64,000 nt of DNA from Tubulanus polymorphus (Eukaryota > Nemertea > Palaeonemertea > Tubulaniformes > Tubulanidae), in contig NC_134028.1 of NCBI RefSeq assembly GCF_964204645.1, positions 6,861,001-6,925,000 on the forward strand, written 5' to 3'. The position numbers were made by a program, and so were the translations under genes. The notes beneath the pieces were generated by a model. That model saw only the letters and a list, made by a program, of their open reading frames with translations. It did not search any database and was not told the origin of the DNA. Every line of letters begins with the position of its first letter. Position 1 is the first letter of the stretch. Positions 1 to 64,000 of the stretch are shown here, piece by piece.

Positions 1-468
1 ACCAGGATTTAGACCCATTAATCCTGAATTGACTATTGACCATTAGCTGATGGCTTACCGCTCAGCTACCACAACTCTCCAGAGCCGTCGGAAGGAATTT
101 TTCAGTGGCGAGGCTTATTTCTGAAGGGTGGTCTGGGGGCCCTTCCCTAGAAAAATTTTGAAAATTCAATCGCCGGAGATGTGTTTTGGGGCCATTTCAC
201 AGAAGCATGAGTAGTCGTGAGCCAACCACCTAGTACAGAGAACGACAAGCTGCTACGCGGTACAGCGTGCTTTTGAAAAAATTTTTGTTAAGCAAAAAAG
301 TGGGGCGGATTTGGCCGCCCCTGCCGCCCCTGTTCCGACAGCCCTGCTTTCACTGTGAGAATAATTGACAAATTTGAAATGTTCTTTACATGAAGATGTG
401 TGTGTTAAACTTGTTACTCTCTGTAAACCGCCAGCTCTGATGTGATTATCGCTTATTTTAACACACAG
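1..468. other. Intron and flanking DNA of REXO5-like copy A
   Basis: No further exon of the exonuclease is visible before the acceptor at 467-468. In copy B the preceding exon lies about 780 bp upstream of the Exo I exon, so the matching exon here would fall outside the window. The stretch looks like degenerate repeat DNA. Confidence 0.5.
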
Positions 469-3400
469 GTCATGAAGATACCACCTATAATAACTATGTC
501 TACACGACGACCGGGAATTATCAACCAGTTACCGATTGCAGTCCCATGTTTGCGTTGGATTGTGAAATGGTACGAAACCATGTCTTCTTTTGATATCGTG
601 TTAAAACAAACTTACAGTCAAAACCAGCTTAATCCGGATCGGCTTACCGTCATCTGGATTTTGGTCTAATTGCAATCCATTTGTACATGGATATACAAGA
701 AAATGACTTAATCCGGATTTCCCATAAACTGGATTAATTTTGCCAAATGATCCGAATTAAGGGGATTCTACTGTATAGATATATGATGCATCAGCTCTCG
801 AATTCGAAAATGTTTCAAAATCGGTTTTTGTAGGTGATGACTACTGCAAAAACGAATGAACTAGCGCGAGTGTCCCTCATCTCAGAGGACGGAATTTGCA
901 TTTACGACAGTTTAGTCAAACCATACAACAAGGTTATTAATTATCTTACAAAGTAAGTCATCTGGAAGCATTCGAAAAGCATGGCGTGTGGGTATGCAGA
1001 GCTCAATTTAAATTATCTATTTATTTTATTATTGTTTTTACTTTATTTCCTGCGTAAATTAAAAGAGTATAATCAAGTACATCATGTTTATAAAATTGAA
1101 TATGATAATATGATCATTATAATTGATAAAATGTTATGATATATCAGTGGGACAACATAAAGAAGCAAGGCTTGTGACGTATGCTGACCAAAAAAATATA
1201 TATATTTACAGGTATAGTGGTATTACGAAGAAAATGATGGATCCAGTACAAACTCGTTTAAGAGATGCACAACGAACCATACAGAAATTGTTACCACCAG
1301 ACGCGATATTGGTAGGACAATCTATGGCCAATGATCTGAAAGCTTTAAAGGTAAAGTGTTTCGTTTAATATCTTAGTGCGGAAAAACTAGCACATCGTAG
1401 TAGAATTATTATTAGACTATTTAAAACTGAAAAATTAAGGCTAACAAAAAATTTATTCCCATACAAATTGAAAATAGATGAAAAGTTTGCCAATTAGCAG
1501 TTTTTCCTATATCACGAGTTATGTGACAAGATGTCGATATCGTTGTATTTTGTAGATGTATCATCCGTATGTCATTGATACGAGCGTTATCTATAACCAA
1601 AGCGGTCAACGAACTAGAAAAACTGGCCTTGCTCGCCTCACTCAAATTTTCTTTGGGTAAGTTTTGGAAAATCTTCATTTCTAGGTTTTGTCTTATTGTC
1701 CATGGTTCAGAGCAGTCGTTGAAAGCGTTTGAACTTAGGAGGGCTGGTGAAGGTGTTAGAATTGAGATGCATCGGCGAATTTTCAGAACTCTCAACCCAT
1801 TTACTGTTTCGAATTAGTGCGATGGGATCATTCATTTATTACGTACGCACAAAATTTGAATTTTTCAACCCCCCTCCCCCCATGTACACAAAAGCGGTCA
1901 TTTTTTCATATACATTAAGCATTACAGTACACAATGGCACTTACCCCTCCCCTAATGCGTGCGTAATAAATGAATGACCCCGATTCAGTTCTGGTGAATT
2001 GTTGTCGATTTTCTTTCAACAGTACTGTAATTCAAGCTGATTCTGGTGGACATAATCCAGTCGAAGATGCTTCATCTGCATTGAATTTAGTTCTGTTGAA
2101 ATTAAGTAAAGGTAAAGAAAAAATCCATGACCAAGTTCCGTGATATTGCTGGCTTAATTAAATACCAACATTAATACGTATTTCCAATAACTTAACTGAG
2201 GTCTTAGGCAATTAATAGAATAACGATTTTTATTTCAGGGTTTGAATTTGGCGATGTACTTATGTCGCAAAACGTATCTTATACGGAGGCATCTCACTCG
2301 GCTACCGCAGTTGGCTCCTCTTCGATTCCGCCCGTATCATTCCAAACGCATCGCGAAATGAAAATTTCTAATGATGATCACGACAGTAAATTGATTTGCG
2401 TCGAGGAAAAATGTGATAAAACAATTGCTAAAACGACGGATAATGAAAAGCTGAGTGATAGGCTAGAGATAGGCGATAGCGGGAAAGCAGTAACTGAAGC
2501 TTGGAGAGACGAAGTTAAGATGAAAGTGTTTTATTCCTGTGGATCGAAATTGTACGATGACTTTTTCGCTAAGATTAAGACCTGCGACAGAACCGGTACG
2601 AAAGCTTAAAACATAGTATCCAATTCCATGAAAAAGTTAAACTCAATTTGATGTCTTCATTAGTTCCGTTTAGCGGTACCGTATGATTTAGGGGTTAATC
2701 TTTTTCGTGAAAGTGGCCAGTCCCAGAGCATCACACACAAAACATTAGAAAAATCCCTGTATTTGAAGCAAGCATCATTTAGTTTATTTTATGATTATAT
2801 ATTTAACAATTACGTGTGTACATCTTTCACCTAAATTTGAGAGATGATGAAAAACACAAATAAGTTATTCAAGTTGTTCAATAACTGATTTATCAATTCA
2901 AAAGCAAGACTAAATTTGAACAAATGGACGTAATAATAATCACAATGATAATAATAATTTCTTTGTTTATATAGTGCTATAGTATGAAATAATCATAGCC
3001 CTTTACATAAAAGAGGTTAAAATAATACATGTAATAATCATAAAATTGTTGAAATACCACTCGAATACAAGAACATGAAAATTAATTGTAAGAAACATCA
3101 TACAATGGTCAAAGCTTTCCTAAAAAGGTGATGAAGTGTACATGTATACAGATATAATGTTTTGATCAATATTCTTTGATAAACCTTTGAAATTTTGCTA
3201 TCGTGAGGATTATATTTAGATCATGTAAGGCAATAGTGTGATTAGTAACTTGTGACGTTACTGATAAAAGTTTTCTATTTGATATTTTCAAGGTGTTGTT
3301 ATTGATAAAAAGTCTAATGCTACACACGAAAGTGACTACATTAATTATGAGTATTGCGACGATTATGATGAAATCAGCAAGAAGGCTGCTTCGACTATTG

Positions 3401-4006
3401 CGAAATTTGACTTTGCGTTTATTCGTTTGGAAGGCTACAGAAAATATACCGTTGATTCAACCAAGATGGATGAAAACCTTGAGAAAAGACTGGTACGTGT
3501 GAATCTATGATTTTGGCAAATTTCAAGGTCATTAGTTTTTGTACGTGTTCACCAGGGCGCATTGGATTTAGCAGAATAACTCTGTTTCGATATGTATGTA
3601 CCTAGGCATTTTTTGTTACAGCAAAATGTTGCTAAATTTTCGCATATGGTATATTTATGCTTTGCTTTAATGGTCATTAGTTCTGTATTTGTTCACCGGG
3701 GGCCTTGCATAGCACAATTAAGTGGTTCAGTAGGGGCTGTTGAATATTGAAATTGTCAGCATTTCACTAAGTTGGCATGCTGTCCCTGGATCCCTATTTT
3801 ATAATCAATAGCGTTTTTCTTCGTAGGATTGTTTGAAGCAGTTAGACTCTCGCGCGAAAGAGCTACACGATTTGTTCCCTAACAACTCGGTTGTGGTGGT
3901 ATTATTAACCGGCAGGAAAACACCGACCACTACGAGTAGCATCGAGAACGCGCTCTGTTTCATGAAAGTGACCCATTCACCGGAACGGACTTCTCCGAAA
4001 CATTGA
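469..4006 (+). CDS. REXO5-like: REXO5-like RNA exonuclease, copy A (5' end outside window)
   Basis: DEDDh-type 3'-5' RNA exonuclease; the family trims nuclear RNAs such as snoRNA and rRNA precursors. Exons read directly, all with AG/GT borders: 469-569, 834-952, 1212-1350, 1556-1656, 2023-2111, 2239-2595, 3293-3492, 3827-4006 (TGA). Exo I is FALDCEM in the first exon, Exo II is ILVGQSMANDL in the third, and Exo III is HNPVEDASSALNL in the fifth, so the acidic residues and the catalytic His are all present. The His usually seen before Ser in Exo II (VGHS) is Gln here and in copy B. Exon 7 (about 67 codons) looks like part of the C-terminal RNA-binding region of REXO5. The sixth exon has an acidic linker 46 codons longer than in copy B. 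Upstream exons expected from copy B would lie left of base 1. A polyadenylation-like AATAAATAAA lies near 4087. REXO5 is the best family match because of the YSGITKK, LLPPDA and HPYVIDTS blocks. Confidence 0.88.
615..773. repeat. pogo/Tigger-like MITE in intron of REXO5 copy A
   Basis: About 159 bp between TA dinucleotides (613-614 and 774-775). The left end CAGTCAAAACCAGCTTAATC and the reverse complement of the right end CAGTAGAATCCCCTTAATTC are similar imperfect terminal inverted repeats. The CAGT start and TA target are typical of pogo-type Tc1/mariner relatives. No coding capacity. Confidence 0.6.
1824..1981. repeat. Short inverted-repeat element (MITE), copy 1
   Basis: The ends read GATCATTCATTTATTACGTA... 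and, inverted, GGTCATTCATTTATTACGCA..., giving imperfect terminal inverted repeats of about 25 bp. The interior has C-rich tracts. A diverged second copy in opposite orientation lies at 57977-58134. This copy sits in an intron of REXO5-like copy A. Confidence 0.6.
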
Positions 4007-4260
4007 CCTGCCAGCAATTTCTTATTGAAGATTTTAAGAATGTTTAAACCTGTTATGAATCTGGTTATAGATGTTTATCATCATGTAAATAAATAAACAT
4101 ATGTCTATATTATCGTAAAATTAAATATTTTGAGTCGTTTATATTTTATGTTATGTATAAAGTACTAGGATCCACCGGTACCAGTGAATTCGGTATACTG
4201 TTCAAGTCAGCGAATTTTAATTTATTTCTTCTACAATGAATTCTCAGCTCAATAACGTAG
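4007..4260. other. 3' flank of REXO5-like copy A
   Basis: AT-rich 3' flank with a polyadenylation-like AATAAATAAA at about 4087. Nothing else recognisable up to the open frame beginning at 4261. Confidence 0.5.
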
Positions 4261-4370
4261 GCGAAGTCCGAGTTAAGGATAGGAGAATATGTTAGGAAGT
4301 CGGAAAAAATGATTTCGTTTTTGTTCGGAGTTATTGTAGTAAACAGCGGTATTTCGTTTCCAACGCGACT
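4261..4370 (+). pseudogene. Open frame interrupted by the palindromic element, left part
   Basis: From a possible acceptor (TAG at 4258-4260) the frame is open for 36 codons plus two bases to the insertion point. It continues in the same frame at 17723 once one GCGACT copy is ignored. The left part contains KMISFLFGVIVV, which is hydrophobic. No family recognised. It may be an exon of a host gene or of an older mobile element. The only support is that the frame reads through the insertion point. Confidence 0.35.
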
Positions 4371-4782
4371 AGTAATAGGGATAATAGGCTTTCATACCAA
4401 AGGTCGAAAGGTCGAGCTCATTAAAAAACAAAATATTAAAAGTAATTAAAAACTATAATATATTTTCATAACCGCGTGCATTTTATATCAAAACTAAATA
4501 TTTATTCTAAGATATCAATAATTTTAAATGCATATTGTATTAAATCAATTGGTCGCTCCGCTTCGCTACCGCTCCGCTCCGCGACCAATTGATTTATTTA
4601 CAATACACAAATTCAAATAATCAAATATATTTTAATGATAATAATTATTCTATTATTCTATTATTCAACTGAAATGCACGCGGTTATGAAAATATATTAT
4701 AGTTTTTAATTACTTTTAATATATGTTTTTAATGAACACGACCATTCAACCTTTGATATGAAAGCCCATTATCCCTATTACT
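4371..4782. repeat. Left terminal foldback within the terminal inverted repeat
   Basis: This 412-bp end is itself a palindrome. The outer terminus AGTAATAGGGATAA recurs inverted at the inner edge (TTATCCCTATTACT, ending 4782), with arms of over 100 bp that include AACCGCGTGCAT. The centre at about 4549-4591 is a GC-rich hairpin CAATTGGTCGC...GCGACCAATTG. The whole block occurs inverted at 17313-17716. Confidence 0.85.
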
Positions 4783-4838
4783 CTTAAAATATTCATATAA
4801 ATGAATAAAATATAAATAAAAAAAAATATAGTATTAAA

Positions 4839-5978
4839 ATGGAAGCAAATAAGTACTACTGCCCAACATGTAATAACGATATAGACAAGTCTCAAAAAGC
4901 AAGACACAATAAAACTAGAACACATTTAGAAAATAAATTGAAAATAGAGTATAAAGATGATATATTAGAAACTAAATTAGAAGAATTAAAGAATGAAAAA
5001 GAAACATACAAATGTGATACATGTAATCAATCATTCAGTGATAAAAGATATTATAAAGAACATTTAAAATCTATAAGTCATATTAGAAATAAGAATAATG
5101 ATATTTTAGGTGAAGATTATTCTGATAATGATAACGATAAGAAACAGAAGACAATTAAAAGCATAAAAAATAAATTAAACAATAAAAGATCATACATGGA
5201 AGATGTAAGAAATTATATCAATTCATTAGATAATAAAAAAGATAAAGAGATAACCGAAGCATTTAAAAGTGATATTGGTCCAGCAGCTATCGAGTTTAAA
5301 TTTCATAAAGGTAAAACATTAGAAGAAAATAAAAAACATTTAGAAAATATGAAAAATATTATAAAAATAATTACAGATGTTGAATATCCTAAAATTAGTA
5401 TATCAGTTAAAGTAAAGTTTATAAAATCTGAAGATAAACCAATATATAATATAAATTCTCATTCACAACATATTATATCTAAACAACATATAGATGATAA
5501 ATTAGATAAATGTTATAATGAAGTAAAAACTAAAATAGAAGAGAAATATTTTGAAGGATCTGGTTTAATATTTGATGAGATAATATTTATAACTTTACAT
5601 GTTTATAACACAAAATATAATAAGTTAACTAAATCAAAACCAATTGATGAAAATAATTTATCATATTATAAAGAACCAGATATTGAAGCATCGAGTTATA
5701 TTAAACTACCATTTAAAACTAATGCTGTAATAAATATACAAAATGAAGATGATAAATGTTTTCTATGGGCTATAATAAGTTGTTTACATCCAACAGAAGA
5801 TATTACACATAGTTTTAGATTAACTCATTATAAACCATTTGAAAATAATTATAAGATAGATAAGTATCCTGTTAGAATTAAAAACATCCCAAAAATAGAA
5901 AGAGATAATAATATAAAGATAAATGTATTTGATTTAATCAAATTACCAAATACCAATAAGGGTAAAAAAATATTTTAA
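4839..5978 (+). CDS. Two-zinc-finger protein of the palindromic element (379 aa)
   Basis: The N terminus has two U1/matrin-type C2H2 fingers: CPTC...H...H at residues about 8-30 and CDTC...H...H at about 59-81. A lysine- and asparagine-rich linker follows. At about residues 245-370 is a block with GSGLIF, SYIKLP, INIQNEDDKCFLWAI and CLHP, ending near NIKINVFDL. From memory this order (fingers, then an INIQN-DDKCF block, then NVF) matches the N-terminal section of long element-encoded proteins that carry a B-family DNA polymerase further downstream. Very AT-rich codon use, unlike the flanking genes. The right arm keeps only the first 38 codons (17232-17119). The ORF ends at a point where the two arms diverge, so its C terminus may be truncated. 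Function unproven; nucleic-acid binding is likely. Confidence 0.7.
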   Translation: MEANKYYCPTCNNDIDKSQKARHNKTRTHLENKLKIEYKDDILETKLEELKNEKETYKCDTCNQSFSDKRYYKEHLKSISHIRNKNNDILGEDYSDNDNDKKQKTIKSIKNKLNNKRSYMEDVRNYINSLDNKKDKEITEAFKSDIGPAAIEFKFHKGKTLEENKKHLENMKNIIKIITDVEYPKISISVKVKFIKSEDKPIYNINSHSQHIISKQHIDDKLDKCYNEVKTKIEEKYFEGSGLIFDEIIFITLHVYNTKYNKLTKSKPIDENNLSYYKEPDIEASSYIKLPFKTNAVINIQNEDDKCFLWAIISCLHPTEDITHSFRLTHYKPFENNYKIDKYPVRIKNIPKIERDNNIKINVFDLIKLPNTNKGKKIF

Positions 5979-6048
5979 AGCGTAAGGTTTCAGCGAACTC
6001 TAACTCTTTTTGAATTTTAACCTATTTTAATAAAAATTTGATATATAA

Positions 6049-8327
6049 ATGTGCACAAGATTAATTAAAGTTCCCGCGAAAGACATGAGTAATAAATATA
6101 TAAATTCAATATTATATTATTTAACTGTTAACAATAATTTAGCAGATATTTCAGGAGTAAATATAAATAAGTATTATAAATCTGAAAATAATGAATTAAT
6201 TGAAACATCAGATATATTTTGCGATAATATAATGCTATATAAAATCATGTGAGAAAAAGAAATTATAAAAGAAAATAGAACAACTTTTCTAAACATTAAT
6301 CAGAGAAAGATAACACATTATGAAATTAAAGAATGTTTTAATCAAGGAGATATTATATTGGATAACTTAGCTATAAAAATTACACGTGTTTTAACAATTC
6401 ATGATGATAATTCAAAATCATATATATTAAGTAGAATTAATCAAGAATTAAAATTAACAGATTATATTGCTGTATTTAAAATTTCATTATGCAATCAAAA
6501 TTTAAATGAATTAATACAGAAAATGGATAATATTGAAAAATTATTAAATGAAAAAAATTACAATATATTAGATGTAGATGTGACACAAGATTTTAAAGGA
6601 TCATTTAATTCAGATGAAATAAAATCAATGTTCGAAAATAGAAAATATAAAGTTCTAAAAGAATTTTCCAATAGTTGTGTTTCAGCATTACATAAGGATG
6701 ATAAAATAAAGATCTATAATAAAACAGCATGTCAATTCAAATCTCCTGGTGTAGATATAAATTTCGGTTCAAATTTAATGAGTTACATAAATTGCTATCA
6801 AGAGAGGTTAAAAGAATCATTTGAAAAATCAATTGAAACAGGATTGATTAGAATTGAAATAACAAGTATTTCATTTAAAAGAGGATTAAAAGTGATGGAA
6901 AAAATAAAACAATACTTAAAAAAAGAAAATATTTACTATTCACCTACATATTTACAACTTAAATCATTATTTGATGAGGTTCAACAGACTGTATGTATTT
7001 ATGATTTGATTGAAAAATGCTTTTATTTCTGTTATTATGGTGATTTATTAGCAAGGAAATTTATAGGATATAAATCTAGGATAAGTAAAAATATTGAAGA
7101 GTCCTCCTTTTTACTTATTTTATCAATGTTTACAATTAAGAATATCCCATGTTTATACCTAACAATTAATCAAAATGATGATAAATCAGCATTCATTATT
7201 GAAGCAAAAAAATATATTAAAACTGAAGGAGCAACTGTTATATCTTCAACTAATTCAATGTTTACAGTATTGAATAAATTTATATTTAGATTTAAATTAC
7301 GTGAAACAGGAATTAGTTTTACAACTTTAAAAAAGAGATACAATATAAAATCTAAACCTTTTTATAAATTAGATGCACTTGATATTGAAGAAGATTTTGA
7401 TTTAAAATTATTATCTAAAAGTGAATTTAAAAAGTTAGAAGAAATGAAAGAACTTAAACAATTACAAGAAGATATAGATGAAAATAGAAATAAAATTTGT
7501 AATGAATTAAAGCAACAATTAGATATTGATAATGAATTATTTGAGACAGAATTTAAAAAACTTGAAATAATTCCTGAAGTAAAATTAAATGATTATACTC
7601 CTAAAATATCTGGAATTGACAATAATACAATTTTTGAAATTAGAGGTTTTTCAACTCAATGTAAATGTATAACAGATCTTTATTTCAGTTATATTTTTTA
7701 GCAGATCAAGGCTTTTATGAAACTACTACTGATTTAAGAGAATTATTGATAAAAACATTACAATTAGACGTATTAAATAATAATTATTTTGAATTGTCTT
7801 CGATAGAAAAAATCATCAAAAAGTTAAAAATAGGCGTTCATAGCCCTGATAGACACTTTATTTTATCAAAATTAGAAAAACCTATTTTCCAAGTAAAGAA
7901 GATAACACACGATCATTTTGAAATAATTGATAAAATGGATTTTGAATTGATGAAAAAATATACTGAATATTTAAAGATAAATTCTAATGATTTCATAAAT
8001 GTATGTGATATACGTAAAGAATCTGATTATTTAAGAAAAATGAAACTTAACAATATGAAAATTAAGCAATGCGAGCGTTTAGAACTATTGAAAGATAATT
8101 CTGAATATAATATTGATTTCATTAATCCTAGATATTTTAGAAATAAATTGCGCCATCTAATTTTAATTCATAATGATGAAAATATTTACATATCAAATGA
8201 ATTTTTCGATAAAGAAATGATCAAGAATAATATAACAGAATATCAGGTGATAAAATTGATTACGCACAAGCAAAAATATAATTCTCAGCGGCATAAAGAA
8301 TTAGTAGTAAGTTTAATTGTTATTTGA
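6049..8327 (+). pseudogene. Replication-region-like protein, left arm, two breaks
   Basis: Three blocks that appear to be one reading unit: 6049-6252, 6358-7701 (447 codons) and 7665-8327. The first two share a frame and are separated by a TGA at 6250-6252 with open sequence after it. The second and third are joined by a -1 frame change at a run of six T (7694-7699), immediately before a TAG. Recognisable patterns are DVDVTQDF, IYNKTACQF, and GLIRIEITS preceded by a leucine-rich stretch. From memory these occur, in this order, upstream of the polymerase domain in long element-encoded proteins. Both breaks are present in the right arm too. Either the gene was already broken before the palindrome formed, or the breaks are recoded. 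No catalytic motif identified. Confidence 0.55.
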
Positions 8328-8384
8328 ATTGAAACATATAAATATTTAACATTTTATAAACTGTTTAATTTCTTTCTTAAATAA

Positions 8385-8582
8385 ATGGATGGTTTCATCC
8401 CAACTGGGAAAAGTGATTTGAAACATCATCTTGTAGCAGGAGGATTAATATTGGCTGCGCTTTATTTATACTATGAGAATATTAGTAAGGATTTGATGAA
8501 TGAAAATATAAAATTGAGCAAGAAATTGAAAAAATTAAATGGAAATAAAAATAATCATAAAAAAGTTATTGAATCAGATTAG
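8385..8582 (+). CDS. Small single-pass membrane protein, left arm (65 aa)
   Basis: Starts MDGFIPTGKSDLKHH, then one hydrophobic segment (about residues 16-30, LVAGGLILAALYLYY), then a lysine- and asparagine-rich tail with coiled-coil-like spacing. The identical protein is encoded in the right arm at 10096-10293. Conservation between arms only shows recent duplication. No family assigned. Element-encoded small membrane proteins are common in virus-like elements, but that role is inference. Confidence 0.6.
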   Translation: MDGFIPTGKSDLKHHLVAGGLILAALYLYYENISKDLMNENIKLSKKLKKLNGNKNNHKKVIESD

Positions 8583-8598
8583 TGAATTAATTAAATAA

Positions 8599-8823
8599 AT
8601 GAGTGAAAATATATTAAACTTATTACATCTAATATATAAAAATCAACAGAATATTAAATCAATTATTATGCTTACAGGTTTATTTTCTTTTTCAATTTAT
8701 AGTATAAAACAGTTGTTAGAATTCTATGATTGCTGTAAAATTAGATACACTGAATTAATAGAAAATATGAATTATATTTCAGATAGATTGATTTCTATTC
8801 AAATAGATTTAACAAGAATATAA
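8599..8823 (+). CDS. Membrane-segment protein, left arm, C terminus lost
   Basis: Starts 16 bp after the previous stop. It has a hydrophobic segment near residues 21-37 (SIIMLTGLFSFSIYS). The first 64 residues match the right-arm ORF at 9777-10079. At 8788 the sequence switches into the central palindrome, replacing the C2H2 finger seen in the right arm with about ten unrelated codons. This is a truncated version. Confidence 0.55.
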   Translation: MSENILNLLHLIYKNQQNIKSIIMLTGLFSFSIYSIKQLLEFYDCCKIRYTELIENMNYISDRLISIQIDLTRI

Positions 8824-9283
8824 ATTTATAAAATAAAATCCTAATTCAAAATATTATAGAATTCACTGTATATTGATGGATGAGTGGATGAATTGGATGA
8901 ATTGGATGAATTGGATGAGTGGATGAATGGATGAGTGTAATAATATATATATTTTACTTTTTAACACATAAATTGGAAGAATAGTATGAGTATAAATATA
9001 ATATTTATATTCTTTATTAAATTTAACACAATATATATATATTATTAAAATAATATTTAAATATAATATAAAATTGATAAAATAACTTCAAATCAAACTC
9101 TTACTGTTTTAAAAATAAAAAACATATGTAAATTATATATTATTACACTCATCCATTCATCCACTCATCCAATTCATCCAATTCATCCACTCATCCATCA
9201 ATATACAGTGAATTCTATAATATTTTGAATTAGGATTTTATTTTATAAATTTATATTCTTGTTAAATCTATTTGAATAGAAAT
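8788..9283. repeat. Central palindrome of the element
   Basis: Inverted copies at 8788-8990 and 9080-9283 enclose an AT-rich loop of about 90 bp. The arms start and end with TTTCTATTCAAATAGATTTA and its complement, and carry a GGATGAATT/GGATGAGT tandem repeat (8877-8937, complement 9131-9197). The 28-bp outer block recurs a third time at 9371-9398. This is the symmetry region between the two gene-bearing arms. Confidence 0.85.
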
Positions 9284-9370
9284 CAAAAAGATTTAAATAA
9301 AAAAACAATAAGTTACTTTATCTAGTACTAACTTATTTAACTTATTGTTTTTTTATTTAAATCTTTTTGG
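9284..9370. repeat. Second, adjacent hairpin
   Basis: An AT-rich inverted repeat: AAAAAGATTTAAATAAAAAA to AACAATAAGTTA at 9285-9315 pairs with 9337-9368, around a short loop containing CTAGTACT. It lies between two opposite copies of the 28-bp block, so the element centre is a nested hairpin, not one simple fold. Confidence 0.8.
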
Positions 9371-9398
9371 ATTTCTATTCAAATAGATTTAACAAGAA

Positions 9399-9776
9399 AT
9401 TCAATAACTTTAACTGTTAGTATCACTCTTGTATTATTTCATTGTTTCTCTTATTGAATAAGCCAACTAACTAATATCACTCTTGTATTATCCTAGTTAA
9501 ATGTAAAGAATTTAAAATATCATACTTGAATGAATTAAAACATAAATTACTTCTGTTACTTCATTTTCAGAAATAAAGCATAATATGTATTCAATACCAT
9601 TAATACGTATTTAATACCATCAATACGTATTTGATACGTATTTAATACATGGTATTAGGGTATCTAATAGGGTATCTAATACATTGATACCTCAACCCCC
9701 CTTTTTTATTAACTTTTATTTTCATACATTTCAACTAATATATTTTATATTTTCAGCTAATTTAACAGTCGATTTC
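9399..9776. other. AT-rich spacer at the inner end of the right arm
   Basis: No ORF of note. It holds a short repeated phrase (ACTAATATCACTCTTGTATT at 9468-9487, similar at 9416-9437) and ACGTATTTAATAC-type repeats at 9598-9680. There is no left-arm counterpart, so this sequence was lost from the left arm when the palindrome formed or afterwards. Confidence 0.5.
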
Positions 9777-10079
9777 TTATTTTGATTCATATAATTTTTC
9801 ATCAAGTTCATGAATATACATGTGATTTCTCAAACTCTTTTTATTTTCATATCTTTTATTGCATATTTCACAGCATTTAATATTATTCAATCTATCTGAA
9901 ATATAATTCATATTTTCTATTAATTCAGTGTATCTAATTTTACAGCAATCATAGAATTCTAACAACTGTTTTATACTATAAATTGAAAAAGAAAATAAAC
10001 CTGTAAGCATAATAATTGATTTAATATTCTGTTGATTTTTATATATTAGATGTAATAAGTTTAATATATTTTCACTCAT
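9777..10079 (-). CDS. Membrane-segment plus C2H2 finger protein, right arm (100 aa)
   Basis: The longer form of the left-arm ORF at 8599. Residues 1-64 match, including the hydrophobic segment. The C terminus carries a classical finger, CEICNKRYENKKSLRNHMYIH with C-x2-C and H-x3-H spacing, then ends. A membrane segment combined with a C2H2 finger in 100 residues is unusual. No known family. Either the protein is membrane-anchored with a zinc-binding head, or the ORF is the tail of something larger. Confidence 0.6.
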   Translation of the reverse strand: MSENILNLLHLIYKNQQNIKSIIMLTGLFSFSIYSIKQLLEFYDCCKIRYTELIENMNYISDRLNNIKCCEICNKRYENKKSLRNHMYIHELDEKLYESK

Positions 10080-10095
10080 TTATTTAATTAATTCA

Positions 10096-10293
10096 CTAAT
10101 CTGATTCAATAACTTTTTTATGATTATTTTTATTTCCATTTAATTTTTTCAATTTCTTGCTCAATTTTATATTTTCATTCATCAAATCCTTACTAATATT
10201 CTCATAGTATAAATAAAGCGCAGCCAATATTAATCCTCCTGCTACAAGATGATGTTTCAAATCACTTTTCCCAGTTGGGATGAAACCATCCAT
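10096..10293 (-). CDS. Small single-pass membrane protein, right arm (65 aa)
   Basis: Residue-for-residue the same as the left-arm ORF at 8385-8582. It lies 16 bp upstream of the next ORF on the same strand, the same spacing as in the left arm. Confidence 0.6.
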   Translation of the reverse strand: MDGFIPTGKSDLKHHLVAGGLILAALYLYYENISKDLMNENIKLSKKLKKLNGNKNNHKKVIESD

Positions 10294-10374
10294 TTATTTA
10301 AGAAAGAAATTAAACAGTTTATAAAATGTTAAATATTTATATGTTTCAATTCAAATAACAATTAAACTTACTAC

Positions 10375-12629
10375 TTATTCTTTATGCCGCTGAGAATTAT
10401 ATTTTTGCTTGTGCGTAATCAATTTTATCACCTGATATTCTGTTATATTATTCTTGATCATTTCTTTATCGAAAAATTCATTTGATATGTAAATATTTTC
10501 ATCATTATGAATTAAAATTAGATGGCGCAATTTATTTCTAAAATATCTAGGATTAATGAAATCAATATTATATTCAGAATTATCTTTCAATAGTTCTAAA
10601 CGCTCGCATTGCTTAATTTTCATATTGTTAAGTTTCATTTTTCTTAAATAATCAGATTCTTTACGTATATCACATACATTTATGAAATCATTAGAATTTA
10701 TCTTTAAATATTCAGTATATTTTTTCATCAATTCAAAATCCATTTTATCAATTATTTCAAAATGATCGTGTGTTATCTTCTTTACTTGGAAAATAGGTTT
10801 TTCTAATTTTGATAAAATAAAGTGTCTATCAGGGCTATGAACGCCTATTTTTAACTTTTTGATGATTTTTTCTATCGAAGACAATTCAAAATAATTATTA
10901 TTTAATACGTCTAATTGTAATGTTTTTATCAATAATTCTCTTAAATCAGTAGTAGTTTCATAAAAGCCTTGATCTGCTAAAAAATATAACTGAAATAAAG
11001 ATCTGTTATACATTTACATTGAGTTGAAAAACCTCTAATTTCAAAAATTGTATTATTGTCAATTCCAGATATTTTAGGAGTATAATCATTTAATTTTACT
11101 TCAGGAATTATTTCAAGTTTTTTAAATTCTGTCTCAAATAATTCATTATCAATATCTAATTGTTGCTTTAATTCATTACAAATTTTATTTCTATTTTCAT
11201 CTATATCTTCTTGTAATTGTTTAAGTTCTTTCATTTCTTCTAACTTTTTAAATTCACTTTTAGATAATAATTTTAAATCAAAATCTTCTTCAATATCAAG
11301 TGCATCTAATTTATAAAAAGGTTTAGATTTTATATTGTATCTCTTTTTTAAAGTTGTAAAACTAATTCCTGTTTCACGTAATTTAAATCTAAATATAAAT
11401 TTATTCAATACTGTAAACATTGAATTAGTTGAAGATATAACAGTTGCTCCTTCAGTTTTAATATATTTTTTTGCTTCAATAATGAATTCTGATTTATCAT
11501 CATTTTGATTAATTGTTAGGTATAAACATGGGATATTCTTAATTGTAAACATTGATAAAATAAGTAAAAAGGAGGACTCTTCAATATTTTTACTTATCCT
11601 AGATTTATATCCTATAAATTTCCTTGCTAATAAATCACCATAATAACAGAAATAAAAGCATTTTTCAATCAAATCATAAATACATACGGTCTGTTGAACC
11701 TCATCAAATAATGATTTAAGTTGTAAATATGTAGGTGAATAGTAAATATTTTCTTTTTTTAAGTATTGTTTTATTTTTTCCATCACTTTTAATCCTCTTT
11801 TAAATGAAATACTTGTTATTTCAATTCTAATCAATCCTGTTTCAATTGATTTTTCAAATGATTCTTTTAACCTCTCTTGATAGCAATTTATGTAACTCAT
11901 TAAATTTGAACCGAAATTTATATTTACACCAGGAGATTTGAATTGACATGCTGTTTTATTATAAGTCTTTATTTTATCATCCTTATGTAATGCTGAAACA
12001 CAACTATTGGAAAATTCTTTTAGAACTTTATATTTTCTATTTTCGAACATTGATTTTATTTCATCTGAATTAAATGATCCTTTAAAATCTTGTGTCACAT
12101 CTACATCTAATATATTGTAATTTTTTTCATTTAATAATTTTTCAATATTATCCATTTTCTGTATTAATTCATTTAAATTTTGATTGCATAATGAAATTTT
12201 AAATACAGCAATATAATCTGTTAATTTTAATTCTTGATTAATTCTACTTAATATATATGATTTTGAATTATCATCATGAATTGTTAAAACACGTGTAATT
12301 TTTATAGCTAAGTTATCCAATATAATATCTCCTTGATTAAAACATTCTTTAATTTCATAATGTGTTATCTTTCTCTGATTAATGTTTAGAAAAGTTGTTC
12401 TATTTTCTTTTATAATTTCTTTTTCTCACATGATTTTATATAGCATTATATTATCGCAAAATATATCTGATGTTTCAATTAATTCATTATTTTCAGATTT
12501 ATAATACTTATTTATATTTACTCCTGAAATATCTGCTAAATTATTGCTAACAGTTAAATAATATAATATTGAATTTATATATTTATTACTCATGTCTTTC
12601 GCGGGAACTTTAATTAATCTTGTGCACAT
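10375..12629 (-). pseudogene. Replication-region-like protein, right arm, same breaks
   Basis: Mirror of 6049-8327. Blocks on the minus strand are 12629-12426, 12320-10977 and 11013-10375. The same TGA separates blocks one and two (12428-12426), and the same T-run frame change joins blocks two and three near 10984-10979. The middle block differs from the left arm at three residues (K-I/T-Y, V-D/N-I, S-A/E-F). The last block ends eight codons earlier because a TTA codon is TAA here. Confidence 0.55.
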
Positions 12630-12718
12630 TTATATATCAAATTTTTATTAAAATAGGTTAAAATTCAAAAAGAGTTAGAGTTCGCTGAAACCTTACGCTT
12701 TAAAATATTTTTTTACCC

Positions 12719-13033
12719 TTATTGGTTGAATAATTGTGTTAATCTAGATCTTAAGCATTGTTTCAATCTAAAATTAAGATCTGTTTGATATCTTTCTCTC
12801 ATATATTTTGTCATATAATAATTATAATGTTCTATATTATCTTCTCGATATTGTTTAGTATATAGTTTAATGCAAGTTTTACAGTAATATTGAAAACCAT
12901 CTTTGCTAATCTTACGCTTACTAAATTCTGTTAATGATTTATCTAATTCACATTTAGAACACTTCTTGTAATATATGTTTATAACACCAGTGTTATTTGT
13001 AATATTGATAGTTTGTGGTTGTTCTGGTTCCAT
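12719..13033 (-). CDS. HNH-type zinc-ribbon fragment (104 aa), right arm only
   Basis: At residues 22-55 is CSKCELDKSLTEFSKRK...YYCKTC, the CxxC...CxxC ribbon that precedes the HNH nuclease motif in many phage and giant-virus homing-type endonucleases. It is followed by a YMRERYQTDLNFRLKQ-type helix, also usual in that group. The HNH core that should follow is missing: the ORF stops at the junction where the two arms diverge (about 12725). Probably a truncated HNH endonuclease gene. It has no copy in the left arm. Confidence 0.5.
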   Translation of the reverse strand: MEPEQPQTINITNNTGVINIYYKKCSKCELDKSLTEFSKRKISKDGFQYYCKTCIKLYTKQYREDNIEHYNYYMTKYMRERYQTDLNFRLKQCLRSRLTQLFNQ

Positions 13034-13558
13034 TTATTATACATATTTTTTTACTGAATTGGTTAATATTTTAGAATCCTCTTCCATTTCTTCGACCAAC
13101 GTCATCCTTTTTCATTCTTCGTTGCTTTTGATAAGTTGTTTCGATTCCTTGATATCTAAATAATACCAGTTACAATACCCGCGTCACATGCTGCTATTTA
13201 TAGCCGGTTTTGCTTAATGCACATGCGTTAATCATAATTATATATTCATTCTATAAATTCTGTAAAATAGAAACAACTGAACATAGAAAATTCGAACGCA
13301 TTCATGTCCCTCGTCACATGCGTTACATGTGTCACATGCGGCCATTTATGGCCGGTTTTGCTTAATGCGCATGCGTTAATCATAATAGAAACGACTGAAC
13401 ATAGAAAATTCACAAATCAGATTTACACAATACATTATACAAGTTGTTCAGTCATTTCTTCCAATACATCATTTGATTTCTATAAATACAATTTATAATT
13501 ACAAACATTTTTCAATTGCCGGTAAATATTTAACTACATCAACAAATGTTAAACTTAA

Positions 13559-13742
13559 TCATTGGAGTCTTAATGTTTTTGAAATTCTTATATTTCTTCT
13601 TCGATCTTTTGGTGATTCTATTGGTTCGATATCCATTGCTGTTGATTCCTCAGGTAGAAAGAGTATCTTGAGTTTCTCTATCGCTTCTTGATGCGTATGA
13701 CTTTTTATTAATCTAAAAGATATTAGCGGCAACTCTAGCCAT
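13559..13742 (-). CDS. Possible coding exon, unknown
   Basis: On the minus strand a good acceptor (polypyrimidine tract then CAG ending 13743) opens a frame of about 60 codons to a TGA at 13559-13561. It contains SHTHQEAIEKLKILFLPEE and ESPKDRRRN. Amino-acid composition looks protein-like, but no partner exon or family is recognised. Could be a host exon or part of a mobile element caught in the right arm. Confidence 0.25.
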
Positions 13743-14261
13743 CTGAAAGATATACTAAATACACTTAAATATATCTAAAGGTTTCATATTTAATAGTCTT
13801 AATAACTACAACAAACAGTACTTACATTTAGATTTATAATTGTAAACTATAAACTCCTAATTTCGTTTCGAAAGATAGAATATCCTGAGCACAATATTAC
13901 AGCGTATGTTCATTTCCGGGGCGATTTCTAGAATGACACGTCGTTGATTATGCCACGTCATCTAGTTCCGGTTCTAGAGTGTTCTCTCTGCGAATTTTTT
14001 TTTCACACCATGTCAGATAGCCACTGCGCATGCCCAACTCAGTTTCGCTTCCGGACTGCATGTCGCAATGCATGAAGAAATCCATGATGTGAACGACAAA
14101 ATCTACTGTCGACTCTTGACTAAATATAAGCTGTGGTAGGAGGCCTAGCGCCAGCCAATTGACCATGATTGACTACTTGCCAGCTTCGCGTCTCAGACCA
14201 GTAGGAAACCGAAGTAAGTTAATGGTTTCATTCTTTTTACAGGCACGTTTTTCCTTCTTTG

Positions 14262-14350
14262 ACTTTAATTCAATTCAATTCAATTCTTTATTATCATACA
14301 TGATTGTAGATGCAATGCAATTGTAACAAAAATAAAATGATATAAAATAG
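14262..14350 (-). repeat. Probable non-LTR retrotransposon 3' tail
   Basis: On the minus strand an AT-rich stretch runs to ATAATAAAG followed by tandem GAATT units (14265-14290). This resembles the tail of the LINE at 17921, which ends in GAATAATAAA units. No coding part remains. Confidence 0.4.
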
Positions 14351-15563
14351 AATAAAACACAACACAACATAAGCATTAGACTTATTCGTTATACAAGAAT
14401 ATGTATATATACATGTACATTCTACTTAATATATTACCATTAAGTGACAATTTTTTATTTATAAGTTGGAAAACCCAAAAGCTGTAAACTGTCCTAGGCT
14501 ACGTGTCATTAGTGGGGACGAAATGATTAATAGGAATTTATCTTCATCAGAGAAACTATTATTTGGGAATATAAGAAATGTCGGAATTGCCCAAAATTTG
14601 GCCTGTCAGTGTCAGACCCCCGCTGTCAGACCACAGCTCCCTCATTTGTAGGCTCAAACTGTGACGGTAGAAATCTGAACTATTAACATTCTATTAAGAA
14701 TTTGCAACTTAAACTTTTGAAGCCAATTAATGTCTATTGTAAACATATAGGCCTAAAATCATGACAGTGTATGTGTTGAGTGTGATAAGCCGCAATACCG
14801 AGTTGTGTAGATCTTCTCCCAAAATTTGCAGAGAACACCTCCGCAGGCTTTACACTCTAGCGCTTCTGACGCCTGCTCCACCAACCTCCCAAGACGCAAC
14901 GAGTCCTATTTAAAAACGTGCGGCACCTCATAAATCAGACAGTTTTGGTCAAATTCACATAAGATGCCAACCAAATTTCTCTGTTTTAATTTTAGGCAAA
15001 GAATATTATCGTGATACTAAAATGTAGTTATTAAATAATGTGAACAATGCTTAGATAACAAGTATGGATTCAGCTATAGTAACGGTAAGTTGATTTTATA
15101 TCACAAGTCCTTTGTGTGAGGTTCTCTACAGGGGGTCATGGAATACGGAATACTAATTTGAAGTGGAATACAGCATAAAAAGCTGAAAATTGTCGATTTT
15201 GCTGAAATTCTTGGAATACAAGGAGAAAACTGTCTTGTTTTGCCATCGGAATACGGAATACAGGGATATTTTCCAGATTACATATGCCAAATTCCTTGGA
15301 ATACAGCATACAAACACCCTGTCGAGGGCCTCTTGTGGTTTCCTGTCTTCGCACTGGGCATAAAATATCTTGGACGAGTTTCTTGTTGCTGACTGGCCGC
15401 CATTAATGCATGGTTCCCAGCTTACCGGGAAAACGGGAAAAAGTAGGGAATTTAAAAATTGAATTCCCGGTTGGGAAAAGTCAGGGAATTGATCAAAATT
15501 TGATAGAATCCGGGAAAAAGTAGGGAATTACAAAAACTCTGTTCAGATAGTCATGTCAGTTGA

Positions 15564-16374
15564 TTGGTATATGATGTTATATGTAAATCTGTACAATATT
15601 TCTTATGGCTATTATCTTTATTACATGTGCCTGATATTGACACAGCATATGAAAATATTTCCCGCAGGAGAATCAGTCAATTGCGTATTCCGCCGACCAG
15701 TTTTGGACAGTTCACTGTCGTGGAGGAACATTCTGCTGAAGTTGGTGATCTTTTAAAGTATCCGTCCATTCTGCCAGAAAATGTATGCACCACTCTTATC
15801 AAGATATTGGACTCCAAGCCCAATCATATTGTTAAATTTTCGCATTGTTCATATGATCGTGGAGCTCTTTCTTTCTGTCGTATTATTCAAAGTTGGCGTC
15901 AGATACAAATTGAGGTTGAGAGGGAGGATACCTGGTTTAAAACCCTCAAGAAAAAGATATGGTATACCAAAGAAATGGATGGACACCTGAGCAAGTATCA
16001 TAGCATTGTAAACAATTCCCCATACAATTCCTCTCTTGGTGAGCCATTATCCTACCTGTCACCCATGAACCTGTGCAGGTTTTCTTGCTCCAGTTGGTAC
16101 AGCGAATTACAGTTTAATGCTATTGGCTATATATACTGAACGAGAAGACCGAAAAACTGTATACATTTCCGATTGGGGATAAAGCTGTTTTAAAGGACAG
16201 TTACAGTTATTATGTTATGTTTTGTATTGTTAATTTTGACAATGTAACTTCTGTTATTACTGATGATCATACTGGCAAACACTGGACATTTGTATTATAT
16301 GACAAAGTAAATAATTGTATATATTATCAGAACTTTCTTCATTTTAAGGGAAATAGCCAACCGGTCTGCTTATA
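15564..16374 (+). pseudogene. Possible Ulp1/C48-like peptidase remnant
   Basis: A 191-codon ORF (15564-16139) followed by an overlapping open frame (about 16118-16374). The second frame contains GKHWTFVLYDKVNNCIYY, which resembles the His-Trp segment of Ulp1-type SUMO peptidases (HW-hydrophobic...YY/YD). The ORF before it has a CSSWYSELQFNAI stretch, reminiscent of the WLxDxxIN region. No catalytic Cys block was found and a frame break separates the halves. A polyadenylation-like AATAAA follows at about 16606. Ulp1 domains are common cargo of eukaryotic DNA transposons, so a decayed transposon gene is my reading. Confidence 0.3.
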
Positions 16375-16980
16375 AGTACTGATGGCAATTTGAAAGAAAT
16401 ATTAGACTTCCATGACACAAACTTAATTAAAAATGTTGAAAAAATTTTATCCTCACCAACATTTGCAAAATGGGTATTTTTTAGGGATAACAGGGGCAGG
16501 GTTATGCTATATATTAATGAATGTAATGTAACCATCTAAAAGGCTATTTTTGTATTAATTTAATTTTGTAATATTTTTGTATGCGTTTCTGATGCCATTT
16601 GATATTGAATAAACCTTCAATTTGCAGTTCTTTCTTAAGTTTCTTTTATCAAATTATTATCTGAGATATTTTTTGGATGATGTGATCTGTGTGGATTTTA
16701 CTCTCATAAAATTTATATCATTACTGTTTGTGTGTGACTACAGGGCCATCAAAATGCAGCAGATGATATTTCGGCATTAAAAAGTCACGTGATGCATGTG
16801 AACATGTTGTAAACGCTACAACAAAATGGCGGACCTGGTGTGAAAAAAAAATTCGCGTTCTCTCTCTCTCTCTGCACGTTTGTAATAATGAGTCATAAGT
16901 CTCGGCGTCATTGTAACAGCTGTAACAGCTGTGAATTTATAGATTTATTCTATAGCTCTGTACATTGAATGTATATAGGT

Positions 16981-17232
16981 TCAAATAGAATCATTTTCTA
17001 GTATAAACATCGGATCCTTGATATCAAATTCCTCAACGTATTGTTCATTATTTGGATCATTATTCCATAATTCAATAAATTTCTTTCCCTTTGTTAACTG
17101 TTCTGAATATAACTGTAAATATTCTATTTTCAATTTATTTTCTAAATGTGTTCTAGTTTTATTGTGTCTTGCTTTTTGAGACTTGTCTATATCGTTATTA
17201 CATGTTGGGCAGTAGTACTTATTTGCTTCCAT
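16981..17232 (-). pseudogene. Zinc-finger ORF, right arm, recombinant C terminus
   Basis: The first 38 residues (one C2H2 finger) equal those of the left-arm ORF at 4839. At about 17124 it changes to an unrelated acidic tail of about 45 residues ending in ENDSI. Whether the tail belongs to another part of the original gene or to the inserted segment cannot be told. Confidence 0.5.
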
Positions 17233-17312
17233 TTTAATACTAAATTTTTTATTAAAATTGATTTTAGAAGTTCAATGATTTATATTTTATTCATTTATAT
17301 GAATATTTTAAG

Positions 17313-17716
17313 AGTAATAGGGATAATGGGCTTTCATATCAAAGGTTGAATGGTCGTGTTCATTAAAAACATATATTAAAAGTAATTAAAAACTATAATA
17401 TATTTTCATAACCGCGTGCATTTCAGTTGAATAATAGAATAATTATTATTATTAAAATATATTTGATTATTTTAATTTGTGTATTGTAAATAAATCAATT
17501 GGTCGCGGAGCGGAGCGGTAGCGAAGCGGAGCGACCAATTGATTTAATACAATATGCATTTAAAATTATTGATATCTTAGAATAAATATTTAGTTTTGAT
17601 ATAAAATGCACGCGGTTATGAAAATATATTATAGTTTTTAATTACTTTTAATATTTTGTTTTTTAATGAGCTCGACCTTTCGACCTTTGGTATGAAAGCC
17701 CATTATCCCTATTACT
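17313..17716. repeat. Right terminal foldback within the terminal inverted repeat
   Basis: Inverted copy of 4371-4782, slightly shorter (404 bp). It also has AGTAATAGGG at its inner edge (17313) and CCCTATTACT at its outer edge (17716), with the GC-rich hairpin at about 17498-17541. Similarity to the left terminus continues inward to about 17124. Confidence 0.85.
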
Positions 17717-17858
17717 GCGACTGACTAAAGCGGGGGTAGTGTTTTATGAAATGGATGTGATAAAAGCGAAATTACATAAATGTGTATTTGATGTAGAAGA
17801 AAAGTGCCTTAAAGAAAATCTCAGGCATACGATCGTACGTATTCCGGTTAAGGAATGA
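17717..17858 (+). pseudogene. Open frame interrupted by the palindromic element, right part
   Basis: Continues the frame of 4261-4370 from the second GCGACT copy and ends at TGA 17856-17858. It contains AGVVFYEMDVIKAKLHK and CVFDVEEKCLKEN. The whole joined frame would be about 82 codons. No family recognised. Confidence 0.35.
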
Positions 17859-18069
17859 CAATTTCGGATAACAAACTCTACCGGCCTTCTATCAGGTTCA
17901 AAAAGATTATGCTAATTATTATTCTTTATTATTCTTTATTCACGAATTAAATTACACTAGAAAATTACAACAAGATAATATAATAAAATAATGTAATTCA
18001 AGTCGATGGACACCAGGAGAAGTTACAAACTTATATCCATGAAACATGGCCCTGGCGCCCATAGAAATC

Positions 18070-18128
18070 AAACACACGCACGCACACACACACATGTTCA
18101 CAACCCTGCACCACAACACTCACGCATA

Positions 18129-18180
<52 letters not shown>

Positions 18181-18191
18181 CACACACACAT
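18070..18191. repeat. CACG/CACA microsatellite
   Basis: Simple (CACG)n flanked by (CA)n, with a pure core at about 18126-18180. It lies in the 3' part of the retrotransposon. Open frames here (His-Ala-Arg-Thr repeats) are composition artefacts. Confidence 0.9.
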
Positions 18192-18252
18192 CCATAATGA
18201 CAAGTTAAGTTCAGATCGACCTATAAACGCATATTAAACAAATGTTAAATTA

Positions 18253-20073
18253 CTATTGACCCGTTAACAGATACTGCTTGAAATTCTTTTTAAATACATA
18301 AACATTCTTCGACTGCTTTAAAGTTGAATCGAGTGAATTCCAAAGTTTTGGACCAGAAACCTTTACCGAAAATTTATTTCTTCGAGTTTGAAATCGAGGG
18401 ATTTCCATATTGTTTTGGCTACGAGTTTGATAATTGTGGATTTCATGTCGAAATTGAAAATAGTTATTAAAAGAATCAGGTAGCATGGATTTGTTATAAT
18501 TAAACATGAAGCATCCTAACTGTAATTTGTTCATTCCTTTAATTCTCAGTATTTTCAGTCTTTTAAAGAGTGGATCAGTATGTTCTAAATAATATGAATT
18601 TGTTATTATTCGAACCGCACGTTTTTGAAGTAGTAATAATGAATCTAAATAGACATTAAAATTTTGAGCCCAAACTATGTTACAATAACTTAAATACGGT
18701 TCCACTAAACTAAAATACAATTGAATAAGAGTTTTCTCAGGTAAGAATCGTTTTAATCTATTTAACATACTGATACTCTTCGATACCTTGCGTTGAACAT
18801 TATTGATATGATCAATCCATGAAAGTTTATCGTCAATATTTATACCCAAAAAATTTGTGCTATGAACTTGATCAATATTAATTCCGCTGATTTGAATCGA
18901 AATGTTAAGTGGTAGTTGTGAGCAAAATACCATGCAATGAGTTTTTGGCAAGTTTAAAGATAATTTATTAGCGTAAAACCACGTGGCTAGTTTATCAAGT
19001 TCACTAGACACGGTCAATGCAAGGTGATGAATATCGGAACCGCTCGCAAAGACATTAGTGTCATCAGCAAAAAGCGTAAATTTCAAAATGTTGCTGACAT
19101 TAACGCAGTCATTTATGTATATTAAAAAAAGTAACGGTCCCAAAATGGAACCTTGAGGCACACCAGTAGATATATTCAAAAGTTGAGACTTACAATTTTC
19201 AATTTGAACAGTTTGTTGTCGGTTTTCCAAATAATTTCTAAACCAGCAAAGTGCGCGACCTTTAATTCCATAAAAATCTAATTTTGACAATAATATTTCA
19301 TGGTTGACTGTATCAAAGGCTTTGGATAAGTCCAAATAAACACCGATAGTGGGATTTTTATTTTCAAGATTATATGAAATTTCATCAATAATTTTGATGA
19401 CTGCCATGGCAGAGGAGTGATTCTTTCTAAAACCGAATTGATTTGAATTTATGATAGAAAATTTATCACAATAAGACATTAGTCTGTTGTACACGACTTT
19501 TTCAAGAATCTTTGAAAAGCAAGGCAAAATTGAGATAGGCCGGTAATTATTAAAGTTATCTTTGTCACCACTTTTGTATAAAGGTCGAATTCTAGCGATT
19601 TTTAATTTGTCCGGAACAATTCCAGTCTGTAGACTCATGTTAAAAACATGGCAGAGAGGATCTTTAATTAAGTCAAAAATTTTTTTAGTTACTTTCATGC
19701 TAATCTCATCGGTACCCAAACCTTTATTGGAGTCAAAATTTTTTACTATATCCATCAGTTCGACTGGTGTTGTTGGGAATAAAAAGAAGTTTTCATTTGG
19801 GCTGTTATGCAGGAAATCCTTAAAATTTATATTTGTGCTAGGGATCTTTTCGGCAAGCTTATTACCGATGTTTACAAAGTACTCATTAAATTTATTAGCA
19901 ATGTTAGCTTTTCCATTTATAGGTGTCCCATTAAGTTTGAATACGTCAGGTAATTCTTCCGAGTTTGATGACTTACCAAGAATATTGTTAATAATTTTCC
20001 ATGTTTGTTTCATATCATTAGAAGCCGAAAATAATTGCACACCGTAATAGGATTTTTCTGCACATTTTAACAA
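18253..20073 (-). CDS. Reverse transcriptase of the non-LTR element (606 aa)
   Basis: RNA-dependent DNA polymerase of a CR1/Jockey-type element; it primes at a nicked chromosomal target. Visible RT motifs in order: IARIRPLYKSGDKDNFNNYRP (fingers), GVYLDLSKAFDTVNH (motif A, catalytic Asp), TGVPQGSILGPLLF (motif B), LFADDTNVF (motif C, catalytic Asp pair), then LGINIDDKLSWIDHI and a C-terminal thumb/tail. This block is one uninterrupted frame, so it is well preserved. The endonuclease upstream lies in other frames, so a full ORF2 cannot be made. Confidence 0.9.
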   Translation of the reverse strand: MLKCAEKSYYGVQLFSASNDMKQTWKIINNILGKSSNSEELPDVFKLNGTPINGKANIANKFNEYFVNIGNKLAEKIPSTNINFKDFLHNSPNENFFLFPTTPVELMDIVKNFDSNKGLGTDEISMKVTKKIFDLIKDPLCHVFNMSLQTGIVPDKLKIARIRPLYKSGDKDNFNNYRPISILPCFSKILEKVVYNRLMSYCDKFSIINSNQFGFRKNHSSAMAVIKIIDEISYNLENKNPTIGVYLDLSKAFDTVNHEILLSKLDFYGIKGRALCWFRNYLENRQQTVQIENCKSQLLNISTGVPQGSILGPLLFLIYINDCVNVSNILKFTLFADDTNVFASGSDIHHLALTVSSELDKLATWFYANKLSLNLPKTHCMVFCSQLPLNISIQISGINIDQVHSTNFLGINIDDKLSWIDHINNVQRKVSKSISMLNRLKRFLPEKTLIQLYFSLVEPYLSYCNIVWAQNFNVYLDSLLLLQKRAVRIITNSYYLEHTDPLFKRLKILRIKGMNKLQLGCFMFNYNKSMLPDSFNNYFQFRHEIHNYQTRSQNNMEIPRFQTRRNKFSVKVSGPKLWNSLDSTLKQSKNVYVFKKNFKQYLLTGQ

Positions 20074-20110
20074 ATTACCAAGAATATTTTTATATCTTGA
20101 ATATTTATGC

Positions 20111-20820
20111 TTACGCGCTTCCGTAGGATTTCTTATGAATTTTTTGTATAAACAATTTTTTTCGTCTAATTGATTTTAAAAGACCAAGTGACACCCAGGG
20201 TTTATTACTATTTACTTTATTAGTTTTAGAATTTATTAATGGGAAAGATTCGTCATAAAGTGATTTAAACATAGCAAGAAAAAGATCATAGGACTCATTG
20301 GCATCTAAACTATTTGATACTGTCGACCAGTCTACTGACTGCAGTTTCCGAATAAAAAAATCGATATTGCGCTCACAAAAATTCCTTGTCTTGATATTGT
20401 TCACTGGAGTAGTGGGTTCTTTATCACCACATACAACAAAAATTGGGAAATGATCCGAGATATCGGTACATAAAATACCGGACTTAAAACTCCCGTCAAG
20501 GTTATTACAAAAAATATTATCTATTAATGTGGCTGACTCAGTAGTTACTCTAGTCGGTTTATCAATCAAAGGACAAAAGGAATTTGCAATCAAAGTATTT
20601 ATAAAAACATCAGTTGGATGATGCACATGCACACAGACATGAGTAAGTTGATATTGAAATCGCCAAAAAGATAGCAATTTTTGTTTTCACGATTTAATTT
20701 GTCCAGAAGTGTATTAAATTCATCTTGAAAACCTTGAATTTTTAATCCAGGTGGTCTGTATATAATTCCAACTATAGTGTTTTTATGCTTCTTAGAGTTA
20801 ATTTCTACAAATAATAGCAA
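20111..20820 (-). pseudogene. Partial AP-like endonuclease of the non-LTR element
   Basis: Two overlapping frames (20820-20599, then 20677-20111). The first has VGIIYRPPG and CYLFGDFNINLL (the GDFN motif). The second has LIDNIFCN and the SDHFPIF motif with the catalytic SDH. The frame changes near 20640, and again between 20111 and 20073 before the RT. The N-terminal third of the domain is absent. Confidence 0.8.
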
Positions 20821-20927
20821 AGTAGCTATTAGTAATGTGTAATGGTGTGGTATACATACTGGTATTCCGCACGAACGCGCCAGAAGAGAATTCCGGAATC
20901 AGTAGAGACCAATCGAAAGTGTCTGCC

Positions 20928-23519
20928 TTACTCGACGAATGCTCGAATCAACGCTTCGTAAAAATGTTCGTTCGTTAATTCCCCATCTCCATCGATATAA
21001 ATGGTTTTTGGCCCGTTGCAAGCATCCCATACGAGTTTGGAAGTGGGATTGTCGGTTATTGTAGATGGCTTCTCTCGGTTACCGATCCAAACGTAGATCA
21101 TCCTTTTCGGTTCTTGCATCGAACGGTTCAGAATCATTTCCGTGGATTTAACCCATTTTTCATCAGAAAAAGCCGATTGCGATCCCAACACAATGATGGC
21201 ATGACTATCGTCGACGGACTGTTCGATCATTTCCGCCGAAACCAGAGCATGAAATTGAGAGTCAATTTCGGATGTTATTTTGACCTCATTTAGCCTCATC
21301 ATTTGGTGTAAGATTTGAATGAATGGATTGCAAACCAGGTGACAAGCGGTACTCGCATGAACGACTGCCTCGGTTTTAAACCGACCACCTTGAAATATTC
21401 TCTCATCCAATATTTGCCTGTAGATGAAACTAGCTAAACATGGCCTGCCCGGGAATGCTGTGAGAAGATCTTTAGCCGCTTTAAACCTTATCGTCAGGTA
21501 TTCATTCAAACCTAGATGCCCCGATCCATGTTCGCATTGTAGAATATTCAACAAAAAATTCGTGCCGCTGATGGGCCAGTTATGCATGTCTGACTCGCGG
21601 TGCTTGATAAGTTCGACCAGTTTGTCTTTACTTCTTATGAATACGTCTCTAAGATGTAGTGTCTTCATTAGAAATTCCTTGTTGAACCGATAGACACTGT
21701 AAAATGATCTTTCTTCCGAGGTGGAGGGATTTCTTATCCTCGATGTTGCTGCTAAGTGACACGCCAAAAGATACAATCCTTCAGCTGATTCACGTCTACC
21801 CGATTCATGTAGCAGACTCGCCCATGCTATCACGATATCCCCAACACTAAACCGCTCAGTCTCCAAGCCATCAACAAAACATTCTACACATTCTTCATAT
21901 ACCTCGGACAAATCTTCGGCGTACAAGATATGAAGTATGCCTTCGATTCGTTTCATTCCTGGCACTTGTTTGATATGGTCGATCGCTTTTTTCAGACGTG
22001 GGTGCCCCGGAGACCTGCCCGGAAAACCTTGTAAAGAACAATAACGTATCCCATCGACGAGGTTGACCGCTGGCAAAAAACCGGCATGGTAGTTTCGTTC
22101 TGCAAAGGAAATAGTGTGAGAAAGGTGACATCCCATATACATGTAAGGCATCGCAACCATTCTCTAGATAGAGACTGCAAATCCCTGGTAGGCAATTGGT
22201 AATGGGTAATAGTTAGATTATGCACGACAAAAAAACGAAGACCTGCATCACATTAAACTGTCGCGACCGCTTTACATATTGTGTCAATGAACAAACAAGC
22301 CCCCTTATAACAATTCTACGGAGTGCATCAGGCATTGTCGTCGTTTATCATCGTGCGTTAGTAACACGGATATGGAATTTAGGAGGTGGTCATTGGAAGG
22401 AGAAAAAGCAAGTTTGACTCAAATATTTCGGGACATGAATCGTACAATCTGAGTTCGATACTTACTGACACTAGATTTTCCTTTCATTACTTGTAAAACC
22501 TGCACAATCGCCAGGCGGTAATGCGAAAAACTATCGCCCATCGCGATAGCTGTTTCGAGCAAGCGTTCAGCGTCGTCCAACAATTCATCTCGTGACATCA
22601 ATTCCCTAGCGATTGCTTGTAAATGGAAAAGCGCGCTGGAATAGTTCAAATCGAGCGTTGTTTGCGCTTTTTGCAAACACTGACTCAGATTCTCTCGATT
22701 CGGAGTACAATCAGCCAGTTTAACGCATCGCTTATTCTCCGGCCTGGTCGAGCTGTAACGCCGATATAACTGTACGAATAAGAGCCAACATCTCGATATA
22801 AAGTGCGGGAAATTGCTTTCATCGAGTTCGGATAGAACATCTCGTAAAATAGCCGTACCCTTGACTACTTCAATTTCAGGTTGGTCGGAATGGGGATTGA
22901 ATCGTTGATGCTTTCCGCCAACTGCTTTATCAAAAATTCTCCAAATCAGACGAACTAACTCGTACTTCCAGATGAGGACTCCTCGTTGCCGACGACGTCT
23001 CGGGTCGGTTCTCGCGCAGTATTCTATGAAACGTTCGTGTTTCTCAATAGCCCTGTACAGAAACCAGGGACCGTATCTTCGATAAGCATATCCGACGTTA
23101 GCCATCGCGTATTCCGTCGCTTCTTCGGTTTGCGAGTTTTTAAGTTTCCGCAGCATCTCGGACGCTTCCTCGCTGCGAAACTCTTCCCAGAAAACTATTC
23201 CCAAATCAACCATGGCCACGACGTTATCTGGTTCATCCGCCAAGACTCGTTGCAATTTTTCTATAGCATCCGACACATTTCCCATCTTGTATTCTAGAAA
23301 TGCCAGCAGGAGGATCGTGCGGTTTTCCAATTTCTTATATTCCGCGGACATTCCTTGCGGCGCGCGATCGGTAAAAAGCGATTCGTTCGATAGTTCGGCA
23401 GATTTTTCGTCTAAAAACGATTTTGTCAATACCGAAACACATTTACCATCGACTAAAAGATCCATATCGAAATGATTTGGATATCTCTTGAATTCTGATC
23501 GAATACTGCTTTGCGCCAT
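20928..23519 (-). CDS. TTC22-like: TTC22-like TPR protein with TIR-like C terminus
   Basis: Two exons: 23519-22466 and 22099-20928, joined through a GTAAGT donor (22465) and a TTTGCAG acceptor (22100). Phase agrees and gives about 741 aa. The first good ATG is at 23519 (MAQSS). The N terminus has the YPNHFDMDL block, like the start of vertebrate TTC22. Helical TPR pairs follow (e.g. AIEKLQRVLADEPDNVVAM, residues about 90-110) and continue past residue 350. The last 120 or so residues contain SAEMIEQSVDDSHAIIVLGS then SDEKWVKSTEMIL, resembling the second half of a TIR domain (the helix and strand after the BB loop). Known TPR-TIR proteins of invertebrates are thought to act in innate signalling; that role is inference here. 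The first half of a TIR fold, including the catalytic-type Glu region, is not obvious. Nearest neighbour is the retrotransposon 100 bp downstream. Confidence 0.7.
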
Positions 23520-23779
23520 CTTGCGATTATGAGCTCCCCTCTTCAATGATGAGCAAGTGACTTTGTTTTGAAAGGTTGGATCTCCACCTTACGATCTCGG
23601 CGATATCTACAGATTGCAATGTATATATATATTAGTATAATTACGATATCATTCGGAAATGCATATCATTCCGCTATTCAACGCCACCTTGTTTGTGCTT
23701 ACAAAACATAAAATGGCAAAATAGTACTTCAATATTCAACTCCTCCATGATAAACATTGTCAACCTCAAGGGATTCCAA

Positions 23780-24310
23780 CCCACTTCGTTTAAGCCGTTC
23801 CCCGCCGGGGGAAGCGAGTTCGGGACCGATATCGGACCCCTGGCAACGGAATTTTAGGTCACTTGACGGCGGACTGACGGAAAGTGAACGCATTAGCCCG
23901 CTGGGACGTTAGCCATAACGAGTTAGAATGCACCATTAGAAAACAATTAAAATGAAACAAGATTGTCCAGAGCACCCCTTGAAAGGCGCATCTTCAGTAT
24001 TAGAAGCGAAAGTGAAACTAGGTTATCTGTAGCACTCCCCAAACCTGTCTTACGAGAAAATGAAAGTAATACCATAGGCCCATTCAGAAATTGTTAGTGA
24101 ATGTTCAATTCTTTTTCAGAATCACAACCTCTCACATAGATAATTTGAAATCCGGGTTGAAGCACATTTTAACTCACCTCCGTAAACGAAATCGAAGCTC
24201 AGTCGCATTCAGAACAACGGCTGTATAAGACTACCTGGTACTCGCTATTTTCATCGCGCTACCCGGTACTGGGTATTCCCAGTACCGGGTAGCGCGATGA
24301 AACCGAGTAG
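23780..24310. repeat. Dispersed repeat family, copy 1
   Basis: Shares phrases with 41990-42380, 45000-45440, 48620-49080 and 55690-56340: GTGAACGC(A)ATAGCC, GGGCTAGAATGCAC, GAAAGTGAAACTAG, CTCACATAG and CTCCGTAAACGAAATCGAAG, in that order. It ends in a palindrome (about 24245-24299) around CTACCCGGTACTGGG. Not coding. Probably a non-autonomous mobile element. Confidence 0.65.
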
Positions 24311-24318
24311 TCTTAGCC

Positions 24319-24424
24319 TTTTAGGAGTCTGTAAAAAAAGAATTTGCACCATTGTGGCTGATTCGGGCAATGTAAAAAAAAAAAACAATAAATGGTGCAA
24401 ATTCTTTTTTACAGACTCCTAAAA
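24319..24424. repeat. Foldback element, 34-bp arms
   Basis: TTTTAGGAGTCTGTAAAAAA through GAATTTGCACCAT (24319-24352) pairs nearly perfectly with 24392-24424. The 40-bp loop includes an A-run. A typical small hairpin MITE. Confidence 0.8.
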
Positions 24425-25937
24425 CACGAAGGTACAGAGCCGCAACTTTCAGCGACCTTGACACCAAACACGTGAACTATCTAGGTGCGCGAATGTTGTT
24501 ATGACGTCATAATACTCTAAATAAACAACACCGCGCGGTCTCGCGATACGCGCGTGGAAGGATCTAAAATCTATTCTGCGATGTATTTTAAATAATATTT
24601 ATAAAAGAATCCATTTAAAGACTATAGATAACATATAAAACATAAAATTAATTGAAAGCAACATCGCTGGAAGATTAGTTTTAAAAATTTGATTGGTGTC
24701 AATCATCAATTACCGCTAATTTACATTGTCACCATGCCTACGAAATGAAGTAATTTTTCTTGTGGGGTCTCAACAACTAAATCAGGGTGGCGTAGGCATG
24801 GTAACAATGTTCAAATCCAACAAATTTGACAAAATGGAGGATTTTCTCTCTCATTCAACTGGACTTAAGGAGTCTTTTTGCCAATCCATCTAATTGGTAC
24901 AGAACTGGAAATATATCGGATATTCAGTTGTTGTCCGCGATGTTTGGCATTCTGTTAAGACATAAATGAGGTATGTACCCCAAAAAGTAAGCAAAATATC
25001 CAAGAAAAACAGGTCTCATCAATTAATAAATAGACATTAGTACTACTACTCTTCTGTCGCATCGAATCGGAACCTGATTCCCGAAGCAGCCAAGGTCCTA
25101 ACGAGAAGAATAAACGAAACAAATGTAAGTGTCCTGCACTCAATTCTACGGTGTCTAATTATCTTCAAGTGTCTACTCCATCCACACTTTAATGTAGTCT
25201 ACAAAAACATGGACAAGCGATACTTTAGTAGATTAGGTTCTCATCAAACAATCTACTGGGGGTTGAGTGTACGTGTAGGTAGTGTACTCACTGCTACTTA
25301 TCTTATTTTTAGGAAACATTTTTGACAGACCACCTATCTACTAGTGTCGAATGATTTTTCCATGGACCCGAAAAGTAGGCCTAGGCCTCGTCGTAAGACG
25401 GTAGGCTATTCATGTCATTTATTTACATAACTATGAAGTCTTGAAATAAATTTCCACATGCAATTTTTTTATTTCAAAGGCAATGTTTTTTTTTTTCAGA
25501 GAGTTCAGCCTGTTACAGGAACCCGAACAATGCTAATTTAGAGGTCAACTTGTGACTAGATAAGCCAGGTTTACAGGATTGGAGATGATAAAAAGTGAGT
25601 AGGCCTCACTGACTGAATGGTAAATACATCATCTGTAGTCATCGCTGCTGTATTGAATCATTTAACTTTCAGCAATCAATTGATTTTTTTGTTTGCTTTT
25701 ATTCATTTTTAGGTGATGCAGATATCAAGTACAAGGGCATGAAGTTGAATCTTTAAACTGGGGATTGTCAAGATTTTACTTGTTTCCATCTTTTCACTTT
25801 GATGTTTGAATAAATCTAAACATATAAAAGAGCTTTTTCTTATGCGTATTCTTGAAGTCGTGAATTCCTATTCATTCCTACTAACAGAAGAAAATAAGAG
25901 AAGCTTCGTCTACACTTGCATCTTATACCGAGGTTAT

Positions 25938-26287
25938 GCGTCTACACTAAGCTCGCAACACGGGTTGAATGCAAAAAGCCAGGTTTTTGAAAAAGGAGTT
26001 ATATAACCTATTGAGAATTGAACCTATGTTCACGAAAAACTCTACAGGGCCCAGTTTCACGAAAAAGTTTAAGCCTAAAACGGTTAAGTTTGAATTGTTG
26101 TCCTCATTCAAAACATGAAGTACCCAATAGCAATTACACCAAAAATTTGAGTTTAACTCTTTTGTGAAACTGAGACCAGATGTGGATTCAATTACTGGAG
26201 CTAAATAAGTGTAGATGCAGCCCTGCAAACGCTGGGTACATATGAACCCGCATACTTTGAAACCCGGGTTCAACGAGCTGTAGACGT
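25938..26287. repeat. Inverted-repeat element containing a second foldback
   Basis: The outer arms GCGTCTACACTAAGCTCG and, inverted, ACGTCTACAGCTCGTTG (26261-26287) also share CGGGTTGAA. Inside, GGGCCCAGTTTCACGAAAAA (26047) is inverted at 26150-26177 (TTTTGTGAAACTGAGACC). Two nested inverted-repeat units, neither coding. Confidence 0.6.
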
Positions 26288-26834
26288 GTTAATATATATC
26301 GCAGTCAGAAAAAGAAGCAAATTGAAAGTACATCAATCTTTTATTTCCAACCTAAAACAATGAGACAGAAGGTTTGAATGCAACAAGCCATTTGAGCAAT
26401 TGCGGTTACTAATTTGTAAAATGTATTGATATGATATGGAAGGCCAACTGCTGAATTCCATGGGTACCATCAGAACCAAATGCACGCTACTTGCCATCTA
26501 CCTGAAATAAACAAATGTCAATATTATGTTATAAACAAATAAATATGAAAAAAATGCAAATTTCTGCTTGATACAACTTACATTTGAATGGGAAAATCGG
26601 TTATAAAATATCTGCTATGTCTGACAAATAACTGACGAATCCTATAAAACAAAAAATATATTATCTTTAAAATAAAATTAACAATTCAAAGATTTTTGGC
26701 AATCTTCCAATACAATTAACATAGGTCCCTAGTAGGCCTACGCTAAACACTTACTGAGCCAGACAACCTGATATCCTTTCAAACAAAACTGAATTCGACA
26801 TTAGATGTGAGATGCGTGAAAATGAGCCATAGGC

Positions 26835-27104
26835 TGGTTTTCCACGAGAAACAGATCAATCAAATTTATTTCCCTTTAGCCGTTTCCACAACAAGGGTGC
26901 GGCACTGTTGGACAGGACAGACACACATTTTCGAGTCTGTATTAATCAATTGTTTACTGTGACAGCGCAGTAATTAGTCAGAATTTTCAGGGAAATCCCC
27001 TACAAAAATGGCCCCACCACCCGAAGACCTGCACACAAATTTCTGTGTCAGAGCCAAAATTGAGGTAACGCCTGCGCTTTTACGCCTTTCTCGTGGAAAA
27101 TCCT
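26835..27104. repeat. MITE-like element with GGTTTTCCACGAGAAA ends
   Basis: GGTTTTCCACGAGAAA at the left and TTTCTCGTGGAAAATCC at the right are inverted copies about 270 bp apart. The interior is non-coding. Confidence 0.6.
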
Positions 27105-27681
27105 AGTTTAGACATATTACGCAACGAATTCAATATTTCCTTATGCCAAATGATTACTCTCATAACAGTCCTTCATTTCAGGATTCAATAAGTCTCAGTA
27201 TGTGTTTTATAGACTGTGGCACTAGTCCAATTACAATAATTTTCGAATTTGGTCCGCAGTTTACGATTAGGCCTAACTTGATGACGCAAATTCTAAGTCA
27301 ACTCGTAATAGGGAGTACACATTCTATATATCAAAATTGACAGGAGAACAAGATCTAATTACGTATGTTTTCAGATTTCGAATGAACCCAATTATATTCG
27401 GGTTAAAGTCATCAAAATTAATAAGGTAAAAACGCTAGCTCATAAAATTAGTTTTGAAGTAGTACGAGAAACTGGGAATATCTCACTTATTTCCAATGCC
27501 ATATAGACATATAAGGTATCATTCGATTCGTTTTTAGATGGGTTTTAATACTATTGGGTATTTGGATGACTGAACTGTCTATTCTACCTTAAATTCTTCC
27601 AAAACTTTGAGATTTCGGAGGCCCAAAACCGGCAAAATGACAAAATTACTTGATTGATGTCTGTCTGCAGAGTTTCCAGAA

Positions 27682-27750
27682 CCTGTCATGTCAGGTCTCG
27701 AGACCTGACATGACAGGTCCGACAGGTCCGACCTGTCATGTCAGGTCCCG
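27682..27750. repeat. Left subterminal palindrome
   Basis: AACCTGTCATGTCAGGTCTC is followed by its inverted copy GAGACCTGACATGACAGGTC and then a further ACCTGTCATGTCAGGTC. The matching right-end block is at 34093-34149. These look like multiple binding sites for one dyad-recognising protein (inference). Confidence 0.7.
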
Positions 27751-28619
27751 AAAAAACCCAAACTCACGACTATATTTGACGAAACTGCGGAATGTCTTGG
27801 CATGTGCTAGACGAATGGAAGAACATTTGTGGACGAATATCGAGTTAGATAGACTTTAACTTTAACTTTATCCCATTGCTCCAAATGATTACAAAAGTTA
27901 TATTCAATGAAATATCAACATCAATACAGGAGAGTACTTAAGACATTTCTTCCCGGGACATTTTTACCTACATTCGTACAAAATACCTCCCGGACCTAAA
28001 TCAAGGGTTTAACCGGGAATGGAGTCATTATTTTAGACTTGATTGCTGTCGATTTCTTTTTGTTCCTTGGTTTTATAACTTTTCAATAAAAATCCTGTTT
28101 CTTATATTATACTGTTGCTTTGTTGTTGATGGGTATACATTTCTTTACGAATTCCTCGTCAGGTAAATTGTTAGCGATAACGACATCTCAAGTACAGTGA
28201 GAGTCGGCCGTGATAATTGAGGATTGTCGATCACCAGGCATATACCACTTAAGCCCTAGTGCATTATGTACTATTATTTATGAAAATAAATAAATTAATT
28301 AAGTTAGTGTTGTAAAACTGCATTCATTCATTGAGTTGCAATTCATGAACAGTTAGTGAAATATGCCCTTTATCTAAATTGAACCCTAAAATGAAACAAT
28401 TGATTTCTGCGACGATGACTATATAGAGGAGTATCCAGTTTTGGACGATGACAATTTACTACGAAGAGCCGCCCGTGTGTGTGTCAGGATCGTTTGAAAT
28501 CGCTAGAACTTCCACAATTTCACCTGGATTAGATTGGAACAGAGTCAAGCGCACGACGATACGAATTGTCACAGATATACAACTAGCCGTGCACCATGAC
28601 TGGTGAAAAAGAGGTAATT

Positions 28620-30214
28620 TGAAGAATTTAGTTAGAATGGTTAGCAATTGATATTATACTCATTACTATAAAGAGTCTATAAAAAGTAAAGTTTTTATTC
28701 ATTTTATCAGTTCTAATGCAGACCTGTCACCTCAGGTCTCGAGTAGCTCTGCAAATTGGCGCGCGTTGCAGTATGAGGTCTTGCGTCATAATAATTGTTT
28801 TATAGTAATTTAAGATTAACTATATCTATAGTTAGCAATTGATATTATATTCATAATTATAAAGAGGTCATAAAAATTCATAAAAAGTAAAGTTTTTATA
28901 TATTATTTATATATAAAGAGTCTATAAAAAGTAAAAGTTTTATTCATGTTATCAGTTTTAGTGCAGACCTGTCACCACAGGTCTCGAGAAGCTCTGCAAA
29001 ATGGCGCACGTTGCCGCCGTATGAGGTCTCGCTTCAAAATCATTGTTTTATAGTAACTTTAGATTTAATCTATCTTTGATTAGCAATTGATGTTATACTC
29101 ATTACTATATATAGGTTATAAAAAGTAAAGTTTTTATTCGTTTCATCACTTTTCAAGCAGACCTGTCACCACAGGTCCCGAGAAGCTCTGCAAAATGGCG
29201 CACGTTGCCGTATGAGGTCCCGCTTCAAAATCATTGTTTTATAGTAACTTAAGATTTAATCTATCTTTGATTAGCAATTGATGTTATACTCATTACTATA
29301 TATAGGTTATAAAAAGTAAAGTTTTTATTCATTTCATCACTTTTCAAGCAGACCTGTCACCACAGGTCCCGAGAAGCTCTGCAAAATGGCGCACGTTGCC
29401 GTATGAGGTCTCGCTTCAAAATCATTGTTTTATAGTAACTTTAGATTTAATCTTTCTACGGTTAGCAATTGATGTTATACTCATTACTATATATAGGTTA
29501 TAAAAAGTAAAGTTTTTATTCATTTCATCAGTTTTAGTGCAGACCTGTCACCACAGGTCCCGAGAAGCTCTGCAAAATGGCGCACGTTGCCGTATGAGGT
29601 CTCGCTTCAAAATCATTGTTTTATAGTAACTTTAGATTTAATCTTTCTACGGTTAGCAATTGATGTTATACTCATTACTATATATAGGTTATAAAAAGTA
29701 AAGTTTTTATTCATTTCATCAGTTTTAGTGCAGACCTGTCGCCACTGGTCCCGAGAAGCTCTGCAAAATGGCGCACGTTGCCGTATGAGGTCCCGCTTCA
29801 AAATCATTGTTTTATAGTAACTTAAGATTTAATCTTTCTACGGTTAGCAATTGATGTTATACTCATTACTATATATAGGTTATAAAAAGTAAAGTTTTTA
29901 TTCATGTTATCAGTTTTAGTGCAGACCTGTCACCACAGGTCCCGAGAAGCTCTGCAAAATGGCTCACGTTGCCGTATGAGGTCTCGCTTCAAAATCATTG
30001 TTTTATAGTAACTTTAGATTTAATCTATCTTTGATTAGCAATTGATGTTATACTCATTACTATATATAGGTTATAAAAAGTAAAGTTTTTATTCATTTCA
30101 TCACTTTTCAAGCAGACCTGTCACCACAGGTCCCGAGAAGCTCTGCAAAATGGCGCACGTTGCCGTATGAGGTCTCGCTTCAAAATCATTGTTTTATAGT
30201 AACTTTAGATTTAA
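28620..30214. repeat. About 190-bp tandem array, eight units
   Basis: Units start at GACCTGTCACC(A/T)CAGGTC at about 28720, 28968, 29158, 29350, 29541, 29732, 29924 and 30117. Spacing is 190-193 bp, with the first unit longer. Each unit carries AAAATGGCGCACGTTGCCGT, GTTTTATAGTAACTTTAGAT and TAAAAAGTAAAGTTTTTATT. Inner units are the most alike. The conserved start is a variant of the dyad found at the element ends. Confidence 0.9.
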
Positions 30215-33200
30215 CAATTTGCGTCGAATTAATCATGTCCGACAGTTACGTGGCTGGCTAAATAGTCAGTCACAAGAACAAATCAACAACCGAATTCGTC
30301 GCGATATTTTTTTTCTGGACGTGATGAGCCCAGTAAAACACGTGTTTGTCATGCGACTGATCGTCCACTTGTGGAACCAGAAGATAAATCGGCAGCTGAT
30401 TGCCGAAATAGAAAAGTGCAGCGATTTGCCGACATCTTTTGATGATTTTGGTCGGATTAAAATAAATGGTAATGTAAACTACCATCTTTAGTCGATAGAT
30501 ATCGATGACATTTCTATAACCCAGACCATAATCAATTTTGCAGCTTATACCGAACCAGCCGAAAACGACCTGAACGCCGAAAATGACGAACAACAACGAA
30601 GCGACGTCACCAACGACATGCCAAACGATTGTAAGTTCCGTGAATTTGTGATGTTGAGGGCTTTTCAATAGATACCGGAGTTACTTAAACAAACAATTCT
30701 TGCAGCTTCTATGGAACGAGACCCAGAACCAGCCGAAAACGACCTGAACGCCGAAAATGACGAACAACAACGTAGCGACGTCACCAACGACATGCCAAAC
30801 GATTGTAAGCTCCGTGAATTTGTGATGTTGAGGGCTTTTCAATAGATACCGGAGTTACTTAAACAAACAATTTTGCAGCTTCTATGGAACGAGACCCAGA
30901 ACCAGCCGAAAACGACCTGAACGCCGAAAATGACGAACAACAACGAAGCGACGTCACCAACGACATGCCAAACGATTGTAAGTTCCGTGAATTTGTGATG
31001 TTGAGGGCTTTTCAATAGATACCGGAGTTACTTAAACAAACAATTTTGCAGCTTCTATGGAACGAGACCCAGAACCAGCCGAAAACGACCTGAACGCCGA
31101 AAATGATGAACAACAACGAAGCGACGTCGCCAACGACATGCCAAACGATTGTAAGTTCCGTGAATTTGTGATATTGAGTGTTGCGAGAATGTGATCAGTT
31201 TAATGAGTAAAATCAATCCGTTTGCAGGGAATGATGGATTCGACGAAGCGGAGCTTGAGAGAGCGTGTCGAGAGTCACTGCATGAATCGAAAGAGCGATA
31301 TCTACACGAAAAACGATTGGAAGAGTTGGTGGAATTCCATAAATTGAGGATAATCCCGGTTGCAGATGACGGTAGCTGTTTCTTTTCTGCAGTGATTACC
31401 CAACTCAATAGAGAAGGGTTAGATCTAACTGCCAACGAATTGCGGCAAATGGTAGTTGCCTACTTACGAGATAATAGATTTATTTCAGTACGTGCTTGAT
31501 GTTGTGTCTGCGATAGACATTTGTTCTATTTCGATTTGTTAAAAAAGGGAAACGGCCGATATACTAGTATTTATATGTACGCGACTGCTACTTTCCAGAA
31601 TGGGATAGATAGATACGACTTTTTAGAAAATAACACCACGTGGGATGAATATCTCCGAGATATGAGTTGTCCGACAACATGGGCTGATGCGTTAGTAGTG
31701 AGAGCTACATCGGATACGTTAAAGAGAAGGCTCATGATATACTCGAGTAGGGCGAATTCTACCATAACAGCCGTTGAACCCGAAGAGGGTGATGAACGCT
31801 GTCCAATAAATATCGGACACATACAGGAATTCCATTATGTTGGTCTTGCAAAGAAAAAATATGTCCCTAAAAGAACTATTTCGACTGAAAACCAACGGAA
31901 GACAACATTGCGGCAAAAACCGGTAGCAAAGGTAATGTCGTTCTACCTTCCGCAAAAAAGCAAATCGAATATTGAAACTATCTGTATGTGCATGTATTTT
32001 GAAATAATATTCATGTTTATTCACAGAGGAAAAGCGTGAATTTCGTTTACTCTTCGCCAAAACGTAAATCACGGAAGCGCAGCCCTGGAATCTACTGTGT
32101 GTGCAGGAAACCAGATGACGGAAGGTATAATTTGATGTACATTTCTTGAAATAATTGCAACAACTTAACATATCACTGGTTGAACGAATTCAGACATATT
32201 CAGAGTTCTGGTTTATTCCATTTCAGACAGTATATAGCATGCGAAAAATGCGATGCATGGTTCCATCCTGCCTGTATCGGTTTGGAGGAAGAGTCGTCTC
32301 TTGAAGAAATGGATTTCTCCTGCGAAAACTGTAGAGCGGTAACGAACTCATCATTTTATTATGTACAACTCTTTTTTAATCATGCCGGTATCTATCTCAT
32401 TGGTCAATATGTTTTCTTTTAGGTTCCATTGGCATTTCTTATTACTCAAGTGAGTGTTTGCAAACTGAAATACACGCATAATCGACGCGTATGATAGATT
32501 CATATATCATAACATAAGATTTATTTTCGTTTAAGATTGAACATCTCAATGAGAGGATATTGGTAACGATGAATGCCCCCATCGACAGGTATGTAAATTA
32601 CTCGGCATAAAATCGAAGATAGAAGAATTGAATTAGTATTCAAGCTATTTACCCATATTTTGTATGATTCATCTTGTTTGCAGTGACAAACCTGAGCATA
32701 GACGGCACGTTGAATTTCTTTCGAAAAGACAAGATAGGCCAGAACATGGTTTGAAGGGGTTTGGAGCTGTATCTAATATCTTGAACAATATTTGGCTAAT
32801 TTGGTCGAGAAAAGGTTCATCGATAAAAGGTTGGTAATTCGTATTTATCGAATATGGTCGGTGTTTGTAACAACTGTATCAACGATCAATTTCCGATTTC
32901 CAGCGCTCCGTATACAACTATGTATTTCTCAGTAAAGCCAAGACATTCAATGGATCTTGAAGCAGCATTTCGAGCCGATTCGATGTAAGTACTGGTGCTA
33001 CGAGTAATTCTTAAATTCCAATGATCTTGTTTCAGCCAAATCGATGGTCATGTTTACTTTTATTTTCAGGAGCGCCGTTTACTACATTAACGATGTAATC
33101 AAGAAGGAGATTGTGAACACATTGGTGATGAGGTATCGAAATATCTCATACCAAGGAAGTGACAATTTAGGTCGTCGTACTGAGGCGAAAAAGTACGCCA

Positions 33201-33247
33201 TCGTACTACAACTAATGAAGAAATTCTTTAACGATGATTTTTTGTAA
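30215..33247 (+). CDS. OTU cysteine protease / PHD-finger protein
   Basis: Spliced gene; exons with good borders are first exon to 30468, then 30544-30630, 30706-30804, 30879-30977, 31052-31150, 31228-31487, 31599-31931, 32027-32124, 32227-32338, and weaker ones to a stop at 33247. Four short exons are tandem copies (DLNAENDEQQ repeat, acidic). The OTU domain starts in the exon at 31228: ADDGSCFFSAV holds the catalytic Asp and Cys, and the next exon has GHIQEFHYVGL with the His. A C4HC3 PHD finger follows: CVCRKPDDG, then CEKCDAWFHPAC, then CENC. OTU proteases remove ubiquitin; PHD fingers read histone tails. The start codon is not certain. The last exons (from 32690) have an in-frame stop in one reading and may be decayed. 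The fold pairing is seen; the function is inference. Confidence 0.7.
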
Positions 33248-33379
33248 CAAATACCCAAATACATGCTTTTAACCGTATAAAATGTTATCATAAGATACTT
33301 ACATTAATGAATTGAGTTCATAATAATCATAAATTCCTACTCAAATGATTGTAAGCAAGTAAGTCAAATTAGAAAGTCA

Positions 33380-33760
33380 GTTTCATGTTTTATTATTGTA
33401 AAAAGCATTCCCGTGTATATTTTCATGTTTTAATATTGTAAAAAGCATTCTACTTTGTATTTTCATGTTTTCCTGTATATTTTCATGTTTTAATATTGTA
33501 AAAAGCATTCTCCTTTGTATTTTCATGTTTTCCTGTATATTTTCATGTTTTAATATTGTAAAAAGCATTCTCCTTTGTATTTTCATGCTTTCCTGTATAT
33601 TTTGATGTTTTAATATTGTAAAAAGCATTCTACTTTGTATTTTCATGTTTTCCTGTATATTTTCATGTTTCAATATTGTAAAGAGCATTCCCCTGTATAT
33701 TTTCATGTTTTAATATTGTAAAGAGCATTCCCCTGCATATTTTCATGCTTCATTATTGTA
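33380..33760. repeat. Minisatellite, about 60-bp units
   Basis: TTTTCATGTTTTAATATTGT followed by AAAAAGCATTCTCCTTTGTA and TTTTCATGTTTTCCTGTATA is repeated about six times, with shorter variants at the right. A long minus-strand ORF over it is an artefact of the repeat. Confidence 0.85.
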
Positions 33761-34171
33761 AAAAATTCTCCACCCGGTATCAAAAATTCTTGTATTAAAT
33801 TGTTTTTTGTTTTTGAAATAAATCACAATCAAACCGATTTTTTTTGCTTCCAATAATGTAAAAAATAAATTATCATCACAAATTATTACCTTAAATGATT
33901 GTAAACAAGTATTCAAGACATCTGATCTAATTTTTGTATAGTTGTATGTAAACATAAATTCTTATATGAATTCATAAAAACAGCGTGGTTTGTTCTTTGT
34001 TTTTAAATAAACTGTGCCGAAAGCGCTACGATCTGTTCGAATCGGCTATCTCTCATCGGTTCAGTCAGCAAGATTTTCACTTTAGCGAATCGACCTGTCA
34101 CCTGAGGTCCCACCTGTCATGTCAGGTCTTGGGCCCTGACATGACAGGTTCTGGAAACTCTGCAGACAGAC

Positions 34172-34404
34172 CTAAATGAATTACTTCCTGGTTTTCAGCG
34201 CCGCCGTGGGAAATTAATATGGCGAAAGTTGAGAAAACTGGAACATAGCTAAACGCTAAAACACGTATAATTTCGTTTTAGATATGTTTCGGTTCGAATC
34301 CCAAAAACTTAATACCTTAAAACGTGACATTAGTCCGGGTGCCGTTCCGTATTCATTCAACACGCGCGCTCAACCGCGAAGCTATTTTTAGCGCAACAAT
34401 CAAT
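34172..34404. other. Spacer between two mobile elements
   Basis: No ORF or repeat recognised. It ends in the AT dinucleotide (34403-34404) duplicated at the far side of the next element. Confidence 0.5.
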
Positions 34405-34512
34405 GGGGCTCGCCGTCGCTATGGACACCAGGTGGCGTGTGTGCGTTAGTAGCCATCGCGTATCGACTTCCGCTCACTTCCGCGCTCGATTTCCTACTTT
34501 TAAATTGTAATA

Positions 34513-36800
34513 ATGTCAGAGAATTACGGGTCATGGACTGTACCGAAGCTGAAACAAGAGTTAAGCCGACGAGGTGCGGTAACCTATGGGAGGAAAATCA
34601 ACCTAATTGAAAGGTAATTTAAATGTCGATCATATTTCCATGCGGTTGATGGTGTTCAGTCGTTTAGTCTGCGCAAAAATGTTGCAATGATCATGGAATC
34701 AACAGTGATTTTTTGCCAAAATCATCGATGATTCTAGACCTATGCTCAAGTGAAATGAACGTGTTTTAATAGATCCAGAGATGAAAGCTAAACCTCAGTG
34801 GGTTGTGGGTCAGGGTATAGTACAAGTTTACCGTCACCAGCCCGGGCTGCGAGGATGGCTATGGCCGGTCCCACGCGTCCCGTCCCGCGATATCTTTCAT
34901 TATTTTTCGGTTTTCATGTCCGGAAAATAAACATAATGCACATAAAAGTCATCGATAAAACGTTTTTTAAATCACTATTTGATATTATGATTGCCTTGAG
35001 AAGTTTAGATGGCAATGTTTATATCTTGAAATGTAGGGATTATTATCGGGATGTAGGACGCCTTGTCAGCTAACCATCGCAACAGCTGAGTTACCACTGG
35101 CGCCATCTATCGAACATGAATTGAAGCTGATGCCAAATTTTACTGCCAATGTATCCATAAATCATTGGACATGTCTGCTGCTGTGTCTAGTCTCTATTGA
35201 ATTTTTATATGTTATTGGAATTATAGTCAGAACCCTGATCAACTTGAGGTGACGGTAAACTGAATACCTTACTTATATACCTTCTTACCACAACACAGTT
35301 GAGTTAAATACAAATCTGTATGACCATGGACGTATAGACGTCCATGCTTGGAGTAATCATTTCGATGTAACATTTCAACTCTGGGTCAACTTTCTGTTAG
35401 TTGATTGAATGATTTTTGACATTAGATGTTTATATTTCATGATTATTTCGTGTTCATTGCAGATTAGAAGCATACGGCCGTAACAACGATTTTAGGGGAC
35501 CGGCCATAACATTACCACAAGAAACAGTTCCGGAATGGCCCACATGCGGTTTCAAACAGCTTACAAATGATCATAAGATTGTATTGCCAAAATTCAATAT
35601 TGACACAGTAACTGCATATTTCACGTATAGAATGGCAATGGACAACCACTGTACCAAAGACATTAAAGCTATTGAGAAGGGTCAGCAGCTCATAGAATCG
35701 CAACGTGTTCAAGCCTGCAGTATTCTCATCAAAAGCGGAATTGTTTATCTGACTGGATTAGTTGGTGCTGCTATGAAAAAAAAGGTAGGCCAGTTTTATA
35801 TTTCATCAAAATAACACAATATTCCCTCCTTTAAATCCACATAAATCTGCAATACAACTGTATTCTTAAAAGGTTGTAATGTAGCAAACATTGTTGATTA
35901 GTTTATTTTTATATTTCATTGCAGATCTCATACTCGTACCAGATATCATTGTCTCAAACAACTGGTGAATTCAGAAACAGCCATTGTGAGTGCCCTGCCG
36001 GTAAGGGTCCTAATGGGACCTGTAAGCATGTCGCGGCTGTACTTTTGATGTTTGCTAATTTTGTGTCATCAGATGGGCCTAACGCTCCCGAAATACTTAA
36101 ATCGTGTACGGAAAATCTACAAACATTCCATAAGCCCAAGTCTGTTTATACTGGTAAGTTGTTTGGTTACATCGCCACCATTCAGCAAATTCGTACCCTA
36201 TATATCTTATTTTTTATAAATTCTGATGTAATGGCAATGTTTTACATAATGTACTTGGTTTTCAATTTTTAGCTCGGCTGTGACCTTGTTTAAATTTACC
36301 CGTCACTTCTTAACAGGTTCCCCTGTCAAGGCTGGTGACTTACCTCTATCAAAATCAAAGAAACGCGAGGTATCAATGGAGGATCCAAGGCCTGTGAAAT
36401 ACCGGAAATCAGCTGGATACGAGGATTATGTCCGGGGAATTGTCCTTAATTACTGCTCTGTATCGTCTTTAGACCTACCCATCAAGTATAAGTACAAGAA
36501 AGCCGATATCAAAACAGCAGCAATTGACCATGATTATCTGAAAAAAACTTTGCTTGAATATTGGGTGGAAAACTCTATTAAGGTAAGTTTTTAATCAACG
36601 TGTCTGAGAGTGACCTATGTTATCCTTCCCTCTGTGCTTATAATTAATATTCCATTTTGCCTTTTCAGTTAAATGAAACACAGGCAATATTACTAGAAAG
36701 GAGTACTAGGAAGCAGGCAGAATCTAGTCAATGGTTTCAGGAAAGGCAGCTACGATTAACTGCATCTCGTTTCGGTGAAATTGTTTCTTCATACAACTAA
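34513..36800 (+). pseudogene. SAP-SWIM-YqaJ protein of the transposon, truncated
   Basis: Five exons in phase: 34513-34613, 35463-35784, 35925-36153, 36317-36582, 36669-36800. The start ATG opens a SAP DNA-binding motif (WTVPKLKQELSRRGA...GRKINLIERLEAYGR). Exon 3 has a SWIM zinc finger, CECPAGKGPNGTCKH. The last exon begins the YqaJ nuclease, SQWFQERQLRLTASRFGEI, but hits TAA six codons later. No further nuclease motif is found up to 37508, so the catalytic part is gone. YqaJ proteins are lambda-type exonucleases; here the gene cannot supply one. Confidence 0.8.
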
Positions 36801-37508
36801 ATTTGTAAATACATGTACATCCCAATTGTATGATATAGATTTCATGTCAATATCGGCTTACTATTTGTTGATACTTTTAAGTTTTAATATTTTTTATCAT
36901 CTATTATCAATATTTTTTATCATATATAGTTATTTCAAACAGATATACTTGTCAGGTTGTGTAGTTATATGCATAATTACTGACGATGGTGGGTCAAAAG
37001 TTTGAAAATTAATGATTTACTCCTTTTCTGACCATATTTCATTACCATGATTATTTATTATTTCATTATGTGCTGCGCCTGACTATGGCATGAATGCTTT
37101 AGTCCCAAAACTCAAACTCTTCCATTTTACATAAAATATCTGTGTTATCATGCATTTTAAAAAGATTTTATGTAGCGTTGTTGTATTTTTGGTTTTTACC
37201 AGTTTTAAATCAATAAAAGGGTTTGTTACTGGAATGAAAATTAGTTTGTCCTTTGAATTGAAAACACTGCAAAAGAGTGGATTAAGTCAAAGTGAAATAG
37301 GTTATATTGCGCACAGATTTTGAATATCAACGACAGACAATTAATTACAGTCCAGGCCCATAATTGATATCTAAGAATTTGGGATTTACCTAAATAATCT
37401 ATTAAGAGAAACAATGATGTTTCTTTAAAGCAGGGGTTTCGATGAATCTCAAAACAAAACTCAAAAATATATACTTTAGATATCAATTAACAGACATTAA
37501 CAATAAGG
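36801..37508. other. AT-rich spacer inside the ISL2EU-type transposon
   Basis: The 3' flanks of two convergent genes. The remainder of the YqaJ domain would be expected here but is not seen. Short ORFs are not convincing. Confidence 0.5.
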
Positions 37509-39211
37509 TTAAGCAAATTCGTTCACAATAGCTGGTCTGAAATTGCTTATACTGAAACAAACATAAACTATCCTAGAACCCATATTGACTTTACTAAGCG
37601 GCAGGTCTTTTTTCAAAATAAGAAAAGTTTTTGACAATCCGATTACTCTTTCTACTTGGATGCGTTTACTGGCTACTCTACGATCATGAACTACTTGTTC
37701 AGGTTCAAGTTGACTCTTGCCCTTCAATAAAGTTGGGGTGTTCACCTTAATGTTCTTGGTAGCAAAAAGATCTTGTACCATTATACCTCTATCGGCCATG
37801 ATGCTGTCATTCGAGCTGAAGTATTTTGAGGTGTTTGAACACAGCTGGGATCGTTCAATGATTTGTCGGTCACTTGTTGAACCCGCATAACTTTCACTTA
37901 CATAACTAACGACCCCTCTCGGTGATATTCCAACCATAGTTTTAAGCGTGTTCTTATGTTTGTATGTGCTGAAAGTTGCAGTTTGAGATTTTACATTCGA
38001 CGGCTTTTCAATTGGAATCTCTGTAGCATCTAAAATAACTCTGGTTGACGGAAAATGATGCTTAAAGCCACTGGGCATGAAACAGTCTATCTCTTCTCTC
38101 TCTGGCCATGTATTGATTTCACTTAATTGGAAATACATGAAGTTTACCCAGGTTAACACAATCCTAGAAACTACACTCTCTGATATGCCGAACAGAATAC
38201 TCAGTTCTATATCTTCCTTGGCACGCCTTAATTTGATTAATGTCAAGAAAAATTGATTGACCGGTGTTAGTTTCTGACATTTGTAATTCAAATCGTACGC
38301 AGCAGGTCCTAGTACACTGAAAAACATCATCAAATGTTCATAGTCTTTAAAACTGGTGTAATATTTGATCGACCTAGGATCCACCATAAATCTCTCGATA
38401 CAGAAAAATTGATCTGAAAGGAGGGAACACTGAATATTCTTATCCAAGTTAGTGTTTTTATTGGTTGGTTCCTCTATTATGTCCATTCTGTAATTGCTGG
38501 TATGTTGTAGGCCTATTTCAACTTCAGTGGCTATGTCATGGTGTACAGGTTCTTCCTCCAGTTTTAATCTTCGCCGACTGGCTCTACTTTCTCTCTCTGA
38601 ATCTGAGGAAACTGGTGGTGTGAAGGCAAATATACGCGGAATGGCATTCTCTTTTAATTTTCTTCTAGAACCTGAAACACATAAAGAAAAAAACATATTT
38701 CTACTCAAAGATCAACAGCTGCCAGTCAAGTCAACAACCTTTAAATTAAAAAGATAAATCTACCACATAAATTATTAGGCCTATTGTTGTTATTATCATA
38801 ATTGAGTTATATCATTATCCTGTTATCAACAAACTACTATGATGATATGAAAATAAGCGCCTGGCTTTTTAAAAAAAGTTCAAAACATCGACATTGCATA
38901 ATATCGATAGGCCCAAGCTGAGGCCTAAACGAATCAGCCTGCCTTGGATCTTGACCGCTTATTTCACCTTAGTTGGAAAACTCAATAGGAAAGCCATATT
39001 TACCGGTAAGTGTCTGTTTATAGTCCGTTGGTAAAAAATGTCGATGGCATACGATAGCTGTATCCGATGGCTGCCATAATTTTGCAGATTTCTCGCTACT
39101 CTGTAGTCGTTTTATCGCAACAAGCCATTTCATTTTCAAATCTGTGTTCGTAGGGAACTTAAATCCGCCTACTCTTGACTTACAAAGGGGTACACAACAA
39201 TAGCGAGGCAT
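37509..39211 (-). CDS. THAP-domain DDE transposase (456 aa)
   Basis: Two exons: 39211-39004 and 38671-37509. The GTAAAT donor and TTTCAG acceptor keep the frame (208 + 1163 nt). Residues 1-85 form a THAP zinc finger: MPRYCCVPLC, then W near residue 29, WQPSD, CHRHF, and after the splice NAIPRIFAF in the AVPxxF position. The DDE_Tnp_4-type catalytic core has RVILDATEIPIEKP (first Asp), SIMADRGIMVQ (second Asp) and RIQVERVIG (Glu). A helix-turn-helix region with FGISESVVSRI lies before it. All three acidic residues are present and no stop interrupts the frame, so the enzyme may still be functional. It acts on the element ends; THAP would bind the terminal repeats. Confidence 0.88.
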
Positions 39212-39355
39212 TATAATAGATTCAAGCGCTTTTCAAATCGTCAATTCGCTCGAACGCGGAGATGAATAAAATGTTGTTTACAATTCAAATTCAAATCACT
39301 AGGGCCACTAACACGCGCGCGCCATCTCGCGGCAGCGCTCAGCGCGGCGAGCCCC

Positions 39356-40353
39356 ATTTAACCCGAGACGCGCTACGTCATAACGTTCGACATGGTCGCA
39401 TTTGCCTTTACTCGTACCGTCGTGAAGTCGTTTTATCGCTCAATAAAACGAGAAAAAGTGGTTTTATCGAGCAATAAAACAAATATTACCACGGTAAAAC
39501 GAGAAATTACCGCGTTAAAACAAGAAAAACTCGTTTTATCACGCGATATAACGAGGAAATTAACGCAATGGAATGATTTCTTTATTCGTTTTACATCATG
39601 ATAAAACGAAAGAACAAATTCCGTTTTCTCTATTTTCCGTTTTAACGCAGAAATAACACGAAAAATGTCGTTTTATCGCGCGATAAAACAAGTTTTTTTC
39701 GTTTTATCGCGCAATAAAACGACTTTGCATCTTATCTTCAAGCCTATTTTGTCAGTTGAAAACAAAAGTTGTTAAGGCAATATATTCTTCTCACTCTTTC
39801 GCTATAGTTTTGCTATACATACTTTTACTGTGGTTTTGCTACCTGTGCCCTCCACCGGGTACGGGACATCTTCAGTTGGTGAAGGGCCTGTACTTGAACA
39901 CCCGTGAAAGAGTATCACATTGGTACGTCATATCTAAGTTCCCAAGATCTCCCTTGCTGTACGGGAGATCACGTATAATAGTTTTACAGTATAAAAAAAT
40001 GAACTGGAATGTTTTTCCAATAATTCACTTCGATTTAACAAAAGAGACCATAAAATGTAAATTCAACCGACCACCCAAATCAAGTCAAGTCAAATCTTCC
40101 AATCACATGTGAAATAATCAACTCAAACTTAACCACGATAAAACCCGTCCCTGGACGGGTTCTTTGCTAGTTTACAGAAACAAGTCAATAATATATTCAT
40201 GATCTGCCGAACTTTTTCGGTTTATTTCGAATTCCAATCACTCCATCAGGATAAATTCGTTCTCATCAAATATGATAAGGCATTAAAAACAATTTAATCG
40301 TATTTTGATACTGAGACATCAAAATGCTTTTCTGTGACATCAGTTTTTCTTTT
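39356..40353. other. 3' flank of GPCR copy 1 with ATAAAACG hairpin repeats
   Basis: 39385-39725 is packed with variants of CGTTTTATCGCGCGATAAAACG in both orientations. 39550-40320 is shared with 46140-46990, the equivalent flank of GPCR copy 3. 40140-40160 is a short hairpin ACCCGTCC...GGACGGGT. No coding gene is visible. Confidence 0.6.
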
Positions 40354-41379
40354 TTATTTTAAATTGCCTTCACGACGTTGGGGCCATTTTTCCGCTACAC
40401 AACACGCCATTTCGGAAAGTTTTTCTCTGAAATTCTTAATAAATATGACATATATAAAAAAGTTAATACATGAATTTAGCAAAGTAGTCATAGCCCCTGC
40501 AATAAATACTTCTGTCCAATATATTCCTTTTATGAAGAATCTGGCTGTTACCATGAATACTTGAGGAAATTCTAAGATTAAAAATGCTGTACAAACATAA
40601 ATGACGATCAAGGTCGCTTTCGTTTGGGAGTTAGATTTCGTGTTTCCACCAGGCGGCGCTGTCGACGACGGGTTCAGCAATGAGCGCCGGCGTCCCCTAT
40701 TAACAGCGAGCCAAATTAACAAGATTGTATTTGATATCGCGGTCAGGACTACGGGTACTAGGGTGAAAGCATAACGTCTTGGGAGTCCCGGAATTCTACT
40801 TTTCGATGTGCTTTTGTCCAGACTGATGCACCCCGTGGTAATGTATACCGGTATGCTGTACCACCATTCAAAAATAACGTACAGCATAAATACAAAACTC
40901 ATCGATGCACAAAATACAGTTAAACGGCGTGCTGTGATTACAATTGGAGCTTTTAACGGGAAAACTATGATAAAAAGGCGCTCGAATTGAATCAAAACAG
41001 TTACCCAATTACGAGTGGCTTGAAGCGTGACGTTTGGTATCGTTAAAGCGCGCTGTATGCGTGGAAAAATCCTACCATTAGGTTGACCAAACACGTAACG
41101 TCCATAGATGATGTGAAATACAATGAATCTCAGTGGTTCTCTGAACAGCTTGTTTACCAAGAATCCTATCTCGACGATAGCCAGGATCCATAGCGCGTAA
41201 ACGGAGCGGTGCGCCCTACGCAGACGGCCCAATATAACTGTAGTTATCGCGTTCAGAATTATACCGATAACGCAAAGCGGACACATACCGTAAACCTTGA
41301 CATAATAACGAACGTAATGTATCGGTATCAACTTCGGTTCTGGACACGACCTAACTATCAGTGAAGTATTGCTCGCCAT
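40354..41379 (-). CDS. Rhodopsin-class GPCR, copy 1 (341 aa)
   Basis: Intronless seven-transmembrane receptor at the cell surface. N4 is in an NxS/T glycosylation site. TM1 is at about residues 27-50 with the conserved Asn (GIILNAITT). TM3 ends in FERLFIIVFPL, so the DRY box reads ERL. TM5 is around 205-225. TM6 is at about 253-275 (LIVIYVCTAFLILEFPQ). TM7 is at about 292-312 with NSCINFFIY in place of NPxxY. Short third loop rich in Arg/Ser. The pattern is closest to the FMRFamide-receptor-like / peptide-type orphan GPCRs abundant in invertebrates; the ligand is unknown. The start ATG is the only one before TM1. Confidence 0.85.
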   Translation of the reverse strand: MASNTSLIVRSCPEPKLIPIHYVRYYVKVYGMCPLCVIGIILNAITTVILGRLRRAHRSVYALWILAIVEIGFLVNKLFREPLRFIVFHIIYGRYVFGQPNGRIFPRIQRALTIPNVTLQATRNWVTVLIQFERLFIIVFPLKAPIVITARRLTVFCASMSFVFMLYVIFEWWYSIPVYITTGCISLDKSTSKSRIPGLPRRYAFTLVPVVLTAISNTILLIWLAVNRGRRRSLLNPSSTAPPGGNTKSNSQTKATLIVIYVCTAFLILEFPQVFMVTARFFIKGIYWTEVFIAGAMTTLLNSCINFFIYVIFIKNFREKLSEMACCVAEKWPQRREGNLK

Positions 41380-43360
41380 CTTGTATCGATCGAATCCCTT
41401 CTAGTTCTGCGTCTAATGTTGCTGCATCCTTTCGAACCGGCGTCTATTGAACGTTTAAACATGAAATTAATCCAACACACAACGAGTCTCTCTACAATTC
41501 GGGAAGATCAAATTTGTTTCAATGACAGACTGAATTAAGCAGATGCGGCTTTAGTAAATTTTCACAACATTGACGCCTAATATAATATATAATTGCTACG
41601 TAGCTGAAGGAAGATAATCTTATAATTTGCTGTTTCTACTGAAAAGATTGAATTCTGTGAGTTTTGGGTCGATGTGAATTTCAAAATTTTTAACTTACAT
41701 ATAGAATGAAGCAAATCTTGTACATTTCTGCTGGCGCCCCGAGAGAGGGAGAAAGACGAAAGAAAAACACCCCTAAACAGCCCATCCATAGGGCGAGGGC
41801 CAGGATTTTTGGAAGGTGGGGCCCAGACTGGCATACAAGTAATCGCAGATGGCACACTCGTAATCACGAAGGGCACCCCAACGAGGCGAAAGCCGAAGGT
41901 ACGAAGCCATCAAAGGGGGGTCTGGGGAATTTCAAGACTTTTCTGTTCTCCATTTGAAGGCTGTCATGAGGAAATAATTCTTTTTTTTTTATAAAACGAG
42001 GCGAGCACCGAAGGTGAACGCAATAGCCTGCTTGGACGTAACGGCGCCTTAAATGGGCTAGAATGCACTGTCAGAAAAAATCAAAATAAATCTAGATTGA
42101 AAATGAGTGAAACTAGATTATCTGGAGCACCCCTTCAAAAGTGTATCTTCAGTATAAGAAGCGAAAGTGAAACTAGATTACCCGGAGCACTCCCAAAAAC
42201 TATCTTATATATATAGACCCATTCAGAAAATGTTAGTGAGTGTTCAATTCTTTTCAGAGTCACAACCACTCACATAGGTTATAAATCTGATATCCGCGTT
42301 GAATTACAATTTTACTTCACCTCCGTAAGCGAAATCGAAGCTCAGTCGCGCAACACAACGGGTCGTGCGATGAAAATTGCTGGTAGCACCGTAGTCAAGA
42401 TACAGAGCAAGCGAAATCTAAAAACAAAACGCACACCGTCACATGTTTATCATAAATCACTTATTTAGTCAGATAAAATCCTCGGTATAGAGTTCAAATA
42501 ATCAAGAATCCATAGAAGAAGAAACAGTTCCTTTTTTATCCGATCATGTTGAAATCAATACGTTGAATGTTTTCGGGTTAACATGACCCCTTCTCAAGAC
42601 AAGTCAAAAATTATGCAAAACTACATACATTGTATCAGGATATACAGTGGAACCTCGTTATAGCGAACTCGAATACAACGATTGATTGTATATGAATAAT
42701 ATAGAATTTTGTCCCGAGGAAGGAAATCTATTAATTAATTTCATATTGGATGTAACAAATTATCAGTTTATAACGAACATATTTTCTGGTCCAGTGAAGT
42801 TCGCTGAAACAAGGTTCCACTGTATAAGTTTACAGAAACGGAACGGGTCAATAGATATGGCCGCCCTGAATCAGGGGTAGTCATTTTCAACTGTATTCTG
42901 TATTTTAGAAGGGCACTTCTTCAATGCGGGGCAACGACTACTTACTGGCCAATTTAACATATATGCCCGTGGTATTGTTAACTTAATACAGCATAAGACA
43001 GGTTGACTCAAAATGGCACTTTCAGGGGAGGGGAATTGGCACTTTTTCTCTGTATTCCGGAATGCATGCTACCTTTCGTGTTAGACTCCCCATGCGACAC
43101 AGCTTCGATAAGCCCGTGCTTGTATGAAATACAGAATTTAGTATCGATGGACTCAATTGAAACGGTTTTTACGGCGTCAAAAAACCAGTGAACGGCGCCG
43201 ATTGATGATTTGGCGAAATTATTCGGTTTATCTCGAATTCTAATCACTCCATCAGAATAAATTCTTTCTTATCAAATACGATAAGATTTTGAAAAAAATT
43301 TAAATCTTATTTAAATATTAAGATATCAAAATGCTTTTCTGTGACTTCAGTTGTTCTTTT
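41380..43360. other. Intergenic region between GPCR copies 1 and 2
   Basis: 41400-42640 recurs downstream at 48050-49320, upstream of copy 3. It includes a dispersed-repeat copy (41990-42380). 42640-43360 recurs at 49310-50030. No gene is visible. Confidence 0.6.
42645..42822. repeat. pogo/Tigger-like MITE, copy 1
   Basis: 178 bp flanked by TA. It starts CAGTGGAACCTCGTTATA and ends with the inverse AAGGTTCCACTG. This terminal sequence is characteristic of Tigger/pogo-derived MITEs. A second copy is at 49315-49492. Confidence 0.75.
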
Positions 43361-44386
43361 TTATTTTAAATTAACTTCACGACGTTGGGGCCATTTTTCC
43401 GCCACACAACACGCCATTTCGGAAAGTTTTTCTCTGAAATTCTTAATAAATATGACATATATAAAAAAGTTAATACATGAATTTAGCAAAGTAGTCATAG
43501 CCCCTGCAATAAATACTTCTGTCCAATATATTCCTTTTATGAAGAATCTGGCTGTTACCATGAATATTTGAGGAAATTCTAAGATTAAAAATGCTGTACA
43601 AACATAAATGACGATCAAGGTCGCTTTCGTTTGGGAGTTAGATTTCGTGTTGCCACCAGGCGGCGCTGTCGACGACGGGTTCAGCAATGAGCGCCGGCGC
43701 CCCCTATTAACAGCGAGCCAAATCAATAAGATTGTATTTGATATCGCAGTCAGGACTACGGGTACTAGGGTGAAAGCATAACGTCTTGGGAGTCCCGGAA
43801 TTCTACTTTTCGATGTGCTTTTGTCCAGACTGATGCACCCCGTGGTAATGTATATCGGTATGCTGTACCACCATTCAAAAATAACGTACAGCATAAATAC
43901 AAAACTCATCGATGCACAAAATACAGTTAAACGGCGTGGTGTGATTACAATTGGAGCTTTTAACGGGAAAACTATGATAAAAAGGCGCTCGAATTGAATC
44001 AAAACAGTTACCCAATTACGAGTGGCTTGAAGCGTGTCGTTTGGTATCGTTAAAGCGCGCTGTATGCGTGGAAAAATCCTACAATTAGGTTGACCAAACA
44101 CGTAACGTCCATAGATGATGTGAAATACAATGAATCTCAGTGGTACTCTGAACAGCTTGTTTACCAAGAACCCTGTCTCGACGATAGCCAGGATCCATAG
44201 CGCGAAAACGGAGCGGTGCGCCCTACGCAGACGGCCCAATATTACTGTAGTTATCGCGTTCAGAATTATACCGATAACGCAAAGCGGACCCATACCGTAA
44301 ACATTGACATAGTAACGAACGTAATGTATCGGTATCAACTTCGGTTCTGGACACGACCTAACTGTCAGTGAGGTATTGCTCGCCAT
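43361..44386 (-). CDS. Rhodopsin-class GPCR, copy 2 (341 aa)
   Basis: Same length and topology as copy 1. About ten substitutions, e.g. V-K-V to V-N-V before TM1, IVETGFL in TM2, NCRIFPR before TM3 and PNDTLQ instead of PNVTLQ. All key motifs are unchanged (FERL, NSCINFFIY). Lies 3,007 bp from copy 1, start to start. The high similarity implies recent duplication or gene conversion. Confidence 0.85.
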   Translation of the reverse strand: MASNTSLTVRSCPEPKLIPIHYVRYYVNVYGMGPLCVIGIILNAITTVILGRLRRAHRSVFALWILAIVETGFLVNKLFRVPLRFIVFHIIYGRYVFGQPNCRIFPRIQRALTIPNDTLQATRNWVTVLIQFERLFIIVFPLKAPIVITPRRLTVFCASMSFVFMLYVIFEWWYSIPIYITTGCISLDKSTSKSRIPGLPRRYAFTLVPVVLTAISNTILLIWLAVNRGRRRSLLNPSSTAPPGGNTKSNSQTKATLIVIYVCTAFLILEFPQIFMVTARFFIKGIYWTEVFIAGAMTTLLNSCINFFIYVIFIKNFREKLSEMACCVAEKWPQRREVNLK

Positions 44387-47015
44387 CTTGTATCGGTCGA
44401 GTCCCTTCTAGTTCTGCGTCAAATGTTGCTGCATCTTTTCAAACCGGCGTCTATTGAACGTTTAAACATGAAATTAATCCAACACACAACGTCTCTATGA
44501 TTCGCTAGATCGGATCAAATTTGTTTCAATGGTAAATTGGATTAAGCGAATGCGGCTATAGTATATTTTCACAATTGACGCCTAATATACGTAGTTGCTA
44601 CGTAGCTGAATGAAGATGATCTTGTAAATTGCTGTTTCTACTCAAAAGATAGAATTCTGTGAGTTTTGGGTCGATGTGAATTTCAACATTTTTAACTTAC
44701 ATATAGAAATAAAGGAATGCGGCCGCAATTCACGAATTTTAGTGTAGAATCTTCTGCTACCGCCCCGAGAGAGGGAGAACGACGAAAGAAAAGCACCCCC
44801 TAAAAACCCATCCATAGGGCGGGGCCAGGATGTTTAGAAGGTGGGGACCAGACTGGCGTACGAGGTATCGCGGGGGCGCACACGTAATCACGAAGGGCAC
44901 CCCAACGAGGAGAGCGCCGAAGGGGGGTCTGGGAAATTTCAAAATTTTTGTGTTCTCCATTTGATGATGGCTGTCATGAGGGAATAATTCATATTTCTGT
45001 ATAAAACGAGGTGAGCGCCGAAGGTGAACGCAATAGCCTGCTGGTACATAAGCCTTAAGTGGGCTAGAATGCACCGTTAGAAAATATAAAATGAACCTAG
45101 ATTAGAAATGAGTGAAACTAGATTATCTGGAGCACCCCTTCAAAAGTGTATCTTCAGAATTAAAAGCGAAAGCCGTGAAACTAGATTACCAGGAGCACTC
45201 CCGAAATCTATCTTACAAGAAAATAAAAGTAATACTATACATAGGCCCATTCAGAACTTGTTACTGAATGTTCAATTCCTTTTTTCAAAATCACAACCTC
45301 TCACATAGGTTATAAATCTGAAATCCGTGTTGAAGTACATTTTACTTCACCTCCGTAAACGAAATCGAAGCTCAGTCGCATTCGGAACAACGGCTATAAG
45401 ACTACCTGGTACTCGCTATTTTTATCGCGCTACCCGGTACTGGCCTGGCCCTTTGTTTTGGCCTGGCCCTAAATGAAAATAAGATAATTATAAATCATGT
45501 AAATACCGGTGAATAATAATAATAACAATAATAATAATGAACATTGACCTAAATTAAATTCAAACAACTTTATTGAATTAATTTAAGAAATACCGTGAGA
45601 CAACTTCCTTGTTTCTTGGCCTAGCTGAACCAAATTTGGTATCTAGGGACTATAGGGCATGCCCTAGACGGTGCCCCATCAAAATTCAAGATGGCCACTA
45701 TCAAGCCGGAAGTGGTCCATAACTACCTTGTTTTAGGGCTAGGTGAACCAAATACAAAAACAAGGAAGTTATGGACCACTTCCGGTTTGATAGTGGCCAT
45801 CTTGAATTTTTATGGAGCACCTTCTAGGGCATGCCCTATAGTCCCTAGATACCAAATTTGGTTCACCTAGCCCTAAAAACAAGGAAGTTATGGACCACTT
45901 CCGGTTTGATAGTGGCCAGTTATGTCTCACGGTATTTTTTAAATTAATTCAATAAAGTTGTTTGAATTTAATTTAGGTCAAAGTTTATTATAATTATTGT
46001 TATTATTATTATTATTTACCGGTATTTACATGATTTATAATTATCTTATTTTCATTTAGGGCCAGGCCAAAACAAAGGGCCAGGCCAGGCCATGTTTTGA
46101 ACCGGGCCAGGCCAGGCCATGTTTTAACTCTCCCATAACGAGAAAATTAACGCAATGGAATGTTTTTTATTCGTTTTACATCATGACAAAACGAAAGAAC
46201 AAATTCCGTTTTCTCCATTTTCCGTTTTAACGCGGGAATAACACGAAAAATGTCGTTTTATTGCGCGATAAAACAAGTGTTTTTCATTTTATCGCGCAAT
46301 AAAACGACTTTGCATCTGTTATCTTCAAGCCTATTTTGTCAGTTGAAATACCGGCCCCGTGATAAACCCCGAAGACATATCACCACTGCTGCACCAATGA
46401 CTTAACATTTTACAGAAAAAGTTGTTAAGGCAATATATTCTTCTCACTCTTTCGCTATAGTTTTGCTATACATACTTTTACTGTGGTTTTGCTACCTGTG
46501 CCCTCCACCGGGCACGGGACATCTTCAGTTGGTGAAGGGCCTATACTTGAACACCCTTGAAAGAGTATCACATCGGTACGTCATATCTAAGTTCCCAAGA
46601 TCTCCCTTGCTGTACGGGAGATCACGTATAATAGTTTTACAGTATAAAGAAATGAACTGAAATGTTTTTCCAATAATTCACTTCGATTTAACAAAAGAGA
46701 CCATAAAATGTAAATTCAACCGACCATCCAAATCAAGTTAAGTCAAATCTTCCAATCACATGCGAAATAATCAACTCAAACTTAACCACGAGAAAAACCC
46801 GTCCAGGGACGGGTTCTTTGCTAGTTTACAGAAACAAGTCAATAATATATTCTCCGATAGTTGATCTGCCAAACTTTTTCGGTTTATTTCGAATTCCAAT
46901 CACTCCATCAGAATAAATTCGTTCTCATCAAATATGAAAAGGCATTAAAAACATTTTAATCTTATTTTGATACTGAGACATCAAAATGCTTTTCTGTGAC
47001 ATCAGTTTTTCTTTT
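44387..47015. other. Intergenic region between GPCR copies 2 and 3
   Basis: The upstream part resembles the upstream flank of the other copies, including a dispersed-repeat copy (45000-45440). A foldback of about 650 bp is inserted at 45442. From about 46130 the sequence matches the downstream flank of copy 1, with the ATAAAACG hairpins at 46190-46310. No gene seen. Confidence 0.6.
45442..46087. repeat. Foldback element with GGCCTGGCCC ends
   Basis: Long inverted arms start GGCCTGGCCCTTTGTTTTGG and include AATACCGGTGAATAATAAT. A second inverted pair lies inside (45600-45935) around TAGGGCATGCCCTA and TTGGTTCACCTAGCCCTAAA. No coding capacity. Its length (646 bp) accounts for the greater spacing between copies 2 and 3 (3,655 bp) than between copies 1 and 2 (3,007 bp). 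Confidence 0.85.
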
Positions 47016-48041
47016 TTATTTTAGATTGACTTCACGACGTTGGGGCCATTTTTCCGCTACACAACACGCCATTTCGGAAAGTTTTTCTCTGAAATTCTTA
47101 ATAAATATGACATATATAAAAAAGTTAATACATGAATTTAGCAAAGTAGTCATAGCCCCTGCAATAAATACTTCTGTCCAATATACTCCTTTTATGAAGA
47201 ATCTGGCTGTTACCATGAATATTTGAGGAAATTCTAAGATTAAAAATGCTGTACAAACATAAATGACGATCAAGGTCGCTTTCGTTTGGGAGTTAGATTT
47301 CGTGTTGCCACCAGGCGGCGCTGTCGACGACGGGTTCAGCAATGAGCGCCGGCGTCCCCTATTAACAGCAAGCCAAATTAACAGGATTGTATTTGATATT
47401 GCAGTCAGGACTACAGGTACTAGGGTGAAAGCATAACGTCTTGGGAGTCCCGGAATTCTACTTTTCGATGTGCTTTTGTCCAGACTGATGCACCCCGTGG
47501 TAATGTATATCGGTATGCTGTACCACCATTCAAAAATAACGTACAGCATAAATACAAAACTCATCGATGCACAAAATACAGTTAAACGGCGTGGTGTGAT
47601 TACAATTGGAGCTTTTAACGGGAAAACTATGATAAAAAGGCGCTCGAATTGAATCAAAACAGTTACCCAATTACGAGTGGCTTGAAGCGTGACGTTTGGT
47701 ATCGTTAGAGCGCGCTGTATGCGTGGAAAAATCCTACCATTCTTTTGACCAAACACGTAACGTCCATAGATGATGTGAAATACAATGAATCTCAGTGGTT
47801 CTCTGAACAGCTTGTTTACCAAGAATCCTATCTCGACGATAGCCAGGATCCATAGCGCGAAAACGGAGCGGTGCGCCCTACGCAGACGGCCTAATATAAC
47901 TGAAGATATCGCGTTCAGAATTATACCGATAACGCAAAGCGGACCCATACCGTATACATTGACATAGTAACGAACGTAATGTATCGGTATCAACTTCGGT
48001 TCTGGACACGACCTAACTGTCAGTGAAGTATTGCTCGCCAT
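47016..48041 (-). CDS. Rhodopsin-class GPCR, copy 3 (341 aa)
   Basis: Intact and intronless like the others. It shares features with both (VNVYGMGP like copy 2; IVEIGFL, LFREPL and PNVTLQ like copy 1) and has its own NAISSVILG in TM1 and GQKNGR before TM3. The 3' flank matches copy 1. Confidence 0.85.
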   Translation of the reverse strand: MASNTSLTVRSCPEPKLIPIHYVRYYVNVYGMGPLCVIGIILNAISSVILGRLRRAHRSVFALWILAIVEIGFLVNKLFREPLRFIVFHIIYGRYVFGQKNGRIFPRIQRALTIPNVTLQATRNWVTVLIQFERLFIIVFPLKAPIVITPRRLTVFCASMSFVFMLYVIFEWWYSIPIYITTGCISLDKSTSKSRIPGLPRRYAFTLVPVVLTAISNTILLIWLAVNRGRRRSLLNPSSTAPPGGNTKSNSQTKATLIVIYVCTAFLILEFPQIFMVTARFFIKGVYWTEVFIAGAMTTLLNSCINFFIYVIFIKNFREKLSEMACCVAEKWPQRREVNLK

Positions 48042-50016
48042 CTTGTATCGGTCGAGTCAAATGTTGCTGCATCCTTTCAAACCGGCGTCTATTGAACGTT
48101 TTAACATGAAATTAATCCAACACACAACGACCAGTCTCTATGATTCGCTAGATCGGATCAAATTCGTTTCAATGGTAAATTGAATTAAGCAAATGCGGCT
48201 ATAGTATATTTTCACAATTGACGCCTAATATACGTAGTTGCTACGTAGCTGAATGAAGATAATCTTGTAAATTGCTGTTTCTACTCAAAAGATAGAATTC
48301 TGTGAGTTTTGGGTCGATGTGAATTTCAAAATTTTAAACTTACATATAGAATGAAGCAAATCTTGTACATTTCTGCTGGCGCCCCGAGAGAGGGAGAAAG
48401 ACGAAAGAAAAACACCCCTAAACAGCCCATCCATAGGGCGGGGGCCAGGATTTTTGGAAGGTTGGGACCATACGAGTAATCGCGGGGCACACACGTTATC
48501 ACGAAGGGCACCCCAACGAGGCGAGCGCCGAAGGTACGCAGCCATCAAAGGGGGGTCTGGGAAATTTCAAAACTTTTGTGTTCTCCATTTGATGATGGCT
48601 GTCATGAGGGAATAATTCACATTTCTGTATAAAACGAGGCGAGCGCCGAAGGTGAACGCAATAGCCTGCTGGGACATAAGCCATAAGTGGGCTAGAATGC
48701 ACCGTTAGAAAAAAATCAAAATGAACCTAGATTAAAAATGAGTGAAACTAGATTATCTGGAGCATCCCTTCAAAAGTGTATCTTCAGAATTAAAAGCGAA
48801 AGCCGTGAATCTAGATTACCAGGAGCACTCCCGAAATCTATCTTACAAGAAAATGAAAGTAATACTATATATCGGCCCATTCAGAAATCGTTACTGAATG
48901 TTCAATTCGTTTTTCAGAATCACAACCTCTCACATAGGTTATAAATCTGAAATCCGTGTTGAAGTACACTTTACTTCACCTCCGTAAACGAAATCGAAGC
49001 TCAGTAGCACAACGGCTCTAAGACTACCCGACACTGAGAATAACCAGCACCGGGTCGCGCGATGAAAATAGCTGGTATAAGATACAAAGCAAGTGAAATC
49101 TTTTACGCGCACACCGACACATGTTTATCATAAATCACTTATTTAGTCAGATTAAATCCTCGGTAGAGAGTTCAGATAATCAAGAATCCAGAAACAGAAG
49201 AAGAAACAGTTTCTTTTTTATCCATATGTAAATATCATGTTGAAATCAATACATTGAACCCCTTCAAGACAAGTAAAAAATTATGCAAAACTAAATACAT
49301 TGTATCAGGATATACAGTGTAACCTCGTTATAACGAACTCGGATACAACGATTAGTCAGATATAGGAAATATAGAATTTTGTCCCAAGTAAGAAAATCTA
49401 TTGTTTAATTTCATATTGGGTGTAACGAACTATCGGTTTATAACGAGCATATTTTCTGGTCCAGTGAAGTTCGCTGTAACGAGGTTCAACTGTATAGGTT
49501 TACAGAAACGGAACGGGTCAATAGATAAATATGGCCGCCGTGAACCAGGGGCAGTCATTTTAAACTGTATTGCGGATTTTAGAAGGGCACTTCATATCAT
49601 GTGCAGGGCAACGACCACTGGCCAACAGGTGCCCGTATTATAATTGTTAACTTACAGTATAAAACAGGTTGACTCAAAATGGCACTTTCGGGGGAGGGGA
49701 ATTGGCACTTTGTTCGCTGTATTCTGGAATACATGCTACCTTTCGTGTTAGACTCCACGATGCAACACAGCCTCGATTAGCCCGCGCTTGTATGAAATAC
49801 AGAATAAAGTATTGATGGTGTCCATTGTAACGGTTTTTACGGCGTCAAAAAACCAGTGACGGCGCCGATTGATGAATTGGCGAAATTATTCGGTTTATTT
49901 CGATTTCAATCACTCCATCAGAATAAATTCGTTCTCATCAAATATGATAAGATATTAGAAAATTTAAATCCAATTTTGATAGCAAAATGCTTTTCTGTGA
50001 CTGTAGTTTTTCTTTT
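48042..50016. other. Upstream flank of GPCR copy 3 and flank of the lost fourth copy
   Basis: 48050-49310 matches 41400-42640. It contains a dispersed-repeat copy (48620-49080). 49310-50016 matches 42640-43360, the 3' flank of GPCR copy 2. No gene. Confidence 0.6.
49315..49492. repeat. pogo/Tigger-like MITE, copy 2
   Basis: TA-flanked. It starts CAGTGTAACCTCGTTATAAC and ends inverted as GAGGTTCAACTG. It sits at the same relative position as 42645-42822, so it was duplicated with the GPCR unit. Confidence 0.7.
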
Positions 50017-50055
50017 TTATCTTAGATTGACTTCACGACGTTGGGGCCATTTTTC
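50017..50055 (-). pseudogene. Remnant of a fourth GPCR (last dozen codons)
   Basis: The stop and final codons (WPQRREVNL-type) match the C terminus of the three intact genes. Homology stops at 50055, where unrelated 3' flank of REXO5 copy B begins. This marks one breakpoint of the tandem duplication. Confidence 0.75.
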
Positions 50056-50179
50056 ATGAGAAATTAGACATAAAAATATACATATACATATTTGTTAACT
50101 TGATGATAATAAAATAACATAATAATATGATAGATAATATAAGTTTCCATCAGCAGATTCATAACAAGTCCGGGCATCA

Positions 50180-53100
50180 TTAAAATCTCAATAATTCCGG
50201 TGAATGGGTGACTTTCACGAAACACAGCGCGTTCTCAATGCTACTCGAAGTGGTCGGTGTTTTCCTGCCGGTTAATAATACCACGACAACCGAGTTGTTA
50301 GGGAACAAATCGTGAAGCTGTTTAATACGAGAGTCTAACTGCTTCAAACAATCCTACGAAGAAAAACACTATTGATTGAAAAACGGGTCCAGGGACATCA
50401 TGCTCAACAATCTGACAATTTCAATATTCAACGTTCCCTGAACAAATTCATGAACAAATTCATTAATCAATGAACTTACGACTCCATAAAACTTGTCATG
50501 AGCTAGGATTTTCCAATTGATTGTGGTTACAAATTATGCATATAGGCAACAATATATATGGTTATACCACTTAATTGTGTAACGTAATGCCCCCTGCCCA
50601 TACTGAACCAATGACCCGGAAACAATAATCATAAAGTATACGATTTGGAACAATTTTGCAACTTAGTAGGTATGAACATAATATGGAAACACAATGTTAT
50701 TCTGCTAAATTCAATGCCCCCTGGTGAACACTACAAAAACCAATGACCTTGAAAATTATTCACACGTACCAGTCTTTCTCCGAGGTCTCTACCCATCTCT
50801 ATCTCGGTAAGTTTTCTGTAACCTTCCAAACGAATAAACGAGAAATCAAACTTTGTAATAGTCGAAGCGGCTTTCTTAACGATTTCGTCATAATTGTCGC
50901 AATATTCATAATGAACGTTGTCGCTTTCGTGAGTAGCATTAGACTTTTTATCAATTATAACACCTTAAAAGTATAAAACAGAAAAATTTTATCAGTAACA
51001 TCATAAATTATAAATTACACAAATAATGTAAAAATGGGTGAAATGATCTTCAACCTTGTAATGTATTAATAAGAAATCTCGGCAGCCAACTAAATTAACC
51101 CCAATCAGTCGTTTGCCGGCTAAGACTGGTTGGAAGATTGTTTGAATGAACCGGAACCGAACTTCCCAATTATGTACTTTGATTTTAACAGAAAATTTTG
51201 TTAACTCGGACGCCGACCACAGAGCTATGTACTTCGATTTCCGATTTCAAAGTCAAAACCCCCTGTTTCGCCCCAGGCACGTGTGATGGGTTTGTAAGTG
51301 ACACCAAATCAAAAAATCGAACGAAATCTACCTATCAAATAAATAACAATCCCTATTTCAAGATAAAAAATGCAAATTTGACATCCCCTCAAACCCCGCT
51401 AGTAGCCTATGGCTGCTTTATCAGAAGAATGTCCTTTCTTTTCTTCTAGACTTCGGTCTTCCAATTTTCCTAGAGCCGCCCCTTTTTTTCTGTTTATCAT
51501 CATTTCTCAAATTGAGATAAAAGATATAATTGTTTAATACATTATCAAATGATGAAATAGATGACGCGTGCTTCAAACCAATGCAACCAATATCTTTATA
51601 ATTTTGTGTACGTGAAGTTTGCTGCCTGTATTTTAATATACCATACCAGTTTTGCCGCAGGTCTTAATCGTCGCGAAAAAGTCATCGTACAATTTCTGAC
51701 CACACGAATGAAAGACTTTCATTTTAGCTTCATCTCTCCAAGTTTCAGTTTGTGTTTGGAATGACACGGGCCGAATGGCTGAGAAGTCCTCTGCGGTAGC
51801 GGAGTGAGATGCTTTTGAATGAGATAAGTTTTGAGATTCAAGTATCACATCACCGAATTCAAACCCTAAAATAAAAATCGATACTTTATTGGTCTATTAA
51901 GACTTTGGTGAAAACCAAATTGAACTAGGAATATTATGGAACTTCTTCACCTTTACTTAATTTAAGTAGAACTAAATTCAATGCAGACGAAGCATCTTCG
52001 ATTGGATTGTGTCCACTAGATTGAGCTTGAATTTCAGTACTGTTGAAAGAAAAACCCGAACTGAATCACAATGATTCAAAACAGAGCAAAAAGGAGTTCA
52101 CTGATCCATTTGAAGTTAGTTTTCCAGATCTATCTCAACCCGGACACTTTCACTAACCCTCCTAAACTCAAACACTTTCAACGACTGCTATGAATCCTCG
52201 ACAGAAACCAGAAATGATGATTTTCTAAACTTACCCAAAGAAAATCCGAGTGAGTCGAGCAAGGCCAGTTTTTCTAGTTCGTTGACCGGTTCGGTTATAA
52301 ATAGTGCTTGTATCAATGATATACGGATGATACATCTACAAAATACAATAATATCGACATCTTGTCACATATTGGCAAATTGTTCATCCATTTTCACTTT
52401 CTCCTGGAATTAATTTTTTGTTATAGCCTTTAGTATTCTGGATAAAATAGGTTCGACGGTATATGCTAGTTTTCTGCACTTTTCAATGAAGATGTTACCT
52501 TCAAAGCTTCCAGATCTTTGCAAATCGATTGTCCTACCAGTATCGCGTCCGGTGGTAACAATTTCTGTATGGTTCGTTGTACGTCTCCTAAACGAGTTGT
52601 TACATACTTGAGCATTTGCTTCCTAATGCCGCTATATCTGTAAATACATAGATAATTCAAATAACAGCTAAGAGCTCTGCATACGTGACAAGGAGAAGGT
52701 AAAGTATTTTCCGAGACTTTTCCAGGTAATATCAGGAATGCTTCGCCACTACTTTGCTATATCGATGACACCGCTGCCAAAAGATAATCACGTTAGGGAG
52801 CATCTCAAAAAATGTCAGTCATATTGTCTAAAATTGTAGAACTTCAGTTTACTTCAATTACTCAAATACTCACTTCGTACGATAATCAGTAATCACAGCG
52901 TATGGTTTGACTAAAGTATCAAAGATGCAAACTCCATCCTCTGAGACGAGAGATACTCGTGCTAGCTCATTCGTTGTCTCTTGAGTAAACACCTAAAAAA
53001 CAATATAAAACATATCCGAATATAAGAGGGTACACATCTACTTTATTCAAGTTTGCTTCAACAATATCGAAAGAAGGCATGGTTTCGTACCATTTCACAA

Positions 53101-55387
53101 TCCAAAGCGAACATGGGACTGCGATCGGTAACTGGTAGATAATTCCCGGTCGTCGTGTAGACATAGTTGGCGTCTTTGTGACCTGTGCGAAAATGAAGCG
53201 ATAGTAGTAATGTTAGTTATTATATTCTTTATTTACATTGAAATTATGATATGATATAATAAGCATTTTTGTAGATATATAACTAAATGCATATGAAATA
53301 TGTTGCAGGAGTTATAATGCCAATGAAGGTGCCCAAAAAGGAAAATGCTTGTATCAATGGGTCACCTTATCCATTATGTAATAAATGCCGAAAACTTTAT
53401 ACTAATTGATATAGCCAGAAATTGTGTTATTTTCAAATTTATATTTATGTTCACTAAGAGATTTAGAAGTTTGTACGTATTAGGTAGCGTAAGCAAAAAA
53501 CCAGGTATAAAACAAGTAAATGATTTATATTATTTTCGGTGATTCAGTGAAATTCGTGGAAAATGTTGTCGAGATATTATGATAGTGATGTGATGGATTT
53601 CTTATAAACAGGTGACTATCAAAAATTGATATTTCAAAATCTACACCGCACATTTCTCTATTTCCTAAATAACTTTTGAAAGACAGTGCGGGACCTCCAA
53701 TGTCATATACGTACAACTTATCTAATAAGACAAAGCTTTACTAAGGTCAATAAATGTAGCTCGTTTTAAGTCATCAACATTATGATAGTTGTTACTACGA
53801 TGACTGTAAAAGAGTTTGATTATGATAATGCTCCAAGTCGTGCTAAATGGGTTGAGGAATTAAAAAGAAAGGTTCAACAGCATGCCTTACGGTGGGAACT
53901 AATGGGTGAATTTTACAGAGAAGATTTTTAGGACAAAATACCGATGTTAATGAATTCGGATTATTCACCTGTACCAGGTAGAATGTAGCCTTCACGCAGC
54001 ATCTCATGAACGTTTAACAGTAACCAAGTGCGCGGAAACACGTCTTCGATTTCAGATATTCCAATTTTCTTTTTATGTCTAATATTTCGAGCGCGGAACC
54101 CGTCTTCGTTTTGTACCGGTCCGTTGTTCTCTCTGGGGCCTTCAACTTTCGTTGGTACTGTGATAGAAATGTTTCTAAATTTGATGCAATACCCATAATT
54201 TTTACAAAGCACTAAAATCTGAGAACTTGTCTTTTAATTGAGGCCCAGTTTTAAAGGATTAACTGCTAAAACAACTTAAAATAAGCATGATTAATGATGA
54301 AGATTAATCAAGGGTGAAACAGTGATGAATATGTACATCGACACAAAATTGGTAAAAATTAGGCACCAAAATATGCTTAAAGTACTCAGCCCTTGCTCTC
54401 CGTCATCTATGAGATTGATTTAACTTACTTCCAAATTTTTTGACATGCGAATTGATTCGATCCTTGGTCATAGGTATCTTGAATACCTCATCAGCTACAT
54501 CCATTCCATAACAATCAGGAGTTAAAACTTTCACTGACTGAAATCAAAGGAAATATTTCAAAAGGGTTCTTTCGATAATGGCAAATCACCGAGATAAAGT
54601 CATTGAGACGAAAAGGTTTTCGTGAAATTACCAGCTTATCAGTCATAATTTCGCTTTGTGAAATCTTACATCGTTGACAGCATTGATATTATTACATAAA
54701 TACTTTTAGTTCAAAGCAAATAAACAGAAATTTAAAAAGAAAAAAGTTCAAATTACCAAATCGAAGAGATTCTGTAAATTGGGGAAGGCAACTTTGTGAT
54801 CTTTGAAATCATTTACACTAACACCATCAACAACTAAAAATCCCACATGACTAATAGATGTTGGATTAATCAATCTACACCAAGATCTGAAACAAGATCA
54901 AAATCCGATATTCACTTTTCCAGTTTTTTTTAGACTGAACCATTTCTAGTTGCAAAATACGACAACTAAACATTTTATGGAAAAAAATTCAAATTTCCCA
55001 CTTTTGATATATATGGCTTTTATTTCAGGGGACCTTGTCTAACCTGATGCTGCCCATTGCCCCTTTGGTAACAGTAAATACCAAAAACTTCTGAATTTCT
55101 GCCATATGTAGAATGACAGACGTATCAGAATTGCGTATTTCGTATGATTCGAAAAACAATTTGGGATAAACCTGAAATAAAAAAAAGAAAACCAAATTCC
55201 AATAGAATGTAAAACTCTATCAAATGCCGAACTTTTTATCAATTATTATCAAATTGAATAGTTTTCTTAGTAAACATGCTTCGATTTTTCTTTTCTTGAT
55301 TTGAGTATTGAGTGTTGAGTATTTGAGTTTCTGGAACATCGTTTCAGTTTTCCGTGAAGTCGTCGAATCCTCTTCGTCCTCAGCCAT
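50180..55387 (-). CDS. REXO5-like: REXO5-like RNA exonuclease, copy B (apparently complete)
   Basis: Minus-strand gene starting at ATG 55387 (MAEDEEDSTT). Upstream exons, with approximate borders: 55387-55250, 55172-55036, 54886-54755 (SWCRLINP...LVVDGV), 54540-54430, and 54200-53965 (RTWLLLNVHEML). Catalytic exons with clear borders: 53182-53091 (FALDCEM, Exo I), 52992-52874, 52637-52499 (ILVGQSICKDL, Exo II), 52335-52235, 52039-51951 (HNPIEDASSALNL, Exo III), 51865-51647, 50963-50770 and 50353-50180. Five internal exons have exactly the same lengths as in copy A (119, 139, 101 and 89 nt among them), confirming paralogy. The acidic linker of copy A is 46 codons shorter here. All DEDDh residues are present and I see no stop or frame break, so it is probably functional. 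The first intron's donor is not clear. Confidence 0.85.
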
Positions 55388-55689
55388 GATTCTGAAAATA
55401 AAAGTACGGGGTAGTGAATTGAATTTGCATACTTTGCCAAATTGTATGCCCCTTTTATTTGCTGACAAGGCAAAGGCGGCTGTCTGGACGAATTTCGGAT
55501 ATCATCGTTAGTTGACTAGGGGTCAGGGATGATGATCAAACATGACCCTATACTGCAGGGGTGAATCTTATAAAATTGGGGCCGGTCTCCAGAAGAAATT
55601 TCCAAAGGCATTTCTCTGTTAAAGCAGCGAATGATAACTCAAACGCACTATAGAGTTCGGTTTTAACACAGTGTCGGCCACATTTGAAC

Positions 55690-56340
55690 TGGATCCGAAC
55701 ATCTAAATCCCCCAGGTGGAGAGAAATAAAACCTCCAAAATCTATCGTAAGTAAAAACGAAAGTGAAACAGATTATCCGGGGCACCCCTCCAAAATCTAT
55801 CTATGGTTAGTAAAAACGAAAGTGAAACAGACTATCCGGAGCACCCCTCCAAGATCTATCTATGGTTAGTAAAGATGAAAGTGAAACTAGATTATCCACA
55901 GACCCCCCATAAGCTATCATTAGTATAGATGAGAGTGAAACTAGATTATCCGGAGCATCCCTTCAAAATCTTAGTAAAGTGAATCTAGCATCCGGAACAC
56001 CCTTCCAAAAACGTATCGTTAAAGAAAATGAAACTATATTCAGAAATTCTTGTGAATTTTCAATTTTTTTCTTTAGAATCAATATTCTCACTCAGAGAAC
56101 TTTTTACGGCTCTAGAATTTGATGTTGTGAAGGTACAGTAAACTCCGCTCAAGTCAGATCCTCGGCTGCAACTCGGATGTTTGTTGGCATATTTTTCTGA
56201 CACTATACATCGATGAAATACATCGTGTCCAACTAGGATATCACTCAAATCGGCTCTAAGATGAGAACTGACTCGTGAGCGGAGTATACTGCTCCGGTAC
56301 GTTTAAACTCACCTCCGTAAACCAAATCGAATCGCAGTAG
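55690..56340. repeat. Dispersed repeat family with internal tandem units
   Basis: Here the GAAAGTGAAACAGATTATCC...GCACCCCTCC unit is repeated about five times at roughly 55-60 bp spacing (55750-56000). The block then continues into the CTCACCTCCGTAAACC and AATCG phrases shared with the other family members. Confidence 0.7.
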
Positions 56341-57509
56341 CACTTAACGGCTACTAATAACACTGTCACCGGGAATACAGTAAATACCCAGTACAGTACT
56401 GGGTAGCAATGTTCTTTTAAAGGGTTCATTAAATCGAAACATAGTATGTGACAAGAAACCTGGATGTACGTATTATACTGTCACGAGAGCTCTCGTGAAT
56501 CAGGGGCCCAGTATACAATATACTGGCAGTAAGGTTCTCAGCGAACTGAGATCTTTTTTAATTGATTGGAGTAGTACGAATTTTTTCAAGAAAAAACAAT
56601 TTCTTTTTATCGTAGGCGTTTTATAATGGAAGGGAACAGGAAGAAAAAATGAACAAATTTTCATCAAACGTTTTCAGTATTAACCAGACATATCCTCGGA
56701 AGGACTGCAGAAAAACATATTAAAAAAGAGGAGTGAAAATTGTGATGAATTTCGTTCAAATGATGGAAGAAAATGGAAATCAAGAGATTGCAAATTGATT
56801 AACGTAACTTTTACACGTAACTTTAACTTTTTTTACAAGTAACTTTAACAAGTTACTCGATTCAAAATTAAGATCGACATAACAAAAATTTTTGTTAATT
56901 GTAAAATTTTGATGAAACTAGAAAATCTTACAATCTTGATGATGATTTTTGCAGAATTCTGGTTGGCGAATCCTTGCTAAAGTAATCAACAAAAAAGTCT
57001 ACCCATCAAACTCAACCGCCGCGGAGGCACCGTCATCGACAATCGCGTGGGAATAGAGGAAGGGTCCAGAAAATCTTCTCGGCATTGAAGGTATAGGGGC
57101 ACCCTAGATCCGTCGTGCCTGGAAGCGCCGCGAACGAACGCGCACCGTCAAATAAAATAATGCACAATTCAAATAACTTCATTAATACAAGTTTATTTAT
57201 GATATTCAATACTTATATCATATAACTGTTATGAAATGTACAGAGCAAGTGAAGTCTAAAAATAAAACGCACACGACACATGTGAATTATAAATTAATAA
57301 CTTATAAATTATAACAAATCATTATTTACACTGGGGTGCTGTTCCTTCCACATTCATTTCAACAGTAACAAACAGACAATCGACAGCCTATCATTCGCCA
57401 GTATCTAATTCTACAGTCCAGTAGACGGGGGTTACTGGTATTTACGGTGTTTAGTGAGTACCAACTTGGATTATGATGGATAGAACACTATATCCGTGTT
57501 GACGCAATG

Positions 57510-57715
57510 TAGAGAGAATACCACAATTATAACGAAAAAGTCCGAGAATGAAACTTCGTTTCGACTATATCCTAATAGTCATCTTCAGGAATAATTTTTG
57601 TAGTATCTCATTATTCCTGAAGATGACTTAGGATATAGTCGAAACGTTGAAATAAACTACTATCTCGAAGTTTCATTTTCGGACTTTTTCGTTATAATTG
57701 TGGGATTCTCTCTAC
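57510..57715. repeat. Foldback element with long arms
   Basis: TAGAGAGAATACCACAATTA to AAGTCCGAGAATGAAACTTC (57510-57558) pairs with 57666-57715. Inner arms carry CGACTATATCCTAA and TCATCTTCAGGAATAA (inverted at 57605-57640). The phrase CCTGAAGATGACT...TAGTCGAAACG resembles text near the ends of some Penelope-type and related retroelements, but this is only a resemblance. Confidence 0.75.
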
Positions 57716-57976
57716 ACCAACTTAGATTAACCCCCCACCCCCTGCTGATTAGACATTCCAGGTTTTCAAGTGCATGTCCAAACCTGGCTTAAAGGCTAAT
57801 TTCGTGTGTGTTTGATCAAAGAGTGCAGATGTCCTTGCCTTCTTCTTTTTCGTATAATGGCCGCCTTCATCGGTTTGAAGATTATGCCATTCGTGATCAA
57901 CGCATTTCTGCATTCGGGTTGCAGATTAAAATATCTGCATTTGATTGGATTTCACCGGTAGCTTCTTTTACTTGGA

Positions 57977-58134
57977 CATTCATGTATTGCGTACGCATTA
58001 GGGTAGGGGGAGGGGTCAGTGCAAATGCGTACTGTAATGCTTAATGTATATGAAAAAATGGCCGATTTTGCGTACAGAGGGGGAGGGGGGTTGAAAAAGT
58101 CAAATTTTATGCGTACGTAATAAATGAATGATCC
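57977..58134. repeat. Short inverted-repeat element (MITE), copy 2
   Basis: Inverted, diverged copy of 1824-1981: ATTCATGTATTGCGTACGCA at one end, ATGCGTACGTAATAAATGAA at the other, with G-rich tracts in the interior. Confidence 0.6.
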
Positions 58135-58393
58135 CTTTCACAATAGAATTGAAAACCACACAAAATTGTAGGCTACCAACATCATATCAACATGTACAAT
58201 GTTCAGATAAATATGCAAAAGTATAAAATCATCATGAATATAATCACACGGTTATTTTATGTGTAACAATAGTAACAATACTGTCGTATACCTAAAATGT
58301 GGAACATCGTCGAAACCAAGCAGATGGGTTGAAGATAGTTTATTGGAATTATACTCCATGATGCGGTGAATTGATCATATTTACCCATTAACG

Positions 58394-58508
58394 CAGGGTC
58401 CAGTTTTATAGACTGGTATTAGCTATAATACGGGGTTAACTCTATTGAAAATGAATTGAGTTAGCCTCCGGGTTAAAGATAATACCAGTCTATAAAACTG
58501 GACCCTGC
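58394..58508. repeat. Hairpin element
   Basis: CAGGGTCCAGTTTTATAGAC to TGGTATTA (58394-58421) is inverted at 58481-58508, and an inner pair GGTTAACTC / GAGTTAGCC continues the fold. Very close arms suggest a recent hairpin MITE. Confidence 0.8.
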
Positions 58509-59019
58509 CATTTAATTCCCGAATGGACTAAAATTACATGACATATCGGACTTTTGCTGGATACCATCGTCAAATTAAAATTTCATTTTTCGTCTTCAAT
58601 AGTTTTACATAAGTGGGTTTTCAATACATAATATATTCAGCATTCAGTGAACAAAAATTAGACCGGTATTCTAAATCACAGAAAATTGAAGATATTTTTC
58701 CCAGGCTGCAGATCAACCGGATGGTAGGATTTTAGAAGAGTAAGACACATTCATGAATGAACAGGGGCCGGATCCAGAGTTGACTGCTGTTGGCACTACT
58801 GTGGCAACCACTGTACAGCAGTACCAACAGGTAAGGGCACTTTTTCCGCAAAAAACCCACTAAAAAGAACAATATCTACTAATAACCCTTTATTCCTGGC
58901 TCAAATGGGAGGAAATGTATTTTGCGATTGATTGACCCTTTCAGTGCTGACTAACTAATACCTGAAAGTGCTGCTGATAATTCAAAATTTTTCAAATATT
59001 CCAGTGTGTTGAATAACCG

Positions 59020-59230
59020 CAGTGCGGTGTATCGTTAGTAAATAATACTACACTATGTTTGTTGAGTAACAGGCACACCAGGTCTCTACACCGCAGTGCC
59101 GTGTATCATCAGTTAATAATACCCCACTATGTTTGTTGAGTAACAGGCACACCAGGTCTCTACACCGCCGTGCCGTGTATCATCAGTTAATAATACCCCA
59201 CTATGTTTGGTAGCTGCCATCTTTCATTCG
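59020..59230. repeat. Tandem repeat, about 75-80 bp units
   Basis: ACCGCAGTGCCGTGTATCAT followed by ACTATGTTTGTTGAGTAACA and GGCACACCAGGTCTCTACAC, two full units plus a partial third. Confidence 0.8.
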
Positions 59231-60084
59231 AGATGAAAACTAATTACTAATAACATCAATACACAGCGATTTGTTTGCGAAGCCCATCACTGATCTATAC
59301 ACCGCACAGTGGTGCAGACGCACTGAAAGGGTTAAATCTTGCCTGTTGTTTCTACTTTCTTTCCTAGGGTCTGGATCTGCCCTGATAAAGATCAGTTGAT
59401 AGTTAGTCGAAGGTAGGCTGTATTTACACGTGTAATAATGGTGTGAGAGTTTCAGATGAACAATACTAGTCCGGTCCGCGAGGAGGGCTTTACACAGGGT
59501 TAGTAGCAGTCAAACTGAGATCTACATCGGCACTTTTTACCTGAATTCAATTACTACCACATCTTTGATTTGCAGGTATAATAAAAGACTGCGATAAAAC
59601 TGGCCAGTAGAAATTTCCAGTGATGGCATTGAGTCCGAAAAATATATACTCATCAGCAATTTCAGCACTAATCAGGGCCTTCCCTAAATTTTTCCAAAAG
59701 CACTTTTCAGAATTTGTCAGACTCGCTACAAACCCTGCTAAAAAGAGTATTTTGCTTGAGTGGAAAGACATATTCGTGATATTATTCTCTGAGGGTAGCC
59801 TTGATCTCAGGATCCAATGTTAGGATCCAATTTTATTTGGTCCAAATTTTCCAGACGCGACCTTGAAAATTGTTGCGACCACCATGCATTCTCTTCATTT
59901 TGATTCATTTTCCAAGGTAAACACTATCATTTGAACGAGAATAAGTCATCTAGCCATCCTTTTTGTTATTCTTGCTCATGGATCCTGATGATAAACGGGA
60001 TCAAGGGCTACCTTCGCAAAAAAAAATTCACTAATTTCTTGGATTTTCTTTGTCTTCAAATTGTCTTTCCACTCAAACGAAAAG

Positions 60085-60330
60085 TCAATTTTCGGGTTCT
60101 ACAGACAGGACGATACTGATGATGATGAGGACAATGATAATGACAATGATCACGCGGTTTGTCAACTGGAATGATTCGTGATTGTCACTCGCGACGTTGT
60201 CGTCGTCGCCATTTTCCAGATATGATGAACACAACGCAGCAGTTTCAACGGTAAACGACACGGCTGTAGTTTCGATACAAACGTTCCGACCTGCTTGAAC
60301 AAATCTGTAATTCGTAGTTAAAGCCTTCAT
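60085..60330 (-). CDS. Possible exon with a C-terminal transmembrane segment
   Basis: A minus-strand open frame. An acceptor-like TTCAAGCAG lies near its middle and the following frame has ETTAVSFTVETAALCSSYLE, then VIIVIIIVLIIISIVLSVE, a strong membrane anchor near the stop. Could be a last exon of the NAA60-like gene upstream (that family has a membrane-binding C terminus) or an unrelated gene. The anchor-coding sequence is also a GAT-rich simple repeat on the plus strand, so it may be chance. Confidence 0.25.
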   Translation of the reverse strand: MKALTTNYRFVQAGRNVCIETTAVSFTVETAALCSSYLENGDDDNVASDNHESFQLTNRVIIVIIIVLIIISIVLSVEPEN

Positions 60331-60517
60331 AAAATTTACGCTGAATAAAAATACAATTAACTCCTCTCTGTTTTATACAGTTCAAATGGAAACCAGCTCT
60401 AGTGACTGAATTTTCTAAAGATATTATTCTCTAAGACTTACGATTTTCCATGAAATATTTACAGGCCAAAAGCTTTCAATTAAGGTAAAGTCGACTGTAC
60501 AGATAATATATCTATAG

Positions 60518-60715
60518 AGCGAGCGGTGTGGGCGAGTGGTTAGAGCGTTTGTCTCTGGGAAGCTGCTCAGATATTACTTCTCCCCAGGGAGAGATGACTG
60601 ATGCATGGATACAGTTGCAGGGGGTAATAATACCAAATTTGGAGTGCATTTGAACTGACTGGTTAGGATACCTGCACTATATAAAATGACAATCATTATT
60701 ATGATTACATATTTA
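60518..60715 (+). mobile_element. tRNA-derived SINE, internally deleted
   Basis: Starts GTGTGGGCGAGTGGTTAGAGC, an A-box-like tRNA-type promoter, then jumps to GAGAGATGACTGAT and ends GCACTATATAAAATGACAAT plus ATTATT. Compared with the copy at 61380 it lacks about 90 bp, including the B box. Confidence 0.8.
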
Positions 60716-60812
60716 TGTAGCTACACAAATACATGTAAATAGGTTTTTACATTAATTTGATAGTTGCCCTGATAATGCCGGATTTGAATGGTCTCGGCTG
60801 ATGCATCGGTAC

Positions 60813-60931
60813 TTGATTGCATTGTACAAAACTCTGCCCTTAGTAGACTCATACTGCCTCAGCGGTGATTCAAATCGAACCCGACATGTTAGTCAATAAA
60901 CTAAGGGCAGAGTTTTGTACAATGCAATCAA
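60813..60931. repeat. Hairpin, 30-bp perfect arms
   Basis: TTGATTGCATTGTACAAAAC to TCTGCCCTTAG is inverted exactly at 60901-60931. The loop is about 58 bp. Confidence 0.85.
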
Positions 60932-60989
60932 ATTTGAAACCCTACTAAGGCAGGATGCGTCTACAATGGCAGGGTATCGAACTATGCCA

Positions 60990-63770
60990 TCAGGTACCAA
61001 CCAACCAATCACTACCGAGGGATGATATCGATATTACAAATCGGAGGCACAGTTCGAACGTAACCATTTCTAAATTCGTTCGCGTCGAGATAAAAGGATA
61101 TAATAGCGACCAGGGCGGCTGACCTCCGTTGATGTACAGCACGTACGTGTACCCGTCGCGCGGCTGTCCTTTGATCGAGTAGTAATACGGCAGGTAACTG
61201 TGGTGTATAAAGTGGCGGTGTTCGTAAAATCGAATCGCCGCCACGTTCGTCGTCAACACGTGTAAATAAACGGCTTTACAATTCACCGATTCGTTGCGCG
61301 TTAAATGATTCAGTAGATTATCTAATAACAGCGACGCTGAAAATGCAAATACAAAACGTTAAGACATAGACGGAAACAGTGAGTGGTGTGGGCGAGTGGT
61401 TAGAGCATTCGACTTTGGGAAGCCAGGTCGTGGGTTTCGAAGACCCGTACTTTACCGTAGTGTCCTCGGGTAAGACATTTATCCTCATTGCTTCTCTCCA
61501 CCCAGGAGTAAATGGGTACATCCGAGATGACATCCGAGCGCCTAGGAGCCGCTCGGATGTTACTTCTCAGGGAGAGATGACTGATACATGAATAGAGTTA
61601 TTGGCTAGGGGTAATAATACCAAGTTTGGAGCGCATTTGAACAGACTCTAGTTTGGATACCTGCGCTATATAAATGACAATTATCATTATTATTAACTTT
61701 TTTATTTTACGCGTGTGATCTTAACAAATTTCCCTGACTTTTAGGTTTTTTTTACAAACATTTCCCAACTACTCCTCAATTTTTTTAAAGAAAAGAAAAT
61801 TGCCCAATTTCTAGATAGGTAAGTGGCCACTCTATTAAACCATCTTTTGAGCACATGGCTCTAATTTTAGGGCTCAACTTACCGATACCGTGCCGTCTGT
61901 ATTCCTGAGCTACTCCAAGACTGAGTATGTAAGCCACCTGAACAGTGTTCGGATAACTGCCCGATAATATGTCGGCATCCTATAAATCAGAGAAATGATA
62001 TTCAAGCACAAACCTGGCATTCATTTCTCTCAAGGGAAATGTTAGGATCCAAGACCCAGTTGCGAGAACTCTATCATCAGAAATACTTCACTTATTTCAC
62101 GAAGACTCAAATTTAACCCACAAATGTCAACAGTCCCACTATTTTGAGTGGTCTGGATGAGTTTCTTTTCAACTCGTAAATAAAATTTAAACCGAGAACT
62201 AAATTACAGGGCTGCCAACCTCGGAAAAGTTCTATATCAGTAACAAGGTGAATTCCTTCACGAAAATTACATATAAACATATGAAATATGAAACAAAATG
62301 TTCAAAGTAAATACTATTACTATTTACTTATTGATGAACATCGATTATTGTAATCAATGTTCATCAGTAAATAATCAGTATTTCTTAGGACAAATTAGTA
62401 ACAACATACTGAAAATCGGGAACTGAAAATCGGGAACAGTTGGCAGATCTGAAACCTAATTAGACTCTGCTATTCGGGTTTTTGAAAAAGAAATAATTTC
62501 GATCTTAGATCTAAAATTTCGACTCAAAACTGCACAGCCGCCGACGACAGCGTTTATAAATTCATTCTAACCTCTTTATTGCACTTTGATCGAGTTTTCA
62601 CCTCAGAGACGATGAGACCGATTATTTTACCATTGTAAACCGACGCTAGCGAATAGAATTTCGCATTCGAAGCGATGTCTTGAAACCAACTATCGGGATA
62701 ACTGAAAAAAGAATTAGGCAAAAAAACTCATTACAATAGGCCTAATTTGAAAAAATTATTAGTAGCCTATGTATCAAAAATGTGTAAAAAGTGCTGATTT
62801 TGGCGAACAACAATGGCTGCCAGTCGGCCATTTTGATTCTGACAGGGCCAGTTTTTGGGCTGAAAATGTGTCTAGGGTAGATACATGTGTAACCCAAATA
62901 TCAAGATGTTACCTTGAAGCGTCTTCAAAACTTCCCAAAATAACTGGATTCCGTCTACGGACAGACGGACGAAAAGTGAACGCAATAGTCCGCTGGGACT
63001 TAAGTCCCAAGTGGGCTAAAAACTCATTCCCTAATTTGATAAAATTATTAGTAGCCTATGCATCAGGAGCGGATTAGGGGGTCATCTCGGGAGTCCGGAC
63101 CCTGCCTTGCCATTGTGGTTGCCATTTTCGTCAATACAAGAGAGGGATTGTTAAAACTTGTAAATTGGAAACCATCCTCTCGGAAAATGCATATTTTCAG
63201 ATGTATTTCTTCAAAAAATATCTAACACCGAGGGTGGGGCTCCACTAATAGCCTGTGATGCCCGGCTTTATCTGAAAAACATCTGTCATTTCTTCTGGAC
63301 CCCGACCTTCCAATTTTCCCAGCTTAATTAAAGGCGCAGATTCTTTAAGAGTTTTGTTGGGAACTGAGTAAAATCCTTTTGTCCACCATAATCACTATAA
63401 AGAACGTGTAGATAGGAATTCTATAATTACATAGGCCTACAGGTGTACTGGTTTCAGATATCAAGGAGGTTTTAATCTGTGAAACGTCGTAAATATAGCT
63501 AGTGTCATCCGTTTACGGCATCGTAAAAATAGCCTGAGCGATTCTTTAAAGGAAATTCTATGTCCTTTTTTTTCGTTTTAGCGTTCTGCGCCTGCAATTG
63601 CATGTCAGGAATTTTACGATCAGATTTTATGGGCAGCACGGGACAACTTCAACTTACTCGATGGGAAACCAATCTCTACAGAGCAATTTAATCTCGTCGA
63701 TGTCGCCCGAATTCAGGAATCGGAGTTGAACCTCGGGCTGTATGCTGAATGTGATAGTAGTCTGACTCAT
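60990..63770 (-). CDS. NAA60: NAA60-like N-alpha-acetyltransferase
   Basis: GNAT-fold enzyme; NAA60/NatF acetylates N termini of transmembrane proteins facing the cytosol and sits on the Golgi. Exons: 63770-63658 (MSQTTITFSIQPEVQLRFLN, then LLCRDWFPI), 62701-62572 (YPDSWFQDIAS), 61979-61883 (VAYILSLGVAQEYRRHGIG, the acetyl-CoA loop RxxGxG), and 61336-60990. The last exon has AVYLHVLTTNVAAIRFYEHR, HHSYLPYYYSI and GYTYVLYINGG(Q)PPW, near-identical to vertebrate NAA60 blocks. About 228 aa against 242 in human. After PPWS the C terminus diverges from the amphipathic membrane-binding tail of NAA60, so another last exon is possible. Intron 3 carries a SINE. Confidence 0.9.
61380..61700 (+). mobile_element. 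tRNA-derived SINE, full copy
   Basis: A box in GGGCGAGTGGTTAGAGC, B-box-like GTGGGTTTCGAAGACCC about 35 bp later, a central GCCGCTCGGATGTTACTTCT region, and the tail GCGCTATATAAATGACAATT followed by ATT repeats. The tail type is widespread in SINEs of marine invertebrates. Inserted in intron 3 of the NAA60-like gene, antisense to it. Confidence 0.88.
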
Positions 63771-64000
63771 TGGGTCAACCCTCATCTAACAGTAAAACCA
63801 TATCGTGAACCTCCTCAATCTCCTGAAAAAAACAAGCAATTTGATTAACAAACCAGCAGAGAAACATCTGTTGAGTGTTGTTTTTAGTGTAGTTACGTTT
63901 CTGAACATCACAGCAGAAGATTAGAATACCATTAAGTTTCTAAGTGGTTCATTACCTATATAAAAAATTCTGATTGAGTCAATAACAATGATTGGACTTG
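63771..64000. other. 5' region of the NAA60-like gene
   Basis: Upstream of the ATG at 63770. An acceptor-like site may sit near 63780 (TTAGATGAGG on the minus strand), so a non-coding first exon may lie beyond. Nothing else recognisable. Confidence 0.4.

Follow-up and report, generated by a model that had tools for sequence, protein, structure and literature searches.

The analysed DNA, called the window below, was a stretch of 64,000 nt from Tubulanus polymorphus (contig NC_134028.1, assembly GCF_964204645.1), and the searched assembly comprised 268 Mb in 77 contigs. Loci designated by L-numbers come from this same genome. The window carries a 13.3-kb element, which begins with AGTAATAGGG at position 4371, finishes with CCCTATTACT at position 17716 and is bracketed by a 6-bp duplication (Table 1). 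Both the ends and the duplication had been proposed in a first-pass annotation and were borne out, as was its description of the element as young and Polinton-type at its ends. The Maverick/Polinton part is a shell composed of terminal repeats of the ordinary kind (~0.6 kb), 1.6 kb of normal left end and ~2.1 kb of normal right end. The 15.5-kb Polinton core, corresponding to reference positions 1603 to 17144 of 18,273, is missing. Positions 5954-12724 hold, in its place, a distinct repeat of ~3.4 kb, designated X, present as two copies arranged head to head. X is a separate element that recurs at numerous positions in other Polintons.

Table 1. Features of the 13.3-kb element and its borders (window coordinates; a dot marks features given without strand).
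Feature	Position	Strand	Basis or remark
Target-site duplication GCGACT, left copy	4365..4370	.	flank comparison
Polinton terminal block of 412 bp, left, imperfect palindrome	4371..4782	.	self- and genome comparison
Maverick/Polinton normal left end, 1.58 kb	4371..5953	+	comparison with full-length Polinton
379-aa ORF, start of pre-PolB ORF, cut by X	4839-5978		505 aa in L017
X left copy, outer end CAATAAGGG at 5954	5954..8815	+	
Match to 758-aa X protein (Rep_trans-like), broken	6049..8327	+	
Small X ORF of 65 aa, membrane segment by eye	8385..8582	+	
Palindromic stretch, here in X centre	8816..9258	.	also mid-Polinton in L013, L015, L021, L026
X hairpin-forming inner end	9271..9383 (about)	.	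folding
X right copy, outer end at 12724, inner hairpin ~9274-9380	9274..12724	-	
X ORF of 100 aa	9777..10079	-	weak C2H2 zinc-finger match below Pfam cut-off
X protein stretch, right copy	10375..12629	-	same TGA and frame change as left; ORFs 12320-10977, 11013-10375
104-aa ORF, HNH-like start (name by eye), cut by X	12719-13033		221 aa in L018
Polinton normal right end, inner part	12725..13991	-	comparison with full-length Polinton
Polinton right terminus, including 412-bp block 17305-17716	16869..17716	-	terminus matches
Target-site duplication GCGACT, right copy	17717..17722	.	flank comparison

A separate insertion of ~2.9 kb (13992-16868) with the inverted ends GCGAATTTTTTTTTCACACC and GGTGTGAAAAAAAAATTCGC lies within the Polinton right end and is missing from L021. 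Both 412-bp terminal blocks have a strong branched fold (z -20.6), and a branched palindromic Polinton terminus of this kind is likened to the terminus of a parvovirus. A 606-aa ORF on the minus strand at 18253-20073 resembles, by eye, the reverse transcriptase of a non-LTR retrotransposon.

Using the 412-bp terminus as query, at least 40 places were matched in the genome (40 of 1,484 candidates scored), and 10 terminus pairs were fetched from these matches for layout comparison. Nine of the ten pairs span ~15.8-19 kb and are collinear with the copy at C6:14658718-14676990 (L017/L018), which contains DNA_pol_B_2, an rve integrase and a Pox_A32-type ATPase. The search suggested in the first-pass annotation thus yielded full-length relatives with polymerase and integrase genes. 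The chromodomain match of the L017/L018 integrase was weak, just below the cut-off, and the 415- and 462-aa ORFs of this copy gave no Pfam match when a double-jelly-roll capsid was looked for. Judged by sequence, the nine collinear pairs are ordinary Maverick/Polintons of the adintovirus-like type. The window element shares their terminal repeats and the 6-bp duplication, which flanks 10 of the 11 elements tested (the window among them), and differs from the intact relative with its PolB, rve and ATPase genes in having X in place of the core.

The tenth pair (C2:15068549-15080182; L013, L014) is a head-to-head dimer of the Polinton right half that contains no X, with arms of 3.66 and 1.07 kb that are 99.2-99.4% identical and a 6-bp duplication ATTGTT. 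The window element had been annotated as a head-to-head Polinton dimer; such a structure exists at the C2 locus, but the Polinton parts of the window are one normal left end and one normal right end, and this candidate was rejected there. In another Polinton (L023/L024, C1:15254950-15273603), the inverted repeat runs ~200 bp past the ends of the element, and the 6-bp duplication is lacking.

The symmetry of the window resides in X. The internal inverted repeat pairs positions 5952-8802 with 9876-12726 over 2,851 bp at 99.6% identity (BLAST), with additional shorter central blocks, and it is separate from the Polinton terminal repeats. The DNA at 4.95-5.95 kb on the left and 12.7-17.1 kb on the right, corresponding to the normal left and right Polinton ends, is unmirrored. 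Consequently, the large inverted repeat of the earlier description stands, but its single arm of more than 4 kb resolves into the internal repeat and the separate termini, and its single central hairpin gives way to two parts, the palindromic stretch and the X hairpin. Between the arms, the 447-aa ORFs show three residue differences, as had been noted. In the left copy, the X reading frame is interrupted by a TGA at 6250-6252 and a frame change near 7.69 kb, leaving ORFs at 6049-6252, 6358-7701 and 7665-8327.

The genome contained at least 44 matches to the X arm DNA (40 of 59 candidates scored), a few of them pieces of one copy, and a second search gave at least 42 (40 of 83 candidates scored). 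Together with the terminus matches, these numbers rule out chance as the cause of the window repeats. Forty X flanks were read, 28 from short fetches and 12 from longer loci, with L029R and L061 representing a single junction. The outer end CAATAAGGGTAAAAAAATATTTTAAAGCG was present within four edits in 39 of 40 flanks, the exception being L058. Polinton sequence adjoined 38 of these 39 outer ends, with no match at L050 and a weak 56-bp match at L056. When 11 of the poorer flanks were compared at the protein level, eight were supported, and L050, L052 and L056 had no protein match. X was also found inside X (L029). The right junction of the window is common to L032 and L048, and its left junction occurred in no other locus read.

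The outer (5') end of X is precise, and its inner (3') end is hairpin-forming. The hairpin folded far below shuffled sequences at three loci (z -12 to -25) and at L035 (z -5.8); in L029, however, the inner end forms the midpoint of an almost perfect palindrome, so that folding is inevitable there. In L035 (3551-3753) there are two tandem hairpin units with a loop longer than in L029, and the orientation of the X hairpin loop may vary between copies.

At 22 distinct sites, X junctions could be compared with an intact counterpart, which was Polinton DNA in 21 cases and X sequence in one. C^AAA was found at 14 of the 22, against a background of 0.7% of Polinton positions, and C at position -1 at 19-20 of the 22 (background 12%); the motif was picked after the sites had been viewed, and the p-value for it therefore serves as a guide only. 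The C^AAA count is rule-based, and taking the closest or the commonest intact copy gave the same 14 of 22. It supersedes a count of 15 of 20 obtained with a hand-picked intact variant per site.

The strand analysis covered 38 rows, excluding L058 and the duplicate L029R. After one unmatched row and six rows in the terminal repeat were set aside, 31 rows remained, representing 21 distinct sites. At all 21 sites, the strand joined to X has the nearer Polinton terminus as its 5' end; at L049, L030, L062 and L053, this orientation was read from matches that end 86-183 bp before the join. All 21 placeable sites lie no more than 5.3 kb from a Polinton end. On the left side, all 12 sites fell within 5.3 kb, where 40 of 94 CAAA sites lie, giving a probability of 3.5e-5. 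Gene direction alone would allow sites up to ~11.9 kb, so the confinement of the left-side sites is unlikely on that basis. Insertion into the displaced strand during protein-primed replication predicts the observed polarity, where protein priming is taken from the known biology of the Polinton family. A limit on product size would also confine the sites near the ends.

The X protein and its relatives gave nothing usable in sequence searches against Pfam, PHROGs, NCBIfam and the PDB, and one PHROG match of P0003 to a 'replication protein' (E 0.05) was set aside. No capsid gene was recognised in X, and no relatives of X were found in IMG/VR or phage records. Protein database relatives numbered at least four for the window ORF, at least seven for the profile (four of them already in it) and at least five for P0007, itself included. 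The distant relatives P0007-P0011 are 557-588 aa long, the longest contigs carrying them all measure 2.05-2.56 kb, and these contigs may be complete small replicons.

In structure comparison, Foldseek and VIA grouped the family model, a predicted TBP-like crescent fold, with TBP and RepSTK1/RepDE. A low-confidence model made separately for a closer relative (P0002, pLDDT 40), used as a cross-check only, received the same placement. The X-family residues match those of RepDE in order, namely D46, D142, the catalytic Tyr and E214 in the numbering given in PMC4797284. Among the sequences reaching each position, D was found in 10 of 10, the next D in 11 of 11, Y-x-K in 11 of 11 and E in 10 of 10. 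Each lies on its own strand of the predicted model, corresponding to motifs N', I, III and IV, which in Rep_trans hold three acidic metal ligands and the catalytic Tyr, with the Rep_trans motifs used for comparison as presented in PMC6499999. By predicted fold and conserved residues, the X protein resembles rolling-circle nucleases of the Rep_trans type. It gave no match to the PF02486 (Rep_trans) profile, and for this reason is called Rep_trans-like and not a member. No histidine occurs in the invariant or near-invariant columns of the 11 X-family sequences, as an HUH motif would need, and no HUH nuclease was among the VIA-align matches listed, a result that by the tool's own note excludes nothing. 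Helicases were likewise absent from the Pfam matches of X.

Palindromic X pairs were not confined to the window. Among the 42 matches listed, all nine opposite-strand X pairs closer than 12 kb face inward. L029 is a full palindrome of 6,842 bp (99.85% identity) with two precise outer ends. In L030 (7.74 kb) and L031 (7.63 kb), mirroring starts at the two Polinton ends and proceeds inward through the flank, over 3.09 kb at 99.5% and ~2.96 kb at 98.7%, respectively; both have asymmetric centres and 6-bp duplications (ACTGCC in L030, GCTAAC in L031), and part of the L030 flank has no match to the reference Polinton. The flanks are mirrored in four of the nine paired loci, including L041/L063 (99% alike) and L046/L060 (94%). 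They differ in the window, L029, L039/L052 and L040/L059, and L036/L058 is truncated on one side. Other copies show partial forms. In L068, a 304-bp palindrome at the hairpin, with ~150 bp copied back, is followed by a switch to Polinton DNA. In L064, X ends at 2616 and the sequence then runs backwards into the Polinton left end, and in L065 an inverted X stretch adjoins Polinton DNA. L029, L068 and L064 suggest turnaround at different extents.

Comparison of the arms over 1,930 bp of X gave six differences within the window, four within L029, five within L030 and seven within L031. The nearest copy was not always the own partner, as the window left arm and the L030 right arm differ at five positions. 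Of 13 rows compared, the two window arms alone share the TGA codon and the frame change, which the other 11 lack, and one substitution common to both window arms occurs in no other row. Because of these shared private variants, the window palindrome probably derives from a single X copy that was broken beforehand, unless gene conversion between its arms has intervened. Private variants shared by both arms numbered four in L029, two in L031 and none in L030, and the sequences point mostly to one template per palindrome. The 758-aa ORF is open in five arms (both of L029, the right arm of L030, L033 and L034) among the 13 rows.

We interpret the window element as a Maverick/Polinton whose core was replaced by a palindromic X dimer, with the X nuclease and hairpin turnaround generating the palindromes, and assign this reading a probability of about 70%. 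While a Polinton replicates, the X nuclease would cut its single-stranded DNA at C^AAA, leaving a terminal Polinton fragment whose free 3' end would then be joined to the 5' end of X. A polymerase reaching the X hairpin would turn and copy back through X and the flank to the Polinton terminus, giving a duplex palindrome with a Polinton terminus on both sides. The Polinton integrase, acting in trans, would then insert this palindrome with a 6-bp duplication. For the window, an additional recombination or switch between X-bearing molecules would be required, since its two flanks differ. The first and last states of this series are seen, and we infer the steps between them. Both X ends, the site preference, the orientation rule, the palindromes, the duplications and the predicted fold and residues come directly from the data. 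X is best read as a mobile element of the single-strand kind, which targets Polintons as they replicate and gives mirror-image copies able to move as Polintons. The first-pass observation was mostly correct. Its interpretation named the wrong kind of element but had the right idea: the symmetry fits an unusual product of linear-genome replication, as had been proposed, yet it looks like a product made by a Polinton parasite instead of a Polinton dimer.

X could alternatively be a cut-and-paste transposon with 3.4-kb terminal inverted repeats, of which a palindromic dimer inserted and deleted the Polinton core. The clean palindrome of L029 with its two precise outer ends would suit such an element, as would the two outer ends of the window, which lie at precise Polinton sites on opposite strands. 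However, neither a target-site duplication nor contiguous target halves were found beside X in the window, L029, L030 and L031, where both ends were read, and the flanks of L030 and L031 are the same Polinton stretch mirrored. Copies in which a single outer end was found (L034, L035, L064, L068) and the lack of a transposase-like domain in Pfam scans of X also speak against this explanation, which we regard as unlikely. An accessory cassette of a Polinton subfamily, turned into palindromes by inverted duplication during host repair with X playing no role, would account for X nearly always adjoining Polinton sequence, and Polintons free of X can become palindromes too. Yet X joins ~20 different Polinton sites by the same fixed outer end and prefers certain sites, X is found inside X, and all nine pairs have one polarity. 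Moreover, in L030, L031 and the window, 6-bp duplications of the Polinton type lie outside the palindrome, which implies that the palindrome formed before these elements moved or else in transit. This second possibility is improbable to a similar degree.

The integrated replication intermediate of a Polinton-like genome, a head-to-head dimer, would fit the Polinton ends, the 6-bp duplication and the existence of a true X-free dimer at C2. Nevertheless, none of the 10 Polinton pairs fetched contains the mirrored genes, and apart from the normal terminal repeat the left Polinton part has no homology to the right one, which makes this origin very improbable for the window. Least probable is an artefact of assembly or library preparation from fold-back reads. 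Although long near-perfect palindromes are a known class of artefact, nine loci show inward-facing pairs, flanks differ between loci, and point mutations between arms as well as asymmetric centres were observed, and an assembly artefact is an unlikely cause of the window palindrome.

X has partial counterparts among known systems. Helitrons, IS91 and Replitrons likewise have one precise 5' end, a short target motif and a hairpin at the 3' side. These elements use HUH nucleases, and Helitrons also a helicase, whereas X shows neither an HUH motif nor a helicase. Copy-back defective genomes and the rolling-hairpin replication of the AAV type resemble X in producing mirror-image derivatives via hairpin turnback, but in the case of X it is a foreign mobile element that provides the hairpin. 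Transpovirons and virophages are, like X, parasites of a larger DNA virus-like element, from which X differs in being covalently joined to the genome of its host element. With Rep_trans proteins (PF02486; pT181-type plasmid Reps and MOBT relaxases), X shares the predicted TBP-like fold and the order D-D-YxK-E on separate strands. In contrast to them, it gives no profile match, is a much larger protein, occurs in a eukaryotic genome and integrates into another mobile element, while Rep_trans proteins keep a circular plasmid. Rep-Arvir, the Reps of archaeal viruses and plasmids described in PMC13107129, are likewise tied to Rep_trans by structure alone and have a hairpin near the origin; unlike X, they are archaeal and have a MarR-like domain. 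Two viral fold matches of that paper, A0A2N9QVX7 and A0A345MNV4, ranked 1 and 4 among the fold matches obtained here.

No element like X was found, by title or start of abstract, among the top-ranked open-licence PMC papers listed, where absence is not proof. We put forward, as a tentative proposal with somewhat less than even odds, that X represents a new class, a hairpin-ended single-strand element of the Rep_trans type living only off Maverick/Polintons. It would cut the strand displaced in protein-primed replication at C^AAA, make the polymerase turn at its hairpin, leaving a terminus of its host on either side, and travel as a Polinton, perhaps in virions, and the 2-kb contigs of the P0007-P0011 type would be its free-living cousins. 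The recurrent C^AAA sites and the unbroken X frames make the model testable. According to PMC13107129 (2026), Rep_trans-type nucleases are apparently restricted to bacteria apart from its archaeal branch; if the present reading is true, they would occur in eukaryotes, and a parasite of Mavericks would be added in an animal. Maverick virions have not been observed according to PMC8097293. The insertion strand of X and the products of its turnaround resemble stages of strand displacement caught in progress and would thus provide a trace of Maverick replication.
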